From positions 1 to 64,000 of the forward strand of contig QAIB01000015.1 of the NCBI GenBank assembly GCA_030418545.1: a stretch of DNA of 64,000 bases. The letters are read 5' to 3'. This document shows positions 1 to 64,000 of this stretch, in pieces. The notes under the pieces were generated by a model that ran no database searches, was not told where the DNA came from, and saw only the letters and a list, made by a program, of their open reading frames with translations. The first letter of the stretch is position 1. Each line of letters starts with the position of its first letter. Source of the DNA: Xenophilus aerolatus (GTDB lineage Bacteria > Pseudomonadota > Gammaproteobacteria > Burkholderiales > Burkholderiaceae_C). The position numbers and the translations under genes were made by a program.

Positions 1-82
1 GCGACGCCGACGACGCGGACCGGCTTGTTGATCGGAGATAGTGTTCACGAGTCCACCAAGAATTGAGGTGGACACGAGACTC
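1..82. other. Window edge with a small inverted repeat
   Basis: No complete gene is visible. A perfect 7-bp inverted repeat (GTCCACC at 51-57 and GGTGGAC at 67-73, 9-nt spacer) lies just past the stop of the minus-strand gene ending at 83. It could act as a transcript end, but no T-run follows on either strand. An open plus-strand frame runs from base 1 to a TGA at 64-66 and could be the tail of a gene outside the window; it is too short to call. Confidence 0.3.
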
Positions 83-781
83 CTATGCCCCGGGCAGGCT
101 TTCAAGATGGGTGGACTGGACGCTCACTGCGTAGCGGCTGCTGTCGACTTGTTCAACCAGCGCATCGGCGAGTCGCTGGACGCTTTTTGAACGCACCTGG
201 CCGATCTGTTGGTCGACAAGGACTACCAGCAGCTTGGCCGCGGTGGCAAGCATCTTTTGCTGCATGGTCGGGCTCTGATCGTCGCCGCCTTTGTCAAGTC
301 CTGCAGCCGGGTTTGCGACTCCCGAATCGCTGCCTAAAGGGCTTGATGTGATGGATGCCTCGAAGGCCTCAGTCGATGCGGTCAGGCTCCCATATTTCTC
401 TTTGATTAGTTGCAAGCCGACCCAGGCGTCGACGTACTGGTCGCGCATGCTGTCTTCAAGATCGTTGTTGGGATGTTCGACTACGAGAACATTGCCGTCG
501 ACGCTAAACGCTGGCGCCATCCATGCGCAGAGGTCAGTGATGCGCTCTGCAAGTTCTTCGTTGATTTGGGCTGTCGGCAGCTTGCTGCTGGGTGGGATGC
601 CGAGACTGATCTGCGCCACTTCGTAAAGTCGGAGGACGCGGCGGCCCATGAAGTACTTCCATCGCTTGTCTTGTGCGGCTTTAAGTCGCGCAGGCAATTC
701 TGCAGTTGGAGTGGCCGCGGCGAGGACAGGCTGCACGCGGCCAATCGTGGGGGACGCTTGGATCGGAGATGTTTTGTTCAT
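83..781 (-). CDS. Hypothetical protein of the integrated element
   Basis: Encodes 232 residues. I do not recognise the family. The N-terminal 30 residues are low in structure (Ser/Pro/Ala rich). A more ordered part begins near residue 38 (RWKYFMGRRVLRLYEVAQ) and carries mixed charged and hydrophobic residues typical of a soluble globular protein. There is no signal peptide or membrane segment. Its base composition is visibly less GC-rich than the genes beyond 3 kb, as expected for acquired DNA, and it sits next to the integrase on the same strand. A cargo or accessory gene of the element is the most likely role; function unknown. Confidence 0.6.
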   Translation of the reverse strand: MNKTSPIQASPTIGRVQPVLAAATPTAELPARLKAAQDKRWKYFMGRRVLRLYEVAQISLGIPPSSKLPTAQINEELAERITDLCAWMAPAFSVDGNVLVVEHPNNDLEDSMRDQYVDAWVGLQLIKEKYGSLTASTEAFEASITSSPLGSDSGVANPAAGLDKGGDDQSPTMQQKMLATAAKLLVVLVDQQIGQVRSKSVQRLADALVEQVDSSRYAVSVQSTHLESLPGA

Positions 782-1345
782 GGTCGGTCATTTAGTCGCC
801 AGCCAATCGCTGGCCTAGAGACTCTCCGACAGGCCAGGTTCCTGAACAACCGAAGTCGCCATGAATTCACTTGCAGGGCAACGCGTCTCACATCCTTGCG
901 TACGGAATGCAGGGGTCGCATTGAAGTGTGCAAGCGCACACTTATATAAAATTAGGCACGTGCGACAGCGTCCAACCAAACGCGCGTCGTGTGGGTCGAC
1001 CGGCGTGGGATAGCTCTCAGCTGTCGGACCAGGCAGCGTCACAGCGAAGTGCCAGGTATTCCGCCTTACTCGCTCGAACCATGCGTAGCGCTGGTGGCGG
1101 TTGTGTTCCGTTCAAATTTCCAACTGGCCGAGTGCCACGGCGACAGATGCGGACTGCAGGCGGCAGTCAGAGGCCGCGCGAGTCGGTGCCTGTCTTGGCC
1201 AAGGCTAAATCTAAGCTGGCGGCAATAGCTCGCTATCAAAGCTAGGCGATGCTTGGCTCGCCGCTGGAGTCAGGATGGTCGTGCATAGCTTGCCGCTGGT
1301 AATGCACACCCGCAATACTGTCCGGTTCGTTCATCCAGAATGTCC
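782..1345. other. Gene-free stretch between element genes
   Basis: About 560 bases without a convincing gene on either strand; open frames here have no recognisable protein features. The only clear structure is the palindrome and AT-rich block near 920-952, listed separately. Confidence 0.5.
921..950 (+). promoter_or_regulatory. Candidate promoter with overlapping operator palindrome
   Basis: Contains a perfect inverted repeat, AAGTGTGC (924-931) and GCACACTT (936-943), separated by AAGC. It is embedded in a possible plus-strand promoter: TTGAAG at 921-926 and TATAAA at 945-950 (18-bp spacer). The run of A/T after the palindrome is striking in this GC-rich window. A DNA-binding protein sitting on the repeat would occlude the promoter. 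Which gene it serves is unclear: no plus-strand gene follows, and the minus-strand gene starting at 781 lies 140 bp away. Confidence 0.4.
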
Positions 1346-2581
1346 TCAGAATTCGTCGTCGATGTACCGTGCCCAATCCACCATCAGCTGCCGCCGCTTG
1401 GCAGCCATGTCGCTGCGGGCATACGCGCGCACAGTCTGGTCGCCCACGGAATGGGCAAGCGCCATCTCGAGCATCTCGTGTGGGTAGTCCGTTTCTTCCT
1501 GGCCCCAGGTTCTGAAGCTCGAACGGAAGCCGTGCATAGTGAACGGCAATTTCAGCCGCCTCAACAGCTGTGTGAAAGTCATATCGCTGTGCTCCTTGCC
1601 TCGAGGCGTAGGAAACACCAGTCCCAGAGGATTGTGTTCGCCGGTCCAGCAGTGTTGGACCTGCAGCGCTTTGGCATCCCTTAGGATCTGCTGAGCTCGT
1701 TCGCTGAGCGGCACCCGATGTTCCCGCCCGGCTTTCATCCGCTCCTCTGGCACCGTCCACGTGGTCAGCGCGTCGTCGAGTTCTGACCAGGTCGCCCCGC
1801 GCACCTCTCCCGAGCGCGCCGCCGTCAGCACAGTGAATTTGAACGCCAACTTCACCATCGGCGTAGCCGTGCTGGCATCGATCGTCCGGAGCAGCACACC
1901 TACTTCCGCATGCGGGCAGGATGGATGGTGTTCCACCTTGCGCGCCCGGTCGTTTTTGCCAAGTGCCAGCTTCACCTGCGCCCAAAATTCGGCATCCTTG
2001 CCAGGGCAGTAGTCCTTGGCCGCCGCGTAGTTCAGCACCTTACGGATGCGCTGCAGCACACGGCTGGCCGTTTCTGCTTTGGACTTCCAGATCGGGCTTA
2101 GCGCCTGCACGACTGCTGCCTTGTCGAACTCCGCTAGCGGTAGATCGCCGTATTTCGGGAACACGTAGCTCTGGAGGGTGTTGATCCACTGCGCTGCGTG
2201 CTTGGCATTGCGCCACTCATTGTCCTGAGACTTATGAAATTCCCTGGCGCATTCCTCGAACGTACGTGCCTGGACCGCTGCCGCCTTCGTTTCGGCCAAG
2301 CGCTCTATGCGTTGCTGACGTCGGTGCTCGATGGGGTCGATGCCATCTGCCAGAAGGAGCCGCACCTTCTTGGCACGCTCCCGCGCGTCCGCCACGCCAA
2401 AGTCCTCGAGGGACCCCAGCCCCATTTCGCGCTTGCGCCCGTCGACCGAGTAACGCAGCACCCAAGACTTACTGCCCCCGGCCGCCACCTGTAAGTACAG
2501 GCCCCGCCCGTCGAGGTAGTAGTTAGGCGCCATGTTTTTGGCACGCGCCTTGGCGTCATTGAGCAAGTTGTGGCGGGTCAC
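1346..2581 (-). CDS. Tyrosine-type site-specific integrase (P4-like)
   Basis: A 411-residue phage/island integrase. Residues 1-85 form the N-terminal arm-binding domain of the DUF4102 type (YYLDGRGLYLQVAAGGSK, followed by the conserved MGLGSL and ADARERAKK). A core-binding helical domain follows at about 105-205. The catalytic domain holds the expected set: R256 (TAARSGEVRG), K283, H350-x-x-R353 (HGFRSSFR), H377 and the nucleophile Y387 (VRAYARSDM). Length is usual for the family. It should catalyse insertion and excision of the element by strand exchange at an att site. No tRNA or repeated att core could be found next to it, so the target is unknown. No cysteine-rich or toxin cargo is visible; the rest of the element lies to the left of the window. 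Confidence 0.93.
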   Translation of the reverse strand: MTRHNLLNDAKARAKNMAPNYYLDGRGLYLQVAAGGSKSWVLRYSVDGRKREMGLGSLEDFGVADARERAKKVRLLLADGIDPIEHRRQQRIERLAETKAAAVQARTFEECAREFHKSQDNEWRNAKHAAQWINTLQSYVFPKYGDLPLAEFDKAAVVQALSPIWKSKAETASRVLQRIRKVLNYAAAKDYCPGKDAEFWAQVKLALGKNDRARKVEHHPSCPHAEVGVLLRTIDASTATPMVKLAFKFTVLTAARSGEVRGATWSELDDALTTWTVPEERMKAGREHRVPLSERAQQILRDAKALQVQHCWTGEHNPLGLVFPTPRGKEHSDMTFTQLLRRLKLPFTMHGFRSSFRTWGQEETDYPHEMLEMALAHSVGDQTVRAYARSDMAAKRRQLMVDWARYIDDEF

Positions 2582-3149
2582 AGTTCGATGCAGCAGTGGC
2601 TGTGACGCCGCATTTTACCCCACCTTTTGCCCACCATTTATTTTGTGCTGCGTTGGCGTTGGTTGCACCGTGCTGCACCGGTGTCTGGCGCTAAGTGGTT
2701 GATGGAACACAACTTTTTGACGTGGATGATTGCTGTTGGGCGTTGTTGCAGTTAGGATGATGCGGCCACACTCTCCGCCACTTCAGCGTTCGCGCAGTGC
2801 CGACTCACAGCTTCGGTCCGGCGAAAGGAAGTCAGCCCGCTCCAAGACCTCGAGGGCATTGATCGCTTTCCGCCGCCTCAAGGTCGGGATGATCCACCGC
2901 CCGGAAAACGGGTTCATGAGCTCTGTGTAACGCGGCCTTTGGCGAATCCTACGCGCAAGGCCGGCTGGCATCTGCGCCCGAAGTGATCAACGGTCTGTCG
3001 GCGCAATGCCTGGAGATCGCCGCAGGCATCTGGGCACCCTTGACCCCATTTCTCTAGGCTGCCGCGGGAAAAGCGCTGCTCGAAACAGGACATACGCGAT
3101 CGCCTTTGCGTGCCTGAAGCATCTCGACCCGGATGCGCAGCCGCCGGAG
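2582..3149. other. Junction between integrated element and chromosome
   Basis: About 570 bases between the integrase start and the first FNR-type box. The left 150 bp are AT-richer and would hold the integrase promoter and probably the attachment site. No tRNA gene or duplicated core sequence was recognised. The right part contains the short coding-like remnant listed at 2920-3057. The transition to strongly GC-rich, codon-biased DNA occurs here. Confidence 0.4.
2920..3057 (+). pseudogene. Possible 3' remnant of a broken gene
   Basis: An open stretch of 45 codons lacking a good start ends at the TAG at 3055-3057. Its translation (including GESYAQGRLASAPEVINGL and AQCLEIAAGIWAPL) is helical and reads like real protein rather than a shadow frame. 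It is bounded upstream by a stop at 2917-2919. It resembles the helical repeats of phasin-like granule proteins, but the match is too weak for a firm call. Truncation when the neighbouring element integrated would explain it. It may equally be a chance open frame. Confidence 0.25.
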
Positions 3150-3163
3150 TTGATGCGGCGCAA
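3150..3163 (+). promoter_or_regulatory. FNR-type box before the BON/P-type ATPase operon
   Basis: TTGATGCGGCGCAA matches TTGAT-N4-(half-site TTGCG on the other strand). A -10-like TAGAGT lies at 3185-3190, about 29 bp from the box centre, which is the class II activator distance. The predicted start near 3198 leaves a 64-nt leader to the ATG at 3262. One of a set of thirteen similar boxes in this window. Confidence 0.6.
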
Positions 3164-3261
3164 AGGCGGTGTGCGGGACGCGCTTAGAGTGAATGGCCGC
3201 CACCCATGCGCTGGCGTCGCGTAGCTCCACGGCTGTCAACCCAAGCACGAGAGGAAAGCCC

Positions 3262-3732
3262 ATGAAGTCCGGTACCCAGATCCGAGATGATGTCCTCGCC
3301 GAGTTGCGGTGGGATCCGGCCGTCAACGAGACCGATGTCGGCGTCATCGTGAAGGCCGGAAACGTGACCCTGACAGGCCACCTGTCCAGCTTCGCGGAAG
3401 AGTATGCCGCCGAGCTTACGGTGCAGCGCGTGGTCGGGGTGAGGCGCGCAGCCGAGGGCGCCGTACGCAACCTCCTGGGCGTCACCGGCGTCACCAACCT
3501 CATCACCCTGAAGCCGCGCGTCAAGGCCGACGCCATCGAGGGAAGGATTCGCGAGGCGCTGGAGCGCCGGGCGGACCGGGAGGCGAGAAGGATCGAGGTG
3601 GGCGTGGCCGGAACTGCAGTGACCCTCCGCGGCAAGGTGCACACGCTGGCCGAGCGCCAAGCCGCGCAGGGCGCTGCCTGGTCGGCACCGGGGGTGACCC
3701 GCGTCGTCAACGACATCCTGGTCGAGGCCTGA
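3262..3732 (+). CDS. BON-domain protein (two BON domains)
   Basis: Encodes 156 residues with two BON repeats at about 5-72 and 80-150; each shows the conserved pattern of a short helix, V-x-V-x-x-G-x-V-T-L-x-G, and a downstream G-V-x-x-V-x-N (VIVKAGNVTLTGHL; VGVAGTAVTLRGKVHTL; GVTRVVNDILV). BON domains bind membranes or phospholipid and occur in osmotic-shock proteins such as OsmY. No signal peptide is evident, so it is probably cytoplasmic or membrane-surface attached. The ATG at 3262 follows GAGGAAAG with good spacing; an earlier in-frame start lacks this. It is the first gene of a five-gene plus-strand run and is close in sequence to the three-BON protein at 34170. Confidence 0.88.
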   Translation: MKSGTQIRDDVLAELRWDPAVNETDVGVIVKAGNVTLTGHLSSFAEEYAAELTVQRVVGVRRAAEGAVRNLLGVTGVTNLITLKPRVKADAIEGRIREALERRADREARRIEVGVAGTAVTLRGKVHTLAERQAAQGAAWSAPGVTRVVNDILVEA

Positions 3733-3752
3733 TTCACGAGCATCGGCGGTCC

Positions 3753-5162
3753 ATGGTCGTCGCGATGCCGCCGTCCTTCGAGCCATGGCGCGCATTCCTG
3801 GCGGCGGCCGAGGTGGCGACGGCCACGCGAGCCAGCGCGGCGGTGCTCGCTGCCTGCCGGGCGCAGCGCCTTGCGGCGTTGCTCGCAGCGGCCCGCGCAA
3901 ACTCTCCGCGCTACCGGCATGTCCTGGCCGGCTGCAATCCCGCGACGCAGAAGCTCCAGGACCTGCCCATCGCGCGCAAGGCCGAACTCATGCGCGACTT
4001 CGACGGCTGGCTGGCCGACCCGGCCATCTCGCTGTCGATGCTGCGCCGCTTCGTTGCCGATAGCGCAAACATCGGGAAGGACTTCCTCGGCCGCTACACG
4101 GTGTGGGAGAGCTCGGGCAGCACCGGCGAACCCGCAGTCTTCGTGCAGGACGCGCAGGCCATGGCGGTGTACGACGCGTTGGAGGCGCTGCGCCGCCCAC
4201 AGCTGCGACCGCTCGAGCGACTTCTGGACCCGTGGAGCCTGACGGAACGCATGGCATTCGTGGGCGCGATCGACGGGCACTTCGCGAGTACCGTCTCGGT
4301 CGAGCGCCTGCGGCGCCTTCAACCGGGGCTTGCGACGCGCCTGGTCGGCATGTCGTTCCTGCAGCCGCTCCCGAGGCTCTGCGCAGAACTTGATGCATTC
4401 CAGCCCACGGTGATTGCGACCTACCCCAGTGCAGCCGTGCTGCTCGCGCAGGAGAGGCGTGCAGGCCGGTTGAAGGCCTTCCCGCGCGAGATCTGGACCG
4501 GGGGCGAGAACCTGTCGATGGCGAGCCGGAACTTCGTGCGCGAGGCCTTCGGTTGCCCGTTGGCCAACAGCTACGGCGCGTCCGAATTCCTGTCGCTGGC
4601 TTTCGAATGCACCGAGGGCGCCATGCATCTCAACAGCGACTGGGCGATCCTGGAGCCGGTCGACGCGCAGGGAAGGGCTGTGCCACCGGGGCGGGCGGGT
4701 GCAACGACGCTGCTCACCAACCTGGCCAACCACGTGCAGCCACTGATTCGCTACGACCTGGGAGATCGGGTCGTCATGCACGAGGTGCCGTGCCGATGCG
4801 GCTCACCCCATCCGGTCGTCGAGGTGAACGGGCGCGACGACGACATGCTGTGCCTTGCGGGAGTGACGGACAGGCGCCCGGTCTACATCGTGCCGTTGGC
4901 GGTGAGCACGGTCCTGGAGGAGGAGGCGGGATTGTTCGACTTCCAGCTGCTCCAGCGCGGGCCGCGAGAGCTGCTGCTGCGCACGGGCGAGCATGGCCCC
5001 GCGGCGGCGCGCACGCTGCACAGGGCGCGCATCGTGCTGGCGGCCTTTCTCAAGGCCCAGGGTGTTGCGAACGTCGCGATTCATTGCCGGAGCGGAACTG
5101 CCGCGGCTTGCGGCCGGAGCGGAAAGACGCGGCGCGTGATCGCCTGCGCCGAAGGTGCCTGA
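3753..5162 (+). CDS. PaaK-like adenylate-forming enzyme (phenylacetate-CoA ligase family)
   Basis: Encodes 469 residues. The AMP-binding signature SSGSTGEP lies near residue 120, YGASE near 274 and RYDLGDR near 332; a short CRCG motif follows, then the VNGRDDDML block typical of the PaaK/F390-synthetase group. These enzymes activate a carboxylate with ATP to an acyl-adenylate and usually pass it to CoA. The substrate cannot be read from sequence. Several relatives in stress or polysaccharide clusters are annotated only as CoF-synthetase-like. It starts 20 bp after the BON gene and probably shares its FNR-dependent transcript. A role in making an acyl-CoA during oxygen limitation is possible but unproven. 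Confidence 0.75.
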   Translation: MVVAMPPSFEPWRAFLAAAEVATATRASAAVLAACRAQRLAALLAAARANSPRYRHVLAGCNPATQKLQDLPIARKAELMRDFDGWLADPAISLSMLRRFVADSANIGKDFLGRYTVWESSGSTGEPAVFVQDAQAMAVYDALEALRRPQLRPLERLLDPWSLTERMAFVGAIDGHFASTVSVERLRRLQPGLATRLVGMSFLQPLPRLCAELDAFQPTVIATYPSAAVLLAQERRAGRLKAFPREIWTGGENLSMASRNFVREAFGCPLANSYGASEFLSLAFECTEGAMHLNSDWAILEPVDAQGRAVPPGRAGATTLLTNLANHVQPLIRYDLGDRVVMHEVPCRCGSPHPVVEVNGRDDDMLCLAGVTDRRPVYIVPLAVSTVLEEEAGLFDFQLLQRGPRELLLRTGEHGPAAARTLHRARIVLAAFLKAQGVANVAIHCRSGTAAACGRSGKTRRVIACAEGA

Positions 5163-5210
5163 GCGCGCGCGTTGACCGCAATCAAGGTCCGGCGGGGCGT
5201 GCTGCGCAGA

Positions 5211-5639
5211 ATGACGCACATGGTTCAAGAGGCCACTACGGCGAGGCCGACGAGGCAGATGTCGCTTGTTCTCGCGGCGCTGCTGTGGCTGCCGGTCTTG
5301 GGCTGCGGCCAGTTCGGCACATCGGCACCGGCCGAAAGGAAGTTGACTGGCTCACTGGCCAGCGTCGCGTTGGGCAGTGTGGCGGCCAGGGCCATGGACG
5401 ACAGTGACCGACGCCACGCGGCGGCGTCCCTGGAAGGCTCACCGGACGGCGCGCCTTCGATCTGGCGCAATCGTGAAACCGGAGATCGCTTCATGTTCAT
5501 GCCGGTGAGCAGTTTCACCCGGGGTGGCGCGAGATGTCGGGCTTTCAGGATCGAAGTGACGGTCGGCGGCCGCCCGGACAGCATCGACGCAAGCGCATGC
5601 CGGCAGGCCGACGGCAGCTGGCGGATTCAAGGCAGGTAG
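5211..5639 (+). CDS. Small putative lipoprotein (17-kDa surface-antigen-like)
   Basis: The frame encodes about 142 residues. A hydrophobic signal (SLVLAALLWLPVLGCGQ) ends in a lipobox-like L-G-C-G, so the mature protein would be lipidated at that cysteine and sit in the envelope. The C-terminal part (SFTRGGARCRAFRIEVTVGG, then ACRQADGSWRIQ) resembles the small C-terminal domain of the Rickettsia 17-kDa antigen group, in which a cysteine pair is common. The middle (about 45-75) is Ala/Gly rich and may correspond to a degenerate glycine-zipper segment. The start is uncertain: ATG at 5211, 5220 or 5256 and TTG at 5172 are all in frame and none has a strong ribosome site. It lies between the ligase-like gene and the P-type ATPase, likely co-transcribed. 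Confidence 0.6.
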   Translation: MTHMVQEATTARPTRQMSLVLAALLWLPVLGCGQFGTSAPAERKLTGSLASVALGSVAARAMDDSDRRHAAASLEGSPDGAPSIWRNRETGDRFMFMPVSSFTRGGARCRAFRIEVTVGGRPDSIDASACRQADGSWRIQGR

Positions 5640-5759
5640 GGCGTCGCCGTGTCGCGGGCAGCCTTCCCGGTCGCGAGCCCGTCCAGCGCGACGGCTGCGC
5701 GCCGCACGGTCTCGGCGGCCATGAGCCAAGGCAATGACCTGCGTCCCGGAGGATCGAAC

Positions 5760-8249
5760 ATGCCGGAGCGCCCACCCACCGGCCTGACCGACGAGGAGGC
5801 CGCTCGGCGCCTGGACCGCGACGGGCCGAACGTTCTGCCCTCCGGTTCGCACAGAGGTGTTCTTCGCATCGCCCTCAATGCGCTGACGCAACCGATGTTC
5901 CTGCTGCTGCTGGCCACTGCCAGTGTGTACGCGATGCTCGGCGACCTTGGCGACGCCGGCATGCTCGCCGCTTCCGTCCTGGTCGTCGGAGGGCTGTCGA
6001 TCTACCAGGAGCAGCGCACGGAGCGCGTGCTCGAGGCATTGAAGGATCTGTCCAGCCCACGCTGCACGGTCGTGCGTTCCGGCAGGACCTTGCACATCGC
6101 GAGTCGCGAACTGGTGCGCGGCGACCGGCTGATGGTGAGCGAGGGCGACCGATTGTCCGCCGATGCACAGCTGCTCGAAGCGGTCGGTCTGCAGGTCGAC
6201 GAGTCGCTTCGCACCGGAGAGTCGATTCCGCAGGACAAGCGTGCCGCGGGAGACGGCGACAGCGGACGACTGTTCGCCGGCAGCCTGGTCGTGCGCGGCG
6301 ATGGCGTGGCCGAGGTCACCGCCACAGGGGCACACACGGCGCTTGGCGACATCCACCGCGTCATCGTCCAGCTTGCCCCGCGCCCGAGCCGGTTGCAGGC
6401 AGAGCTGCACCGGCTGGTGCGCCGTGTCGCCTTGCTCGCGGCGGGCACCTGCCTCGTCGCGGCTGCGGTATTCGCGCTGCGGGAGGGGTCGTGGACGCAG
6501 GGCCTGCTGGTGGGGCTGACACTCGCGATGTCGCTGATTCCCGAAGAGTTTGCGGTCGTCTGGAGCGTGATGCTGGCGCTGGGTAGCTGGCGGCTCGCCA
6601 GGTCGAACGTCCTGACCCGTCAGCCGCAGGCCATCGAGGCACTGGGCACCACGACGGTCCTGTGCGTCGACAAGACAGGAACGCTGACGCACAACCGCAT
6701 GACGTTGACGGCGCTGCACGACGGTGACGCGCAGTGCCGGCTCGATGCGGGGCGTCCGGCGTCGCGCTTTCATGCCCTGATGTCCTGTGCCTTGCGCGCG
6801 AGCGGCACGCGCGGGGCCGAGCCCATGGACCGCGCGGTGCGAGCTGCCGCACAGGCGGCAGGATGGGACGGCGCAGAAGCGTCGGGCTGGGTTCCCGGAC
6901 CGCATCGCGGCATCCGCGATGGTGCGCCCTACGTGGTGCATTGGTGGCAGGCGGCGGATGCGGCCGGCTCCACCGTGGCGGTGAAGGGGGCTGCAGAGGC
7001 CGTGCTCGCGCTGTGCGACGGCGATACGGAACGCATCCAGCGCCTGCGCGAAGCCGCCGAGCGGTGGGGCGCCGCCGGCCTTCGCGTGCTCGCCGTGGCC
7101 GAGGGCCAGGTTCCGCCGGGCGGCCGAGCGGAGATGGACGCCGGGCTGCCGCCGGGGATGAAGCTCTCGGCGCTGGGCCTGCTGGGCTTCCTGGATCCCT
7201 TGCGCGAACAGGTACCCGGCGCCATTGAAGCCTGCCGTCGCGCTGGAGTCCGCGTGGTCATGATCACTGGTGACGCAGCTCTTACGGCGCAATCGATCGC
7301 CCGGCAGGCCGGCCTGGTCGATGGCGGCGAAGCGAAGGTGCTGACCGGCAGGGCGCTGGCCGGGATGGACGATGAGGCATTGCGTCGGCGCGCCCGGGAT
7401 GTGCACGTCTTCGCGCGAGTCGACGCCGCTCAGAAGCTGCGCATCGTGCGCGCCCTGCAGCGGCAGGGAGACGTGGTGGCGATGACGGGTGACGGTGTGA
7501 ACGACGCGCCCGCGCTCAAGGCGGCCGACATCGGCGTGGCCATGGGCCAGCGCGGCACCGACGTCGCTCGCGAGGCGGCGTCGCTGGTGCTGCTGGACGA
7601 CAACTTCGCCTCGCTGGTGGAGGCCGTGCGAGCGGGCCGGCGCATCTTCACCAACCTGCGCAAGGCGCTGGGATACCTCTTCGCCGTGCATGTGCCGATC
7701 GTCGGTGTGGCGCTGATCCCGGTGGCAATGGGCGGGCCCGTGCTGCTCTTGCCCTTGCACGTCGTGTTGCTCGAATTGCTGATCGACCCGGCCTGTTCGC
7801 TCGTGTTCGAGGCCGAGCCGGCGGACGACGACAGCATGTCGGTGCCGCCGCGCCGGCGTGACGATGCGCTCTTTTCGCTCGCTTCGGCTGCTCGTGCGTT
7901 CGCGATGGGTGCGCTTGTGTTCGCCGGCGTGGCCGCCGTGCAGTGGGCATGCAGAACCGCAGGGGCCTCGCACGAGGAACTCCGCATGGCCAGCCTGGGT
8001 TCGATCGTGCTGGGCAACCTGCTGCTGTTGCAGAGCTTCCGAGGCACCGGCCGGCGGCCGACGCATGGCAACACGACCTTCTATGCGCTGCTCATCGGTG
8101 TGTGCGTGGTCTGGATCCTGCTCACGGCGGTGCCGGGCGTCGGCAGTGTGTTCGGGCTGCCGGGCCGTCCTTCGCCGTGGGCGCTGTGGGTGGTGCTGCC
8201 GGCAGCCTGGGCCCTGCGGCACCTCGTCGCCGGCGCGCGGCAGCCTTGA
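5760..8249 (+). CDS. Cation-transporting P-type ATPase
   Basis: An 829-residue integral membrane ion pump. Visible hallmarks are an N-terminal cation-ATPase segment, the actuator domain, the TM4 motif IPEEFAVVW, the phosphorylation loop CVDKTGTLTHN with the phospho-aspartate near residue 304, the hinge TGDGVNDAPALKAADIGVAMG near 575 (split here: TGDGVNDAPALK and ADIGVAMG), and C-terminal transmembrane helices. The PEE sequence in TM4 places it with the P2-type group (Ca, Na/K, Mn pumps) rather than the heavy-metal CPx group; it lacks an N-terminal metal-binding domain. The transported ion cannot be fixed from sequence. ATG at 5760 follows GGAGG closely, which decides the start over an upstream frame extension. 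Stress-island relatives of this pump often travel with universal stress proteins, as here. Confidence 0.88.
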   Translation: MPERPPTGLTDEEAARRLDRDGPNVLPSGSHRGVLRIALNALTQPMFLLLLATASVYAMLGDLGDAGMLAASVLVVGGLSIYQEQRTERVLEALKDLSSPRCTVVRSGRTLHIASRELVRGDRLMVSEGDRLSADAQLLEAVGLQVDESLRTGESIPQDKRAAGDGDSGRLFAGSLVVRGDGVAEVTATGAHTALGDIHRVIVQLAPRPSRLQAELHRLVRRVALLAAGTCLVAAAVFALREGSWTQGLLVGLTLAMSLIPEEFAVVWSVMLALGSWRLARSNVLTRQPQAIEALGTTTVLCVDKTGTLTHNRMTLTALHDGDAQCRLDAGRPASRFHALMSCALRASGTRGAEPMDRAVRAAAQAAGWDGAEASGWVPGPHRGIRDGAPYVVHWWQAADAAGSTVAVKGAAEAVLALCDGDTERIQRLREAAERWGAAGLRVLAVAEGQVPPGGRAEMDAGLPPGMKLSALGLLGFLDPLREQVPGAIEACRRAGVRVVMITGDAALTAQSIARQAGLVDGGEAKVLTGRALAGMDDEALRRRARDVHVFARVDAAQKLRIVRALQRQGDVVAMTGDGVNDAPALKAADIGVAMGQRGTDVAREAASLVLLDDNFASLVEAVRAGRRIFTNLRKALGYLFAVHVPIVGVALIPVAMGGPVLLLPLHVVLLELLIDPACSLVFEAEPADDDSMSVPPRRRDDALFSLASAARAFAMGALVFAGVAAVQWACRTAGASHEELRMASLGSIVLGNLLLLQSFRGTGRRPTHGNTTFYALLIGVCVVWILLTAVPGVGSVFGLPGRPSPWALWVVLPAAWALRHLVAGARQP

Positions 8250-8266
8250 CCAGGGAGCCCGAATCC

Positions 8267-9793
8267 ATGGACACCACGCTGGTCGAGGCATTGCGCGAAG
8301 CGCTCCGGCAGGAGCATGGCGAGCCGGTCGAGCAGGTGGAGACACACATTTCCTGGGTGCTTCTGACCAGCACCGACGCGTTCAAGCTCAAGAAGCCGGT
8401 GCGCCTGCCCTTCGTCGACTTCAGCAGCGTCGCGGCGCGCAAGCACTTCTGCGACGAGGAACTTCGGCTCAATCGGCGCGTCGCTCCTGCGCTGTACCTT
8501 GACGTCTTGCCGGTGTGCGGCAGCCCGGCGTCGCCGCGGATCGGCGGTGCGGGTGCGCCGATCGACCATCTTGTGCACATGAGGCGGTTTCCGCCGTCAT
8601 CCCTGTTGTCCGATCTGCTGGGAACCGGTCGACTCGATCCTGCCCGGATCGATGGCCTGGCACAGCGGCTGCATGCCCTGCACGCCGGCGCGGAGCGCGC
8701 CGCCCCGGATTCCGGATTCGGCAGTCCGGAACGAATCGCCGGCGCGGTGGCGAAGGTGCTGGCGGGGTTGCCGACGCACCACGACGAGCGGCTGGCCACC
8801 CTCGGTGCCTGGATGCGCGACCAGGAACGCGCACTGCGCATGGCTTGGATCACACGCCAGCAAAGCGCAGCGGTGCGTGAATGCCATGGCGACCTGCATG
8901 CCGGCAATGTCGTCCTGCTGGATGGGGAGCTTGTGCCCTTCGACTGCATCGAGTTCGACCCGGCGCTGCGATGGATCGACGTGATCAGCGATGTCGCCTT
9001 CCTCACGATGGACCTGCAGGCCCGGGGCTACGAGGATCTTGCATTCCGCTTCCGGGATGTCTGGCTGCAGCACAGCGGCGACTATGAGGGGCTCAGGGTA
9101 TGGCGCTTCTACGAGGTGTACCGGGCGCTGATACGCGCCATGGCCGCGCAACTGGCGCCAAAGAGTGCACAGGGGCGGGCGACCCCCGATTACGTGGCCT
9201 GTGCCTGGCAACTGAGCCGGCAGCACCGCGTCGGGGCGCGGCTGATGATCACGCACGGCTTCTCCGGTGCGGGCAAGTCGAGCGTCGCCTCTCGATTGCT
9301 CGGTGCCCTGGGAGCGGTCCGGGTTCGGTCCGACGCTGAACGCAAGCGCCTTCACGGCCTTGGCCCGCTCGCCCGGTCGGCCGAACACGGGCTCGACATC
9401 TATGGTGAACAAGTGACGGCCCGGACCTTCGAGCGCCTGCGCGTCTGCGCGCGAGAGGCGCTGCTCGCGGGCTACCCGGTGATCGTGGACGCGAGCTTCC
9501 TTCGTCGTGCCGAGCGCCTGCAGTTCCGTGCCTTGGCCAGCGAACTGCGGGTGCCCTTCACCATTCTGGATTGCCGGGCCGACCCGCAAACCCTGCGCCG
9601 GCGGGTCGTGGCACGCGCGGCCGCAGGGCTGGACCCTTCCGAAGCCGGCCCGACGGTGCTGGAGCACCAGTTGGCACATCACGAAGCTCTGCTGGCCGAC
9701 GAGCGCGCCTGCGCCATCGAAGTGGACACGCAAGGGCCGGTGGACATTCCGTCGATCGAAGCGGCCTGGTGCGCCGCCGGCCGGTGTGCATGA
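8267..9793 (+). CDS. Two-domain kinase: aminoglycoside-phosphotransferase-like plus P-loop kinase
   Basis: Encodes 508 residues. The N-terminal 320 residues are an APH/choline-kinase-like fold with the catalytic loop CHGDLHAGN near residue 206 and the metal-binding FDCIEFDP shortly after. The C-terminal part holds a Walker A motif, GFSGAGKSS, near residue 331 and resembles zeta-toxin or gluconate-kinase-type P-loop kinases. This fusion is a known conserved family (COG2187 plus COG0645 in older schemes) without a proven substrate. It starts 17 bp after the ATPase stop and ends the operon; the next gene is convergent. Despite the APH-like fold there is no reason to call it a drug-resistance enzyme. 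Confidence 0.78.
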   Translation: MDTTLVEALREALRQEHGEPVEQVETHISWVLLTSTDAFKLKKPVRLPFVDFSSVAARKHFCDEELRLNRRVAPALYLDVLPVCGSPASPRIGGAGAPIDHLVHMRRFPPSSLLSDLLGTGRLDPARIDGLAQRLHALHAGAERAAPDSGFGSPERIAGAVAKVLAGLPTHHDERLATLGAWMRDQERALRMAWITRQQSAAVRECHGDLHAGNVVLLDGELVPFDCIEFDPALRWIDVISDVAFLTMDLQARGYEDLAFRFRDVWLQHSGDYEGLRVWRFYEVYRALIRAMAAQLAPKSAQGRATPDYVACAWQLSRQHRVGARLMITHGFSGAGKSSVASRLLGALGAVRVRSDAERKRLHGLGPLARSAEHGLDIYGEQVTARTFERLRVCAREALLAGYPVIVDASFLRRAERLQFRALASELRVPFTILDCRADPQTLRRRVVARAAAGLDPSEAGPTVLEHQLAHHEALLADERACAIEVDTQGPVDIPSIEAAWCAAGRCA

Positions 9794-9804
9794 GTGAGTC
9801 TTGC

Positions 9805-10827
9805 TCAGGGCACCAGCACCGCTGCACCTTCGATGCGGCCGTTGCGCAGGTCGGCCAGTGCCTGGTCTGCCTGTTCGAGCGGATAGGTCGCCGCGTGGAC
9901 CTGGGGAGGATGGGCCTGCGCGAAAGCCAGGAAATCCCGGGCGTCGCCGCGCGTGAGGTTGGCGACCGAGCTCAGGCTGCGTTCTTCCCACAGCAGCCGA
10001 TAGGGAAAGGCCGGTATGTCGCTCATGTGGATGCCGCCGCATACCACGCGGCCGCCCTTTCGCACCGCACGAAGCGCGGCCGGCACCAGTTCGCCCACGG
10101 GCGCGAACACAATGGCGGCGTCCAGTGACGCGGGTGGGCGCTCGTCCGATCCGCCGGCCCAGGCCGCGCCCAGGCGCCGCGCAAAGTCCTGTGTGGCAAG
10201 GTCGCCGGGCCGGGTGAACGCGAATACCTGGCGCCTCTGCGCCGTGGCGACCTGCGCCACAAGATGCGCCGCCGCGCCGAAGCCATACAGCCCCAGCCGC
10301 TGCGCGCCGTCGCCGGCCGCCCTCAGGCACCGCCAGCCGATCAGGCCCGCACACAGCAACGGCGCGAGATGGACGGCATCGGCGCCGAGCATCGACAGCG
10401 GCAGGCAGAAGGCGGCCTCGGCAATGACGTGGCTCGCAAAGCCGCCATCCCGGTGGTAGCCGGTGAATCGCGGCGCATCGCAGAGGTTCTCTCGCCCGTT
10501 CTTGCAGAACTCGCAGACCTTGCAGGTGTGGCCCAGCCACGGAACGCCGACCAGATCACCCACCGCGAATCCGGTGCCGACGGAGCCGGCTTCTTCCACG
10601 ATGCCCACGATCTCGTGCCCCGGCACGATCGGCAGCACCGGCAAGGGGAGTTCTCCGTCGACGATGTGAAGGTCGGTGCGGCACACGGCGCACGCGAGCA
10701 CGCGAAGTCGCAACTCTCCAGGCCCGGGGCTGGGGACCGTGCGCCATTGCAGTTCCAGTGGCGTCCGCGGCGCGTTCAGGACCATGGCGCGCATGGCCGA
10801 TGCGTGGCAGACCAGGGCTTCGGGCAT
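9805..10827 (-). CDS. Zinc-dependent alcohol dehydrogenase (MDR family, AdhA-like)
   Basis: About 340 residues. The catalytic zinc ligands are visible in CAVCRTDLH and PGHEIVG; the structural zinc lobe is CKVCEFCKNGRENLC (four cysteines). The cofactor-binding region shows LYGFGAAAHLVAQVA, a slightly altered G-x-G-x-x-G nucleotide motif. It should oxidise or reduce a small alcohol/aldehyde with NAD(P). The gene lies 40-odd bp downstream of hsp20 on the same strand and would share its FNR-type promoter, suggesting a redox-balancing role at low oxygen. Start is uncertain between 10854, 10827 (GGAAA upstream) and 10794. Confidence 0.88.
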   Translation of the reverse strand: MPEALVCHASAMRAMVLNAPRTPLELQWRTVPSPGPGELRLRVLACAVCRTDLHIVDGELPLPVLPIVPGHEIVGIVEEAGSVGTGFAVGDLVGVPWLGHTCKVCEFCKNGRENLCDAPRFTGYHRDGGFASHVIAEAAFCLPLSMLGADAVHLAPLLCAGLIGWRCLRAAGDGAQRLGLYGFGAAAHLVAQVATAQRRQVFAFTRPGDLATQDFARRLGAAWAGGSDERPPASLDAAIVFAPVGELVPAALRAVRKGGRVVCGGIHMSDIPAFPYRLLWEERSLSSVANLTRGDARDFLAFAQAHPPQVHAATYPLEQADQALADLRNGRIEGAAVLVP

Positions 10828-10869
10828 GGGTTTCCGGATCTGCACGCAGCGCACCGTATGCCGCAGCGC

Positions 10870-11301
10870 TCACTGGATCTTCAGCAGCTTCTGGCTGGCG
10901 CCTTCCCGCTTGGGCAGCGTCAGCCGCAGGATGCCGTCCTCCAGCTTCGCTACGGCGTTCTTGTCATCGACCTCGCTGGCCAGTGAGAATCCCCTCGAGA
11001 CGCTGCCGCGGAAGGTCTCCCTGACGATCGACCGGCCGGACTTGCGCTCTTCGTCCTTGTTGATCTCCGCTGCGATCGACACGTAGCTGCCGTCGATCGA
11101 CACGCGGACATCCTCCTTCTTGGCGCCGGGAATCTCGGCCGTGACGAGATATTCCTTGTCGTTCTCCGAGATGTCCACGCGGATGTCGGCCGGCAACTCG
11201 GTCTCGTCGAGCAGTTGCAATGGTCGGGCCCAGCGTCGAAGCATCTCCGGCAGGAAGTTCTCGACTCGGTCCAGGCGAGACAGGGCGGTGGTCATGGTCA
11301 T
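10870..11301 (-). CDS. Small heat-shock protein, Hsp20 / alpha-crystallin family
   Basis: Encodes 143 residues. An alpha-crystallin domain spans about 40-140 (ADIRVDISENDKEYLVTAEI, then PGAKKEDVRVSIDG) and ends with the signature region GILRLTLPKRE and the C-terminal K-L-L-K-I-Q tail, a variant of the I-x-I anchor. It is an ATP-independent holdase that keeps unfolding proteins soluble. The ATG at 11301 follows CGAGGAGCA on the minus strand, which fixes the start. No RpoH-type promoter was recognised; instead an FNR-type box with a well-placed -10 lies upstream at 11359-11372. Confidence 0.92.
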   Translation of the reverse strand: MTMTTALSRLDRVENFLPEMLRRWARPLQLLDETELPADIRVDISENDKEYLVTAEIPGAKKEDVRVSIDGSYVSIAAEINKDEERKSGRSIVRETFRGSVSRGFSLASEVDDKNAVAKLEDGILRLTLPKREGASQKLLKIQ

Positions 11302-11330
11302 TGCTCCTCGAATGAGTTGAAGGGCCCTCC

Positions 11331-11372
11331 AATCTAGGGACTCGGATCGGCAGTTCGGTTGCGCTGTGTCAA
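11331..11372 (-). promoter_or_regulatory. FNR-type box and -10 for hsp20-adh
   Basis: On the minus strand TTGACACAGCGCAA occupies 11372-11359. A -10-like TAGATT lies at 11336-11331, exactly 29.5-34.5 bp from the box centre, as in class II FNR promoters. Predicted transcription start is near 11324, 23 nt before the hsp20 ATG. Confidence 0.68.
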
Positions 11373-11499
11373 GCCGGTGGCGCTCGGGTCGGCCGGGGGT
11401 GCGAACCTGCTGTTCGTCCTCGCGTCGCCCCTGCGAAGAAGCACTGCCGCGACGTGCTCGGGCCAGGGCTTCGGGGTCCATGGGCACCTTGCGGCAACC

Positions 11500-11541
11500 T
11501 TGCGCGAGCGCAAGGGTCCCGCCGGCGGATCGGGAGCTAAT
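11500..11541 (+). promoter_or_regulatory. FNR-type box and -10 for cytochrome c / usp
   Basis: TTGCGCGAGCGCAA (11500-11513) is a full palindrome of two TTGCG half-sites. GCTAAT at 11536-11541 sits at the class II -10 distance, giving a start near 11548. A GGAGAGAG ribosome site follows immediately before an ATG at 11563, in frame with the cytochrome gene. Confidence 0.58.
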
Positions 11542-11703
11542 GGAGGCATTGCGGAGAGAGCCATGACTGTCGATGCCATCCCCTCGTGCATGCATGAAAT
11601 CGACGCCCCGGCACGGCCGTGGTGTTTGCAGCGGAACGCGACCTCCGCCGGCACGAGCCGGCACGAGCAGGAGGCGGCCGCAGGTGTCCGACATGCAGTC
11701 GTC

Positions 11704-12108
11704 ATGCGTCCAGCGCTCGAAGGAAGGACCCGCTGCCGCGGTGCCCGCCTGCCGAGCCGCTTCGCGGCATCACTGGCCATCGCGATGGCGAGCTTGAACC
11801 TGGCACCCGCCTGGGCGCAGTCGCGCGGGGAGCTGCTGTACACGACCAACTGCATCGCCTGTCACACCGAGCAGGTGCATTGGCGCGATCGAAAGCTCGT
11901 GCGCGACTGGAACTCCCTCACCGAGCAGGTGCGGCGCTGGCAGGACGTTGCATCGCTCGGCTGGCGGGACGACGACATCGTGGCAGTTGCTCGCTACCTG
12001 AACCATCGCTACTACGGCTTCGACCCCGCCGACGGCAAGGCGTCGCTTCGAAGCCTCGGGCCCGTATCGCCGCCCCCGTTGTCGGCGGACTGCAGACGGA
12101 CGACTTGA
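11704..12108 (+). CDS. Monohaem c-type cytochrome, exported
   Basis: About 134 residues from this ATG. A signal peptide (positively charged start, then AASLAIAMASLNLAPAWAQS with A-x-A cleavage) precedes a single haem-binding motif, CIACH, near residue 50 (TTNCIACHTEQVHWRD). A C-terminal helix region (DDDIVAVARYLNHRYYGF) fits a small class I-like cytochrome fold, although a clear distal methionine is not obvious. It should carry electrons in the periplasm. An in-frame ATG at 11563 has a much better ribosome site and matches the predicted transcript start, but would put about 47 residues before the signal peptide; the true start is unsettled. Co-transcribed with the universal stress gene 21 bp downstream. 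Confidence 0.72.
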   Translation: MRPALEGRTRCRGARLPSRFAASLAIAMASLNLAPAWAQSRGELLYTTNCIACHTEQVHWRDRKLVRDWNSLTEQVRRWQDVASLGWRDDDIVAVARYLNHRYYGFDPADGKASLRSLGPVSPPPLSADCRRTT

Positions 12109-12128
12109 TCCGACCCAAGGAGAAAACC

Positions 12129-12575
12129 ATGTACTCGAGAATTCTGGTTCCGATCGACGGCAGCAAGACGGCGCAGCGTGGCTTCGAAGAAGCCGTTCGC
12201 CTGGCACGCGAGCTCAAGAGCGACCTGCACCTCCTGCATGTCATCGACGACTTTCCTTCGATGATGGAAATGTCGGCGCTGACAAGTTTCGAGGCGGCCT
12301 TGAGGGAGATGAGAAGCTACGGCGAGAAGGTGCTCGCGGATGCCGTCAAGCGAGCCGCGGAGTCGGGCGTGTCGAGCGGCAGCAGTGTGCGCGAAGTCGT
12401 GGGCGAGCGCGTGTCCGACGTGATCGTCGACGAGGCCGCCAAGGCAGGCTGTGAACTGATCGTCATGGGAACGCACGGGCGTCGCGGCGTCAGCCGCGTT
12501 GCCCTGGGAAGCGACGCGGAGAACGTGTTGCGCAGCAGTTCCATCCCGGTTCTTCTGGTCCGCAGCGCGTCCTAG
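12129..12575 (+). CDS. Universal stress protein, UspA family
   Basis: Encodes 148 residues, the standard length of a single-domain Usp. It begins YSRILVPIDGS and ends with the ATP-binding signature VMGTHGRRGVSRVALGSDAE followed by VPVLLVR-like ILVRS (IPVLLVRSAS). Such proteins are cytoplasmic, often ATP-binding dimers that promote survival during growth arrest, anoxia or oxidative stress. The ATG is preceded by AAGGAGAAA with ideal spacing. It follows the cytochrome gene and shares the FNR-type promoter at 11500. A second, two-domain Usp lies at 32251. Confidence 0.92.
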   Translation: MYSRILVPIDGSKTAQRGFEEAVRLARELKSDLHLLHVIDDFPSMMEMSALTSFEAALREMRSYGEKVLADAVKRAAESGVSSGSSVREVVGERVSDVIVDEAAKAGCELIVMGTHGRRGVSRVALGSDAENVLRSSSIPVLLVRSAS

Positions 12576-12614
12576 GGCCCGGCCAGCGCGCCGCCCGGCC
12601 GCTGCAGCGCGGAT

Positions 12615-13373
12615 TCAGGCGAGCAATCCGCCCGGCGTCTCGAGCTGCCGCTTGACCGAAGCCAGGAAGCGCGCACCGACCGCCCCATCGATCACGCGGT
12701 GGTCGTATACCAAGGTCAGGGGCAGCATGGGTCGCGCAATCAGGCGACCTTCGACGTCGACCACCTTGGGGGCCGCACGTGCCATGCCGAGGATCGCCAA
12801 TTCCGGCGCATTGATGATCGGAATGAAGCCGGTTCCCCCGAGGCTGCCGAGGTTCGAGACCGTGAAGCAGGCGCCCTCCGCGTCGCTCAGCTCCAGCTTG
12901 CCGGCCCTGGCCTTGGCCGCCAGTGCATCGATGTCCTGCGCGATCTCCTGAAGTCCTTTGCGATCGACATCGCGCAGCACGGGTGCGAGCAGGCCGATGG
13001 GCGTCTCGGCGGCGAAGGCGATATGGCAATAGCGCTTGAGCACCAGGTTCCTGCCGCTCGCGTCCAGCGAGGCGTTGACTTCGGGAAACTCCCCGAGCGC
13101 ACGCGCACAGGCGCGCATCACGAAGCTCAGCAGCGTTGGCTTCCTGCGGGACGTTTCGCCCTGCGAAGCTTGCCCGCGCAGCGCCAGCAGCGCGGTGACG
13201 TCGACCTCGTCGAACTGCGCGACGTGCGGCACGTCGCTCCAGCTGGCCTGCAAGCGGCGCGCGATGACCTCGCGGATGCGCCCCATCGGACGGACCTCGA
13301 CGGGACCGAACAGCGCGTAGTCGTAGGTCTCGACGCCCGGTCGCGCGGGCGACCCGTCGGTGGCGGCAGCCAT
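12615..13373 (-). CDS. 2-oxoacid dehydrogenase E2 catalytic core (acyltransferase) without lipoyl domain
   Basis: Encodes 252 residues, roughly the size of the catalytic domain alone. The active-site motif YDHRVIDGAVGA is intact near residue 225; the fold blocks ARRLQASWSDVPH, CFTVSNLGSLGG and FIPIINAPE agree with E2 acetyl/acyltransferases. A normal E2 also has one to three N-terminal lipoyl domains and an E1/E3-binding segment. Here the lipoyl domain is a separate gene at 13724, with a DUF6506-like gene between them. It would transfer the acyl group from the lipoyl arm to CoA. Last gene of the minus-strand operon starting at 16314. Confidence 0.85.
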   Translation of the reverse strand: MAAATDGSPARPGVETYDYALFGPVEVRPMGRIREVIARRLQASWSDVPHVAQFDEVDVTALLALRGQASQGETSRRKPTLLSFVMRACARALGEFPEVNASLDASGRNLVLKRYCHIAFAAETPIGLLAPVLRDVDRKGLQEIAQDIDALAAKARAGKLELSDAEGACFTVSNLGSLGGTGFIPIINAPELAILGMARAAPKVVDVEGRLIARPMLPLTLVYDHRVIDGAVGARFLASVKRQLETPGGLLA

Positions 13374-13377
13374 GGCG

Positions 13378-13692
13378 TCAGGACCGGCCTGCGAAGACCT
13401 GGTCCCCGCTCTTGCCGCCCAGGCCGGGATGGGCGTCAAAGCGGACCACGCCCACGGTGGCACGTCCGCCTGCGGCGCGCGCGACGCGCGCCGTGCCATC
13501 GATGCCGAAGCCGCCGCACAGCTCGATTGCCGAGACGCCGGCGTCCGCCAGTGCCTTTGCGCACGCCTCGGCCCGGGCGTAGTCCGGTGCGCCCAGGACG
13601 GTGAGCTCGACCTCCGGGGTGTGCAGCACGGCGCGATGGGCGTCCGGGTCGGCACCCGGTGCCAGGAAGATGAATGCGGCCTTGAGGGTCAT
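13378..13692 (-). CDS. DUF6506-like small protein
   Basis: Encodes 104 residues. The sequence begins KAAFIFLAPGADP and holds AIELCGGFG and VGVVRFDAHPGLGGKSGDQVF, which I recognise as the pattern of the DUF6506 family; this assignment is from memory. No function is known to me. A cysteine in ELCGGFG and a histidine in FDAHPG are conserved-looking and could be catalytic or metal-binding. It stands between the lipoyl-domain gene and the E2 core gene, with only 4 bp to the latter, so a role linked to the 2-oxoacid dehydrogenase complex is suggested by position only. Confidence 0.72.
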   Translation of the reverse strand: MTLKAAFIFLAPGADPDAHRAVLHTPEVELTVLGAPDYARAEACAKALADAGVSAIELCGGFGIDGTARVARAAGGRATVGVVRFDAHPGLGGKSGDQVFAGRS

Positions 13693-13723
13693 GATGAACT
13701 CCGAACGGGTGGAAGGAGCCGCT

Positions 13724-14032
13724 TCAGACGCGCAGCTCCGGCTTGAAATCGGCCACGAAGCGGTCGATCTGGGCGTCGTCCGCGTCGGGCGGCGCTATGA
13801 CGCCGACCAGCTCGCCCACGGCCAGGGTGGTGCCGACGGGAACCACCTGTCTGCGCAGGACGCCTGGGCACGGTGCGGCGCATTCGCTGGTCACCTTCTC
13901 GGTCTCGACGTCGAACACCGGGTCGCCGGCGCGCAACGCCACGCCTGGCGCTGCATGCCAGGCGGCCACCGTGCCTTCCTTCATCGTCAGGCCGAGCTGG
14001 GGCATGGTGAGTGCCACGACGCGATCGCTCAT
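13724..14032 (-). CDS. Stand-alone lipoyl-domain protein of a 2-oxoacid dehydrogenase
   Basis: Encodes 102 residues forming one biotinyl/lipoyl domain. The lipoylation site is the lysine in DVETEKVTSE near residue 47, placed in the expected beta-turn; MPQLGLTMKEGTVAAW at the start and AVGELVGVI near the end are the symmetric halves of the barrel. The protein would be the swinging arm that carries the acyl group between E1 and the separate E2 core. The start ATG overlaps the E1-beta stop (ATGA), showing tight coupling. The C-terminal 20 residues (DADDAQIDRFVADFKPELRV) extend past the domain and might be a docking segment. Confidence 0.88.
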   Translation of the reverse strand: MSDRVVALTMPQLGLTMKEGTVAAWHAAPGVALRAGDPVFDVETEKVTSECAAPCPGVLRRQVVPVGTTLAVGELVGVIAPPDADDAQIDRFVADFKPELRV

Positions 14033-15042
14033 GGCGTCCAGCCCACGGTGTTGCGCACGGTCTCCTCGATGCGCGCCGGGCTCGGGATGTAGGCGTCTTC
14101 CAGGCCCGGCGAGAAGGGCACGGGTGTATGCGGCGGGCAGACCATTCTGATCGGCGCCTTCAGCCGACCGAATGCCGCCTCGGCGACCAGTGCCGAGATG
14201 TCGGTGGCGATGTTGCAGCGTGGGTTGGCCTCATCGACCAGGACCAGTCTGCCGGTCTTCTCCACGCTGGCGAGGATGGCGCCGGTGTCCAAGGGCGACG
14301 TCGTCCGCAGATCGAGCACCTCACAGTCCACGCCGCGGCCCGCCAGGGCCTGGGCTGCATGCAGCGCGTGCTTCACCATGCGCCCGCAGGCGACGATGCT
14401 GGCGTCGCGGCCCTCGCGCGCCACCCGCGCCTGGCCGAGCGGGATCGCATAGGGCTCGTCCGGCACCTCCTCGGTGTCCTCGTACAGCGCCTTGTGTTCG
14501 AAGAAGATCACCGGGTCGTCGTCGCGGATCGACTGGATCATGAGGCCCTTGGCCTCGTAGGGCGAGGAGGGGATGACGACCTTCAGCCCCGGCACGTGCG
14601 TGAAGACCGGGTACAGGCACTGGCTGTGCTGGCTGGCCGCGCGCAGCCCCGCGCCGTACAGCGTCCGTATCGTCACCGGCGTCGTCGCCTTGCCACCGAA
14701 CATGTAGCGGAACTTGGCCATCTGGTTGATGATCTGGTCGCCGCAGACACCGAAGAAGTCGACGAACATCAACTGGGCGATCGGCCTCAGGCCGGCCACT
14801 GCCGCGCCGGCTGCCGCCCCGATGAAGGCGCTCTCGCTGATCGGCGTGTCGAAGATGCGTTCGCGACCGAACTCGCCCAGCAGGCCCTTGCTGGCGCCCA
14901 GTACGTCGCCCCAGGCGTCCTGTTGTCCCTTGGCGCCCATGCCGCCGGCGATGTCTTCACCGAGCGCAATGACCGTGGGGTCGCGTTCCATCTCCTGGCG
15001 CATCGCCTCATTGAGCGCCGTGCGGAAGGACTTCTTGCTCAT
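14029..15042 (-). CDS. 2-oxoacid dehydrogenase E1 component, beta subunit
   Basis: Encodes 337 residues, the usual length. It matches PdhB/AcoB proteins: ALGEDIAGGMGAKGQ near the start, DTPISESAFIGAAAGAA, QIINQMAKFRYMFGG, and the C-terminal transketolase domain with EVLDLRTTSPLDTGAI. With the alpha subunit it forms the thiamine-diphosphate E1 that decarboxylates a 2-oxoacid (pyruvate, acetoin or a branched-chain acid). The GAKGQ form and the acoA/acoB-like gene order favour an acetoin- or pyruvate-type complex, but the substrate is not certain. It lies 11 bp after the alpha gene. Confidence 0.92.
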   Translation of the reverse strand: MSKKSFRTALNEAMRQEMERDPTVIALGEDIAGGMGAKGQQDAWGDVLGASKGLLGEFGRERIFDTPISESAFIGAAAGAAVAGLRPIAQLMFVDFFGVCGDQIINQMAKFRYMFGGKATTPVTIRTLYGAGLRAASQHSQCLYPVFTHVPGLKVVIPSSPYEAKGLMIQSIRDDDPVIFFEHKALYEDTEEVPDEPYAIPLGQARVAREGRDASIVACGRMVKHALHAAQALAGRGVDCEVLDLRTTSPLDTGAILASVEKTGRLVLVDEANPRCNIATDISALVAEAAFGRLKAPIRMVCPPHTPVPFSPGLEDAYIPSPARIEETVRNTVGWTP

Positions 15043-15053
15043 GGCCGTCTCCT

Positions 15054-16022
15054 TCAGTAGGTCTTGTACACGTCGGTCAGCAGGTCCGCGGCGTCTGGCG
15101 AAGGCGCGCTCTTGGCGTCGCGCAGCGCCGTCTCGATCGCGCCGTGCACCTCGGCCTCGATTTCGTCGAGGTCGGCTGCGGGCACGAGCCCCGAACTGAT
15201 CAGCCGGGCGCGCATGAACTTCAGGCAGTCCAGGAAGTTGCGCTCCTCGGCGACCTCACCGGGCGGGCGGTAGGTCATCTGATCGCCTTCGAAGTGCCCG
15301 TAGTAGCGCGTGAACTCGACATGCAGGAACTGCGGGCCGCCGCCGGCGCGCATGCGGTCCACGGCTTCCTTGGCCGCGCGGTAGACGGCAAAGAAGTCGT
15401 GTCCGTCGACGCGGTTGCCAGGGATTCCGAAGCCTTCTGCCCGTCGGACCGGGTTGTGTCCCCCGATCGACCATGCGCTGGCAGTGCTTTCGGCATAGCC
15501 GTTGTCCTCGAGCACGAAGAACACCGGCAGCGAATAGACGGCCGCAAGGTTCATGGACTCGAGCGTCGTGCCCTGGTTGAAGCCGCCGTCGCCGAAGAAC
15601 GCCACCGCGACGTCATGGGTACGCCTGACCTTCGCAGCGAGCGCCGCGCCGCAGACCAGTGGCGGCCCGCCGCCGACGATGCCGTTGGCGCCGAGCATGC
15701 CCTTGGAAATATCGGCAATGTGCATCGAGCCACCCTTGCCCTTGCACAGGCCGCCCTGGCGCCCGAAGATCTCTTTCATCATTCCCGTCACATCGCATCC
15801 CTTGGCGATGGCATGCCCGTGCCCGCGGTGCGTGCTGGCAATGAAGTCGCGCTCCGTCAATTGCAGGCAGACGCCGACCGCCGAGGCTTCTTCGCCCGCA
15901 TACAGGTGTACGAAGCCCGGGATCTGGCCGGTCGCGAACTCCTGGTGAACGCGCTCCTCGAACTCGCGGATCGTGGACATCGCTCGATACGCACTCCCGA
16001 GTTGCTCACTGCTCATCTGCAT
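15054..16022 (-). CDS. 2-oxoacid dehydrogenase E1 component, alpha subunit
   Basis: Encodes 322 residues. The thiamine-diphosphate motif is visible as FFGDGGFNQGTT followed about 27 residues later by LEDNGYAEST (GDG...N). The lid and channel segment RGHGHAIAKGCDV and the GKGGSMHIADISKGMLGANG loop are typical for AcoA/PdhA proteins. It catalyses the decarboxylation half of E1. The start at 16022 is set by the upstream CAAGGAG on the minus strand. It follows the small gene at 16042 with 19 bp between and belongs to the FNR-box operon beginning at 16314. No E3 (dihydrolipoamide dehydrogenase) gene is in the window, so the complex would borrow one. Confidence 0.92.
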   Translation of the reverse strand: MQMSSEQLGSAYRAMSTIREFEERVHQEFATGQIPGFVHLYAGEEASAVGVCLQLTERDFIASTHRGHGHAIAKGCDVTGMMKEIFGRQGGLCKGKGGSMHIADISKGMLGANGIVGGGPPLVCGAALAAKVRRTHDVAVAFFGDGGFNQGTTLESMNLAAVYSLPVFFVLEDNGYAESTASAWSIGGHNPVRRAEGFGIPGNRVDGHDFFAVYRAAKEAVDRMRAGGGPQFLHVEFTRYYGHFEGDQMTYRPPGEVAEERNFLDCLKFMRARLISSGLVPAADLDEIEAEVHGAIETALRDAKSAPSPDAADLLTDVYKTY

Positions 16023-16041
16023 GGTCGGCTCCTTGTCTCCG

Positions 16042-16314
16042 TCATGGCCGTCGGCGGCTGGCCGTCGCCCCTGCGGCGGCCGGCGGGGTTGGCCCTTGTA
16101 TCGACGCGAAGAGGACATCGCTGCGTTGGCCGTCAAGCCTCCGGGCCTTGGCGGCGCGAGACCAGCGGCGAGCGCCCGCAGTCGCGATGCGGATGGCCTT
16201 GCCTTCTTCGATCCCCTGGCGCAGCAACGCGTTCGCGATCTCGATCGCCTTCCGAAGCACGGGTTCGGGCAGGTTGCGCATCGAGGCCGGGTAGCGTTCG
16301 GGCGTCCAGGGCAT
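16042..16314 (-). CDS. Small conserved protein with KAIEIANALL motif
   Basis: Encodes 90 residues. The N-terminal half (MPWTPERYPASMRNLPEP, then LRKAIEIANALLRQG) is a pattern I recall from small uncharacterised bacterial proteins of about 60-70 residues with alternating charged helices ending GKAIRIATAGARRW. The C-terminal 25 residues (from about 65) are Pro/Ala rich and differ from those relatives. No signal or membrane segment. Function unknown. It heads the 2-oxoacid dehydrogenase operon; the predicted FNR-dependent transcript start (about 16314) falls on this ATG, so it may be read from a leaderless message or from a later ATG at 16281. Confidence 0.62.
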   Translation of the reverse strand: MPWTPERYPASMRNLPEPVLRKAIEIANALLRQGIEEGKAIRIATAGARRWSRAAKARRLDGQRSDVLFASIQGPTPPAAAGATASRRRP

Positions 16315-16320
16315 GTGGCG

Positions 16321-16362
16321 ATTGCACGCCCGGCGGATGGTGGCGCGCTTGCGCTGGCGCAA
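16321..16362 (-). promoter_or_regulatory. FNR-type box and -10 for the E1/E2 operon
   Basis: TTGCGCTGGCGCAA at 16349-16362 is a palindromic pair of TTGCG half-sites. On the minus strand TGCAAT at 16326-16321 sits at the class II -10 position. It is one of two boxes 66 bp apart that serve divergent units. Confidence 0.52.
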
Positions 16363-16414
16363 ATGAGCACTCGACGCGGCGAGCCGCCCCCACCCGCGCG
16401 CGCGCCCCCCGAAC

Positions 16415-16456
16415 TTGCGCTGCGTCAATCGGCAGCCGGGGGCACGGGCAAATACT
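16415..16456 (+). promoter_or_regulatory. FNR-type box and -10 for adhP
   Basis: TTGCGCTGCGTCAA at 16415-16428 reads TTGAC-N4-CGCAA on the other strand. AATACT at 16451-16456 lies at the class II -10 position. Predicted start near 16463, 68 nt before the adhP ATG. Confidence 0.6.
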
Positions 16457-16530
16457 GTGACGGTCCAGCGCCTCTTCGGAGCTCGCGCCGGGTCGGTCCC
16501 CCTGCCTGATTCCCTTCCGAGGAGCACACC

Positions 16531-17559
16531 ATGCCCACCATGAAAGCCGCTGTCGTCCGCCAGTTCGGACACCCTCTGAGCATCGAGGAAATGCCTGTGC
16601 CGGACGTCGGCCGCGGGCAGATCCTGGTCAAGGTCGCCGCCTGCGGCGTCTGCCACACCGACCTTCACGCCGCGAACGGCGACTGGCCGGTGAAACCACA
16701 GCTCCCCTTCGTTCCCGGCCACGAAGGTGTGGGGCACGTCGCAGCCGTCGGGGCCGGGGTCGAGGGCGTCCGCGAAGGCGACCGCGTCGGCGTGCCATGG
16801 CTGCACACGGCCTGCGGAGGCTGCGAACATTGCCTGACGGGCTGGGAGACGCTGTGCGACCACCAGCAGATGACCGGCTACACGGTCAACGGCAGCTATG
16901 CCGAATACGTGCTGGCCGACCCCCGCTACGTGGGCCTGCTGCCCGCACAGATCGGGTTCGTCGACATCGCTCCTATCCTCTGTGCCGGCGTGACCGTGTA
17001 CAAGGGGCTCAAGGTCCTGGAGCGCAAGGCCGGCGACTGGGTCGCGATCTCGGGCATCGGCGGCCTGGGCCATCTGGCGATCCAGTACGCGAAGGCCATG
17101 GGATACCACGTCGCGGCGATCGATGTCGATCAGGCCAAGCTGCGCCTGGCCAGGGAGATGGGCGCCGACCTGGTCATCGACGGCCGACAGGACCCGGCAG
17201 CTGAGCTGCACAGGACCGTGGGCGGGGCCCATGGCGTGCTGGTGACCGCCGTGTCGCGCCAAGCCTTCTCACAGGCGCTGGGCATGCTTCGCAAGCGCGG
17301 CATCATGTCCATGGTCGGCCTGCCTCCCGGTGATTTCGACCTTCCGATCTTCGACGTCGTCCTCAATGCGAAGACCGTGCGCGGCTCCATCGTCGGGACG
17401 CGCCAGGACCTGCGCGAGGCACTCGATTTCGCAGGCGAAGGCAAGGTTCGCGCGACTTGCTCCGAAGGCCGTCTGGAGGACATCAACGGCATCTTCGACC
17501 GGATGCGCACAGGAAACATCGACGGCCGCGTCGTGATGCGGATGGCGCAGGACGCCTGA
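16531..17559 (+). CDS. adhP: Zinc-dependent alcohol dehydrogenase, AdhP type
   Basis: Encodes 342 residues, the usual length of bacterial ethanol-active AdhP enzymes. Catalytic zinc ligands appear in CGVCHTDLHAANGDWP and FVPGHEGVG; the structural zinc site is CGGCEHCLTGWETLC. The NAD site is ISGIGGLGHLAIQYAKAMG with the G-x-G-G-L-G-H pattern, followed by AIDVD, where the acidic residue favours NAD over NADP. It interconverts primary alcohols and aldehydes and would dispose of reducing power as ethanol during oxygen limitation. CGAGGAGCACACC precedes the ATG. A second, more divergent zinc ADH lies at 9805. Confidence 0.93.
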   Translation: MPTMKAAVVRQFGHPLSIEEMPVPDVGRGQILVKVAACGVCHTDLHAANGDWPVKPQLPFVPGHEGVGHVAAVGAGVEGVREGDRVGVPWLHTACGGCEHCLTGWETLCDHQQMTGYTVNGSYAEYVLADPRYVGLLPAQIGFVDIAPILCAGVTVYKGLKVLERKAGDWVAISGIGGLGHLAIQYAKAMGYHVAAIDVDQAKLRLAREMGADLVIDGRQDPAAELHRTVGGAHGVLVTAVSRQAFSQALGMLRKRGIMSMVGLPPGDFDLPIFDVVLNAKTVRGSIVGTRQDLREALDFAGEGKVRATCSEGRLEDINGIFDRMRTGNIDGRVVMRMAQDA

Positions 17560-17620
17560 TCCTGGCGCCGTGCGCCGCAGATGCCTGCGCCTGCGAGGCA
17601 ACTGGCGCAGTGGACCGCCC

Positions 17621-17683
17621 TTGACGCAGATCAATGGTTGGTCCGGGCCCGACGTCGCGACCTGCCCGATCACCACCTATCGT
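17621..17683 (+). promoter_or_regulatory. FNR-type box before the phaC operon
   Basis: TTGACGCAGATCAA (17621-17634) is the best consensus match in the window (TTGAC-N4-ATCAA). No -10 appears at the class II distance, but TATCGT at 17678-17683 would put the start near 17689, about 62 bp from the box centre, which fits a class I activator position. Its location favours translation starting at 17725 rather than 17581. Confidence 0.6.
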
Positions 17684-17724
17684 TGCCGCTGGTCGCTCAT
17701 CCCTGTTCTTTCGTCGATCCAGCC

Positions 17725-19449
17725 ATGACGCACGGCGCCTGCCCACCGGACCTGTCGCATACCACGCCCTACGACCTGGAGGTGCGTGCCGCGCTGGCCC
17801 GGGCCACCGGCGGGCTGTCGCCAGCGGCCGCGCTGCTGGCCGCGGTCGACTGGGCGGTGCACCTGGCCGTGTCGCCGGGCAAGCGCCTGCAGCTGGCGCA
17901 ACTGGCGCTGCGCCTGCAGCGGCAGCTGGCGTACGACGCCGCGGCGCGGCTGTTTGCGCCCGGCAGCGCCGCGCCCCCGCCGCCGGATGACCGGCGCTTC
18001 GCGGCGCCCGAGTGGCAGCGGTGGCCCTTCTGCCTTTGGCAGCGAAGCTTCCTGGCGACCGAGCGCTGGTGGGACGCCGCCACCCACGACGTGTTCGGCG
18101 TGGAGAAGCACCATCAGGACCTGGTGGCCTTCGGCGCCCGCCAGTGGCTCGACATGTTCTCGCCCGGCAACCTGCCCTGGACCAACCCCCGGGTGGTGGC
18201 ACGCACGGCGCAGGAGGGCGGCGCCAACCTGTGGCGTGGCCTGTGGCATTGGGCCGAGGACCTGCATCACCTGGCCAGCGAGGCGGCGCCTGTGGGCAGC
18301 GAGGCCTACCGCGTCGGCCAGACGCTGGCCGTCACCCCGGGCAAGGTGGTGCTGCGCAATGCGCTCGTCGAACTGATCCAGTACGCGCCGGCCACGGCCA
18401 CCGTGTACCCGGAGCCGGTGCTCATCGTTCCGGCCTGGATCATGAAGTACTACATCCTCGACCTGTCCGCGCGGAACTCGCTGGTGAGGTACCTCGTCGA
18501 GCAGGGCCACACCGTGTTCTGCATCTCGTGGAAGAACCCGGGCGGCGCCGAACGCAACATGGGCATGGAGGACTACCTCACGCTTGGTCTGCACGCGGCG
18601 CTCGACGCGGTGAACGCCCTGTGCCCCAGCCGCAAGGTGCACGCCGCGGGCTACTGCCTGGGCGGCACGCTGCTGGCGATCGGCGCGGCGGCCATGGCGC
18701 GCGACGGCGACGCCCGGCTGGCGACCACCACCTACTTCGCGGCGCAGACCGACTTCTCAGAGCCGGGCGAACTGGGCCTGTTCATCGACGAGAGCCAGCT
18801 CAGCCTGCTGGAAGCGCAGATGCACGAGACCGGCTACCTCACCGCGCAGCAGATGGCCGGCGCCTTCAGCATGCTGCGCAGCTACGACCTGCTGTGGTCG
18901 CGCATGGTCGGCGAATACCTGCTGGGTGAGCGTGCGCCGCTGAACGACCTGATGGCCTGGAACGCCGACGCCACCCGCATGCCGGCGCGCATGCACTCGG
19001 AGTACCTGCGCCGCCTGTTCCTCGACGACGATCTGAGCGAGGGCCGCTTTCCGGTCGGCGGCCGTCCCGTCACGCTGGGCAGCCTGCGCCTGCCGACCTT
19101 CATGGTGGGCACGCTGACGGACCACGTGGCGCCCTGGCGCTCGGTGCACAAGCTGCACTTCCTGAGCCCGGCCGAGATCACCTTCGCGCTGACCAGCGGC
19201 GGGCACAACGCCGGGATCGTCAACCCGCCGGGGCCCGAATCGCACCGCCGCTATCGCCTGCTCACGCGTCCCGCCGACGGTCCGTACCTGGCGCCCGACG
19301 AATGGCTCGCACAGGCGCCCGAACATGCGGGTTCATGGTGGCCGGCCTGGCAGCAGTGGCTGGCGGCGCACTCCGGCGCGCGGGTGAAGCCGCCGCGCAT
19401 GGGTCCGGCCCTCGCCGATGCGCCGGGCCAGTATGTGCTGGAGAAGTGA
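17725..19449 (+). CDS. phaC: Poly(3-hydroxyalkanoate) synthase, PhaC family
   Basis: About 574 residues. The lipase-like box is GYCLGG with the nucleophile Cys near residue 311; the partner Asp is in TLTDHVAPW (near 465) and the His in SGGHNAGIVNPPG (near 494). The N-terminal domain PWTNPRV and the block SWKNPGGAERNMGMEDY are diagnostic for PHA synthases. It polymerises hydroxyacyl-CoA into storage polyester on granules. Several short PhaC-like proteins of this kind sit with pta/ackA genes in betaproteobacterial low-oxygen clusters, as here, where they may act as an electron and carbon sink. GTG of fabI follows one base after its stop, so translation is coupled. Confidence 0.9.
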   Translation: MTHGACPPDLSHTTPYDLEVRAALARATGGLSPAAALLAAVDWAVHLAVSPGKRLQLAQLALRLQRQLAYDAAARLFAPGSAAPPPPDDRRFAAPEWQRWPFCLWQRSFLATERWWDAATHDVFGVEKHHQDLVAFGARQWLDMFSPGNLPWTNPRVVARTAQEGGANLWRGLWHWAEDLHHLASEAAPVGSEAYRVGQTLAVTPGKVVLRNALVELIQYAPATATVYPEPVLIVPAWIMKYYILDLSARNSLVRYLVEQGHTVFCISWKNPGGAERNMGMEDYLTLGLHAALDAVNALCPSRKVHAAGYCLGGTLLAIGAAAMARDGDARLATTTYFAAQTDFSEPGELGLFIDESQLSLLEAQMHETGYLTAQQMAGAFSMLRSYDLLWSRMVGEYLLGERAPLNDLMAWNADATRMPARMHSEYLRRLFLDDDLSEGRFPVGGRPVTLGSLRLPTFMVGTLTDHVAPWRSVHKLHFLSPAEITFALTSGGHNAGIVNPPGPESHRRYRLLTRPADGPYLAPDEWLAQAPEHAGSWWPAWQQWLAAHSGARVKPPRMGPALADAPGQYVLEK

Positions 19450-19450
19450 C

Positions 19451-20221
19451 GTGGACCCGTATTCCCTGTCCGGCCGCAAGGGCCTGGTGATCGGCATCGC
19501 CAACGAACACAGCATCGCCTGGGGCTGCGCGCGCGCCTTTCATGCTGCGGGCGCCGAGCTCGCCGTCACCTGGTTCAACGACAAGGCGCGCCCCTACGTC
19601 GAACCGCTGGCACGGCAGCTGGACTGTCCGATCACCCTGCCGCTGGACGTGGAGCAACCCGGCCAGCTGGAGGCACTGTTCGACGCCATCACCGCGCAAT
19701 GGGGCCGGCTGGACTTCGCGCTGCACTCCATCGCTTTCGCGCCCAGGAGCGACCTGCACGGCCGCGTGGTCGATTCCTCGCGCGAGGGCTTCGCGCGGGC
19801 CATGGACATCTCCTGCCATTCCTTCGCGCGCATGGCACACCTGGCCGAACCGCTGATGAACGCTGGCGGCAGCCTGATGACCATGAGCTACGTGGGCGCG
19901 GAGGAAGTCATTCCCGACTACGGGCTCATGGGCCCGGTGAAGGCTGCACTGGAGGCCAGCACGCGGTACCTGGCGGCGGAACTGGGCCCCCGCGGCATCC
20001 GCGTCAACGCGGTGTCGCCCGGCCCGCTGGCCACGCGCGCAGCTTCGGGCATCCCGAACTTCGACGCGCTGCTCGAGGGCGCACGCCAGCGCGCACCCCT
20101 GCGGCGGCTGGTGGACATCGACGAGGTCGGTGCCCTGTGCGCCTTCCTGGCCAGCGATGCGTCGCGCGCCATCACGGGCAACACCCTGTATGTGGATGCG
20201 GGCTTCCATATCCTGGGATGA
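19451..20221 (+). CDS. fabI: FabI-like enoyl-[ACP] reductase (SDR family)
   Basis: Encodes 256 residues from a GTG directly after the phaC stop, with GGAG inside the end of phaC. The nucleotide-binding start GLVIGIANEHSIAWG is the FabI form of the Rossmann motif, and the active-site pair is in DYGLMGPVKAALEAS (Tyr and Lys seven apart, as in FabI). It ends GNTLYVDAGFHILG. FabI reduces the trans-2-enoyl-ACP bond with NADH. Because it stands inside a PHA/acetate operon it is probably a second copy, possibly acting on enoyl-CoA rather than serving bulk fatty-acid synthesis. Confidence 0.87.
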   Translation: MDPYSLSGRKGLVIGIANEHSIAWGCARAFHAAGAELAVTWFNDKARPYVEPLARQLDCPITLPLDVEQPGQLEALFDAITAQWGRLDFALHSIAFAPRSDLHGRVVDSSREGFARAMDISCHSFARMAHLAEPLMNAGGSLMTMSYVGAEEVIPDYGLMGPVKAALEASTRYLAAELGPRGIRVNAVSPGPLATRAASGIPNFDALLEGARQRAPLRRLVDIDEVGALCAFLASDASRAITGNTLYVDAGFHILG

Positions 20222-20225
20222 GCCC

Positions 20226-21677
20226 GTGCGGCCCCGCACGTCCTCGCGAGCGGTCGGCCTGCTGGGGCCGGTGCTGATGCTCGCCGGCTGCGCATCGATG
20301 GCGCCGCCGCTGGCGCTGCCCGAGCCGCCGGTGGCGGCGCAGTTTCCGCTCGCCGATGCGGCGACGGAGCCCGCGGCGGCGGCGGCCGGGCTCGCCTGGA
20401 GCGATGCCTTCCCCGACCCGCAGCTGCAGGCACTGATCGCGCTGTCGCTGGCCAACAACCGGGACCTGCGTGCCGCGGCCCTGCGGGTGCAGGAGGCGCA
20501 GGCGCAGCGCCGCATCCAGGGCGCGGAGGCCTGGCCCACGGTGGGCGCGTCGATGGACGCGCAGCGCGCGCGCGTGCCCGGCGACCTGAACGTGAGCGGC
20601 GAGCCGATCGTGAGCAGCCAATACCGTTTCGGCGTGGGCCTGGCCGACTGGGAGCTGGACTTCTGGGGTCGCGTGCGCAGCCTGGATGACGCTGCCCTGC
20701 AGAGCGAGATGGCCAGTGCCGACGCATGGCGCGCGGCCTCGCTGTCGCTCGTCGGCCAGGTGGCGCAGGGGTGGCTGGCCCTGCGGGAGCTGGACGAGCG
20801 TCTGCTGCTCGCGCGCGCGGCCATCGACAGCCGCGACGAGTCGCTGCGTATCTTCACGCGCCGTGTCGAGGTGGGGGCCACCTCCCGTCTGGATCTGGCC
20901 CAGGTGCGCGTGCTGGCAGAGCAGGCGCGTGCGCTGGGCACACAGCTGGCCCAGCAGCGGGCTCAGCAGGCGAATGTGCTGGCGCTGCTGGCGGGCGCGC
21001 CGGTGCCGACCGGGATCGCCGAGGCTCCACCGGCGCCCCGTCTGCCCGAGCGGGTGGTGTTGCCGGTCGCCACCGGCCTGCCTTCGAGCCTGCTGGCCGA
21101 CCGGCCGGACATCGCCGCGGCCGAGCACCAGCTGCGGGCGGCCAATGCCAGCATCGGTGCCGCACGCGCCGCCTTCTTCCCGCGCATCACGCTGACCGGC
21201 AGCCTGGGCACGGCCAGCGCCGAGCTGGACCACCTGTTCCACGCCGGCAGCCGTGCCTTGTCTTTCGCCCCGAGCGTGTCGCTGCCCCTCTTCACCGCGG
21301 GCCGCCTGCGCGGCAGCCTGGACGTGGCCGAGCTGCGCCGCGACATGGCAGTGGCCGCCTACGAGAAAGCCATCCAGTCCGCCTTCCGGGACGTGGCCGA
21401 TGCGCTGGGCGCCCGACGCTGGCTGGCCGACCAGCTGGTGGTGCAGCGCGCGGCCCTGGCCGCGCAGGCCGAGCGCGCGCGGCTGGCGCGGCTGCGCTAC
21501 GACGCCGGCTCGGCCACCTTCCTGGAGGTGCTGGACGCGCAGCGCGACCTGCTGGCGGCCGAGCAGCAGCGCGTGCAGACGCAGCGTGCGCTGCTGTCGT
21601 CGCAGGTGGCGCTGTACATCGCACTGGGCGGCGGATCGCGCGTGCAGTCCGTGTCGGCAGCGCTTCCACATCCCTGA
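20226..21677 (+). CDS. Outer-membrane efflux lipoprotein (NodT/OprM type)
   Basis: Encodes 483 residues from a GTG 4 bp after fabI. A signal peptide ends in the lipobox LMLAGCAS. Two copies of the outer-membrane-factor repeat are visible: QALIALSLANNRDLRAAAL in the first half and ADRPDIAAAEHQLRAANASI in the second, with the long helical segments of the tunnel domain (Ala/Gln/Arg rich). It forms the trimeric exit channel for the membrane-fusion and ABC proteins encoded next. Alternative starts within the first 15 codons are possible. Confidence 0.88.
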   Translation: MRPRTSSRAVGLLGPVLMLAGCASMAPPLALPEPPVAAQFPLADAATEPAAAAAGLAWSDAFPDPQLQALIALSLANNRDLRAAALRVQEAQAQRRIQGAEAWPTVGASMDAQRARVPGDLNVSGEPIVSSQYRFGVGLADWELDFWGRVRSLDDAALQSEMASADAWRAASLSLVGQVAQGWLALRELDERLLLARAAIDSRDESLRIFTRRVEVGATSRLDLAQVRVLAEQARALGTQLAQQRAQQANVLALLAGAPVPTGIAEAPPAPRLPERVVLPVATGLPSSLLADRPDIAAAEHQLRAANASIGAARAAFFPRITLTGSLGTASAELDHLFHAGSRALSFAPSVSLPLFTAGRLRGSLDVAELRRDMAVAAYEKAIQSAFRDVADALGARRWLADQLVVQRAALAAQAERARLARLRYDAGSATFLEVLDAQRDLLAAEQQRVQTQRALLSSQVALYIALGGGSRVQSVSAALPHP

Positions 21678-21698
21678 TCGATCCACGAGGCCGTTGCG

Positions 21699-22766
21699 AT
21701 GAACCCGAAGAAGAGATGGCTGGCCGTGCTGGCGCTGCTGGCGCTGGCCGCCGGGGGCACGGCGATGTGGCAGCGGCTGCAGCCGCAGGAGCCGGGCGAG
21801 GGCCTGGCCAGCGGCAACGGCCGCATCGAGGCCACCGAGGTCGACGTGGCCACCAAGCTGGGCGGCCGCGTGCAGGACATCCGGGCCGAAGAGGGGGCTT
21901 TCGTCCAGGCGGGTGAACTGCTCGCGACCATGCAGGTCGATGCGCTCGAGGCCCAGCGCGCGGAAGCGCAGGCCCGGCTGCAGCAGGCGCACACCAACGT
22001 GGCCGCCAGCGCCGCGCAGGTGGCGATGCGCGAGAGCGACCGCCAGGCCGCGCAGGCGGTCGTGGTGCAGCGCGACAGCGATGTCGATGCCGCCCAGCGC
22101 CGCCTGCGCCGCTCGGAGCTGCTGTCGACCGAAGGCGCGGCCTCTGTGCAGGAAACCGACGACGACCGCGCGCGGGTGCGCAACATGCAGGCGGCCGCCG
22201 GTGCCGCACGGGCGCAGGTGGCGGCCGCCCAGGCGGCCGTGGAAGCGGCCCGGGCGCAGCTGGTGGGCGCGCGATCGGCGGTCACGGCGGCGCAGGCCAC
22301 GTTGGCCCGGGTGGAGGCCGACATCGCCGACAGCCAGCTGACGGCGCCGCGCGACGGCCGCGTGCAGTTTCGCGTGGCGCAGCCGGGTGAGGTGCTGGCG
22401 GCTGGGGGCCGGGTGCTCAACCTGGTGGACCTGTCGGACGTCTACATGACCTTCTTCCTGCCCGAGACGGTGGCCGGGCGGGTGGCCTTGGGCAGCGAGG
22501 CGCGCATCGTGCTGGACGCCGCGCCGCAGTTCGTCGTCCCGGCCCGCATCTCCTTCGTGGCCGCCACCGCGCAGTTCACGCCCAAGACCGTGGAGACCGC
22601 CAGCGAGCGGCAGAAGCTCATGTTCCGTGTCAAGGCGCAGATCGACCGCGAGCTGTTGCACAGGCACCTGGCACAGGTCAAGACCGGCCTGCCGGGCGTG
22701 GCCTGGGTGCGCGTCGATCCCCAGGCGCCGTGGCCGTCGCAGCTGGCCGTGAAGTTGCCGCAGTAG
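21699..22766 (+). CDS. HlyD-family membrane-fusion protein
   Basis: Encodes 355 residues. One N-terminal anchor helix (WLAVLALLALAAGGTAMW) is followed by a biotinyl-lipoyl half (VATKLGGRVQDIRAEEGAFV), a long Ala/Gln-rich coiled-coil hairpin at about 75-200, the second lipoyl half, and a beta-barrel domain (VYMTFFLPETVAGRVALG). It bridges the inner-membrane ABC transporter and the outer-membrane channel. Closely similar YhiI/YbhG-type proteins sit beside RbbA-like ABC transporters. Co-transcribed with 12-21 bp gaps. Confidence 0.9.
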   Translation: MNPKKRWLAVLALLALAAGGTAMWQRLQPQEPGEGLASGNGRIEATEVDVATKLGGRVQDIRAEEGAFVQAGELLATMQVDALEAQRAEAQARLQQAHTNVAASAAQVAMRESDRQAAQAVVVQRDSDVDAAQRRLRRSELLSTEGAASVQETDDDRARVRNMQAAAGAARAQVAAAQAAVEAARAQLVGARSAVTAAQATLARVEADIADSQLTAPRDGRVQFRVAQPGEVLAAGGRVLNLVDLSDVYMTFFLPETVAGRVALGSEARIVLDAAPQFVVPARISFVAATAQFTPKTVETASERQKLMFRVKAQIDRELLHRHLAQVKTGLPGVAWVRVDPQAPWPSQLAVKLPQ

Positions 22767-22778
22767 CGCCTCCCTCGC

Positions 22779-25520
22779 ATGAACGCCGCCGCCTCGCCCG
22801 TCGTGCGCCTGCAGTCGCTGCAGCTGCGCTATGGCCGCACCGAGGCCCTGCGCGGCGTCGCACTGGAGGTGCCCGCCGGTCGGATGGTCGGGCTGATCGG
22901 GCCCGACGGCGTGGGCAAGTCGAGCCTGCTGTCGTTGGTGGCGGGGGCACGCCGCGTCCAGCAGGGGCGGGTCGAGGTGCTCGGCGGCGACATGGCGGAC
23001 CGGCGCCACCGGCAGGCCGTGTGCCCGCGCATCGCCTACATGCCGCAGGGCCTGGGCAGGAATCTCTACCCCACCTTGTCGGTGGAAGAGAACCTGCAGT
23101 TCTTCGCCCGCCTGTTCGGCCACGGCGCGGCCGAGCGGCGCCGGCGCATCGACGCGCTCACCCGCAGCACCGGGCTGTCGCCCTTCCTGGCGCGGCCGGC
23201 GGGCAAGCTGTCGGGCGGCATGAAGCAGAAGCTGGGCCTGTGCTGCGCGCTCGTCCACGACCCCGACCTGCTGATCCTCGACGAGCCCACCACCGGCGTG
23301 GACCCCCTGGCGCGGGCCCAGTTCTGGGACCTGATCGACCGCATCCGCGCGCAGCGTCCCTCGATGAGCGTGATGGTGTCCACCGCGTACATGGACGAGG
23401 CCCGGCGCTTCGAATGGCTGGTGGCGATGGACGAGGGCCAGGTGCTGGCCACCGGTACGCCCGCCGAGCTCCTGGCGCGCACCGGCAGTGCGCAGCTGGA
23501 GCAGGCTTTCATCCACCTGCTGCCCGAGGCCAAGCGGCGCGGCTGGGCACCGGTCGAGATCGCGCCGCTGGCGACGGCGGACCAGGACATCGCCATCGAG
23601 GCCCGCGACCTGACCGTGCGCTTCGGCGACTTCACCGCGGTGGATCACGTCAGCTTCCGCATCCGGCGCGGCGAGATCTTCGGCTTCCTGGGCAGCAACG
23701 GCTGCGGGAAGTCCACCACGATGAAGATGCTCACCGGACTGCTGCCCGCGACCGAAGGCCAGGCCTGGCTCTTCGGCCGCCCGGTGGACCCCCGCGACCT
23801 CGACACCCGCCGCCGCGTGGGCTACATGTCGCAGGCCTTCTCGCTCTACGGCGAGCTGACCGTGCTGCAGAACCTGCAACTGCATGCACGACTGTTCCAT
23901 CTGCCGGTGGCGGAGCAGCCGGCGCGCGTGCGCGAGATGCTGGAGCGCTTCGGCCTGGCCGAAGCGCAGCACCGGCTGCCGGAGAACCTGCCGCTGGGCA
24001 TGCGCCAGCGCCTGTCGCTGGCCGTGGCCATGGTGCATCGGCCCGAGCTGCTGATCCTGGACGAGCCGACCTCGGGCGTCGACCCGATCGCGCGCGACGG
24101 CTTCTGGCGGCTTCTGGCGGAACTGTCGCGGCGCGACCGCGTGACCATCTTCGTCTCCACCCACTTCATGAACGAGGCCGAGCGCTGCGACCGCATGTCG
24201 ATGATGCATGCCGGTCGCGTGCTCGACAGCGACCGCCCGGCGGCGCTGGTGCAAAAGCGCGGGGCCGCTTCGCTGGAGGAGGCCTTCATCGGCTACCTGG
24301 TGGAGGCAGGCGCAGGCACGACCCGCGATGCCGATGCGCCGGCCTCGGCGGGGCCCGCTCCGGCGCACGAGCTCCCTCCTGCGCCGACGCGGCACCGTCC
24401 GTTCAGCCTGCAGCGCCTGTCGAGCTACCTGTGGCGCGAGGCGCTGGAGCTGCAGCGCGACCCGGTGCGCGCCACGCTCGCGCTGGCCGGCTCGATGGTG
24501 CTCATGTTCGTGATGGGCTTCGGCCTCAGCATGGACGTGGAAAGCCTGCGCTACGCCGTGCTGGATCGCGACCAGAGCACGCTCAGCCAGAACTACGCGC
24601 TCAACCTCGCGGGCTCCCGGTACTTCGCGCAGCGGCCGCCGATCGCCGGCTACGACGACCTGGACCGCCGCATGCGCAGCGGCGAGCTGGCGCTGGCGCT
24701 CGAGATTCCTCCGGGCTTCGGCCGCGACCTGCTGCGCGGGCGGCAGGTGCAGGTCGGCGCCTGGATCGACGGCGCGATGCCGCAGCGCGCGGAAACCGTG
24801 CAGGGCTACGTGCAGGGCATCCACCAGCAGTGGCTGTCCGGGCAGGCCGGTGAGCGCGGCCTGGCCGGTGCCGCCGCCGTCACGGTGGAGACGCGCTTTC
24901 GGTACAACCCCGACGTGCGGAGCCTGCCCGCCATGGTGCCGGCCGTGATCCCGATGCTGCTGCTGATGCTGCCGGCCATGCTCACGGCGCTGGCGGTGGT
25001 GCGGGAGAAGGAGCTGGGTTCCATCGTCAACCTGTATGTCACGCCGGTCACGCGCACCGAGTTCCTGCTGGGCAAGCAACTGCCCTACGTGTTGCTGGCG
25101 ATGTTCAACTTCGCGTTGATGTGCGCGCTGGCCGTCACCGCCTTCGGCGTGCCGATGACGGGCAGCTTCGCCGCCCTGGCGCTGGCGGCGCTGCTGTTAT
25201 GCATGGCTTCCACCGGCATGGGGCTGCTGGCCTCGGCGGTCACGCGCAGCCAGATCGCGGCCATGTTCTTCGCCATGATCGGCACCATCATCCCGGCCCA
25301 GCAGTTCGCCGGGCTGACCGACCCGGTCTCCTCGCTGGAGGGCGCCGGCCGCTGGATCGGGGAGATCTATCCGGCCACCCACATGTTCGTCATCAGCCGC
25401 GGTGTCTTCAGCAAGGCGCTGGGCCTGGCCGAGCTGCACCGGGCGCTGCTGCCGCTGGCCGCCTCGGTGCCGGTGATCCTGGGCATCGCCATCCTGCTGC
25501 TGAGGAAGCAGGACCGATGA
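22779..25520 (+). CDS. ABC transporter, two ATPase domains fused to a permease (RbbA/YhiH-like)
   Basis: Encodes 913 residues. ATPase domain 1 has Walker [10 protein letters not shown] near residue 47, signature [10 protein letters not shown] and Walker [14 protein letters not shown]; ATPase domain 2 has GSNGCGKST near 306, the altered signature [10 protein letters not shown] and [13 protein letters not shown]. From about 555 an ABC-2 permease follows with one early helix, a large periplasmic loop and five C-terminal helices. The order NBD-NBD-TMD matches RbbA-type exporters. With the separate permease at 25517 it would form the inner-membrane pump of a tripartite export system. The substrate is unknown. 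Confidence 0.9.
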
Positions 25521-26656
25521 GGCACGTCTGGCGCCGACATCTCGCCAACGTCCTGCGCCTGGGCGTCAAGGAGCTGTGGAGCCTCTGGCGCGACCCGGTG
25601 ATGCTGGTGCTGATCGTCTACACCTTCACGGCCTCGGTCTACACCGCGGCCCGCGCCTTGCCCGAGACGCTGCACAACGCACCCATCGCCATCGTCGACG
25701 AAGACGCTTCGCCGCTGTCCGCGCGCATCGCCTCGGCCTTCTACCCGCCGCACTTCACGCGCCCGGCGATGGTCTCGCTGCCGGAGGTGGACCCGGCGAT
25801 GGACGCCGGCCGCACCACCTTCGTGCTGGTCGTGCCGCCGGGCTTCCAGCGCGACGTGCTCGCCGGCCGCGCACCCGCAATGCAGCTGAACGTGGATGCC
25901 ACGCGCATGAACCAGGCCTTCTCGGGAAGCGGCTACGTGCAGCAGATCGTGCTGGCCGAGGTCAACGAGTTCGTGCAGCGCTACCGCGGCAGCGCCCCGC
26001 AGCCGGTGGAACTGGCCTTGCGGGCTCGCTTCAACCCCGCCCTGGAGAAGGCCTGGTTCGGCGCGCTGATGCAGATCATCAACAACGTGACGCTGCTCTC
26101 GCTCATCCTCACGGGTGCCGCGCTCATCCGCGAGCGCGAGCACGGGACGCTGGAGCACCTGCTGGTGATGCCCGTGACCCCCACCGAGATCATGCTGGCC
26201 AAGGTCTGGTCGATGGGCATGGTGGTGCTGCTGGCGGCCGGCACCTCGCTCGCGCTGGTGGTGCAGGGCGTCATGGGCGTGCCCATCGGCGGCTCGGTGC
26301 CGCTGTTCCTCGCCGGTGCCGCGCTGGCGCTGTTCGCCACCACGGCCATGGGCATCTTCCTGGCGACCGTGGCGCGCGACATGCCGCAATTCGGCATGCT
26401 GATGGTGCTGACCATCCTGCCGCTGCAGATGCTCTCGGGCGCGCTGACGCCCCGGGAAAGCATGCCCGCCCTGGTGCAGACCGTCATGCTCGCGGCGCCC
26501 ACCACCCACTTCGTGGAGCTGGGCCAGGCCATCCTCTATCGCGGTGCCGGCCTGGAGGTGGTCTGGAAGCCCTTCGTCTGGCTGCTGGCGATCGGCAGCG
26601 TGCTCTTCGCGGTATCGCTGGCGCGCTTTCGCAGGACCATCGGCCAGATGGCCTGA
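25517..26656 (+). CDS. ABC-2 type permease (YhhJ/YbhR-like)
   Basis: Encodes 379 residues. The ATG overlaps the stop of the preceding gene (ATGA). One N-terminal helix ([15 protein letters not shown]), a periplasmic domain of about 150 residues and five C-terminal helices give the usual ABC-2 topology; the conserved block [20 protein letters not shown] is present. It pairs with the fused ATPase-permease as the second membrane subunit. Last gene of the export quartet; 54 bp separate it from the phosphotransacetylase gene. Confidence 0.9.
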
Positions 26657-26710
26657 ACCGCCGCAGCCCTGCGACACTCCCCTCACCATCCGACCCAGGA
26701 GATCCAGCCG

Positions 26711-28138
26711 ATGAGTCCCCACGATGGCCCGGCGCCGACCAGCCTCGGCCTGATCCGCAACCGCACCTTCGACGAGATCGCCGTCGGCGACAGCGCGAGC
26801 ATCCAGCGCACGCTCACCGCGCAGGACATCCAGCTCTTCGCGGTGCTTTCGGGCGACGTCAATCCGCAGCACCTGGATGCGGAGTTCGCCGCGTCCACGC
26901 GCTTCCATGGCGTCATCGCGCACGGCATGTGGGGCGGTGCGCTCATCTCCGCGGTGCTGGGCACCCGCCTGCCGGGGCCTGGCACCGTGTACCTGGGTCA
27001 GTCGCTGAAGTTCCTGCGCCCCGTGCGGGTGGGCGACACGCTCACCGTCACCGTCACCGTGGTCGCGCGCGACGAAACCAAGAAGCGCCTGACCCTTGCC
27101 TGTGCATGCGTCAACCAGGCCGCAGAAGCGGTGATCGAGGGCGAGGCCAGCGTGCTGGCACCCACCGAACGGATCGAACGGCCCGCCGCCACGCTGCCCG
27201 AAGTGCGCATGAATGCGGACGGCGACGGCCTGCCGCGCTTGCTGGCGCACGTGCAGCCCATGGGAGCGATCCGTGTCGCGGTGGTGCACCCCTGCGATGC
27301 GCTCAGCCTGGGCGGTGCGCTGGACGCGCGCGCCGCCGGCCTGATCGAACCGGTGCTGGTCGGCCCGCGCGCCAGGGTCGAGTCCGCTGCGGCGGCGGCC
27401 GGGCTGGACCTGGCCGGTGTCGCCCTGGAGGACGTGCCGCACAGCCATGCCGCCGCGGCCCGCGCGGCCGAGCTGGCCGGCCAGGGCCGGGTGGAGGCGT
27501 TGATGAAGGGCAGCCTGCACACCGACGAACTGATGAGTGCCGTGCTGCAGGCCGGTGCCAATCTGCGGACCAAGCGGCGCCTGTCGCATTGCTTCCTGAT
27601 GCAGACGCCGGCCTATCCGCGCTCCTTCATCATCACCGACGCAGCCATCAACATCGCGCCCACGCTGGAGGAGAAGGCCGACATCGTGCGCAACGCGATC
27701 GAACTCGCGCATGCGATCGGCGTGGCGCAGCCGCGCGTTGCGATCCTGGCGGCGGTGGAAACCGTGAACCCCCGCATGCCTGCCACGCTGGATGCCGCCG
27801 CGCTGTGCAAGATGGCCGAGCGCGGCCAGATCTCCGGGGGCGTGCTCGACGGCCCGCTGGCCTTCGACAACGCCGTGTCGGCTGCGGCCGCGCGCGTCAA
27901 GGGCATCGAGTCGCCCGTGGCGGGGCAGGCCGATGTGCTGGTGGTGCCCGACCTGGAAAGCGGCAACATGCTGGCCAAGCAGCTCGAGTACATGGGCGAC
28001 GCCGCCACTGCCGGCATCGTGCTGGGCGCGCGGGTGCCGATCGTGCTGACCAGCCGCGCCGACGCGCGCGACACGCGCATGGCCTCCTGCGCCATCGCCG
28101 TGCTGCTCGCGCATCGCTGGCGCACCAGCCCGCCGTGA
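26711..28138 (+). CDS. Bifunctional MaoC-like hydratase / phosphate acetyltransferase
   Basis: Encodes 475 residues. Residues 1-150 are a MaoC-type hot-dog domain (FAVLSGDVNPQHLDAEFAAS, with the catalytic D and H; GVIAHGMWGGALIS). Residues about 165-475 are a phosphate acetyl/butyryltransferase domain (EALMKGSLHTDELMSAVL; ITDAAINIAPTLEEKADI; VVPDLESGNMLAKQLEYM). The first half hydrates enoyl-CoA, linking to PHA precursors; the second converts acyl-CoA plus phosphate to acyl-phosphate for the kinase downstream. The fusion is an established family. The operon partner fabI acts on the same enoyl compounds. Confidence 0.9.
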   Translation: MSPHDGPAPTSLGLIRNRTFDEIAVGDSASIQRTLTAQDIQLFAVLSGDVNPQHLDAEFAASTRFHGVIAHGMWGGALISAVLGTRLPGPGTVYLGQSLKFLRPVRVGDTLTVTVTVVARDETKKRLTLACACVNQAAEAVIEGEASVLAPTERIERPAATLPEVRMNADGDGLPRLLAHVQPMGAIRVAVVHPCDALSLGGALDARAAGLIEPVLVGPRARVESAAAAAGLDLAGVALEDVPHSHAAAARAAELAGQGRVEALMKGSLHTDELMSAVLQAGANLRTKRRLSHCFLMQTPAYPRSFIITDAAINIAPTLEEKADIVRNAIELAHAIGVAQPRVAILAAVETVNPRMPATLDAAALCKMAERGQISGGVLDGPLAFDNAVSAAAARVKGIESPVAGQADVLVVPDLESGNMLAKQLEYMGDAATAGIVLGARVPIVLTSRADARDTRMASCAIAVLLAHRWRTSPP

Positions 28139-28161
28139 GCGGGGAAGCGGGCTCGGACGCC

Positions 28162-29358
28162 ATGAGCGAATCCTTCATCCTCGTCCTCAACTGCGGCTCG
28201 TCGAGCATCAAGTTCGCGCTCTTCGAGGCCGGCGCCGCCGAGCCCGCGCGCCAGCCGGCATGGAACGGCAAGGTGCAGGGCATCGGGGGCCCGGACGCCG
28301 ACTTCGGTGCGCGCGACGTGGCCGTGAGGCCGGTGACGCTGGACCCGGCGCAGCCGTACCGCGACGCGCTCGAGCTCATCCGCCGGCACACGCTGCGCTG
28401 GCTGGACGGCCGGCCGCTGGCAGCGGTCGCGCACCGCGTGGTGCACGGCGGCAGCAAGTACTTCGAGCCGGTACGGGTCGACGGGCGCGTGCTGGCCGAC
28501 CTGAAGGGCTACATCCCGCTGGCGCCGCTGCACCAGCCCTTCGCGCTGGAGGCGATCGAGATCCTGCTGGCCGAGCGGCCCGACCTGCCGCAGGTGGCCT
28601 GCTTCGACACCGCCTTCCACCACACCCTGCCACGGGTCGAGCAGATGCTGCCGCTGTCGTGGTCGGCCTGGGAGCGCGGGTTGCGGCGCTACGGCTTCCA
28701 TGGCCTGAGCTACGCGTACATCGCCACCGCGCTGGCCGAGCGCCACGGCCGCGAGCAGGCCGAACGCGCCCGTACCGTCGTCGCCCACCTGGGCAGCGGC
28801 GCCAGCCTGTGCGCGATGCAGAGCCTCGAGAGCGTGGCGACCACCATGGGCTTCTCGGCACTGGACGGCCTGATGATGGGCACGCGCACCGGCGCTATGG
28901 ACCCCGGCGCCGTGCTGTACCTGATGGAGATCGAGAAGCTGAGCCTGGAACAGGTGGGCCATGCGCTGTACCACGGGTCCGGCCTGCTCGGCATCTCGGG
29001 CCTGTCGAGCGACCCGCGCGTGCTGCTGGCCCGCGAGGGCGAGGACGGCGAGATCGGCGAGCGCTGCCGGGCGGCCCTCGAGCTGTACGTCCGGCGCATC
29101 GTGCGCGAGATCGGCGCCATGGCGGCGGTGCTGGGCGGTCTCGACCGGCTGGTGTTTACCGCAGGGGTGGGCGAGCACAACGCGGCGATCCGCGCGCGCG
29201 TGTGCGCTGCGCTCGGCTGGCTGGGCGTGGAGGTCGACGAGGCCGCCAACCGTGCCGATGCCGTGTGCATCGGCACGGCGGAGGGCCGCGTCGATGTCGG
29301 GGTCGAACCGACCAACGAGGAATGGGTGGCGGCGCGCTGCGCGTCGGCCCTGGCCTGA
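28162..29358 (+). CDS. ackA: Acetate kinase
   Basis: Encodes 398 residues. It begins FILVLNCGSSSIKFALF, the first ASKHA phosphate-binding motif; HRVVHGGSKYFEPVRVD, the catalytic region VACFDTAFHHTLP with RYGFHGLSY, and GFSALDGLMMGTRTGAMDPG are all present and complete. It makes ATP and acetate (or propionate) from the acyl-phosphate delivered by the upstream enzyme. This is the energy-yielding step of the operon under oxygen limitation. Twenty-three bp separate it from the phosphotransacetylase gene. Confidence 0.94.
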   Translation: MSESFILVLNCGSSSIKFALFEAGAAEPARQPAWNGKVQGIGGPDADFGARDVAVRPVTLDPAQPYRDALELIRRHTLRWLDGRPLAAVAHRVVHGGSKYFEPVRVDGRVLADLKGYIPLAPLHQPFALEAIEILLAERPDLPQVACFDTAFHHTLPRVEQMLPLSWSAWERGLRRYGFHGLSYAYIATALAERHGREQAERARTVVAHLGSGASLCAMQSLESVATTMGFSALDGLMMGTRTGAMDPGAVLYLMEIEKLSLEQVGHALYHGSGLLGISGLSSDPRVLLAREGEDGEIGERCRAALELYVRRIVREIGAMAAVLGGLDRLVFTAGVGEHNAAIRARVCAALGWLGVEVDEAANRADAVCIGTAEGRVDVGVEPTNEEWVAARCASALA

Positions 29359-29407
29359 TGCGCCGGCGGTCGTGCGTCGGAGCCGCCTTGCAGCGGCCGT
29401 CCGTGGC

Positions 29408-29506
29408 TCAGTCGAGCGTGACCCACCGCACGAACATGAGCAACAGGAGCCAGCCGCTCCCGAGTGCCAGCGCCGTGCACAGGGCGATCACCAGCAGCCG
29501 TTGCAT
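29408..29506 (-). CDS. Very small membrane protein (32 residues)
   Basis: An ATG at 29506 with AGGCAGG upstream opens 32 codons ending TGA. The product starts MQRLLVIALCTALALGSG and continues WLLLLMFVRWVTLD: a single hydrophobic helix with a charged C-terminal end. It lies 15 bp after the DUF2892-like gene on the same strand, so it may be the second gene of that FNR-controlled unit. Single-helix proteins of this size often attach to larger membrane complexes. No family match is claimed; it could be a chance frame. Confidence 0.42.
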   Translation of the reverse strand: MQRLLVIALCTALALGSGWLLLLMFVRWVTLD

Positions 29507-29521
29507 CGCCGCGCCTGCCTT

Positions 29522-29749
29522 TCAGGTCGACGAGCGCGATGCCGGTGCCTGAGCCGGCTTCGTTCGCGTGCTCAGTCCGAAGAGCGAGTACAGGGGACAT
29601 GTGCCCACGACACCGGTGAGCAGGGGCACGGCGCCCAGGTAGCCCCAGAGGCCCACCGTGCCCTTCACCGCGAGCGCGACGAGCAGGAGGCCCACCACGA
29701 TCCGCAAGGCGCGGTCCAGGTGTCCGACGTTGATTTGGAGGAATGGCAT
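29522..29749 (-). CDS. DUF2892-type (YgaP-like) small inner-membrane protein
   Basis: Encodes 75 residues from an ATG preceded by AGGAG. It opens MPFLQINVGHLDRALRIVVG, the typical start of DUF2892 domains, continues with two hydrophobic segments (LLLVALAVKG; YLGAVPLLTGVVGTCPLYS), and ends in a short polar tail. The CPLYSLFG motif is characteristic. In YgaP this region is the membrane anchor of a rhodanese; here there is no rhodanese domain. An upstream FNR-type box predicts a transcript start near 29768, just ahead of this ATG, which excludes the earlier in-frame starts at 29776 and 29821. Confidence 0.83.
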   Translation of the reverse strand: MPFLQINVGHLDRALRIVVGLLLVALAVKGTVGLWGYLGAVPLLTGVVGTCPLYSLFGLSTRTKPAQAPASRSST

Positions 29750-29802
29750 CGCGGGGGCTCCTGCAAAGGCCTTCATCGTGCGCCCGCTCGCACCGGGCGG
29801 CG

Positions 29803-29816
29803 TTGAGAAAGCGCAA
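29803..29816 (-). promoter_or_regulatory. FNR-type box for the DUF2892-like gene
   Basis: TTGAGAAAGCGCAA. The class II -10 window on the minus strand holds only CACGAT (29780-29775), a weak hexamer. Spacing to the AGGAG-ATG at 29749 is right for a short leader. Confidence 0.45.
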
Positions 29817-29878
29817 GCCATCGCAGGTGCGATCAGGCCTGCGGTGCCGGCGCGGCATGAGCACCGCAGCTTTCATGT

Positions 29879-29891
29879 TGAGCATGGCTCA
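29879..29891. promoter_or_regulatory. Palindrome upstream of the VOC gene
   Basis: TGAGCATGGCTCA is a perfect 13-nt palindrome 90 bp before the VOC-family gene. It could be an operator, for instance for the LysR-type protein encoded at 30397, but it lacks the typical T-N11-A LysR motif. Function uncertain. Confidence 0.3.
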
Positions 29892-29980
29892 TAGAACTTC
29901 CAATTTGGTGCGCCCGCGCCTATGGTCTCGCCCCACGCCCGGCCCTGGCCGGCTCACCCGTCCCACCGATCTTCGTGTCC

Positions 29981-30400
29981 ATGCCCTTCTCCAAGCTCCG
30001 CATCGTCCGGCCGACCAACGACCTTCGTGCCCTGCTTCCCTTCTACCGTGACGGGCTGGGCATGCAGATCCTTGGTGTGTTCGACGATCACGGCGGCTTC
30101 GACGGCATGGTCCTGGGACGAAAGGACACGCCCTACCACCTCGAGTTCGTTCGCCAGCGCCACCGCAGGCTGGCGATCTCCGCGCAACAGGAGCACCTGC
30201 TCGTCTTCTATCTCCCCGAGCGCGAGGACTGGCAGGCGGCGGTCGACAGCATGCGCGCGTCGGGCGCTGCGGCGGTGAAGTCCGCCTTGCCGTTCTGGGA
30301 TGAGCACGGACAGACCTTCGAGGATCCGGATGGCTACAGGGTCGTGCTGCAGCAGAGCGCCTGGCGCATCGCTAGCGACGAGCGGCCGCACCCGGGCTAG
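29981..30400 (+). CDS. VOC (glyoxalase/dioxygenase-fold) family protein
   Basis: Encodes 139 residues with the two beta-alpha-beta modules of the vicinal-oxygen-chelate fold: FSKLRIVRPTNDLRALLPFY with FYRDGLGMQ, then TFEDPDGYRVVLQQS. Possible metal ligands are a His in YHLEFV, and the Glu/Asp in FEDPDG; these are inferred by analogy. The substrate is unknown; relatives are often annotated as glyoxalase or bleomycin-resistance-like, without proof. Its TAG overlaps the stop of the convergent LysR gene, so the two genes share their 3' ends. Confidence 0.85.
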   Translation: MPFSKLRIVRPTNDLRALLPFYRDGLGMQILGVFDDHGGFDGMVLGRKDTPYHLEFVRQRHRRLAISAQQEHLLVFYLPEREDWQAAVDSMRASGAAAVKSALPFWDEHGQTFEDPDGYRVVLQQSAWRIASDERPHPG

Positions 30401-31413
30401 GAGGGGTGGGCTTGGCCCCGTTCCGGAGCGCGTGACGCTGCGGCGACCTGCCGACCGAGGCGCACCAACGCCTGACAAGCCGCCTGCAGGAGCGGATCGC
30501 CCGTGGGCCGCGCAGGCGTGACGGCGACGACCTCGGACTTGCGCAAGGGCAGCGGGGGCTTGAAGAAGCGAAGGTGCCCGACGAGATCCTCGCGTGCGTG
30601 CGCGACGCTCGAAGGCACCGTGAGGAGCAATCGCGTGCCGACTAGCAGTTCCGCAGCTTGCATGAAAGAGGGCTCGATCACCTCGACGCGCCGATGCAGG
30701 CCGCGCGCAGCCAGTTGCTCGTCGACGGCGTCGTCCCTGTCGTCGTCCTCCCCCACACGCAGGTGCGGAAGATCGAGAAAGGCGTCCAGCGCCAGCGTGC
30801 GGGTCGGCAGCTGCGTGTTCCCGAGCCACGCCACGGTGACGAACGGGTCTTGATAGAGCGGGGTGCGCTTCATCCGTGACGAGGCGGTGGCGCCGAAGTC
30901 ACCCACTGCCAGGTCGAGCGCCCGGCCGTCGACGGCCCGGATGGCTTCGGCATCGCCGCGAATCGATGTGATGCGTAGCATCGCCTGGCTCGCTTCGGCC
31001 GTCATTGCCCGGCAGAAGCCAGGCAGAAGCGCGGCCCGGCTGCTGGGCGTCATGCCTATCGCGAGGCTGCGCGACAGCGCCGAGGGGCCGTCCGCAAAGT
31101 GCTCGAAGACCGCTTCCGCGGCCTGGACGGCGGGAAGGATCCGCGGAGCGAGCGACCTCGCCAGCCGGGTGGGACGAAGCCGGGCCGCGCCCCGCTCGAA
31201 CAGCGGATCGATGAAGCGCTGACGCAGCGCCTTCAGCGAGTGGCTCACGGCCGACTGGGTGACGCCGAGCTTCTGCGCAGCGCGTGTCACCTGCAGCTCG
31301 CTGTACAGCGCGGCGAAGATGCTCAGGGCGCGCAGGTCTCCCTTCGGAAGCGGCGGCTCGGTCCGGCTTGCGGCCGGATCGGTGGTCACTCGTCGGGCGG
31401 GGCCGCGGGCCAT
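30397..31413 (-). CDS. LysR-family transcriptional regulator
   Basis: Encodes 338 residues. The N-terminal winged helix shows VTRAAQKLGVTQSAVSHSLKALR at about 42-64 (given here for recognition in two parts: VTRAAQKLGV, TQSAVSHSLKALR), followed by DPLFERGAARLRPTRLA, the standard LysR linker. The C-terminal periplasmic-binding-like domain senses a small effector, which is unknown. A basic, low-complexity 25-residue extension precedes the HTH. It is convergent with the VOC gene and has no obvious divergent target. The ATG choice at 31413 gives a normal protein length. Confidence 0.88.
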   Translation of the reverse strand: MARGPARRVTTDPAASRTEPPLPKGDLRALSIFAALYSELQVTRAAQKLGVTQSAVSHSLKALRQRFIDPLFERGAARLRPTRLARSLAPRILPAVQAAEAVFEHFADGPSALSRSLAIGMTPSSRAALLPGFCRAMTAEASQAMLRITSIRGDAEAIRAVDGRALDLAVGDFGATASSRMKRTPLYQDPFVTVAWLGNTQLPTRTLALDAFLDLPHLRVGEDDDRDDAVDEQLAARGLHRRVEVIEPSFMQAAELLVGTRLLLTVPSSVAHAREDLVGHLRFFKPPLPLRKSEVVAVTPARPTGDPLLQAACQALVRLGRQVAAASRAPERGQAHPS

Positions 31414-31421
31414 GCGTGCGT

Positions 31422-31670
31422 TCAGCGCTGCGCCACGTGCACGGCGCCGGGCGAAGAAGAACCCTGTGCAGCCGATTCGGGCCCCGTCGGAACGGGGACG
31501 GCAGAGGAAACTCGGGCGGACACGAGGTCGAACGACAGGAAGGCGCACACGACGCACATCAGCGCCCATTCCCATTGCATCGAGATGTCGTCGTCGTCGC
31601 GCGCGACCGTCCAGACCAGCAGGCCGACGATCACGAGCGCGCCATAGGCCAGATATCCATTTGACAGCAT
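31422..31670 (-). CDS. Small two-helix membrane protein
   Basis: Encodes 82 residues. Two hydrophobic stretches (YLAYGALVIVGLLVWTVA at about 6-23 and WALMCVVCAFLSFDLV at 34-49) flank an acidic loop, DDDDIS; the tail is Ser/Pro/Ala rich. AAAGG lies at suitable distance before the ATG. No family recognised. It is divergent from the 129-residue gene at 31848, with a shared 177-bp region carrying an FNR-type box, so it may be part of the same response. Confidence 0.6.
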   Translation of the reverse strand: MLSNGYLAYGALVIVGLLVWTVARDDDDISMQWEWALMCVVCAFLSFDLVSARVSSAVPVPTGPESAAQGSSSPGAVHVAQR

Positions 31671-31760
31671 GGCAGACCTTTCGTTTTTCCGGCGTTCGCC
31701 CCTTGTTGGCGAAAAGCGTAGCGTCAGATTTCACGGCTGCGGGCAGGCCCCGCAGGAAGC

Positions 31761-31774
31761 TTGCGATTTGTCAA
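31761..31774. promoter_or_regulatory. FNR-type box between divergent genes
   Basis: TTGCGATTTGTCAA lies between the minus-strand gene starting at 31670 and the plus-strand gene starting at 31848. The plus-strand -10 window holds GAGACT (weak); on the minus strand TACGCT (31720-31715) would give a class I spacing. Direction is undecided. Confidence 0.45.
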
Positions 31775-31847
31775 GCGGGTTCATCGCGCGTGCGCGGAGA
31801 CTGCCCACGCTGCAATCGCAATCCGCGAGAAGAAAGGAAGCTTCCAG

Positions 31848-32237
31848 ATGGCCACCCACATCGTCGATCTGTCGGCACGCTCCGAGGTACTTCGGAACGA
31901 ACCGTTCAGTGCGCATTTCTGGGAATGCACACCGAGCGAATACAAGGCCTTCCTGGGGCGTCCGCGCGAGTTCCTCCGCGGCATCGGCGTTGAATTGGAC
32001 CCGGCCTGCCGCATCGAGACCCTGATCGAGAACCACGATCGCTTCAGCGAGAGGATCCCGGATTTCGACGGTGACTCCGACGAGGTGATCTGCAGCCTGG
32101 GCCGCAGCAACGCCGCGAACGACGCCTACCGCGTGGTCAGCTACGCCCGCGACCGCAATGCCAAGAAGGTCAAGAAGCACCTGCTGCACAAACCGGACCG
32201 CGAGCGCGTGAAGGAAAAACGTGCGGACAAGGCTTGA
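31848..32237 (+). CDS. Hypothetical charged cytoplasmic protein
   Basis: Encodes 129 residues. It starts ATHIVDLSARSEVLRNEPF after AAAGGAAG. The C-terminal third is strongly basic (DRNAKKVKKHLLHKPDRERV, then KEKRADKA) and resembles a nucleic-acid-binding or disordered tail. A cysteine pair is absent (one Cys in FWECTP, one in ACRIE, one in VICSLG). I do not recognise the family. It precedes the two-domain universal stress gene by 13 bp and should be co-transcribed with it. Confidence 0.72.
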   Translation: MATHIVDLSARSEVLRNEPFSAHFWECTPSEYKAFLGRPREFLRGIGVELDPACRIETLIENHDRFSERIPDFDGDSDEVICSLGRSNAANDAYRVVSYARDRNAKKVKKHLLHKPDRERVKEKRADKA

Positions 32238-32250
32238 GGAGGGGCAAGTC

Positions 32251-33072
32251 ATGACGCTGCGTCGCATCCTTGTCCAAGCCGACAACTCGGCACCATGTGC
32301 TGCCCGCGTGCAAACGGCCCGCGCGATCGCCGAGCGCTTCGGCGCCACGGCGGTCGGCGTGCCCTGCATGACGACGGCGCTGATGCAGTATCCCTATTCG
32401 CTGGTGGCCCTGGGCGACACCTTGTCGGTGCTTGAGGATGTCGATCGGGAGACGGCGGACAGGGCGCGCAGGACCTTCGAGAAGGCGGCGGCCGGCGCCG
32501 CGTGCATGGCATGGGAGCACCTGGTGGGGCAGGGCCCCTGGGGGTTCATCCGGCGGGCGTTCTACGCCGACCTCCTGGTCCTCGGGCAACCCGATCCCGA
32601 CGAACCCCTGGATGGCCGGCTGCCCGCGGATTTCCTGAGCAGTGTGCTGATGGACAGCGGCAGGCCGGCGCTCGTCCTTCCCTACGTCGCCGGCCCGCGC
32701 CCCGACATCGGACGGACCGTGCTCGTGGCATGGAAAGAGACGGCCGAGGCCGCCCGTGCCCTGGCCGCCGCCTGGCCTTGGCTGACCCGGGCCGCGTCGG
32801 TCCATGCCGTGAGCTATGGAGACGGTGCGGCACAGGCGCTCGGCCGTTTGCAGGCGCTCATGTCGGCCCATGGCGTGTCGGCCACGGTCCACGACGGCGG
32901 CGTCGACGAGACCGACGCGGGCGAACGTCTTCTCTCGCTGGCGGCGGACGTGGATGCGGGCCTGCTCGCGATGGGCTGCTATGGCCACAGCAGGGCCCGG
33001 GAGTGGATGTTCGGCGGTGTGACGCGCACCCTGCTTGCGTCCACCACCGTGCCCTTGCTCATGGCGAGCTGA
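32251..33072 (+). CDS. Universal stress protein, tandem type
   Basis: Encodes 273 residues, about twice a single Usp. The first half begins TLRRILVQADNSAPCAARV; the second half (from about 150) begins TVLVAWKETAEAARALAAA and ends with a conserved nucleotide-binding-like GCYGHSRAREWMFGGVTRT and VPLLMAS. The first domain lacks a complete G-x-x-G-x9-G site and is degenerate. GAGGAGGGG precedes the ATG. Tandem Usps in this setting are tied to anaerobic or energy-stress survival in other bacteria. Confidence 0.88.
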   Translation: MTLRRILVQADNSAPCAARVQTARAIAERFGATAVGVPCMTTALMQYPYSLVALGDTLSVLEDVDRETADRARRTFEKAAAGAACMAWEHLVGQGPWGFIRRAFYADLLVLGQPDPDEPLDGRLPADFLSSVLMDSGRPALVLPYVAGPRPDIGRTVLVAWKETAEAARALAAAWPWLTRAASVHAVSYGDGAAQALGRLQALMSAHGVSATVHDGGVDETDAGERLLSLAADVDAGLLAMGCYGHSRAREWMFGGVTRTLLASTTVPLLMAS

Positions 33073-33168
33073 CATCGCTCCCGCCGAGGCATGCATGGCG
33101 CCGTGCGCTGCCCCGAGCGTGGCCCCGTGCCGCTGTGACCGCCAGCGCAACGTGCACAGGCAGGCAAG

Positions 33169-33918
33169 CTAGTGCGTCGTCGGCGACGCCATCGCTCGTG
33201 CCACCGGCAAGGTCACCACGAAAGTGCTGCCGGGGCCAGGGCCGGGGCTTTCGGCATGGATGCTGCCACCGTGTTCGTTCACGATCCGGCGCACGAGCGC
33301 CAGCCCGATTCCCTGTCCTGGCACTTCCGGGTCGGGCTGTACGCGCTGGAACATCCCGAAGATCCGGTCGGAATCGCAGGCGTCGAGGCCGCGTCCGTTG
33401 TCGCGAACTCTGACGCAGACGCGGTCGGGGCACGGCTGCTCCACCGTCAGAGCGACGAGGCCGCCCGGCGGCGTGAACTTCGCGGCGTTCAGCAACAGGT
33501 TGTCGACAGCCTGCGCAAGGCGGATGGAGTCACCCGACACGGGCACCGGCGCGGCGGGAAGACGGCATTCGAAGCGGTGTTGGCGCCCCTCCAGGTCGGG
33601 ACGAGCCAGGTCGATGGCGCTTTCGATCGCTTCACGCAGATCGAAGTCCTTGCGCACCACGCTCAACTGGCAGCGCCGGATGCCGTCGATGTCCGCCAGG
33701 TCCGCAATCAGCCGCGAAAGGTGCCGTGCGGCCCGTGATGCGACGGCGATGGCCTTGTCGCGCTGGGACCCGGGCCCGCAGGTTTCGGCCAGTCGAAGGG
33801 CCGAAAGTACCGGAGAGATCGCATTCCTGAATTCGTGCGACAGCGTGGCCAGCGACTGGGCACTGGACAGGTCCATGTCGCTGCCGACGCCGGCGATCGC
33901 GGGGGTGTCGTGACGCAT
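33169..33918 (-). CDS. Short soluble histidine kinase
   Basis: Encodes 249 residues: HisKA with the phospho-acceptor H28 in TLSHEFRNAISPVLSAL, and an HATPase domain with N-box DNLLLNAAKFTPPGG, G1 RVRDNGRGLDACD and G2 GQGIGLALVRRIVNEHGG. No membrane segment or sensor domain precedes the H-box, so input must come from a partner or a very short N-terminus. It is the third gene of a minus-strand unit (three-BON protein, 79-residue protein, kinase) behind an FNR-type box. No response regulator is adjacent; those at 39606 or elsewhere are possible partners. Confidence 0.85.
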   Translation of the reverse strand: MRHDTPAIAGVGSDMDLSSAQSLATLSHEFRNAISPVLSALRLAETCGPGSQRDKAIAVASRAARHLSRLIADLADIDGIRRCQLSVVRKDFDLREAIESAIDLARPDLEGRQHRFECRLPAAPVPVSGDSIRLAQAVDNLLLNAAKFTPPGGLVALTVEQPCPDRVCVRVRDNGRGLDACDSDRIFGMFQRVQPDPEVPGQGIGLALVRRIVNEHGGSIHAESPGPGPGSTFVVTLPVARAMASPTTH

Positions 33919-33933
33919 GACGGCAAATGGCGG

Positions 33934-34173
33934 TCACCCGTCCAGCGGGACACCGCCGCCGAAGCGGGCGATCCACTGGTCCAGCAACTCGCGTTGTGCC
34001 TGTGTGCAGCCGCGGTGCCATGCGGCCCAGAACGCCACCCACTGATGCACGAAGGTCAGCGCCGGCATGGCCGCCGTGGCGAGCAGGGGCGCCATGTCGC
34101 CCGGTGGCCACTGGACGGCAGGCGGCGAGCCGGAGCGCCGCCCGGGTGGCGAGGAGGAATCTTGCTCGCTCAC
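33934..34173 (-). CDS. Small protein translationally coupled to the BON gene
   Basis: A GTG at 34173 overlaps the BON stop (GTGA) and opens 79 codons ending TGA. The product has a Ser/Pro-rich start (SEQDSSSPPGRRSGSPPA), then an amphipathic/hydrophobic stretch (MAPLLATAAMPALTFVHQWV), then a Trp-rich helix (FWAAWHRGCTQAQRELLDQW). It resembles granule- or membrane-surface-associated proteins in composition, but no family is claimed. Position between the BON gene and the kinase, with overlaps on both sides of 16 bp or less, supports that it is real. Confidence 0.55.
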   Translation of the reverse strand: MSEQDSSSPPGRRSGSPPAVQWPPGDMAPLLATAAMPALTFVHQWVAFWAAWHRGCTQAQRELLDQWIARFGGGVPLDG

Positions 34174-34826
34174 AGCGGCGCCACATTCAGGTCGTCCTGG
34201 ACGCTGGTCACGCCAGGAGCGGACCAGGCCGCACGCTCGGCCACCGCCCGCTGCGCCCAGGAATGCACCGACCCGGACAAGGTGGCCTTGTTGCCGGTCA
34301 CCGCCACGCGGATCTTGTTGGCCTCGTCGAGCGCCTGGCGCTCCAGAGCCTTGCGGATCAGGCCCGACACCTCCGCCGGCGTCGCCGCGGGCTTGAGCGT
34401 CAGGTTGTTCGACACGCCCAGGACGCCGGTCAGCGAGCGAACGGCGCGCAAGGCCACGCGGCGCTGGAAGTCCCAGTCCACCTGGCCGCTGAGTGTGATC
34501 CAGCCGCTCTCGACGCGCACCTTCACGGTGTCTGCGGGCAGCTCGGATTGCCAGGCCAGCGCCCGGTCGGCCGCCTCCGCGATCTCCGTGTCGCTGCGCT
34601 TGTGGCCCGGCGCGAGCCGGACGTCGAGTTCGATGGCGATGGCCCGCACGCCGCGCACATGCTGGACCGCCCGCTCGATGGCGAACTTCTCCGCATAGGT
34701 GCCCAGGTGGCCGGACAGCGTGACCACGCCCTCCGTGACCGTGATGCCCACATGGTTGGCGTTGATGGACGGGTCCCATGCCAGTTCGGCTTCCACGTCG
34801 GCTTTGAGCTGTGCATCTGTCTTCAT
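34170..34826 (-). CDS. BON-domain protein (three BON domains)
   Basis: Encodes 218 residues with three BON repeats at about 3-70, 80-145 and 150-216. Each shows the V-x-G-x-x-T-L-S-G strand pair (ITVTEGVVTLSGHL; VRVESGWITLSGQVDWD; VAVTGNKATLSGSVHSW). It shares its third domain closely with the two-BON protein at 3262 (ERAAWSAPGVTSV against QGAAWSAPGVTRV). Such proteins are thought to stabilise membranes or bind phospholipids under stress. No signal peptide. GAAAGGAAGAAGAG precedes the ATG at 34826. Confidence 0.9.
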   Translation of the reverse strand: MKTDAQLKADVEAELAWDPSINANHVGITVTEGVVTLSGHLGTYAEKFAIERAVQHVRGVRAIAIELDVRLAPGHKRSDTEIAEAADRALAWQSELPADTVKVRVESGWITLSGQVDWDFQRRVALRAVRSLTGVLGVSNNLTLKPAATPAEVSGLIRKALERQALDEANKIRVAVTGNKATLSGSVHSWAQRAVAERAAWSAPGVTSVQDDLNVAPL

Positions 34827-34915
34827 CTCTTCTTCCTTTCCATGCAATGGATCCTCGGGAGTCACGGCTTGCAACCCACCGGCGGCCATCGTCGGCGTGG
34901 AAGGCCGCCCGGCAC

Positions 34916-34929
34916 TTGCGGTTGATCAA
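34916..34929 (-). promoter_or_regulatory. FNR-type box for the three-BON / kinase unit
   Basis: TTGCGGTTGATCAA reads TTGATCAACCGCAA on the minus strand. The class II -10 window (34893-34888) holds GACGAT, a weak hexamer. Confidence 0.52.
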
Positions 34930-35201
34930 TGCACGCTCATCTCCTCGAGCCGGGTTGCGGCGACGGGGCGATCAGCGGCAACCGCGACACCTGGGCGAGA
35001 ACATCGGTTTCCCGAGGGGCCTGCGCACGCCACAGGCTCGTCGAGGGTTGGGCCGCGGAGGTTTTCTTCGCCTGACGGCCGCCTCTGCTGCGCCCGGTGG
35101 GCGCAGCATCAGCGCCGGCGTATGGCGGGGACAGGCGTGAGGTGCGGCGCTGAGTCATACGAAGTCCGGTCGACGGCAGCGCGGATCGAGCCCGTGGATG
35201 C

Positions 35202-35882
35202 CTACTTCGGTGCGTCCTGGGGCTCGGGCGGGCGGGTCTCGTCCTGCCGCCTGCCTGCTCGCGCGGCCGCCCGGTCCAGGGCGCGCGCGGCGGCGGCCGC
35301 GGCCTGCTCGGCGCGCCGCAAGGACCGCTGGGTGGCCGCGAGGGCCTCGCGGGCCTGCGCCGTGCCGAGGTCGCGGTAGCGGGTTGCGAGCGATTCAGCC
35401 CGCTCCATGGCGTCGCGGGAGGCTTGGGCTGCTTCCGTGCTGGCGTCTGCAGCCGCGCGTGCGGCATCGCGGCCTTCTTCGCGCGCCAGGGCGGCCGATC
35501 GCTCGGCCGCTTCGCGCAGGCGCGTGGCGGACTGTGCGGCCTCCCGGCTGGCTTTTCGAATCGCTTCGACCATCGCGCGCGACAGCCGGCCTGCCTCGAC
35601 ATCGGCGGCGGCCGCCGCCTCCCGGGCAGAGCGGGCGGTGGCTGCTGCCGCTGTCCTGGCTTCCCTGGCGGCGTCTCTCGCTGCCTCGACGGCCGGGTCC
35701 GGCGGCGGGCTGAGGAGCCCTGGCGGATCGGCCGCCCGGGCGGCACCGAGGGGCGCAAGTGCGAGCAGGAAGGCGCAAGCCAAGCCCCGAGTCCATTCGG
35801 ACCGCGGTCGTGAGCCAGGACCTGGCAGGATGGCCGACACCTGCGCGTTTGGGACGGGCGGGGTGATGCAAGTGGATCGCAT
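35202..35882 (-). CDS. Exported Ala-rich coiled-coil protein
   Basis: About 226 residues from this start. A signal peptide (RGLACAFLLALAPLGAARAA) with A-x-A cleavage lies near residues 35-52. The mature part is almost entirely Ala/Arg/Glu/Ser in heptad-like order (AAREARTAAAATARSAREA; DAARAAADASTEAAQASRDA), predicting one long periplasmic coiled coil, and ends in a Pro-rich tail. It could be a structural spacer, a Lpp-like or TolA-like element; no family is claimed. An FNR-type promoter upstream predicts a transcript start near 35925, supporting starts at 35903 or 35882 rather than 35942. Confidence 0.62.
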   Translation of the reverse strand: MRSTCITPPVPNAQVSAILPGPGSRPRSEWTRGLACAFLLALAPLGAARAADPPGLLSPPPDPAVEAARDAAREARTAAAATARSAREAAAAADVEAGRLSRAMVEAIRKASREAAQSATRLREAAERSAALAREEGRDAARAAADASTEAAQASRDAMERAESLATRYRDLGTAQAREALAATQRSLRRAEQAAAAAARALDRAAARAGRRQDETRPPEPQDAPK

Positions 35883-35931
35883 GGACGGCAGCCTGGGTTG
35901 CATGGCGGATTCGATGGCCTGTGGAACGCCC

Positions 35932-35973
35932 ACTGTAGGCACGCTCCAGATGTGGGACCTTGCGCGCCGTCAA
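35932..35973 (-). promoter_or_regulatory. FNR-type box and -10 for the coiled-coil gene
   Basis: On the minus strand TTGACGGCGCGCAA occupies 35973-35960 and TACAGT occupies 35937-35932, exactly the class II spacing. Transcript start predicted near 35925. Confidence 0.66.
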
Positions 35974-35986
35974 GCCGGGCGGCTCC

Positions 35987-36490
35987 TCAGGCCAGCGCGT
36001 GAAGGATCAATCCCTGCAGGACCAGTCGCCGGCCCTCGCGTGCAGGAAGGTCGAGCTGCATGCGCCGAGCCAGCAGGTCCAGCGCCGCGACGCGCACCGC
36101 CGCGTTGCTGAGGACGGGGATGGCGGCGTGGTGCGCGATGCGCTGCACGAGTCCCGGCTCGACGCCCTGGCACTCGATCGCTTCGTAGAGCTGTCCGAGC
36201 ATGCGCGCCAGGCTCGACATCCGGTCGGTCGGATCGTCGGGTCGCCTGCGCAGCGGCATGACGGCCACCTGCGCGCCCAGCGCGCGGGCAGCATCGCAGA
36301 ACAGGGATTGGGCGCGTTGGGATGCGATGCCATAGACCAGCCCCAGGTGCCGCGCCTGCAGCGGCTGCGGTGAGCGCCCTTCCTGCCGCGCATCCCACAG
36401 CTGCCGCGCGCGGACGAGGATGTCCCCGGTGGCGTGCTCCGTGGCCAGGGGATCGTCGATGACACGTGCGAATGATGGCTCGGGACTCAT
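35987..36490 (-). CDS. Carbamoyltransferase-like N-domain protein, probably non-catalytic
   Basis: Encodes 167 residues. The middle resembles the carbamoyl-phosphate domain of ornithine carbamoyltransferase: LGLVYGIASQRAQSLFCDAA aligns with the block that normally reads with S-T-R-T, followed by RALGAQVAVMPL, a helix, and IAHHAAIPVLSNAA. The S-T-R-T phosphate-binding motif is degenerate (A-S-Q-R), and the whole C-terminal ornithine domain is missing. A normal enzyme has over 300 residues. It is therefore unlikely to make citrulline; a regulatory or decayed derivative is more plausible. It has its own FNR-type box, and arginine-deiminase-type metabolism is classically FNR/Anr-controlled, but no arc genes are here. 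Confidence 0.6.
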   Translation of the reverse strand: MSPEPSFARVIDDPLATEHATGDILVRARQLWDARQEGRSPQPLQARHLGLVYGIASQRAQSLFCDAARALGAQVAVMPLRRRPDDPTDRMSSLARMLGQLYEAIECQGVEPGLVQRIAHHAAIPVLSNAAVRVAALDLLARRMQLDLPAREGRRLVLQGLILHALA

Positions 36491-36544
36491 GGCTTGCACG
36501 ATGCGTGGATGTTCAAGCCTAGACCGCGGCCACCTGATGCCCGC

Positions 36545-36558
36545 TTGAGGAATGTCAA
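36545..36558. promoter_or_regulatory. FNR-type box between the OTC-like and Crp/Fnr genes
   Basis: TTGAGGAATGTCAA. On the minus strand TAGGCT (36521-36516) is near the class II -10 position for the gene starting at 36490; on the plus strand the sequence at 36581-36586 is a poor hexamer. It may serve both directions. Confidence 0.48.
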
Positions 36559-36723
36559 TGCCGGCCGTCCCGCTCTGCCAACTATTGCACGATCTCGGCC
36601 GCTGACGCGTTCGACATCGTTCGTTCACCGAGCGTTACTCGATGACATCCAACGTTGTCGTGGGTGTTGCTTGCACGGCGCAGGATCAATGCCTTCCAGC
36701 AAGCCATCCTTCCCACACCCATC

Positions 36724-37494
36724 ATGAACCCAGCCCACGCCGAAGCGCCTCTTGCGCGCGCCGCCTCTTTCCTGAAGTCCACGGGTGCCGCGTCAGCTGC
36801 GGTCGCCATCGATCCGATCGGCGCGCGTCTGCGCAGCTTGCGTGAGCAGATGAATCCCGTGCGCCGGGTCGTGCACGCGGGGGAGGCGATCTTCCAGGCA
36901 GGCGAGCGCTTTGCAAGTCTCTACGTCGTCCATGCCGGCCTGTTCAAGATGATCAACATCTCCGCCGACGGCAGGGAGCAGGTCGTCGGCTTCAAGTTCC
37001 GGGGTGACTGGATCGGCTTCGACGGCATTGCCGAGGCCCGTCACAAGAGCGATGCGGTGGCCATGGACACCAGCGAGGTCTGGGTCCTGCCCTACGAACA
37101 ACTGATGGTCCGCTCGGCGGAGCAACCGGGCTTGCTGGGCGAACTTCACGCTGCCATGAGCCGGGAGATCGTCCACGACCGCGACTCGATGATGGCGCTG
37201 TGCACCCTGCCGGCCGACGCGCGCGTGGCGGATTTCCTGCGTTACTGGGCGGAAAGCCTGGCGATCCGCGGCATGCGCACGGATGAGATCGCCTTGCGGC
37301 TGACCCGGGCCGAGATCGGCAACTACCTCGGCATGACGCTGGAGAGCGTCAGCCGAGCGCTGTCGAAGCTGGTGCGCGCCGGCGTCATCGACTTCTGCAG
37401 CAAGGGGCGCCGCGACCTGCAGATTCCGGACGTCGACGCACTCGGACGTTTCGTTCAGCGCTACCTGGTGCCTGCTCCGGCGACGTTGCAGTAG
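36724..37494 (+). CDS. Crp/Fnr-family regulator without the iron-sulphur cysteines
   Basis: Encodes 256 residues. A cyclic-nucleotide-binding-like barrel spans about 45-155 (AGEAIFQAGERFASLYVVHA; GFKFRGDWIGFDGIAE), followed by the dimer helix and a winged helix with the recognition element LESVSRALSKL. The E-x-x-S-R pattern of that helix is the same as in FNR, so it can be expected to read TTGAT-like half-sites. The N-terminal region contains no cysteine, so it cannot hold the oxygen-labile [4Fe-4S] cluster; it resembles Dnr/FixK-type or redox-independent members. It lies next to the OTC-like gene and convergent with a sensor kinase. Confidence 0.88.
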   Translation: MNPAHAEAPLARAASFLKSTGAASAAVAIDPIGARLRSLREQMNPVRRVVHAGEAIFQAGERFASLYVVHAGLFKMINISADGREQVVGFKFRGDWIGFDGIAEARHKSDAVAMDTSEVWVLPYEQLMVRSAEQPGLLGELHAAMSREIVHDRDSMMALCTLPADARVADFLRYWAESLAIRGMRTDEIALRLTRAEIGNYLGMTLESVSRALSKLVRAGVIDFCSKGRRDLQIPDVDALGRFVQRYLVPAPATLQ

Positions 37495-37522
37495 CCGGCG
37501 CGCATCCTCCACGGCGTGCGGT

Positions 37523-39613
37523 TCAGCCGCGGGGGGCCACCCGGGCCAGTACGTCGATCAGCTCGGTCCGCGAAAACGGCTTCTGCAGCAGCTCGCAACC
37601 GGCGGGGAGCTGGCGGTCCGCCTCCATCAGCTCGGCGGAGTAGCCCGACATGAGGACGATGGAAATGCCGGGTGTCGCCTGCAGGGCCTGCACGGCCAGT
37701 GTCGTGCCCTGCATGCCCGGGCCCAAGGAGACGTCGCTCAGGAGCAGGTCGAAGCGGGGCGACCCGGTCTGCAGCAGCGCCAGTGCCTCCTCGCCGCTGG
37801 CCGCTTCCTCGACCTTGTAGTCCAGTGAGCGCAGGAGGCGGCTGGCGACCTTGCGCACCTCGGCATCGTCCTCGACCAGCAAGGCTTGCCCACCGGCACG
37901 GCGCGCGAGTGCGGCCGGCGCCGCATGTGCCTCGCGCGGGACGGCATGCTCGTCACGGACCGGGAGGGACAGCGTCACGGTGGTGCCTGCGCCGGGCTGG
38001 GACTCCACCTCGACATGGCCGCGCGACTGCGAAGCGAACCCGTAGACCGTGCTCAGTCCCAGGCCGGTTCCTTTTCCCGGTGGCTTGGTGGTGAAGAAAG
38101 GCTCGAACGCGCGCTTTTTCGTCTGTTCGTCCATGCCAGCCCCGGTGTCGGCAACGGAAATCGCCACCATCGGATGGCGCCCGGCGTCCGGCCCGGCCGC
38201 TTCGGGCAAGGGGTAGGCTCTGAAGCTCAGCGTCCCGCCGCCGGGCATCGCGTCACGGGCGTTGATGGCCAGGTTCAGGAGGGCGGACTCCAGCTGGCCG
38301 GCGTCGACCCAGGCGGTCGGGCAACCCGGGGCGACATGCAGGTCCACGCGGATGCGCCGGTCCAGGGTCCGGCCCAGCATGTCGCACAGCGACTCCAGCA
38401 GCGCCCCCAGGTCGACACGTTCCGTCTGGAGGCGCTGGCGGCGCGAGAACGCCAGCAGTTTGCGCGTCAGCGCGGCGCCGCCGCCTGCGGCGCGCAACGC
38501 GGCTTGCAGAAGTCGCACGGCCTCGGGGTCGTGCGCGACGGCGGGCAGGTCCTCCAGGACCTGCAGGTTGCCCTGCACGATGGTCAGCAGGTTGTTGAAG
38601 TCGTGGGCCACGCCGCCGGTGAGCTGGCCGATGCTCTCCAGCCGCCGGGCGTGGTCGAGCTGTTCCTCGGATCGCAGACGCTGGTGGGTGGTCGCGAGCA
38701 GATTGGCGGCCGACTCGAGGAAGTGCAGTTCGTCTTCGCCGAAGCGATGGGGCAGCCGGCTCCTGACCGACAGGATGCCGATGATCTGCCCCCGGTCGGC
38801 CAGGGGCACGGCAAGAGCGCTCCGCAGACCGGCGTCGTGCCAGGCCTGCGGCACCGCGAAGCGCGTCTCTTCGCGCAGGTCGCCCACCCGCACCGCGGAC
38901 AGCTGCCGGGCGACGAGGCTGGGCAGGGAGTCCGGCCGGCTTCCCACCTGCAGCCCGACATATTCGCCCGTCGGCATGCCGATCCCCCCGACCAGGCGAA
39001 AGACGTTGCCCGGGCGGTCGAGCAGCCAGGCAATCGCCACCTCCACCTCCTGCGCCGAGGCGACGATCTCCGGCACCCGCTGGACGATCTGCGCCAGGTC
39101 GCGACTTTCGACGGTCAGTCGAGCCAGCTGGGCGAGGTGCTCGCTGTACCGTGCACGCTTCAGGGCCTGCTTGACGCGTGGATAGTCCGCGATGTCGCGG
39201 ATGGCGGCCAGGACGAAGTGCGACCCGGGCCGCTCCAGTGGACTGAGTGCGATCTCGACGATGACCTCGGAGCCGTCCTTGCGACACGCGGCCAGCTCCG
39301 TGCGGGTGCCCATGGGCCTTCGCTGCGGGGCCCGCGCATAGGCCGCCCGGTAACCGGCGTGGCGTGCGCGGCTTGCCTCGGGGACCAGGTGCTCGATCGG
39401 CATCCCCGCAAGCTCGCCGGTGGTGTATTGCAGGAGCGCGGCAGCCGCCGGGTTCGCGGCCGCGATCGACCCGTCGGGCCCGACCACCAGCAGGGCGTCG
39501 GGATGGGCCTCGAAGATGGACTGGAGGACCTGCACGTCCACGCCCGGAGCGGCCAGAGGGCCGGTCGACGCCGAGTCCTCGGGGGGCGGGGTGCGCGCAC
39601 CGGATTCAGCCAT
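37523..39613 (-). CDS. PAS-GAF hybrid histidine kinase with receiver domain
   Basis: Encodes 696 residues. Order: PAS domain at about 28-150 (SIFEAHPDALLVVGPDGSI), GAF at 165-315, HisKA with H337 in GGVAHDFNNLLTIVQGNL, HATPase with NLAINARDAMPGGG and GTGLGLSTVYGF, and a C-terminal receiver with the phospho-Asp near 626 in LLLSDVSLG and the Lys in LLQKPFS. No transmembrane helix, so it is a cytoplasmic sensor. The ATG overlaps the stop of the OmpR-type regulator by 8 bp, making a transcriptionally and translationally coupled pair. The HDFNN form of the H-box marks the large HPK4-like group. Confidence 0.9.
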   Translation of the reverse strand: MAESGARTPPPEDSASTGPLAAPGVDVQVLQSIFEAHPDALLVVGPDGSIAAANPAAAALLQYTTGELAGMPIEHLVPEASRARHAGYRAAYARAPQRRPMGTRTELAACRKDGSEVIVEIALSPLERPGSHFVLAAIRDIADYPRVKQALKRARYSEHLAQLARLTVESRDLAQIVQRVPEIVASAQEVEVAIAWLLDRPGNVFRLVGGIGMPTGEYVGLQVGSRPDSLPSLVARQLSAVRVGDLREETRFAVPQAWHDAGLRSALAVPLADRGQIIGILSVRSRLPHRFGEDELHFLESAANLLATTHQRLRSEEQLDHARRLESIGQLTGGVAHDFNNLLTIVQGNLQVLEDLPAVAHDPEAVRLLQAALRAAGGGAALTRKLLAFSRRQRLQTERVDLGALLESLCDMLGRTLDRRIRVDLHVAPGCPTAWVDAGQLESALLNLAINARDAMPGGGTLSFRAYPLPEAAGPDAGRHPMVAISVADTGAGMDEQTKKRAFEPFFTTKPPGKGTGLGLSTVYGFASQSRGHVEVESQPGAGTTVTLSLPVRDEHAVPREAHAAPAALARRAGGQALLVEDDAEVRKVASRLLRSLDYKVEEAASGEEALALLQTGSPRFDLLLSDVSLGPGMQGTTLAVQALQATPGISIVLMSGYSAELMEADRQLPAGCELLQKPFSRTELIDVLARVAPRG

Positions 39614-40334
39614 CCGTCACCGGCCCGATGAAGATGTATCCGGCACCGCGAACCGACTTGATCAGCTGCGGGTCGTCCGGGTTCGCCTCGATCTTGCGGC
39701 GCAGGCGTCCGACCTGCACGTCGATCGTGCGGTCGAAGGGCGCCGCGTCGCGCCCTCGGGTACAGCCGAGCAGGAAGTCGCGCGACAGCACGCGTCCCGG
39801 GTGGCGGGCGAAGGCCTGCAGCAGCTCGAATTCGCCCCGCGTCAGTGCCACGTCCTCGCTCGCCGGGCTGCGCAGGCTGCGCGCCGCCATGTCGAGCGTC
39901 CAGCCGGCGAACCGCAGCAGGCCGGCATGCTGCGTCGGGGCAGGTGCCGCGGCGTCCGCGCGCGGGACGGTTCGTCGCAGCACGGCCTTGATTCGGGCCA
40001 CGAGTTCGCGCAGGTCGAACGGCTTGGTGACGTAGTCGTCGGCGCCGACCTCCAGGCCCACCACCCGGTCCACCGCGTCGCCCCGACCCGTGACGATGAT
40101 CAGCCCGCAGCTGTGGTGTTCCCGCAGGCTGCGTGCGATGGAGAAACCGTCCTCGCCCGGCAGGCCGAGGTCCAGCAGCACCAGGTCCGCCGGATCGGCC
40201 TTCATGGTGCTCAGCAGCGAACCGCCGTCCTGGTGGCTCGACACCCGGAAGCCGTGGCTGCGCAGGTACTGCTCCAACAGCACGGTGATTTCCGCCTCGT
40301 CGTCCAGGATCGCAACGTGGAAGCCGGTTTTCAT
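39606..40334 (-). CDS. OmpR-family response regulator
   Basis: Encodes 242 residues. Receiver domain: acidic pair D11/D12, phospho-acceptor D55 in LVLLDLGLPGEDG and K104 in YVTKPFDL. The C-terminal winged helix (from about 145) has LTRGEFELLQAFARHPGRVL and the recognition helix FDRTIDVQVGRLRRKIE, then IKSVRGAGYIF. It is the cognate partner of the overlapping PAS-GAF kinase. Upstream, AAGGACACGTACGCC precedes the ATG and a TTTAAT element (minus strand, near 40357) could be its -10. Targets are unknown. Confidence 0.92.
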   Translation of the reverse strand: MKTGFHVAILDDEAEITVLLEQYLRSHGFRVSSHQDGGSLLSTMKADPADLVLLDLGLPGEDGFSIARSLREHHSCGLIIVTGRGDAVDRVVGLEVGADDYVTKPFDLRELVARIKAVLRRTVPRADAAAPAPTQHAGLLRFAGWTLDMAARSLRSPASEDVALTRGEFELLQAFARHPGRVLSRDFLLGCTRGRDAAPFDRTIDVQVGRLRRKIEANPDDPQLIKSVRGAGYIFIGPVTDG

Positions 40335-40410
40335 GGCGTACGTGTCCTTCCTGATGATTAAACATCCGTCGGACAGCCGTGCCAATGCCCCGGTCAGGGG
40401 AGCGCATCGC

Positions 40411-40451
40411 TTGATCTGGCGCAAGGCCGCGTGCCAGGGGCCGCCTACATT
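40411..40451 (+). promoter_or_regulatory. FNR-type box and -10 for the flavodoxin-htrA unit
   Basis: TTGATCTGGCGCAA (40411-40424) with TACATT at 40446-40451, one base from the ideal class II -10 distance. Transcript start near 40459, 16 nt before the ATG. Confidence 0.68.
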
Positions 40452-40474
40452 GGGATGTCCGTTGGAGATGGCCT

Positions 40475-41002
40475 ATGAGCAAGGTGTTGGTCGTTGTGTA
40501 TTCGTACACCGGTACGTCGCGGCGCGTGGCCGAACTGCTGTCCAGTCAGCAGGGCTGGCCGCTGGGCACAGTGGCCGAGATCCGACCGCGCCGGGGCGTC
40601 GAGGGCAATTTGCGCTGCGTCCTCGATTCGCTGCTGCGGCGCAGGCCGCCGGTGCGCTACGACGGGCCGCCGCCCGAGGACTTCGACCTCGTGGTTCTCG
40701 TCGCTCCGATCTGGCTGCTGCGCATGGCTGGCCCCATGCGCAGCTTCGTCGGGCGTTCCGGGCGGGCGCTGCGCCGCGTGGCCGTCCTGTCGGTCATGGG
40801 CGGGCAGGGCGCGCCCAATGCCGCCGCCGAGATCGCCGCGCTCTGCGGATCGACGCCGCTGCTCGCCGCCGCCGTGACCCAGCGCGAGGCGGACGACGGC
40901 AGTTGTGCGGGCCTGTTGCAGTCCTTCGGCACCGCGATCCAGGGCGCGCTGGGCCCGGCAGCGCCGGTGCGCGCTGCCGAGCTCTCCACGCAGGCCGTCT
41001 AG
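40475..41002 (+). CDS. Flavodoxin-like protein
   Basis: Encodes 175 residues. The start KVLVVVYSYTGTSRRVAELL carries the FMN phosphate loop (S/T-x-T-G-x-S), and LVVLVAPIWLLRMAGPMRSF matches the second flavin-contact region of the flavodoxin fold. It should bind FMN and act as an electron carrier or a small NAD(P)H-dependent flavin reductase. Under oxygen or iron limitation such proteins replace ferredoxins. First gene of a two-gene unit with the HtrA-like protease 13 bp downstream. Confidence 0.83.
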   Translation: MSKVLVVVYSYTGTSRRVAELLSSQQGWPLGTVAEIRPRRGVEGNLRCVLDSLLRRRPPVRYDGPPPEDFDLVVLVAPIWLLRMAGPMRSFVGRSGRALRRVAVLSVMGGQGAPNAAAEIAALCGSTPLLAAAVTQREADDGSCAGLLQSFGTAIQGALGPAAPVRAAELSTQAV

Positions 41003-41015
41003 GTCGACGGGCGCG

Positions 41016-42458
41016 ATGGTGCAAGCACGTCGCGCAGCACGCGGGACGCGCCTCGCCGGCGCCGTCCTCGCGGGCGCGATGCTCGCGGGCTGCGCGGCGG
41101 TCGGCCGGGCGGAGGTCGGGGCGGCCGGGTCCCCGGTCGCCATCCGGTCGGATGCGCCCGGCTTTTCGGCGCTCGTCGGGCAGCTCGCGCATTCGGTGGT
41201 CGATATCCGCACCTTGCGCATCGGCCGCGACGAAGCCGCCGACGACCAGAACCCCGATCTCTCGCCCGACTTCGACTTCGCGGATCGGCTGGCGCAGCCG
41301 CTGGCCACGCAGGTGCAGGTGAGCCAGGTCCGGGATCTCGCATCGGGGCTCGTGATACGCGAGGATGGACTCATCCTCACGAGTGCGCACGTGGTGGCGG
41401 GCGTCGACGACGTCCAGGTCCAGCTCGACGACGGGCGCCGGTTCACCGCGCGCGTGCTCGGGGCGGACCGGCGCTCGGATGTCGGTCTGCTGAAGATCGA
41501 GACGAAGGGCCTGCCAGTGGCGGCCCTGGGCGATCCGGCCACCACCCGGGCGGGGGACTGGGTGGCAGCGATCAGTTCGCCGTTCGGATTCCATTCGAGC
41601 GTGACCGCCGGCGTCGTCAGTGCCGTGGGTCGCTTCCTCAACGGGGCGGGCGAGATCCCGTTCATCCAGACCGACGTCGCCATCAACCCTGGCAGCTCGG
41701 GCAGCCCGCTGTTCAACGTGCGAGGCGAAGTCGTGGGCATCAATTCCCTGATCTACAGCGCGAACGGGGGCTACATGGGCCTGTCGTTCGCGGTGCCGAT
41801 CGATCTGGCGATGCGTGTCGCCGGACAGCTGGAACGCGAGGGCATGGTGCGGCGTCCGCAGTTGGGTCTGGCGACGCAGACCCTGACGCCCGCGCTGGCC
41901 GATGCCTTCCAGCTTCCACGTCCCGAAGGTGCTCTGGTGGTGCGGGTGAGTGCGGGCAGCGCGGCCCAGCGCGGCGGACTGATGCCGGGAGACGTGGTCG
42001 TCGCCGCGAATGGCGCAGCGATTCACCAGCCGATGGATCTCGTGAACATCGTCAACGGGCAGCCGGAACGAGCGCCGCTGCAACTGCAGGTATTTCGTGC
42101 AGGTCGAGCGCTTGCCCTGCGCGTCGTGCCGGGGCCCAGGCTGGCGGATGCGCCTCTCGAGTTCAAGCCAGCCGACACGCCCTGGCGCGACGGCATCGGT
42201 CTGAGCCTGGCCGAGCTGTCGACTCGGCTGCGCGCGCAGACCGGAACGGAGACCGGCGTGCTTGTGCGAGAGGTCGAGGGCGCCGCGCGGCGCGATGGTG
42301 TCCAACGCGGGGACGTGATCGTCGGCGTGAATGCCGAGAAGGTATCGGGCATCGACGAGTTCCAGCGAGCCCTGGCCAAGGCAGCCGGACGCCCCGCCGT
42401 CGCGCTGCTGGTGGTCCGTCAGCGACGCATGGCGTACGTGTCCGTGCAATTGCGCTGA
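41016..42458 (+). CDS. HtrA/DegP-like serine protease with two PDZ domains, lipoprotein-type signal
   Basis: Encodes 480 residues. The signal peptide ends in a lipobox-like MLAGCAAVG, suggesting lipid attachment rather than free periplasmic export. The catalytic triad is complete: H125 in TSAHVVAG, D155 in RSDVGLLK, S228 in NPGSSGSPLF. The usual G-N-S-G-G-P is G-S-S-G-S-P here, a conservative change. Two PDZ domains follow at about 285-375 (AGSAAQRGGLMPGDVVVAAN) and 395-478. Such proteases degrade or refold damaged envelope proteins. It is the last gene behind the FNR-type promoter at 40411. Confidence 0.9.
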   Translation: MVQARRAARGTRLAGAVLAGAMLAGCAAVGRAEVGAAGSPVAIRSDAPGFSALVGQLAHSVVDIRTLRIGRDEAADDQNPDLSPDFDFADRLAQPLATQVQVSQVRDLASGLVIREDGLILTSAHVVAGVDDVQVQLDDGRRFTARVLGADRRSDVGLLKIETKGLPVAALGDPATTRAGDWVAAISSPFGFHSSVTAGVVSAVGRFLNGAGEIPFIQTDVAINPGSSGSPLFNVRGEVVGINSLIYSANGGYMGLSFAVPIDLAMRVAGQLEREGMVRRPQLGLATQTLTPALADAFQLPRPEGALVVRVSAGSAAQRGGLMPGDVVVAANGAAIHQPMDLVNIVNGQPERAPLQLQVFRAGRALALRVVPGPRLADAPLEFKPADTPWRDGIGLSLAELSTRLRAQTGTETGVLVREVEGAARRDGVQRGDVIVGVNAEKVSGIDEFQRALAKAAGRPAVALLVVRQRRMAYVSVQLR

Positions 42459-42508
42459 ACGGGTCCAAGCCGTCTGCCACGCAACCCGGCCGGCTTGGTG
42501 CGGTCGCC

Positions 42509-42550
42509 TTGACGTGCCGCAAGCCCGGGCGAGCGCGGGGTTCCTATGCT
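42509..42550 (+). promoter_or_regulatory. FNR-type box and -10 for fnr itself
   Basis: TTGACGTGCCGCAA (42509-42522) followed by TATGCT at 42545-42550, exactly 29.5-34.5 bp from the box centre. This implies autoregulation. The predicted start near 42557 leaves about 150 nt before the chosen ATG. Confidence 0.7.
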
Positions 42551-42707
42551 CGAACGGTGTCGCCCGCATCGTGGCGGCATGAAAGGGTGGGATGCCTATA
42601 TCTGATTCGTCGAGACGGGTGCAAGCGCGGCGCGCATGCAGTCGGCCGCGGGAGATCGACCTCGGCGTTGTGCCCGCGACGGCCCGGTGCGCTGTGTGCC
42701 AAGCAGC

Positions 42708-43469
42708 ATGGGACCGGGCGGCGCACCTGTGAGCGCCGCGGCGGTGGCGACGCAGGAGGCGTTGTCCTGCCGCGGCTGCCCCCACCTGGGCGTGTGCATG
42801 CCGGCGCTGGCCGTGCCGAGCGAGGGCAAGCCCGTGCGGCTGATATCGAACCGCCTGCTGCTGCAGCGCCGCGAGCCGCTGCTCGCTCAGGGAGACCGAT
42901 TTGTTGCGGTGTACGGCGTGCGCCGCGGCCTGCTCAAGGGCGTGCTCGGGACCGGCGCGTCCAGCGGCGTGGTCACCGGGTTCTTCTTTCCAGGGGACGT
43001 GGCGGGACTGGACGGCATCGCGATGGATCGGCATCCGACCGGCCTGCTGTCGGTCACCGACGCCGAAGTCTGCGTCATCCCGTTCGGACGCCTGGAGGCC
43101 TGGGCCGCGCGGTCCTCGCAGGCACAGCGTCATCTGCATCGATTGCTGTCGAAGGAGATCGGTCGCAGCTGCATGGCCCTGCTGCCCTTGGCCCGTCTCA
43201 CGGCCGCCCAGCGGGTCGCCGACTTCCTGCTGCGCTTCGCAGCCGCGCAGTCGCACGGCAGCGGCAGCCCATCCGATTTCGTCCTGGCCCTCACCCTGGA
43301 AGAGATGGGCAGCCACCTGGGGCTGCAAATGGAAACCGTGTCGCGCGTGCTGTCGCAACTGGTGTCGCAGCGGCTGATCGCCCGGGAGGGGCGCAGCCTG
43401 CGCATTCTCGAGCAGGGCGACCTCGGCCGCCTCGCGCGGGCGCAGCAGATCGGCCCTGACGCAGGCTGA
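42708..43469 (+). CDS. fnr: Fnr-type oxygen-sensing regulator
   Basis: Encodes 253 residues from the ATG at 42708. The N-terminus holds C21, C24 and C30 (SCRGCPHLGVC), the C-x2-C-x5-C pattern of E. coli FNR, and the fourth ligand is C122 (DAEVCVIPF), at the same residue number as in E. coli. The winged helix shows LTLEEMGSHLGLQ then ETVSRVLSQL, with E-x-x-S-R for TTGAT contacts. It should bind a [4Fe-4S] cluster, dimerise without oxygen and activate the TTGAY-N4-RTCAA boxes in this window, including its own. A GTG at 42729 is an alternative start that would still keep all four cysteines. Confidence 0.92.
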   Translation: MGPGGAPVSAAAVATQEALSCRGCPHLGVCMPALAVPSEGKPVRLISNRLLLQRREPLLAQGDRFVAVYGVRRGLLKGVLGTGASSGVVTGFFFPGDVAGLDGIAMDRHPTGLLSVTDAEVCVIPFGRLEAWAARSSQAQRHLHRLLSKEIGRSCMALLPLARLTAAQRVADFLLRFAAAQSHGSGSPSDFVLALTLEEMGSHLGLQMETVSRVLSQLVSQRLIAREGRSLRILEQGDLGRLARAQQIGPDAG

Positions 43470-43525
43470 CCGCGGGCGACATCCGTCGGCAGGAGCGCGG
43501 CCTTGGGGGTGAATGCGCCGCAGGC

Positions 43526-45583
43526 TCAGCGCGGGTTGCCGATCCAGTGATCGACGGTCTTCAACAGGTCCTCGGGCGACACCGGTTTGGTCACGTGGGC
43601 GTCGAAGCCGGCGGCCGCCGTGCGCTCCCGGTCTCGCGCAGAACCCCAGCCGGTCAAGGCCACGATCCGTGGCTGCGGAACGCCGGCTTCCGAGCGAAGG
43701 CGCTCGGCGATCTCGAAGCCGTCCATGGCCGGCAATCCCAGATCGAGCAGCACGACCTCGGGATGCATGTGCCGTGCGGTCTCCAGCGCGGACGGGCCAT
43801 CGGCCGCGCCGATCACCTCGTGCCCTTGCGCCCTGAGCAGTTCCACCAGCGTGCTTCGTCCGTCCGGGTTGTCCTCGACGACGAGGACGCGTCCCCGCCG
43901 TGCGGGCGTCGCCGGCGGCACGGCGCGCGCCGCCGGTTCCACGGGAGCCGTCTCGAGTGGCAACGAGACTCGGAAGGTGCTGCCCTGATTCAGGCCGGCG
44001 CTCTGGACCTCCACCGCACCGCCGTGCATCTCCACCAGGCTCTTGACGATCGACAAGCCGATGCCGAGTCCACCGTGCGCCTTGGCGCCCGTGTGGGGCA
44101 ACTGGGTGAAGAGATCGAAGAGCCTGGACTGGTCCGCTGCCGGTATGCCCAGCCCGTTGTCCGAGACCTCGATCAGCGCGCGGTTCGCCTCGACCGTGCA
44201 TGACAGCGAAAGCTCGCCGCCGTCGGGGGTGTACTTGACCGCGTTGTTCAGCAGGTTGGTGACGATCTGCACGATGCGCGATGGGTCCGCGAGGATGGGC
44301 GCCGGCGTATCGGGCAGGCTGAGCGTCAGGCGGTGGCGCGCGGCGTTCACCCCTGGCTGCGCCGCTTCGACGGCCTGCACCAGCAAGGCAGACAGATCCA
44401 GGACCTCGCGCTTGAGCTCGACCACGCCGCGGCTGATGCGCGACACGTCGAGCAGATCGTCGACGAGCCGCACGAGGTGGCTCGTCTGGCGTTCGATGAC
44501 TTCCGTGCGGCTCAGCAGCCGCGCGGGGTCCTTCTCGCGCTTCATCAACGCGATCGCGTAGAGCATCGGCGCGATCGGGTTGCGCAGTTCATGCGCCAGC
44601 GTGGCGAGAAACTCGTCCTTGCGCCGGTCCTGCAGGCGCAGTGCCGCCGCATCGCGCACGCGTTCGATGTGCGCCCAGCACCGGTCCACCACTTCGGTGA
44701 TGACTTCCAGATCCTCGGCGTTCCACTGGCGTGGTTCGGCTTGATGAACCGCCATCATCGCCACCAGCAGCCCGCGCTTGACCAGGCCGGCGCAGACGAT
44801 GGCCTTGATGCCGATCGCGTTGAACATCTTCGCCCCGCCCTCGTCGCCGAGATCGCGGTCGACATCGTCCACCACCAGGTGGCGCCCCATGCGAAGGTTG
44901 GACGTCGCCCGCGGTCCGAAGAGTTCCAGCGAATAGACGTCGACGCTGGAAGGCACGCTGGGCGACCAATCGGCACGGATGGTGAATCGGTTGTTGTCGG
45001 CCTCGACGTCCGCGTAGGCGCAGCGCGTCGCCTCCAGGTGCTCGCCCAGGAGCCGGGTCGTCACCTCCATCACGTCCTGGGCACTGTTCAAGGGCCGCGT
45101 GGCGCGTTCGATGCGATTGAGCAGCTCCAGCCGTCGGCGGCCGCGCTCCGCCGAGGCCTCGGCATGCTTTCTTGCGGTGATGTCGATCACGGTGCCGATC
45201 GCCCGCACGCATTCGCCCTGGTCGTTGAAAAGACCGCGTCCCTTGGCAGCGACCCACCGCATGACCCCGTCTTCCTTGCCGATGGTTCGGTACTCGACGT
45301 CGTAGACCGTTCGCAGGTCCGGGTTCTGGCAGTCCGCGAAGGCACGCAGCACGTGCCCGGCGTCCTGCGGGTGGAGGCAGGCCTCGAAGTCGTCGAGCGT
45401 GGCGGTGGCGTCGGGCGAAATGCCGAACATGGCCTTCACCCGCGCCGGCCAGTACAGCGTGTTGGTGGCCACATCGACGTCCCAGAGCCCGACCTCTGCA
45501 GCGTCGATGGCAAGCCGCAGCTGCTCCTCGCGCTGGCCCAGAGTGAGTGTGGCGATGCTCGCGCCCTGTGCGGTCTGGCTCAT
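43526..45583 (-). CDS. PAS-GAF hybrid histidine kinase with receiver domain
   Basis: Encodes 685 residues. PAS domain about 18-140 (LRLAIDAAEVGLWDVDVATN), GAF-like domain 155-310, HisKA with LATLAHELRNPIAPMLYA, HATPase with NLLNNAVKYTPDGGE and GLGIGLSIVKSLVEMHGG, and a C-terminal receiver (VLVVEDNPDGRST; VVLLDLGLPAMDG; HVTKPVSPEDL). No membrane helix is seen. It is convergent with fnr and has no neighbouring response regulator gene, so output may go through its own receiver to a phosphotransfer protein elsewhere. The GAF domain contains cysteines (ATRCAYADVE; IVCAGLV), but ligand binding cannot be judged. Confidence 0.9.
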   Translation of the reverse strand: MSQTAQGASIATLTLGQREEQLRLAIDAAEVGLWDVDVATNTLYWPARVKAMFGISPDATATLDDFEACLHPQDAGHVLRAFADCQNPDLRTVYDVEYRTIGKEDGVMRWVAAKGRGLFNDQGECVRAIGTVIDITARKHAEASAERGRRRLELLNRIERATRPLNSAQDVMEVTTRLLGEHLEATRCAYADVEADNNRFTIRADWSPSVPSSVDVYSLELFGPRATSNLRMGRHLVVDDVDRDLGDEGGAKMFNAIGIKAIVCAGLVKRGLLVAMMAVHQAEPRQWNAEDLEVITEVVDRCWAHIERVRDAAALRLQDRRKDEFLATLAHELRNPIAPMLYAIALMKREKDPARLLSRTEVIERQTSHLVRLVDDLLDVSRISRGVVELKREVLDLSALLVQAVEAAQPGVNAARHRLTLSLPDTPAPILADPSRIVQIVTNLLNNAVKYTPDGGELSLSCTVEANRALIEVSDNGLGIPAADQSRLFDLFTQLPHTGAKAHGGLGIGLSIVKSLVEMHGGAVEVQSAGLNQGSTFRVSLPLETAPVEPAARAVPPATPARRGRVLVVEDNPDGRSTLVELLRAQGHEVIGAADGPSALETARHMHPEVVLLDLGLPAMDGFEIAERLRSEAGVPQPRIVALTGWGSARDRERTAAAGFDAHVTKPVSPEDLLKTVDHWIGNPR

Positions 45584-45773
45584 CGGGCCATTGTCATCGA
45601 CTCGGTCGGACCGCACGGCCCGGGCGTGGCGGATGAGACGGAGCGGGTCGCTCGCTTCCTGTCCGACAAGCGCAAGCTGGGTTCGCCGGCGCGGCGGTCG
45701 CGGGGCGCGACCTAAGTTGGCTGCTCATTCAACCCCAGCAGAGGCCCCATGCCATCCATCTCGTGCCGCGACC

Positions 45774-46025
45774 ATGAGTGATCTCATCGGATTGATCCAA
45801 TGGCCGGCGTTCGCCGCTTCGCTTGTCGCGGCCTGGCTGGTCGGGTCGAAGAGCAGCCGGCGCCGCAATTACGGCTTCTGGGTCTTCCTGGCGTCCAACG
45901 TGCTGTGGATCGTCTGGGGGATCAGCACCTCGGCCTGGGCGCTGATCGCGCTGCAGGTCGGACTGGCCATTCTCAACATCAGGGGCCTCTTCAAGACGGA
46001 AGAGCAGACCGAGGACCCGGCCTAG
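45774..46025 (+). CDS. Small three-helix membrane protein
   Basis: Encodes 83 residues with three hydrophobic segments (about 8-24, 34-50 and 54-69: WPAFAASLVAAWLVG; YGFWVFLASNVLWIVWG; WALIALQVGLAILNIRG) and a short acidic C-terminus. It resembles small bacterial YgjV-like or amino-acid-exporter fragments only in composition. Basic residues after the first helix (SKSSRRRN) suggest cytoplasmic placement of that loop. Function unknown; it stands alone between a kinase and a TetR gene. Confidence 0.68.
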   Translation: MSDLIGLIQWPAFAASLVAAWLVGSKSSRRRNYGFWVFLASNVLWIVWGISTSAWALIALQVGLAILNIRGLFKTEEQTEDPA

Positions 46026-46054
46026 CCCCGGCGGCAGCCGCGGGTCGGCCTGCC

Positions 46055-46639
46055 TCAGAGCGGCGCGCCTTTGCGCGCGCGCAGATCGGCAAGCAAGGTG
46101 CGGATCGCCCAGCCGGTGGCCTTCGCGATCTGCTCGCCGCTGAGGTCCCAGTGATCGCGCATCTCGAGCCAGGGCGTCGTGTGCAGCACCTGCAGCATCG
46201 CCGTGGCGAGCAACTGGTCGTCCTTGGGCAGGTCCTTCACCGCATCGGCCGTCACCCGGGTGTAGCTCTCCTGTCGTTCCTTCTTCTGGGCGAGACGCAT
46301 GGCGCGGCCTTGAGGCGTGGAGCGAACCAGGGTGACGATCGGTGCGATGCGATCCAGGCCCTGGTAGATGGACTGCGTGTCCAGCAGGTCGCTCTCGCTC
46401 TTCGGAAAGGAAACGCGTGCGCCTGCCAGTTCCCGGACCCGGGCGCTCGCCGCACCGAGCAGGGCCTCGCGATCGACGAAGTACCGGTAGATCGTTCGGC
46501 GGCTGATTCCGGTGCGTTCTGCCACCGCGTCGTGGCTCAGGTCAGCCCGGCCCTCGGTCATCAGCTCGATGACCGCATCCAGGATGCGGGTCCGTGCCGC
46601 TTCCTTGTTGCGCTCGCGTTGGCCCGCCACCTCTTCCAT
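46055..46639 (-). CDS. TetR-family transcriptional regulator
   Basis: Encodes 194 residues. The N-terminal HTH is RTRILDAVIELMTEG followed by GISRRTIYRYFVDREALL, the usual TetR recognition helix. The C-terminal ligand domain is unassigned. The ATG at 46639 follows AGAGAGG on the minus strand. It is divergent from the 160-residue gene at 46756; two near-identical 17-bp palindromes lie between them and are the probable binding sites, so it likely represses both genes. Confidence 0.9.
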   Translation of the reverse strand: MEEVAGQRERNKEAARTRILDAVIELMTEGRADLSHDAVAERTGISRRTIYRYFVDREALLGAASARVRELAGARVSFPKSESDLLDTQSIYQGLDRIAPIVTLVRSTPQGRAMRLAQKKERQESYTRVTADAVKDLPKDDQLLATAMLQVLHTTPWLEMRDHWDLSGEQIAKATGWAIRTLLADLRARKGAPL

Positions 46640-46664
46640 GCTGAAACCTCTCTGGTTGTCAATA

Positions 46665-46681
46665 TGGCACAAGAAGTGCCA
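46665..46681. promoter_or_regulatory. TetR operator candidate 1
   Basis: TGGCACAAGAAGTGCCA: perfect 6-bp arms with a 5-nt centre. Lies 25 bp upstream of the TetR start. Shares the design TGRCAC-N5-GTGYCA with the second site. Confidence 0.65.
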
Positions 46682-46689
46682 AAAGATAT

Positions 46690-46706
46690 TGACACTTATT
46701 GTGTCA
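46690..46706. promoter_or_regulatory. TetR operator candidate 2
   Basis: TGACACTTATTGTGTCA: perfect 6-bp arms, 5-nt centre, 25 bp centre-to-centre from site 1. It overlaps a plausible plus-strand -35 element, TTGACA at 46689-46694, so binding would block transcription toward 46756. Confidence 0.65.
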
Positions 46707-46755
46707 CAACCGACGATTCGGGCTTCCCATTGGCACCACGACCTGTGAGCACCCC

Positions 46756-47238
46756 GTGATCTACCACTTCTCCATCGCCGCCCACCGTCCCCGCCATGTC
46801 GCGGGAGTCATCGCCGAACTGTGGGGTGGCGATGCCCTGCTGTTCCCGCCCGTGTCCGACGACGGCTGGATCGTCCTGGCCGGCGACGAGCGGCGCAGCG
46901 CGATCGAGGTCTACCCCATCGATACCGTGCTGCGCGAAGCCGACGGCGATGCGGACGCGTACGGCGAGTCCACGGGACACGTGGGCTACACCGCCACGCA
47001 CGGTGCGATCGGCACGCCTTTGACGCAAGATCAGGTGATGGCCATCGCGGCCCGCGAAGGCTGGCCGGCGAAGTACCGCATGCGCGGCGGGATGTTCGGC
47101 GTCGTTGAAATGTGGATCGAGGGACGGCAGATGATGGAGTTCATGACGCCCGAGATGCAGGCCGAGTACATGGCCTCCATGTCGACGGCCAACTGGCGCG
47201 CCATGCTCGACGCGTTCCGGGCGCCTGCGACGGCCTGA
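46756..47238 (+). CDS. Hypothetical protein controlled by the adjacent TetR
   Basis: Encodes 160 residues from a GTG. The sequence (IYHFSIAAHRPRHVAGVIAE; YTATHGAIGTPLTQDQVMAI; AKYRMRGGMFGVVEMWIEG) gives a compact alpha/beta protein with no membrane part and no cysteine. I recall similar uncharacterised proteins but no function. Divergence from the TetR gene with two shared operators indicates it is the regulated target, so a role with a small ligand or toxic compound is plausible. An ATG at 46699 is in frame but would start inside operator 2. Confidence 0.7.
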   Translation: MIYHFSIAAHRPRHVAGVIAELWGGDALLFPPVSDDGWIVLAGDERRSAIEVYPIDTVLREADGDADAYGESTGHVGYTATHGAIGTPLTQDQVMAIAAREGWPAKYRMRGGMFGVVEMWIEGRQMMEFMTPEMQAEYMASMSTANWRAMLDAFRAPATA

Positions 47239-47291
47239 GTTCGCCCAGCGCGATCCGGCCTGACCCGGGCGCTGTCCGGTGCGCCGACGCT

Positions 47292-48125
47292 CTAGGCGTC
47301 GAAATCGGTCGCGATCGACCGGTCGCGCCACGCATCGATGTCGGCGCGCAATGCCGCCAGCTTCTGCTCCGCGATGCGGTGGGCCGCCGGCCCCAGCGGC
47401 AGATGCAGCGGTGGATGCTCGGCATCGATCGCCTGGAGCATGACGGCGACCGCCTTCATCGGATCGCCAGCCTGTTTGCCGTCGTTGCTTTCTCGATACA
47501 GGCGGCGTGCGTGCGCGCTTTGCGCATAGGCCTCGATTCGACGACCGGCGCTCGCGATGGAGCGGCCCAGGAAGTCGGTGCGAAACGGTCCCGGCTCCAC
47601 GATGATCACGTTCAGCCCGAGCGGGCGAAGCTCTTGTGCCAATGCCTCGGAGAGCCCCTCGACGGCGAACTTCGTCGCGTTGTAGTAGCCCGACCCCGCC
47701 GATCCGGCGATACCCGCTCCGGATGACAGGTTGACCACGCACGCCCCTGCGGTGCGGCGAAGCAGGGGGAGGGCGGCGCGGGTGGTTTCGATGAGCCCGA
47801 AGACGTTGGTCTCGAACATGGGTCGATATTCGTGCGGCTCGGCCTCTTCGATCGCACCGATGAATCCGAATCCCGCGTTGTTGACCAGCACGTTCAAGCC
47901 GCCGAACGCGTCTTCGGCCACGGCCACTGCACGGGCCGCGTCGCCTGGCGCCGTGACGTCGAGCGTCGCGACGCGGACCGTGCGGGGGTACCGTGCCTGC
48001 AGGTCGTTCAGCGTCTGAACCGAGCGCGCCGTCGCGACCAGCTTGTCGCCACGCGCAGCGACCGCCTCCGCGAGCTGCCTTCCCAGGCCGCTCGAGCAGC
48101 CGGTGATGAGCCATGTCTTCTTCAT
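47292..48125 (-). CDS. Short-chain dehydrogenase/reductase
   Basis: Encodes 277 residues of the classical SDR type. TGCSSGLGRQLAE is the glycine-rich NAD(P) motif, NNAGFGFIGA the structural NNAG, SSGAGI holds the catalytic Ser and YYNATKF the Tyr-x3-Lys pair. ARS after the second strand suggests NADP preference. Relatives are annotated as oxidoreductases or ketoreductases of unknown substrate. The ATG overlaps the stop of the MFS gene (ATGA), so both are co-translated and controlled by the TetR at 49996. Confidence 0.9.
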   Translation of the reverse strand: MKKTWLITGCSSGLGRQLAEAVAARGDKLVATARSVQTLNDLQARYPRTVRVATLDVTAPGDAARAVAVAEDAFGGLNVLVNNAGFGFIGAIEEAEPHEYRPMFETNVFGLIETTRAALPLLRRTAGACVVNLSSGAGIAGSAGSGYYNATKFAVEGLSEALAQELRPLGLNVIIVEPGPFRTDFLGRSIASAGRRIEAYAQSAHARRLYRESNDGKQAGDPMKAVAVMLQAIDAEHPPLHLPLGPAAHRIAEQKLAALRADIDAWRDRSIATDFDA

Positions 48126-49588
48126 GTCGGTTCCTTCAGGTTCAAGCGGGTGGGTGAGGCGAGGGCGCCGAAGCCGATGACCGAGAGCAGGACCGCCACG
48201 CCGAGGCTCGCTCCGATGCACAGCATGGTGACGACCAGTGCGTGGGCCATCGATTCGGCGTGCGGGCTGGACCCTGCGATGCCGAAGAAGACGCCACCGA
48301 AGACGGCGACGCCCAGCGACGCGCTGATCTGCAGAGCCGAGTTCGCGACGCCGGCGATCATGCCGGAGCCGTTGGCCGGCGCACGGTCGATGACCGAGCG
48401 CACCAGCGTCGGCAGTGCCCAGCCTTGGCCGAAACCCAGCAGGCCGATGGCAACGATCAGGGGGAACGCTTCAGGCATGCGTGCCGGCGCCCGGGCGACG
48501 ATCGCGGCGAGATACACGCAGCCCGCCACTTCCAGGAGCATGCCGATCGCGGGCACCCAGCGGCCGAACACCCGCACGGCCCATGGGGTGGTCAAAGGCC
48601 CGACGAAGAATCCGACCCCGAAAGGCAGGAACACCAGCCCCGTCGCCAATGGATCCAGGCCCAGGCCGGACTGCAGATAGACCGAGAAGGTCAGGAAGAA
48701 AGCGGAGACCACGTAGAAGAACAGGATCGCGGCCAGGCCGCTCGCCAGCCCGGGCGTGCGCAGCAGGTCCGCCCTCACCAGGGGAACGCCACCGCGCCGC
48801 GCGAGCGAGGTCTCGAAGCGCCAGAAGCAGAAGGCGGCGGCGGGGCAGAGGATCAGCATGCCCACCGCCCACCCGGGCCAGCCCGCTTCGCGTCCTTCGA
48901 CCAGCGGCACGATCAGCAGTGCGAGCGTGATCGCGCACAGCGCGACGCCGGCCTTGTCGAGGGGCGCCGGGGTCTCAGCACGGACATCGGGCAGCAGCTT
49001 CGCGCCGCCGATCAGGACCGCGGCCACGATGGGCAGGTTGATGAGAAAGATGACGCGCCATTCGAGGTGCAGGATGTTGGCGGCGATCAGTGCACCCCCG
49101 AGCGCCTGCGCGACGACCGCCGCCAGCCCCACCGTCGCGCCGTAGAGACCGAGTGCCCGCGAGCGCTCTTCGACGGAGAACAGCGCCTGGACCGAGGCGA
49201 GGCCTTGGGGCGCCATCGCTGCAGCGCTCAGGCCCTGCAGGATGCGGCCGACGACCAGGACCGCAGGCGTCGGTGCGAGCCCGCAGAGCAGCGACGTCAG
49301 GCCGAAGCCGCACATGCCGATCAGGAATATCCGCTTGCGGCCGAACAGGTCGCCGAGCCGGCCACCGGTGATGAGGAACACGGCGTACGCGGCCGCATAG
49401 CCGGAGATCACCAACTGCAGTTCGGCGGCGGTCGTGTGCAGGCTCCCCCTGATCGACGGGATCGCGACATTGACGATGAAGAAGTCCAGCGGAGGCAGGA
49501 AGGCCCCCACGAGCAACACCGCGAATGCCCACCACCGGCGCATCGCTGGCGTCGTCGTCTGCGTGGCGAGGCGCTGCCGCGGCGCCAT
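48122..49588 (-). CDS. MFS drug/metabolite exporter, DHA2 (14-helix) type
   Basis: Encodes 488 residues from the ATG at 49588. The first helix has LPPLDFFIVNVAIPSI, the DHA2 family start, followed by GGRLGDLFGRKRIF, the MFS loop motif A. About fourteen hydrophobic segments are visible. It should export a hydrophobic compound by proton antiport. The start codon overlaps the stop of a 28-codon upstream frame (TGATG), so translation may depend on that leader. The upstream region has three similar 16-bp sites for the divergent TetR regulator. Confidence 0.88.
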   Translation of the reverse strand: MAPRQRLATQTTTPAMRRWWAFAVLLVGAFLPPLDFFIVNVAIPSIRGSLHTTAAELQLVISGYAAAYAVFLITGGRLGDLFGRKRIFLIGMCGFGLTSLLCGLAPTPAVLVVGRILQGLSAAAMAPQGLASVQALFSVEERSRALGLYGATVGLAAVVAQALGGALIAANILHLEWRVIFLINLPIVAAVLIGGAKLLPDVRAETPAPLDKAGVALCAITLALLIVPLVEGREAGWPGWAVGMLILCPAAAFCFWRFETSLARRGGVPLVRADLLRTPGLASGLAAILFFYVVSAFFLTFSVYLQSGLGLDPLATGLVFLPFGVGFFVGPLTTPWAVRVFGRWVPAIGMLLEVAGCVYLAAIVARAPARMPEAFPLIVAIGLLGFGQGWALPTLVRSVIDRAPANGSGMIAGVANSALQISASLGVAVFGGVFFGIAGSSPHAESMAHALVVTMLCIGASLGVAVLLSVIGFGALASPTRLNLKEPT

Positions 49589-49674
49589 CACGCGGGACGC
49601 CCGAAGCGGCCGGGTCTTGCGGTGGCAGAGCGAACTTCGATCGCTTCGATAGGGGATTCGAGACGGGTGGACAT
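49588..49674 (-). CDS. Upstream leader ORF of the MFS gene (28 codons)
   Basis: ATG at 49674 has AAGAAGG eight bases upstream on the minus strand and runs 28 codons to a TGA whose last base is the A of the MFS start (TGATG). The product (MSTRLESPIEAIEVRSATA, then RPGRFGRPA) looks like a genuine N-terminus. Two readings fit: a coupled leader peptide, or the original start of the exporter now in another frame after a small insertion or deletion. Not distinguishable from sequence alone. Confidence 0.45.
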   Translation of the reverse strand: MSTRLESPIEAIEVRSATARPGRFGRPA

Positions 49675-49727
49675 GGGATGCCTTCTTTTGTCGGGCGTGA
49701 CTCGCAGCGAGATGTTTGCGTGGAAAA

Positions 49728-49743
49728 TGTATCGACCGGTACA
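49728..49743. promoter_or_regulatory. TetR operator-like site A
   Basis: TGTATCGACCGGTACA, an imperfect palindrome 54 bp before the leader ORF of the MFS operon. Shares GTATCG-R-Y-CGGTACAAA with site B. Confidence 0.58.
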
Positions 49744-49859
49744 AAAATAGTCGAAGAAAAACGACTTGGTGTCGTCATGGAACAGGCCCTGTTCGATTCG
49801 AGCGGGCCGCCGGCGCCGAGTTGCCTGTGTGCGTCCCAGGGAACTTGGCTAACGAATTA

Positions 49860-49875
49860 CGTATCGGTCGGTACA
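49860..49875. promoter_or_regulatory. TetR operator-like site B
   Basis: CGTATCGGTCGGTACA followed by AATATAT, 13 of 16 bases identical or pyrimidine/purine-swapped relative to site A. Lies in the middle of the divergent region. Confidence 0.58.
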
Positions 49876-49954
49876 AATATATGTGCGCACGGCGGTCCTG
49901 TCAACGGAGCCTTTCAGACAGACGCGAGCTGCCGCCCCTGGCGTGCGAGAATTC

Positions 49955-49970
49955 TGTATCGAGTAGTATT
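49955..49970. promoter_or_regulatory. TetR operator-like site C (degenerate)
   Basis: TGTATCGAGTAGTATT, followed by an AT-rich TAAATTTC, 26 bp before the TetR start. The left half matches site A; the right half is degenerate. Probably autoregulatory. Confidence 0.42.
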
Positions 49971-49995
49971 TAAATTTCATCGACAGGAACGGCTC

Positions 49996-50613
49996 ATGAG
50001 TCAGCGAGGACGGCCACGCACCTTCGACCGCGACGTGGCGCTTACTTCAGCCATGCACCTGTTCTGGGAGCACGGCTTCGAATCCACCTCTCTGTCGCAG
50101 CTGAAAGCGGCGATGGGCACCGGCATCTCCGCGCCGAGCTTCTACGCGGCCTTCGAGTCCAAGGAGGCGCTCTACAGGGAAGCCCTGGAGCTGTACCTGA
50201 AGACCTACGACCTGACGCGGAGTCTTCATGATCCGTCGCTTGCGCCGCGGGAGGCCGTGTTCCTGGCGCTGGACCGGTCTGCGAGGATGCAAGCCGGGAC
50301 TGGTCACCCGAAGGGCTGCATGGTCACCTTGGGCAGCATGACCTTTCAGCCGAGTGCGAGCGAGGCGGTCACCCAATTGCTGCGCGACTCGCGTACACGC
50401 ACCCGGGATGGCTTTCGCTCGTGCGTGGAGCGTGGAATCAAGAGCGGAGAGTTGCGACGGTCCACCGATCCGGCCTCGCTCGCACTGGCGTTCGACAGCT
50501 TCTTCCACGGGATGTCCGTCCTCGCGCGCGACAAGTTGCGCCAGAGCGTGATCGAGAAGACCGTGATCGACGCCATGGGCATCTGGGACGCGGCCGCGAG
50601 CAAGCGCTCCTGA
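49996..50613 (+). CDS. TetR/AcrR-family regulator
   Basis: Encodes 205 residues. HTH: FDRDVALTSAMHLFWEHGFE, then GISAPSFYAAFESKEALY. The GRPRTFD start is common in a large group of repressors next to MFS or SDR genes. AGGAACGGCTC precedes the ATG. It is divergent from the MFS-SDR operon with three related sites between them, so it most likely represses that exporter until an inducer binds its C-terminal domain. Confidence 0.9.
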   Translation: MSQRGRPRTFDRDVALTSAMHLFWEHGFESTSLSQLKAAMGTGISAPSFYAAFESKEALYREALELYLKTYDLTRSLHDPSLAPREAVFLALDRSARMQAGTGHPKGCMVTLGSMTFQPSASEAVTQLLRDSRTRTRDGFRSCVERGIKSGELRRSTDPASLALAFDSFFHGMSVLARDKLRQSVIEKTVIDAMGIWDAAASKRS

Positions 50614-50693
50614 GGTGCCGGCGGGCGCGGGATCGACCCGGTCGGTGGCGGTAGTCCGACGCGCGCCGTGGGCGTTGCTATCCTTTCGCCTCG

Positions 50694-51455
50694 ATGACAC
50701 GCCTGGCCCCCGAATTCCACCGTCTCTATGCGCCTCTCCCCGGCGGCGACACGTCCGACACGGCGCTGGTCGGGCCCGGTGGCGAGGTGCGGGCGCTGGT
50801 GATGGAGCTCACCGCGCCACCGTCCTGGGACAGCCTGCGACCGGTCTGGCAGGGCGTGCAGACCGAACTGGGCTTTCCTGCTCCCGCCATCGCCGTGTCG
50901 GGCGTCGACGGACTCCAGCTCTGGTTCTCGCTAGCGAATGCCGTGACGGCGCAGGAAGGCCATGCCTTCCTCCACGCGCTGCGCCGGCGTTTTCTTCCCG
51001 ACGTGCCGATCCGCCGGCTGCGGTTGTGGCCGAGCGCTGCATCCGAACACGTGCGCCCCGTGCCACAAAGGCAGGCGCCGAGTGGCGATTGGTCAGCGTT
51101 CGTGGCGCCCGACCTGGCGCCGGTGTTCGGCGACACGCCCTGGCTGGACATTCCGCCCAGCGACGACGGCCAGGCGGCGCTGCTGGCCGCGCTCGAATCC
51201 ATCCCGCGGGCGGTATTCGATGCGGCGGCAGCACTTCTGGGCGACGAGGCATCCTTGACTTCCGACCCCATCGCTGCGGATCGGCCGGACAGCGAAGCGC
51301 CCGCGCCCGCGGCGGCTCCCACGCCGCGCATGATCCCGACCGACGATCCGCTTCTTTTTCTTCGACAGGTGATGAGCGACGAGCGCGTGCCGCTCGCCTT
51401 GCGAGTCGAAGCCGCCAAGGCCTTGCTGGCACACCGCGCAGGCGGCGGACGTTGA
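50694..51455 (+). CDS. Hypothetical protein, possibly primase-superfamily-like
   Basis: Encodes 253 residues. The N-terminal half (SGVDGLQLWFSLANAV at about 68-83) resembles a strand-loop seen in archaeo-eukaryotic-primase-like folds, but the match is weak. The middle is Ala/Pro rich, and the C-terminus has a conserved-looking helix, TDDPLLFLRQVMSDERVPL then ALRVEAAKALLAH, a motif I associate with small uncharacterised proteins and terminase-like adaptors. No signal or membrane segment. It is convergent with ureG and not obviously part of the urease system. Confidence 0.65.
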   Translation: MTRLAPEFHRLYAPLPGGDTSDTALVGPGGEVRALVMELTAPPSWDSLRPVWQGVQTELGFPAPAIAVSGVDGLQLWFSLANAVTAQEGHAFLHALRRRFLPDVPIRRLRLWPSAASEHVRPVPQRQAPSGDWSAFVAPDLAPVFGDTPWLDIPPSDDGQAALLAALESIPRAVFDAAAALLGDEASLTSDPIAADRPDSEAPAPAAAPTPRMIPTDDPLLFLRQVMSDERVPLALRVEAAKALLAHRAGGGR

Positions 51456-51473
51456 CGGCGTTGCGCCGCGTGC

Positions 51474-52121
51474 TCAGGCGGCGCGCAGCATGCCGCGCTC
51501 CTCGATGAAGCGCACCACCTGCGCCACGCCGTCCTGCGTCTTCAGGTTGGTCATCACATAAGGCTTGGCCTTGCGCATGCGCTGCGTGTCCTGCTCCATC
51601 ACGCCCAGGTCCGCGCCCACGTAGGGCGCCAGGTCGGTCTTGTTGATGACGAAGAGGTCGCTCTTCGTGATGCCGGGGCCACCCTTGCGCGGAATCTTCT
51701 CGCCGGCGGCGACGTCGATCACGTAGATCGTGAGGTCCGACAGCTCGGGGCTGAAGGTGGCGGCCAGGTTGTCGCCACCGCTTTCGACGAAGACCACGTC
51801 GGCGTCCGGAAAGTCTTCCAGCATGCGGTCGATGGCCTCGAGGTTGATCGACGCGTCCTCGCGGATAGCGGTGTGCGGGCAGCCGCCCGTCTCCACGCCC
51901 ATGATGCGCTCGGCCGGCAGGGCGCCGGCGACGGTGAGCAGGCGCTGGTCTTCCTTCGTGTAGATGTCGTTGGTGATGGCGACGAGGTCGTACTGCGCGC
52001 GCATCGTCTTGCACAGCATCTCCAGCAGCGTGGTCTTGCCGGAGCCGACGGGCCCGCCGATGCCCACGCGCAGGGGCGGCAGCTTCTTGGTGCGATTGGG
52101 GATGTGGTGCAGGGCGCTCAT
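51474..52121 (-). CDS. ureG: Urease accessory GTPase UreG
   Basis: Encodes 215 residues. The P-loop is [18 protein letters not shown] near residue 21-36; the nickel-binding Cys-x-His appears in [35 protein letters not shown] is the switch region. It hydrolyses GTP to drive nickel insertion into apo-urease with UreF and UreD. Last gene of the urease operon, 9 bp after ureF. Confidence 0.96.
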
Positions 52122-52130
52122 GGGCTTGGC

Positions 52131-52832
52131 TCAGCTTCGGAAGAGTCTGGAGTACTGGGTTTCATGCCGGGCGGACAGCACCGCGAGCATGGGTGAAAAA
52201 GCCTGGCGGCTGTCGTCGTCGAGACGCATGGCCGCCTCGACGGCGGTGGGCATTTCGCGCGCGAGGCGCGCCAGCATGCGCTGGCCCGCGCTCTGGCCCA
52301 GCGGCACGGCCTTGACTGCCGCGGCGGTCATGTTCTCGGCCCAGCCGAAGGCGAAGGCCAGGCAGCCGTCGCGCACCGCGGCACCGCTGCGGGCAGCGGC
52401 GAAGGCGAAGGCCACCGGGTAGGTGACGGGCAGGCCGGCGAAGGCCTCGGCCGCGTCCTCGTGGTGCAGCTTGAGCCATTCGAGGAAGGAGCGGCCCATC
52501 TGTTCGGTCTGCAGCAGGAACTCGGCGGACTCGCGGGTGGCCAGCACCCAGGCGTTCAGCGCCTGCACGCGCGCGCTGTCGGCGCGGCGCCATGCCTCGA
52601 TCGCCGACGCGACCACGGCCAGGTCGCCGCGCGCGAGGGCGAGGTGTAGTTGGTCGACCAGCCAGTCGGCTGCCGTGGCCTCATCCTTCACGCCGGCCCA
52701 TTCCACCGCCGCCTCGAGCCCCTCGGAGTACGAGAAGCCGCCCACCGGAAGTGCAGGCGAGGCGAGCCAGATCAGCTGCAGCAGGCTGCTGGCGTCGATG
52801 GTGTCGCGTGGCGCGGTCGCGGGCGCGTGCAT
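52131..52832 (-). CDS. ureF: Urease accessory protein UreF
   Basis: Encodes 233 residues, mostly helical. [22 protein letters not shown] and the following GLEAAV are diagnostic of UreF; the C-terminus ([20 protein letters not shown], then [12 protein letters not shown]) is the flexible UreG-contact tail. It acts as a gating factor that joins apo-urease, UreD and UreG. Overlap and spacing to ureE (14 bp) and ureG show one operon. Confidence 0.95.
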
Positions 52833-52846
52833 GGGCTCGATGGGCT

Positions 52847-53458
52847 TCAGTGCGAGTGATTGCAGCCGGGGCCGTGGACATGCCCATGTCCGTGATGATC
52901 GCCGTGCACATGCTCGGGTGCGAGGACCAGCGGAGGCTGCCCATGGGCGTGTTCGTGCGGGTGGCCATGCGCGTCGTGGTCGTGGCCATGGCTGTGTCCA
53001 CCGTGTCCGCCATACGCGCCCCCTTCGGGCTCGAAGGCGTCGTCCACCGCCACCACGATCAGGTGCATGGCGCGCAGCATGTCGGCCAGCACATGGTCGG
53101 GTTCGATCTTCAGGTGGTCGGGCTGCAGCTCGATCGGCACGTGGCGGTTGCCCAGGTGATAGGCGGCGCGCGTGAGGTCGAAGGGCGTGCCGTGGGCCGG
53201 GCAGTGCGTGATGCGCAGCACCGGCTGCTTCGCGGCGACCACGCGCAGCAGCGACCCGTCTTCCAGCACCAGCACGTCGCCGCCGCGCACGGCCGTGCCG
53301 CGCGGCAGGAAGACGCCGACCTGCCGGCCCTGTGAATCGGTGGCGTCGAAGCGGCTCTTCTGGCGCACGTCCCAGTCGAGTTCGACCGTGGCGGCGCGCT
53401 TGAGCAGCACGGGCGCGAGACCGCGGCCCTGGGGCATGATTTTGTTGGCGGTGAGCAT
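52847..53458 (-). CDS. ureE: Urease accessory nickel metallochaperone UreE
   Basis: Encodes 203 residues. The N-terminal domain ([40 protein letters not shown]) and the peptide-binding second half ([20 protein letters not shown]) are complete; the nickel site includes the His of YHLGNRH. The last 55 residues are a His-rich tail ([19 protein letters not shown] and [19 protein letters not shown]), which stores several nickel ions. It delivers nickel to UreG. ATG at 53458 gives the standard length. Confidence 0.95.
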
Positions 53459-53541
53459 GGTGTGTGGCGTCTGTTGGCAGGCAGTGAGGCAGGGCAGGGC
53501 GCCATTGTCCCGCGACACCATGGCCCTGTGGGTGCGGCGCC

Positions 53542-54021
53542 CTAGAGCATCCGCGTCATGAAGTGGCTCGCCGGGTCGTTCGTGTAGTCCGAGAACGGCG
53601 CACAGGCTTCGAAGCCGTGCCGGGCGTAGAGCGCCCGTGCCGGCGCGAAGAAGGGTTGGCTTCCCGTCTCCAGGCTCATGCGGGTGTGTCCTGCGGCGCG
53701 GGCCTCGGCCAGTGCGTGGGTCAGCAACTGCGCCGCGATGCCCTGGCCGCGCAAGTGCGCGGCGGTGCGCATGGACTTGAGTTCCGAATGGCCGTCGTCC
53801 AGCCGTTTCAATGCCACGGTGCCCGCCAGCGCCTCGCCGGTCGCATCGGCCGTCCAGGCGCTCCAGAACCGGATCCCGGGTCGGCGCAGGCCCTCCAGGT
53901 CCAGCGCATGCACGCTTTCGGGCGGCGACACGCGGCGCATGTCCGCCAGATGCTCTTCCAGGAAGGCGGCGATGCGAGGGTCGCGCAGGTCGTCCAGGCG
54001 AATGTGCAGCGCCACCGCCAT
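53542..54021 (-). CDS. GNAT-family N-acetyltransferase within the urease operon
   Basis: Encodes 159 residues. The acetyl-CoA site is visible as [16 protein letters not shown] (R-x-x-G-x-G/A); [12 protein letters not shown] precedes it and FYxRHGF-like [11 protein letters not shown] follows. The acceptor is unknown. The gene starts 3 bp after ureC and precedes ureE by 83 bp, so it is co-transcribed with urease, though GNATs are not part of the known maturation pathway. Related GNATs are found in the same position in some Comamonadaceae as I recall. Confidence 0.88.
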
Positions 54022-54024
54022 CGG

Positions 54025-55743
54025 TCAGAAGAGGAAATAGCGCTGCGTCATCGGCAGCACTTTGGCCGGCTCGCAGGTCAGCAGCACGCCGTCGGCACGC
54101 ACGGCGTAGGTCTGGTGGTCGATCTCCATCTTCGGCGCATAGCCGTTGTGGATCAGGTGCTCCTTGCGCACGCCGCGGATGTTCTTCACCGCGCTCACGT
54201 TCTTGGCGAGGCCGTAGCGTTCCTTCACGCCTGCCGCCAGGCCGGCCTGCGACACGAAGGTCAGCGAGCTCTTCGCCAGCGAACCGCCGAAGGCGCCGAA
54301 CATCGGCCGGTAGTGCACCGGCTGCGGCGTGGGGATGCTGGCGTTGGGGTCGCCCATCGCTGCCATGGCGATGCTCCCGCCCTTGAGGATGCAGAAAGGC
54401 TTGACGCCGAAGAAGGCCGGCTTCCACACGACGATGTCGGCCCACTTGCCCACTTCGAGGCTGCCCACCTCGTGCGCGATGCCGTGCGAGATGGCGGGGT
54501 TGATCGTGTACTTGGCGATGTAGCGCCTGGCGCGGAAGTTGTCGGCGCGCTCGCTGTCCTCGGGCAGCGCGCCACGCTGTGCCTTCATCTTGCTCGCCGT
54601 CTGCCAGGTGCGGATGATGACCTCGCCCACGCGGCCCATGGCCTGCGAATCGCTGCTCATCATGCTGATGGCGCCCAGGTCGTGCAGGATGTCCTCGGCC
54701 GCGATGGTCTCCTTGCGGATGCGCGACTCGGCGAAGGCGAGGTCTTCGGCGATGGCGGCGTCGAGGTGGTGGCACACCATGAGCATGTCGACGTGTTCGT
54801 CGAGCGTGTTCACGGTGTAGGGCATCGTGGGGTTGGTGGAGGAGGGCAGGAAGTTCGCCTCGCCCACCACGCGCAGGATGTCCGGCGCGTGGCCGCCGCC
54901 CGCGCCCTCGGTATGGAACGCACACAGCGACCGGCCCTTGGTGGCCGCGATGGTGTCCTCGACGAAGCCCGACTCGTTCAGCGTGTCGGAATGGATCGCC
55001 ACCTGCGTGTCGGTGGCCTCGGCCACGTCCAGGCAGTGGTCGATGGCCGAGGGCGTGGTGCCCCAGTCCTCGTGCAGCTTCAGGCCGATCACGCCGGCCT
55101 CGATCTGCTCGTGCAGGGCCTCCGGCCGGCTCGCGTTGCCCTTGCCCAGGAAGCCGAGGTTCATCGGGAAGGCATCGGCCGCCTGCAGCATGCGCTCGAT
55201 GTGCCAGGGGCCGGGCGTGCAGGTGGTGGCGAAGGTGCCGGTGGCCGGCCCGGTGCCTCCGCCAAGCATGGTGGTCACGCCGCTGGCCAGCGCCTCCTCG
55301 ATCTGCTGCGGGCAGATGAAGTGGATGTGGCTGTCGATGCCGCCGGCCGTGACGATATTGCCCTCGCAGCTGATGACTTCGGTGCCGGGGCCGATGACGA
55401 TGTCCACGCCGGGCTGCGTGTCGGGGTTGCCGGCCTTGCCGATGGCGGCGATGCGGCCGTCCTTGAGGCCGATGTCGGCCTTGACGATGCCCCAGTGATC
55501 GAGGATGAGCGCATTGGTCAGCACCGTGTCGACGCTGCCCTGCGCGCGCGTGCGCTGGCTCTGCGCCATGCCGTCGCGGATCGTCTTGCCGCCGCCGAAC
55601 TTGACTTCTTCGCCGTAGCCGCCGGCGCGCAGGGTGTAGTCCTCCTCGACCTCGATCACCAGGCCCGTGTCGGCCAGGCGGACGCGGTCGCCCACGGTGG
55701 GGCCGAAAATTTCTGCATAGGCGCGGCGAGAGATGGTGGCCAC
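54025..55743 (-). CDS. ureC: Urease subunit alpha UreC
   Basis: Encodes 572 residues from a GTG ([19 protein letters not shown]). The active site is complete: HIH in [14 protein letters not shown], the carbamylated lysine in [15 protein letters not shown], His residues in HSDTLNES and [14 protein letters not shown], the flap [11 protein letters not shown], and the Asp in [14 protein letters not shown]. It binds two nickel ions and hydrolyses urea to ammonia and carbamate. It is separated from ureB by a 163-bp gap containing a long inverted repeat. Confidence 0.96.
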
Positions 55744-55774
55744 AGCGTTGTCCTGGGTGGGAGGTTCAAAAAGT

Positions 55775-55896
55775 CGGACAGCCGAACGCGGCGGGCGCAG
55801 AGGTGACGCGAAGGGCGCAGAAGAAATACCGCAATTTGCTTTGTCTTTCCTGCGTGTTCTGCGAAATCTCTGCGCCCTCTTGCGTTCGGCTGTCCG
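55775..55896. repeat. Long interrupted inverted repeat between ureB and ureC
   Basis: Outer arms of 15 bp match perfectly: CGGACAGCCGAACGC (55775-55789) and its complement (55882-55896). Further in, GGGCGCAGAG (55793-55802) pairs with CTCTGCGCCC (55868-55877), and CGCAGAA (55816-55822) pairs with TTCTGCG (55857-55863). The arrangement is that of a small non-coding mobile repeat (MITE or REP-like); the motifs GACGCGAAGG and GCGCAGAAG recall repeats common in Comamonadaceae. The transcript of the operon could form a long hairpin here, dividing ureA-J-B from ureC-E-F-G. Confidence 0.75.
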
Positions 55897-55906
55897 CGTT
55901 CGGTTT

Positions 55907-56215
55907 TCAGAGCGGCCCTTGCACCAGCCCGCGAAAGCCGTACACGGTGCGGGCGCCCGCATAGTCGACCAGCTCCACCGTGCGCTGCTGCCCCGGCTCG
56001 AAGCGCACGGCCGTGCCCGAGGCGATGTTCAGCCGCATGCCGCGCGCGGCGTTGCGGTCGAAGTCGAGCGCGCCGTTGGTTTCGGCGAAGTGGTAGTGCG
56101 AGCCGACCTGGATGGGCCGGTCGGCGGTGTTCTTCACCACCACCGTCAGCGTGCGGCGGCCCGGATTCAGGTCGTGGTCGCCCGCGTCGATCAGCAGTTC
56201 ACCAGGGATCGTCAT
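55907..56215 (-). CDS. ureB: Urease subunit beta UreB
   Basis: Encodes 102 residues, the standard size. [19 protein letters not shown], the conserved [18 protein letters not shown] and [18 protein letters not shown] are all intact, as is the C-terminal [12 protein letters not shown]. It is a structural subunit that wraps the trimer. Thirteen bp separate it from hupE/ureJ. Confidence 0.95.
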
Positions 56216-56228
56216 CGCCGCGCTCCGT

Positions 56229-56831
56229 TCAGGCGAGTCCGCCGAGCAGCGCGGCGCCCAGCAGCGCCACGGCCGCGCCGGCGATGCGCGGCATCCAGCG
56301 GTTGGCATGGCGCAGCGCGTAACCCAGGCCGATGCCGGCCACGTGCAGCAGCGCGGTGGCCGCGACCATGCCGGCCAGGGTGAGCGCCGCATCCGGCTCG
56401 CCGGCCAGTTCGTGGCCATGCGCGATGCCATGGAAGATCGCGAACACACCGACCAGCGCCGCGGCGGCCATTGCCGGGAGACGCTTCTGCGTGAGCACCA
56501 GCAGGCCCAGCACCAGCAGCGAGGCCGCGATCATCGGTTCCACCGCGGGCAGGTGCAGGCCGGCCAGGCCCATCAGTGCACCCACCAGCAGCATGGCGAC
56601 GAAGCCCAGCGGCGCCCACAGCAGGTCGGTACCGCGGCGCGCCACCAGGGCGCTCCACAGGCCCACCGCCACCATGGCGGCCAGGTGGTCCAGACCGGTC
56701 AGCGGGTGCATGAAGCCCGCGGCCAGGCCGTGGTGCAGGCCGGCATCGGCGCCCGTGTGGGCGAGGGCGGGCAGGGCGGTCAGGCTGGCGAGCGCAACGG
56801 CGGCGACGCGGGCAGGGCGGGTGAAGGACAT
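56229..56831 (-). CDS. ureJ: HupE/UreJ-family nickel transporter
   Basis: Encodes 200 residues. A signal-like first helix ([18 protein letters not shown]) is followed by the signature [18 protein letters not shown] (H-P-x4-D-H), which provides the metal site of HupE/UreJ. About six membrane segments. It likely imports nickel for urease. Placement between ureA and ureB is an arrangement seen in several Burkholderiales urease operons. Confidence 0.93.
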
Positions 56832-56851
56832 GGGGGCGGTCTCCGGGGAAA

Positions 56852-57154
56852 TCAGGCAATCGGCTGGTGCACGGTCACGAGCTTCGTGCCGTCGGGAAAG
56901 GTTGCTTCGACCTGGATGTCGGGAATCATCTCCGGCACCCCTTCCATCACGTCGTCGCGCGTCAGGACGGAACGGCCCTCGCTCATCAGCGCGGCGACCG
57001 TCTTGCCGTCGCGCGCACCTTCCATGACGGCGGCTGAGATCAGGGCCACCGCCTCGGGATAGTTCAGCTTCAGCCCGCGGGCCTTGCGCCGCTCCGCCAG
57101 CAGGGCGGCGGTGAAGATCAGGAGCTTGTCTTTCTCTCTGGGAGTCAATTCCAT
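56852..57154 (-). CDS. ureA: Urease subunit gamma UreA
   Basis: Encodes 100 residues ([20 protein letters not shown]), the exact family length, with [20 protein letters not shown] and [14 protein letters not shown]-like [17 protein letters not shown]. First structural gene of the operon. The usual upstream ureD is absent: the next gene on this side starts 42 bp away on the opposite strand. Confidence 0.96.
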
Positions 57155-57172
57155 ATCGCTGGGCTCGATGTT

Positions 57173-57193
57173 GCTTCGCTGTGGTCGCGAAGC
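57173..57193. promoter_or_regulatory. Inverted repeat in the 42-bp divergent ureA / kinase region
   Basis: GCTTCGC (57173-57179) and GCGAAGC (57187-57193) form a perfect 7-bp inverted repeat with a 7-nt centre, in the tiny gap between the ureA start and the NCS1-kinase start. Promoters must overlap it. A binding site for the LuxR-type regulator at 60916 is plausible but unproven. Confidence 0.5.
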
Positions 57194-57196
57194 ATT

Positions 57197-60100
57197 ATGG
57201 GCAACGACGCATCCTTGCAACAGTCGTGCCGCGGGCCGGCTTCGGCATGGAATGTGCACCGCAATGGTGTGCCCCCTGACTCCGCCTCCGCCATCGAACC
57301 GTCCGACGCCGACCGCGAGGACGCGCCCCAGCGCATCGTCAAGGTCCGGCGCGACTACAACAGCTGGGTCGGCAGCGAGACGCTGGAGGACTACGCGCTG
57401 CGCTTCACGCCGCAGCGCTTTCGCAAGTGGTCGGAATGGCGCGTGGCCAACACCGCCTTCGGGGCGGCGTCCTTCCTGATCCTGGAAGCCGTGGGCGCCA
57501 CGCTGCTGGTGCAGTACGGCTTCGCGAACGCCTTCTGGGCCATCCTGGCGACGGGACTCATCATCTTCCTGGCCGGCTGGCCGATCAGCGTCTACGCGGC
57601 GCGCTACGGCGTCGACATGGACCTGCTCACGCGTGGCGCGGGCTTCGGCTACATCGGCTCGACCATCACTTCGCTGATCTACGCCAGCTTCACCTTCATC
57701 TTCTTCGCGCTCGAGGCGGCCGTGATGGCCTACGCGCTGGAACTGGCCCTGGGCGTCCCGCCGGCCTGGGGCTACCTGGTGTGTGCGCTGGTCGTCATCC
57801 CGCTGGTCACGCACGGCGTCTCGGCCATCAGCCGCCTGCAGCTGTGGACGCAGCCGATCTGGCTGCTCATGCTGGTGGTGCCCTTCGGCTTCGTGCTGAT
57901 GCGCGATCCTGGTGCGTTTGCCGGCATCACGCACTACGCCGGGGATCGCAGAGGTTCGGCGGGCTTCAGTCTGCACCTTTTCGGTGCCGCGTTGACGGTG
58001 GGCATCGCCCTCATCACCCAGATGGGCGAGCAGGCCGACTACCTGCGTTTCATGCCCGCGCGCACCCGCGCCAACCGTGGCCGCTGGTGGCTGGGCGTGA
58101 TGGCGGGCGGGCCGGGCTGGGTGGTGCTGGGCGTGGTCAAGATGCTGGGCGGCGCGCTGCTGGCCTACCTGGCGATCACCCACATGGTGCCGACCGAACG
58201 CGCCGTGGACCCGAACCAGATGTACCTCGCGGCCTACGAGTACGTCTTCCCGCACTACGGCTGGGCGGTGGCGGCGACGGCGCTCTTCGTCGTGATCTCG
58301 CAGCTCAAGATCAACGTGACCAACGCCTACGCGGGCTCGCTGGCCTGGAGCAACTTCTTCTCGCGCGTCACGCACAGCCACCCGGGGCGCGTGGTGTGGG
58401 TGGTGTTCAACGCGCTCATCGCCTTCATGCTGATGGAGATGAACGTGTTCGAGGCCCTGGGCGACGTGCTGGGCCTGTACGCCAACATCGCCATCGCCTG
58501 GATGATGGCGGTGGTCGCCGACCTGGTGGTCAACAAGCCGCTGGGCCTGTCGCCGCCGGGCATCGAGTTCAAGCGCGCCCACCTGTGGGACATCAACCCG
58601 GTCGGCGTCGGCGCGATGGTGCTGGCCTCGGCCCTGTCGATCACGGCGCACCTGGGCGTGTTCGGGCCGCTGGCGCAGTCCTTCTCGGCCGTGATCGCGC
58701 TGGGCACGGCCTTCGTGACGGCGCCGCTGATCGCGTGGGCGACGAAGGGGCGCTATTACCTTGCGCGTGACTCCGCTCCCGTCCGCCAACGGGAGAAGGG
58801 GAGAAAAATCCGTTGGGCAAAGGTCGAGCAAGCCGCGTCGGCAGCGCTGGTCACCCAGCGCTGCGTGATCTGCGAACGGGAGTACGAAGGCCCCGACATG
58901 GCGCATTGCCCCGCGTACCAGGGCGCCATCTGTTCGCTGTGCTGCACCCTCGACGCCCGCTGCGGCGACCTGTGCAAGCCGCAGGCCTCGCTTTCGGCGC
59001 AGTGGTCGGCCACCCTGCGCTGGCTGCTGCCGCGGCGCGTGTGGCCCTACCTCGACACCGGCCTGGGCCACTTCATCATGCTCATGCTGATCGTCGTGCC
59101 GCTGCTGGCGGCGGTGTTCGGCGTGCTCTACCAGCAGGAGCTGCGCGGCGTCGGCGAATGGGTGCAGGCGGGCACCGCCGCGGCCCCGGGCGTGGGCAAG
59201 GCGGTGGGCGCCGAGGTGGGCAGCGCACTGCGCGGCGGCTTCTTCAAGGCCTACATGGCGCTGCTGCTCATCGCGGGCATCGTCGCCTGGTGGCTGGTGC
59301 TGGCGCACCAGAGCCGCAAGGTGGCGCAGGAGGAGTCGAACCGCCAGACCCACCTGCTCATGCGCGAGATCGAACTGCACCGCGAGACCGACCGCGCCCT
59401 GCAGGAGGCCAAGCAGACGGCCGATGCCGCCAACCAGGCCAAGAGCCGCTACATCAGCGCCATCAGCCACGAACTGCGCACGCCGCTCAACTCGATCCTC
59501 GGCTACGCCCAGCTCATGGGCGAGGACGCCTCCGTGCCGCCGCACCGCCAGCAGGCCGTGGCGGTCATCAAGCGCGGCGGCGAGCACCTGCTGTCGCTCA
59601 TCGAGGGCACGCTGGACCTGGCCCACATCGAGTCGGGCAAGCTGACGTTGCAGGCGCGGCCGCTGCGCTTCGTCGACATGCTGCGCGAGCTGGCCGAGAT
59701 GTTCGAGCCGCAGGCCGCCGACAAGGGCCTGCGCTTTCGCTTCGAGCCCACGGGCGCCCTGCCCGAGGTGGTGCGCGCCGACGAGAAGCGCGTGCGCCAG
59801 ATCCTCATCAACCTGCTGGGCAATGCCATCAAGTTCACCGCCCGCGGCGAGGTGGGCCTGCGCGTGGCCTATGCGCGCGAGTTCGCCACCCTCGAGATCG
59901 AGGACACCGGCCCCGGCATGGACGCGCAGGCGCTGGCGCGCATCTTCGAGCCCTTCGTGCGCGTCGAGTCGCCCGGCACGGCGGCCACACCGGGCGCCGG
60001 CCTGGGCCTGACCATGGCCAAGATGCTCACCGACCTCATGGGCGGCGAGATGAAGGTGCAGAGCACGCCCGGGCAGGGCTCGGTGTTCCGGGTGCGTCTT

Positions 60101-60919
60101 TTCCTGCCGCGGGTGCACGACGCGCCGGCGCGGGCGGCGAACACGGCCCCGTCGCCTGCCGTGGCGGCACGCCCCCGCCGTGGCTACGAAGGCGAGCGCC
60201 GCCGCCTGCTGGTGGTCGACAACGAGGAGACCGACCGCGAACTGCTCGTGCATCTGCTGGCGCCGCTGGGCTTCGAGCTGCGCACCGCCGCCAGCGGCCA
60301 CGACGCGCTCGACCTGCTGGCCGCCGGCTTCCGTCCCCACGCCATGTTCGTCGACCTTGCGATGCCGGGCATCGACGGGTGGGAAACGCTGCGCCGGGCG
60401 CGGGCCTTCTGGGAGGCAGGCGACGGCGGGGGCCGGCCGGCGCCGGGCCGCCCCAAGCCGGACGCGGCCCCCTCGGGGGGCAGCGAGGACACGCAGTGCC
60501 GAGCGTGGGGGCCAGCAACCGCCATCGTCTCGGCCAATGCCTTCGACAAGCGGCTGGAGAACGACGTCGGCATCACGCCCGAGGACTTCTTCGTCAAGCC
60601 GGTGCGCCACAGCGAGCTGCTGGACTGGTTGGAGCGCCGGCTGCAACTGCGCTGGACCGACACGCCCGCGACGGCGGCGCAGCCGCCCGCAGCCGAGGCG
60701 CCCGTGGCCCCGTCGCCCGAACGCCTGCGTGCCCTGGAAGAGGCCGTCCAGCTCGGTTACCTTCGCGGCATCATGAAGCAGCTCGACGAGATCGACGCGG
60801 CGCAGCCGGCCTGTGCCGCCTGGACCGCGCAGCAGCGCACGCGCGCGCGGCAGTTCCAGTTCGAAGCGATGGCCGAGGCCATCCGCCGCGCCGGCGCGGC
60901 GCCGGAGTCCGTGGCATGA
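57197..60919 (+). CDS. NCS1 transporter fused to histidine kinase and receiver domain
   Basis: Encodes 1240 residues. Order seen: short cytoplasmic start; an NCS1 (cytosine/purine/allantoin-type) permease at about 55-520 with some twelve hydrophobic segments and GADYLRF-like [16 protein letters not shown]; a cysteine-rich segment at about 556-600 ([34 protein letters not shown]) able to bind zinc; two more membrane helices near 625 and 690; HisKA with H758 in [16 protein letters not shown]; HATPase with [14 protein letters not shown] and [18 protein letters not shown]; and a receiver with the phospho-Asp near 1053 (MFVDLAMPG). The family parallel is CbrA, which fuses an SSS-type transporter to a kinase; an NCS1 version is much less known. 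Two short palindromic repeats interrupt its coding sequence in frame. It is divergent from urease and coupled to its regulator. Confidence 0.88.
58776..58795. repeat. Short in-frame palindrome in the transporter-kinase gene
   Basis: CTCCCGT (58776-58782) and ACGGGAG (58789-58795) with loop CCGCCA, flanked by CTCCG and AAGGGGAG. It codes for part of the linker [13 protein letters not shown] between the permease and the cysteine-rich segment. It has the look of the common CTCCC/GGGAG intergenic repeats and appears to have been absorbed into the reading frame. Confidence 0.5.
60444..60512. repeat. In-frame GC-rich repeat inside the receiver domain
   Basis: A 69-bp stretch beginning GGGCCGCCCCAAGCCGG and containing GGCCCCCTCGGGGGGC followed by CAGCGAGGACACGCAGTGCC and GAGCGTGGGGGC. 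It encodes a Pro/Gly-rich insert ([16 protein letters not shown], then [10 protein letters not shown]) in the receiver, between the helix after the phospho-Asp strand and the next strand. I recall closely similar sequences as intergenic repeats in Comamonadaceae. Frame and stop-free reading are kept. Confidence 0.55.
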
Positions 60920-61947
60920 AGCCGCCGCCGTCGCCCCTGGCCGCCAGCCTGCGCGAGGAGACCGCGCGCGGCGACCTGGTGCTCATCGTCGACGACGTGC
61001 CCGACAACCTCGCCGTGCTGCACGACGCGCTGGACGAGTCGGGCTACACGGTGCTGGTGGCGACCAGCGGCGAGGCCGCACTGGTCCGCGCCGCCCAGGC
61101 GCAGCCCGACATCGTGCTGCTCGACGCCATGATGCCGGGGATGGACGGCTTCGAGGTCGCGCGCCGGCTCAAGGCCGATGTGGCCACGGCGCACATTCCC
61201 ATCGTGTTCATGACCGGGCTGACCGAGACCGAGCACCTGGTGGCCGCGCTGGACGCCGGCGGCGTGGACTACGTGACCAAGCCGATCAAGCCCAAGGAAG
61301 TGCTGGCGCGCATGAACGTGCACCTGCAGGGCGCCCGCGCCGCGCGCCAGCAGGCCCAGCAGGCCGGCCAGGCGCGCAATGCGCTCGATGCCTTCGGCTA
61401 TGCCAGCATCACGGTGCGCATGCCCGAGGGGCGACTCATCTGGCAGACATCGCTGGCGCGCGACCTGCTGCTGCGCTATTGCGGCACCACCGCGCCGCAG
61501 ACGCCCGCAGCCGTGCTCGACTGGCTGCACCAGCACCTGCCTACCACGGCAGGCGGTGTGGAGCCGCCGCCGCTGACCATCGAGCAGGGCGCGCGCCACC
61601 TGCAGCTGCGCGTGCACCAGCAGACGGGAGACCGGGACGAGCCCGGGCAGAACCTGCCGGGCTGGGCCGGCGACTGGCTGCTCATCATCCGCGAGGTGTC
61701 CGACGCCAGCGTGATCGAGGCCATGAGCCTGGCACTCAAGCTCACGGCGCGCGAGGCCGAGGTGCTGTACTGGGTGGTCAAGGGCAAGACCAACAAGGAC
61801 ATCGGCGACATCCTCGGCAGCAGCCCGGCCACCGCCAAGAAGCACCTCGAGCGCGTGTTCGTCAAGCTCGGCGTGGAGACGCGCACCGCGGCGGCGGGTG
61901 TGGCCCTCAAGCGCATCCGCATGATCCAGCCGCATTTCGAGGTGTAG
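60916..61947 (+). CDS. Response regulator with LuxR-type HTH output
   Basis: Encodes 343 residues; the ATG overlaps the kinase stop (ATGA). The receiver (about 20-140) has the acidic pair VDDVPD, phospho-acceptor D70 in [14 protein letters not shown] and K in [12 protein letters not shown] middle region of about 130 residues has no recognised domain and may be a PAS-like or regulatory fold. The C-terminal LuxR HTH (about 275-335) is [17 protein letters not shown], then [20 protein letters not shown], ending [12 protein letters not shown]. It is the direct output partner of the NCS1 kinase; the IR next to ureA is a candidate target. Confidence 0.9.
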
Positions 61948-61983
61948 CGAAGGCGCCATGCGGGGCGGCTATGCTGCGCGCCC

Positions 61984-62661
61984 ATGACGCCTCGCGTTCG
62001 CATCCCGCGCTTCCTGTCGTACGCCGCCCTGGCACTCGCGGCGGGCGGCGCCGGCGCGGGCGGCCACTTCGACGTCGACGATGCCGACACGCTGGCCCCC
62101 GGTCGCTGCCAGGTCGAGCTCTGGGCCGGGCGCGCCGACGCCACGGCGACCGGCTTCCAGCACATCGGCCCGGCCTGCCGCGTCGGGCCGGTCGAACTGG
62201 GCTTGAACCTCGACCGCTCGGCGTCGCCGGACGCCCGCAGCCGCAGCGTGGGCCCGGCCGTCAAGTGGACCTGGTACGGCGGGCCCGACGAGCCGCTGCG
62301 CGCCGCGCTCGAGTTCGCCGCCTCCTGGGACCTGCGCAACCACGGCAGCCCCAGCCGCCAGTGGCTGCTGCCCGTGACCTGGCAGCCGCTGCCGAGCCTG
62401 CAACTGCATGCCAACCTCGGCGCCGACTGGGCCGCGGGCACCGGCGTCCGCACGCGTCGCGTCGGCGCGGCCGCCGAGTGGGCCGTGGACGAGAAGGTGT
62501 CGTTCATCCTTGAACGCAACCGCGCCCAGGGCGCATGGACCACGCGAGGTGGCCTGCGCTTCGGCCTCACGCCGCTGCTGACGCTGGACCTCAGCGCCGC
62601 CAAGGTGCGGCCCGGCGGCGCGGTCTACACGGTGGGACTGAGCCACGAGTTCGGGCGCTGA
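61984..62661 (+). CDS. Putative outer-membrane beta-barrel-like exported protein
   Basis: Encodes 225 residues. A signal peptide (FLSYAALALAAGGAGA) precedes alternating strands rich in aromatic and small residues (CQVELWAGRADATATGFQH; VGPVELGLNLDRSASPDARS; VGPAVKWTWYGG), ending in a C-terminal strand VYTVGLSHEFGR. The terminal residue is Arg, not Phe, so it is a divergent example. It resembles the phenol-degradation meta-pathway / transporter-like barrels. Location directly after the regulator suggests it may serve outer-membrane passage of the compound sensed by the NCS1 kinase. Confidence 0.68.
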   Translation: MTPRVRIPRFLSYAALALAAGGAGAGGHFDVDDADTLAPGRCQVELWAGRADATATGFQHIGPACRVGPVELGLNLDRSASPDARSRSVGPAVKWTWYGGPDEPLRAALEFAASWDLRNHGSPSRQWLLPVTWQPLPSLQLHANLGADWAAGTGVRTRRVGAAAEWAVDEKVSFILERNRAQGAWTTRGGLRFGLTPLLTLDLSAAKVRPGGAVYTVGLSHEFGR

Positions 62662-62725
62662 GCTGGCCCGGCCTCGCTTCTCAAGCCCGATCGGGCTCCC
62701 GCGCCCGTCCCGCCTGCGCAAGCAG

Positions 62726-63511
62726 CTATGGATTCGATAGCACGGAAGGCGTGGAGGCCGCCGCGCCCGGCATGGCCTGCACGCCCTCGCGCGTGGCAAT
62801 GGCAGCCGGTGGCGCCGGGGGCAGTTGCGCCAGCGCTGCGCGCAGCCGCTCGATCGCGGCGTCGCGGATGCCCAGGCGCGTCAGGGTCTCGACGGTCTGT
62901 TCGAAATACGCACGGCAGGAGCCCAGGCTGCCGGCGGCGGTGGCGATGTGGCGCACCGCCTCCTCGGGTCGCAGGGCGCCGGCGTAACGCGGGTGGCGCC
63001 GGTTGGCCACGAAGGTGAGGGCGCGGCTGCGCTGGCCGCCGATGTCGGCCTGCACCCAGCGCGCGTCGTAGGTGCCGCCGAGCATCTCGCGGCGCCACAG
63101 CAGCGTCAGCTCGGTGCGCACCTGCTCGGGCGCGATGCGAAAGCCGATGCCGCGGCAGCCGCCGCCCCGGTCCAGCGCCAGCATCAGGCCGGGCTCCTCG
63201 GGCGTGCCGCGGGCGGTGTAGAGCCACAGGCATAAGCGGCGCGACCAGCCGCGCACGGTGGCGGGCAGGGCGTCGAGGTAGTGGAAGGCCGGGTTCCACA
63301 TCAGCGAGCCGTAGCCGAAGAGCCACAGCGGCTCGTCGGCCGGATGCGTGGCCAGCGTCTCGTCCAGCGAGGCGGCCAGTTCCTCGTCGCTGCGCAGCAC
63401 CATGCCCGGCGGCGCGCTGGCGCGCAGCGCGGCCAGCAGGCTGCCGTCGTGCAGGCGCTCGCGCGTCACCGGGCCGTCGACGGTGGGAAAGAGGAGCTTG
63501 GGCGTGGGCAT
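62726..63511 (-). CDS. ChaC-like gamma-glutamylcyclotransferase
   Basis: Encodes 261 residues. PLWLFGYGSLMWNPAFHYLD contains the G-Y-G-S-L-x-W motif that defines the family; RRLCLWLYTARGTPEEPGLM, GIGFRIAPEQVRTEL and the block TFVANRRHPRYAGAL follow as in bacterial ChaC. It releases 5-oxoproline from gamma-glutamyl peptides such as glutathione. An N-terminal extension of about 60 residues precedes the core, and the C-terminal 30 residues are Pro/Ala rich. Monocistronic by context. Confidence 0.88.
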   Translation of the reverse strand: MPTPKLLFPTVDGPVTRERLHDGSLLAALRASAPPGMVLRSDEELAASLDETLATHPADEPLWLFGYGSLMWNPAFHYLDALPATVRGWSRRLCLWLYTARGTPEEPGLMLALDRGGGCRGIGFRIAPEQVRTELTLLWRREMLGGTYDARWVQADIGGQRSRALTFVANRRHPRYAGALRPEEAVRHIATAAGSLGSCRAYFEQTVETLTRLGIRDAAIERLRAALAQLPPAPPAAIATREGVQAMPGAAASTPSVLSNP

Positions 63512-63595
63512 GAGAGGGCGGCAACGGGCCGGGTGCGATGGAGCAAGGATAGGACCCGCACGCGCCGGTTCCGCCGCGCCGGTCTCCTGCGGGAC

Positions 63596-63621
63596 AAAAA
63601 AGAACGGCGCCCGAAGGCGCC
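63596..63621 (-). terminator. Rho-independent terminator of the tctA gene
   Basis: On the minus strand GGCGCC-TTCG-GGCGCC forms a strong stem with a TTCG tetraloop (63621-63606), followed shortly by a run of six T (63601-63596). It lies 27 bp beyond the stop at 63648. Confidence 0.88.
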
Positions 63622-63647
63622 GACGCAGCTGGGGCCCGACAGGCCCG

Positions 63648-64000
63648 TCACTCCTCGACGAAGGCCTCTTCGCGCTTGGCCTTCACGGCCGGCAGCAGCA
63701 CAATCACCAGCAGCGCCGCCGCCACGATCAGCAGGCCGGCCGAGATCGGCCGCGTGACCAGCACCGACCAGTCGCCGCGCGAGAGCAGCAGGGCGCGGCG
63801 CAGGTTCTCTTCCATCATCGGCCCCAGGATGAAGCCCAGCAGCAGCGGCGCGGGCTCGCACTTGAGCTTGAGGAAGGCGTAGCCGACGATGCCGAAGATC
63901 GCCACCATCCACACGTCGAAGGTGTTGTTGTTCTCCGAATAGACGCCCACGGCGCAGAACAGCACGATCGCGGGGAAGAGCCACTTGTAGGGAATGGTCA
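63648..64000 (-). CDS. tctA: Tripartite tricarboxylate transporter TctA family protein, 3' end only
   Basis: The C-terminal 116 residues are present; the gene continues past the right window edge. The visible sequence (IPYKWLFPAIVLFCAVGVYS, ENNNTFDVWMVAIFGIVGYA, CEPAPLLLGFILGPMMEENL) matches the conserved TctA C-terminus, with several hydrophobic segments and a short charged tail. TctA is the large membrane component for uptake of tricarboxylates or other organic acids by the three-part TTT system. TctB and TctC genes are not in view. Confidence 0.9.
   Translation of the reverse strand, partial: TIPYKWLFPAIVLFCAVGVYSENNNTFDVWMVAIFGIVGYAFLKLKCEPAPLLLGFILGPMMEENLRRALLLSRGDWSVLVTRPISAGLLIVAAALLVIVLLPAVKAKREEAFVEE

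Follow-up and report, generated by a model that had tools for sequence, protein, structure and literature searches.

Next to the urease genes in the window (the whole stretch of DNA analysed, 64,000 nucleotides from Xenophilus aerolatus), a hybrid histidine kinase fused to a permease-like domain of the NCS1 superfamily is followed by a NarL/LuxR-type response regulator. We regard it as rather likely that the pair is a two-component urea sensor, whose regulator would act in trans on the uptake operon urtABCDE while sigma-54 would set urease and the sensor itself. The family to which the kinase belongs probably senses urea or simple amides, a reading that follows from the urea and amide uptake and breakdown genes adjoining its relatives. 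The features concerned are collected in Table 1.

Table 1. Features of the urease and sensor kinase region, in positions of the window; residues are those of the 1240-residue frame.
Feature	Position	Strand	Basis or detail
ureG	51474..52121	-	Pfam
ureF	52131..52832	-	Pfam
ureC	54025..55734	-	NCBIfam naming
ureB	55907..56233	-	NCBIfam naming
ureJ/hupE	56229..56831	-	Pfam
ureA, urease gamma subunit	56852..57154	-	NCBIfam naming
Sigma-54-like -24/-12 element towards ureA, CGGCACGACTGTTGCA	57216..57231	-	11 of 12
Weaker sigma-54-like element towards kinase, CGGCATGGAATGTGCA	57243..57258	+	9 of 12
Gene of the hybrid sensor kinase, from the proposed start at GTG	57269..60919	+	NCS1-like + 8-Cys + 2 TM + HisKA + HATPase + REC
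NCS1-like transporter domain, residues 45-525	57329..58771	+	hhalign, Foldseek; no Pfam match
Eight-cysteine segment, residues 556-593, CxxC...C...CSLCC...C...C	58862..58975	+	8 Cys invariant in 79 sequences (alignment A2)
Pair of additional transmembrane helices, residues ~613-705	59033..59311	+	Sequence and helices of structure model
HisKA, phospho-acceptor His758	59438..59638	+	Pfam; H-box motif
HATPase_c	59780..60106	+	Pfam
Receiver domain, extra in-frame residues at ~60419-60508	60209..60646	+	Pfam and motifs
NarL/LuxR-type response regulator (REC + GerE)	60916..61947	+	Pfam

The kinase occupies an open frame of 1240 residues (57197-60919) that is free of stops, and the order of parts given by the first-pass annotation (permease-like part, cysteine segment, two membrane helices, HisKA, HATPase and receiver in one frame) stands. 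That annotation had the gene begin at ATG 57197; the frame is correct, but the start codon is probably GTG 57269, because the ATG is not conserved, 20 of 40 listed rows have an in-frame GTG exactly 14 bases past the first base of TGCAC, and the codons ahead of GTG 57269 overlap promoter-like elements. The domain search it had proposed matched HisKA (748-814), HATPase_c (862-970) and, in part, Response_reg (1005-1070), with about 30 extra residues near 1075-1104 inside the receiver; the receiver Asp and Lys motifs are both present and flank this insert, of which the 64-kb window holds no second copy. The H-box SHELRTP places the phospho-acceptor at His758, as previously proposed, and with the H, N and G boxes and both receiver motifs in place the protein is a hybrid histidine kinase. 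Between residues 525 and 745 there is no Pfam domain, and this stretch consists of the cysteine-rich segment, also noticed earlier, and the two membrane helices. The eight invariant cysteines (556, 559, 571, 579, 582, 583, 589 and 593) perhaps bind a metal.

The fusion is genuine. Across 80 close loci there are 81 family frames, four of which run off contigs, and all 77 closed frames are fused and carry the H-box His; the two-genes-joined-by-sequencing-error explanation, named earlier as fatal to the fusion, is thereby excluded. Strict motifs are found in most of these closed frames (H 76, N 76, G1 57, G2 73, D 73, K 72), the one frame outside the strict H motif reading THELRTP. Of 398 genomes sampled in the phylum, 53 contain the family, whose module occurs in hybrid kinases, in plain kinases and in a single PAS-GGDEF-EAL protein. 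The motif ICSLCC is not upheld as a module of general use: a pattern search of 30 genomes gave 29 matches (none for the reversed pattern), of which 27 have coordinates within family genes, making it nearly family-specific there.

The permease-like domain belongs to the NCS1 superfamily, on the basis of profile-profile and structure comparison. These two comparisons carry the assignment because sequence searches gave no match: no Pfam model matched the N-terminal half of the window protein, PF02133 matched none of the 21 members of A1 either, and no PDB sequence came below E 0.9 for the permease part (one chance match, E 0.99). The earlier label "NCS1-type permease", and the reservation that a lack of likeness to NCS1 would count against it, thus divide by method, with Pfam against the label and profiles and fold for it. 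The family profile aligned with NCS1 over the full domain (hhalign 99.5%, E 2.4e-22, 416 columns), and the modelled domain found Mhp1 (E 1.6e-8) and CodB (E 6.5e-7) as top Foldseek matches, with TM scores of 0.65-0.74 by target length and 0.45-0.49 by query length and an rmsd of 5.1-6.2. An SSS/SLC5 origin was rejected, with no SSF match in Pfam and an hhalign control of 11.8% against SSS (NCS1 versus SSS, 90.9%). Of two standalone relatives, L165 matches PF02133 (31.9 bits, cut-off 23.5) and L150 does not; PDB matches of L165 to tetraheme cytochromes were taken as chance matches of its cysteine tail.

Within this fold, the NCS1-type sodium-site residues on TM8, which we take to be S312/T313 in Mhp1 and T278/T279 in CodB, are replaced by Lys (83/83 members) and Ile (82/83), while the TM8 Asn of NCS1 is kept. 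In the window protein this lysine is K371 of the 1240 residues, or K327 counted within the domain. The site varies in NCS1 as well, as 24 relatives show mixed residues at the first position (G 9, T 8, A 4, S 1, R 1, D 1) and the second (I 11, T 10). At the positions of Trp117 and Trp220, presumably the two NCS1 ligand tryptophans, the family has Phe or Leu and, in 74/83, G, A, L, I or V.

The gene order is conserved far beyond chance: in the 80 close loci, ureA lies divergently within 420 bp in 49 and within 1.5 kb in six more, which supplies the adjacency survey suggested at first pass, and the regulator lies within 4.2 kb downstream in 74. In the window, the regulator has a full receiver and a GerE helix-turn-helix (Pfam), as expected of the NarL/FixJ type, and the ATGA overlap with the kinase and the 42 bp between the ureA start (57154) and ATG 57197 are both as first reported. 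With genes named by NCBIfam in the loci scanned, ure genes occur in 59 of the close loci, urt only in six, and none of the urea or amide genes in 15, of which four have less than 250 bp before, and one less than 2 kb after, the point where the domain starts. At least one of ure, urt, fmdA or amiE was found at 39 of 40 phylum-sample loci (fetched out of 59 matches) and in 10 of 18 class-sample regions, the other eight having none; 11 of 83 family rows, including Zoogloea and one Denitromonas, lack any such gene within 11 kb, and all these counts come from loci that share ancestry. Urease, UrtABCDE, formamidase and amidase recur as neighbours in deeply separated branches, and the standalone relatives keep similar company, L165 after ureABCEFG and L150 before fmdA-amiE. 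The same genome carries a second, amide-linked family copy, and genome G567 also has separate copies beside urea genes and beside amide genes. Urea and amide labels cluster on a quick tree with at least six switches; the top columns listed as separating the two groups (M393, Y135, L442, H202 and D294) were not significant in an independent-pairs test, in which five pairs cannot reach 0.05.

The intergenic regions hold two kinds of candidate control site. Between ureA and the kinase, the element facing ureA is the only site in the window scoring at least 11, and in 50 such gaps elements of at least 9 of 12 point towards ureA in 43 (shuffles 3.4) and towards the kinase in 41 (shuffles 2.4); amide-type gaps have them towards the kinase in 22/40 (shuffles 2.8) and towards urtA in only 4/40 (2.5). 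Upstream of urtA lies a 7-2-7 inverted repeat of about TACGYCA-N2-TGRCGTA, the exact TACG-N8-CGTA occurring in 31 of 40 amide-type gaps versus 0.0 in shuffles (gaps scoring below 14: L157, L210, L221 and L225). In 37 other loci there are 15 matches of at least 15 bits, all upstream of urtA or the kinase, versus none in reversed sequence. Among 16 urea-type urtA genes in urea-labelled loci, the site lies 66-204 bp upstream in 10, at 339 bp in one and at the kinase in three, with none for two (L234, L236). The window's own genome has two pattern matches, at its only two UrtA genes over cut-off: TACGCCA-CC-CGGCGTA, the urea type, upstream of urtABCDE on another contig, and the amide-type sister TACGTCA-TT-CAACGTA. 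The genus sample (15 genomes, two of one species) repeats this at 13/15 urea-type and 8/8 amide-type urtA genes by pattern, the matrix score adding the other two (15/15), and a third, sub-threshold UrtA in G001 has no site; half-sites are TACGCCA (urea) versus TACGTCA (amide) in this genus, and other branches mix the letters. The pattern shows no genome-wide enrichment (26 versus 54 reversed in the genus, 2 versus 4 in the own genome). NarL-type regulators use a 7-2-7 site layout, and this together with the co-occurrence suggests that the regulator binds the repeat.

The first proposal, that the LuxR-type regulator controls urease directly, is disfavoured because the ureA-kinase gap of the window, where the repeat was looked for, lacks it and carries sigma-54-like promoters on both strands; a regulator of REC and GerE alone is not expected to activate such promoters. 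The likely direct target in this genome is instead urtABCDE on the other contig. In the mechanism that we propose, the NCS1-like domain would bind urea from outside, possibly also transporting it, and a conformational change would run through the cysteine segment and the two membrane helices to the kinase. The kinase would then phosphorylate the NarL-type regulator, which would bind the repeat upstream of urtABCDE and switch on, rather than repress, the uptake of urea with high affinity. The divergent sigma-54-type promoters would serve urease and the sensor operon, and their presence suggests that the levels of both follow nitrogen limitation, probably through NtrC; uptake would then require both nitrogen shortage and the ligand. 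The paralogue in the same genome would play the same role for short-chain amides, with their UrtA-E-like transporter and formamidase, by way of the sister repeat.

Three other readings bear on the signal. It is unlikely, to our judgement, that the sensor answers a product or physical cue (ammonium, the urease pH rise or carbonate) and adjusts the genes for urea and amides to it: a common release of ammonia from urea and amides would explain one family for both pathways, and ammonium-sensing kinases exist, Ks-Amt5 (PMC5764959) and GrtK (PMC12918730), in the portions of these papers available, but separate urea and amide copies in G567 and the own genome would be needless under a common ammonia signal, the relatives of the domain include permeases whose substrates are rings bearing ureido and amide groups, and Pfam gave no match to an Amt model. 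Less likely still is a protein that is mainly a urea or amide transporter with a kinase reporting flux rather than binding, as the placement of standalone relatives within urease and formamidase gene sets and the dual transport and signalling of CbrA (PMC7096432, PMC13022988, available portions) might suggest. Against it, uptake is already served by UrtABCDE. A reading after the first-pass proposal, with hydantoin, allantoin or another purine product as ligand and direct urease control, fits the top folds (Mhp1, CodB), the adjoining urease and the hydantoin-, allantoin- and purine-type ligands carried by NCS1 members, but is very improbable given that the neighbours which recur are genes of urease, of the urea/amide ABC transporter and of formamidase and amidase, that the two ligand tryptophans are not kept, and that the window's ureA-kinase gap has sigma-54-like promoters and no repeat.

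For the urea or amide sensor that we prefer, the chances seem evenly balanced that it represents a widespread, undescribed transceptor class, in which an NCS1-derived module recognises a small amide or ureido group, with sister operators in the genus and a Na2-site lysine as in CbrA. If true, bacteria would here have turned a permease into a sensor dedicated to urea, independently of CbrA and in another transporter family, and in the window's genus the sister operators would keep the urea and amide copies separate. Urea, a major fertiliser, is a common source of nitrogen. The family is frequent in the phylum, usually adjoins the uptake genes that would be under its control, and supplies for testing a class of ligand, an operator and a lysine.

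Among the matches listed in the open-access literature, neither an NCS1-kinase fusion or urea/amide system of this kind nor a membrane protein that senses urea or simple amides from outside is described, in agreement with the earlier view that the combination is uncharacterised. The set amiE-fmdA-fmdB-urtABCDE has been reported on a chromosome without amiC or amiR, with fmdB called a positive regulator and no sensor kinase named for it in the portion available (PMC13209695); AmiC/AmiR likewise controls short-chain amide breakdown, but by antitermination (same source). The nearest mention among those matches is PMC13296017, where the available text and Figure 6 legend show, by annotation, a urtABCDE operon adjoined by a hybrid kinase and a regulator of the LuxR family. 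Mhp1, the hydantoin permease, and CodB, the cytosine permease, are the best fold matches and share the profile homology to NCS1, both without a kinase. The closest likeness in logic, drawn already at first pass and borne out here by an NCS1-superfamily domain fused to a hybrid kinase beside nitrogen genes, is to CbrA and, with it, CrbS and RpuS, the SLC5/STAC histidine kinases, which also join a LeuT-fold transporter domain to a kinase (PMC13022988, PMC5715377, PMC9100948). In the parts of these sources available, the LuxR-type CrbR requires an inverted repeat in target promoters, as proposed here, and CbrA, which has a Na2-site lysine, takes up histidine in a proton-dependent, sodium-independent way; its lysine is on TM6, whereas ours lies on the helix that corresponds to TM8 of Mhp1 in the alignment, and its coupling element is the STAC bundle rather than an eight-cysteine segment with two TM helices. 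The NCS1-like domain and the urea/amide context further set the present family apart from SLC5/STAC kinases. Ks-Amt5, an ammonium transporter-kinase fusion, likewise uses a transporter fold to sense a nitrogen compound, but that fold, in the portion of PMC5764959 available, is Amt, of which no model matched the window protein. The comparison suggests that permeases have been converted to sensors in at least one transporter family beyond SLC5 and Amt, with a different coupling element.

The first-pass annotation had described one frame joining a permease-like part, a kinase and a receiver, and this holds throughout the relatives read. In a scan of one genome per species (84,980 species), at least 588 of at least 597 candidate stretches encode relatives; the best 80 loci, here called the close loci, gave 81 family frames, of which four run off contigs and all 77 closed ones are fused (1144-1500 residues between stops), which rules out two genes joined by a sequencing error. 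The N-terminal profile found the family in 17 of 369 genomes of a class sample (E 1e-15) and 53 of 398 of a phylum sample (E 1e-6), with up to four candidates scored per genome, and weaker kin may be missed. Among the profile matches listed, none fell between E 1e-164 and the threshold, except one 53-residue fragment. L150 (a frame of 617 codons) and L165 (562) are two distant copies that occur without a fusion partner.

Features in the window, its own genome (contigs C5 and C22) and one relative (locus L158)
Location	Strand	Feature	Remark
57197-60919		Hybrid kinase frame	1240 residues
60916-61947		Receiver-GerE regulator	343 residues; ATGA overlap with kinase frame
57254-57272		Conserved GTG, probable start	14 bases after start of TGCAC
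60419-60508		~30 GC-rich in-frame residues	Within receiver domain, between Asp and Ser/Thr motifs
53542-54021	-	Acetyltransferase-like gene	Named by eye; between ureC and ureE
C5:53113		TACGYCAYYNNNCGTA match	~70 bp ahead of urea-type urtA start codon
C22:362576		TACGYCAYYNNNCGTA match	Between paralogue and its UrtA
C22:359481-362438		Paralogue of the kinase	56% identical
L158:6852-10481	-	NCS1-cysteine-TM module	Fused to PAS-GGDEF-EAL

The genome holding the window is 5.84 Mb, and the closest named relatives, among the matches listed, are Comamonadaceae. Kinase and receiver motifs, His758 included, are present in the frame, and ureA, ureJ, ureB and ureC read away on the opposite strand. The receiver insert is shared with a near relative (L034), has no second copy within the 64-kb window, and lies where the protein alignment breaks in several relatives. 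Among the 80 close loci, 8 were found to hold a relative of the acetyltransferase-like gene.

The N-terminal half had been read as an NCS1 permease, which profiles and fold support and searches of Pfam and PDB sequences do not. The window protein matches only kinase and receiver models in Pfam at E 1, 21 relatives give only single noise matches at E 10 (best E 1.7), and the permease part finds nothing below E 0.9 among PDB sequences. In profile-profile comparison, 83 relatives scored 99.5% against 24 NCS1 proteins (E 2.4e-22, 416 columns) and 11.8% against 13 SSS proteins (E 0.0025, 196 columns), NCS1 against SSS giving 90.9%. Mhp1 and CodB rank first among 350,542 PDB chains compared with an AlphaFold2 model of residues 45-745 (pLDDT 82, pTM 0.82), and the standalone L165 passes the PF02133 cut-off. 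The permease part thus belongs to the NCS1 superfamily, as an outlying branch. At Mhp1/CodB positions that we take to serve ligand and sodium binding, numbered from sequence alignments, Trp117 is replaced by Phe in 76 of 83 sequences and by Leu in the other 7, Gln121 by Glu (83) and Trp220 by G, A, L, I or V (74), and Asn314 and Asn318 are each retained in all 83. The sodium-site pair Ser312/Thr313 aligns with Lys (83 of 83) and Ile (82 of 83); the 24 NCS1 proteins have G (9), T (8), A (4), S, R or D (1 each) at the first position, and Lys in none.

The placement beside urease recurs: ureA is divergent from the kinase at under 420 bp in 49 of the best 80 loci and within 1.5 kb in 6 more, while the others have ure elsewhere (4), urt only (6; in L039 urt adjoins a second family copy) or neither (15, of which 4 have under 250 bp upstream and one is cut soon downstream). 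Of 59 phylum-sample matches 40 loci were fetched, and 39 carry urt, fmdA, amiE or ure, some several kb off (L214, L215, L217); the one locus without them is on a contig of 4.8 kb. Such genes occur in 10 of 18 class-sample regions and are absent from 8. Loci L086-L089, L095, L101 and L103 (Cognatazoarcus, Zoogloea, Denitromonas and kin) keep kinase and regulator with no ure or urt within ~10 kb; another Denitromonas, L109, has urt.

The paralogue in the window's own genome faces UrtA-E-like genes and a formamidase. UrtA to UrtE, FmdA and AmiE exceed their NCBIfam cut-offs in the scanned loci; since amide-side UrtA scores above the cut-off for urea UrtA too, the label 'amide-type' was assigned by company (FmdA, AmiE) and by identity bands that we set. 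Over 83 rows the labels are 44 amide, 27 urea, 1 both and 11 none; urea and amide labels cluster on a quick tree (0 of 500 shuffles as low; at least 6 switches), and 'none' shows no clear clustering (37 of 500). L165 comes after ureABCEFG and is read in the same direction, and L150 sits before fmdA and amiE. These recurrent neighbours point to urea and small amides as candidate ligands. The main rival, a response to ammonia released from them, is disfavoured by separate urea and amide copies within one genome; in G567, urt-fmdA adjoins one copy and ure genes adjoin a second.

Sigma-54-like sites (TGGCACG-N4-TTGCA, GG and GC fixed, scored of 12) were compared with shuffles. Across 50 ureA-kinase gaps under 420 bp (the window and 49 loci), a score of 9 or more occurs on the ureA side in 43 and on the kinase side in 41 (shuffles 3.4 and 2.4), and one of 10 or more in 31 and 35 (shuffles 0.5 each); the window's site towards ureA is the only one of at least 11 in its 64 kb. 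Since 22 of the 40 amide-type gaps match on the kinase side (shuffles 2.8) and 4 on the urtA side (shuffles 2.5), a sigma-54-like promoter is predicted to be the tendency for the sensor in either clade, but not for urtA. The conserved GTG, so spaced in 20 of 40 rows listed, falls at about +1 of the predicted kinase promoter, and a leaderless kinase mRNA from it is thus possible. In the ureA-kinase gap of L043 two sigma-54-like elements, scoring 12 and 11, lie back to back and form an almost perfect palindrome.

A gapped-word scan of the 40 amide-type gaps brought out the palindrome TACGTCA-N2-TGACGTA. Exact TACG-N8-CGTA occurs in 31 (shuffles none); by matrix, five of the other nine score at least 16 and four (L157, L210, L221, L225) below 14. 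In 37 other loci (684 kb) the matrix has 15 matches of at least 15 bits, all upstream of urtA or the kinase, and none in reversed sequence. Among 16 urea-type urtA genes in urea-labelled loci, the repeat lies 66-204 bp upstream in 10, at 339 bp in L154 and at the kinase in L160, L164 and L226, and is absent in L234 and L236; L154 and L162 also have it at the kinase. In the window's genome TACGYCAYYNNNCGTA occurs twice (reversed pattern 4), beside the only two UrtA genes over the cut-off. Fifteen genomes of the genus, two from one species, hold 26 matches, of which 21 precede a UrtA gene (13 of urea type and all 8 of amide type), and 54 of the reversed pattern, so the evidence is placement, not number. 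In the two remaining urea-type promoters (G003, G004) the repeat contains a G excluded by the pattern; with these, 15 of 15 urea-type urtA in the genus have it.

Beyond gene order and sites, the most likely mechanism, inferred from sequence, is that a ligand binding the NCS1 fold would alter the cysteine-TM unit and kinase, whose signal would lead the NarL-type regulator to act at urtABCDE, and possibly on its own operon in branches with the repeat at the kinase; sigma-54, presumably via NtrC, would set urease and sensor.

The eight cysteines between permease and two extra helices are kept in every one of 79 sequences, and the DNA pattern of their ICSLCC motif occurs 29 times in 30 genomes, 27 of them within family genes. 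Of the standalone copies, L150 retains them and L165 has a worn copy. Outputs include PAS-PAS-HisKA-HATPase-REC (L163) and plain kinases (L152, L121, L214; L215 likewise, by eye), and the L158 fusion is possibly an amide- or urea-responsive cyclic-di-GMP enzyme. The permease-to-cysteine linker (window 58770-58860; L014, L017, L021, L022, L026) has no constant length and, judged by eye, resembles translated intergenic repeat sequence in several relatives.

No description of the NCS1-based fusion, eight-cysteine coupling, urea/amide assignment or operator was found among the papers listed in searches of an open-access library. Transporter-kinase fusions are already known in CbrA, CrbS and Ks-Amt5. 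For CbrA, a lysine is reported to occupy the Na2 site, with transport that is driven by protons and does not depend on sodium (PMC13022988); the family's lysine is placed at the sodium site by sequence alignment.
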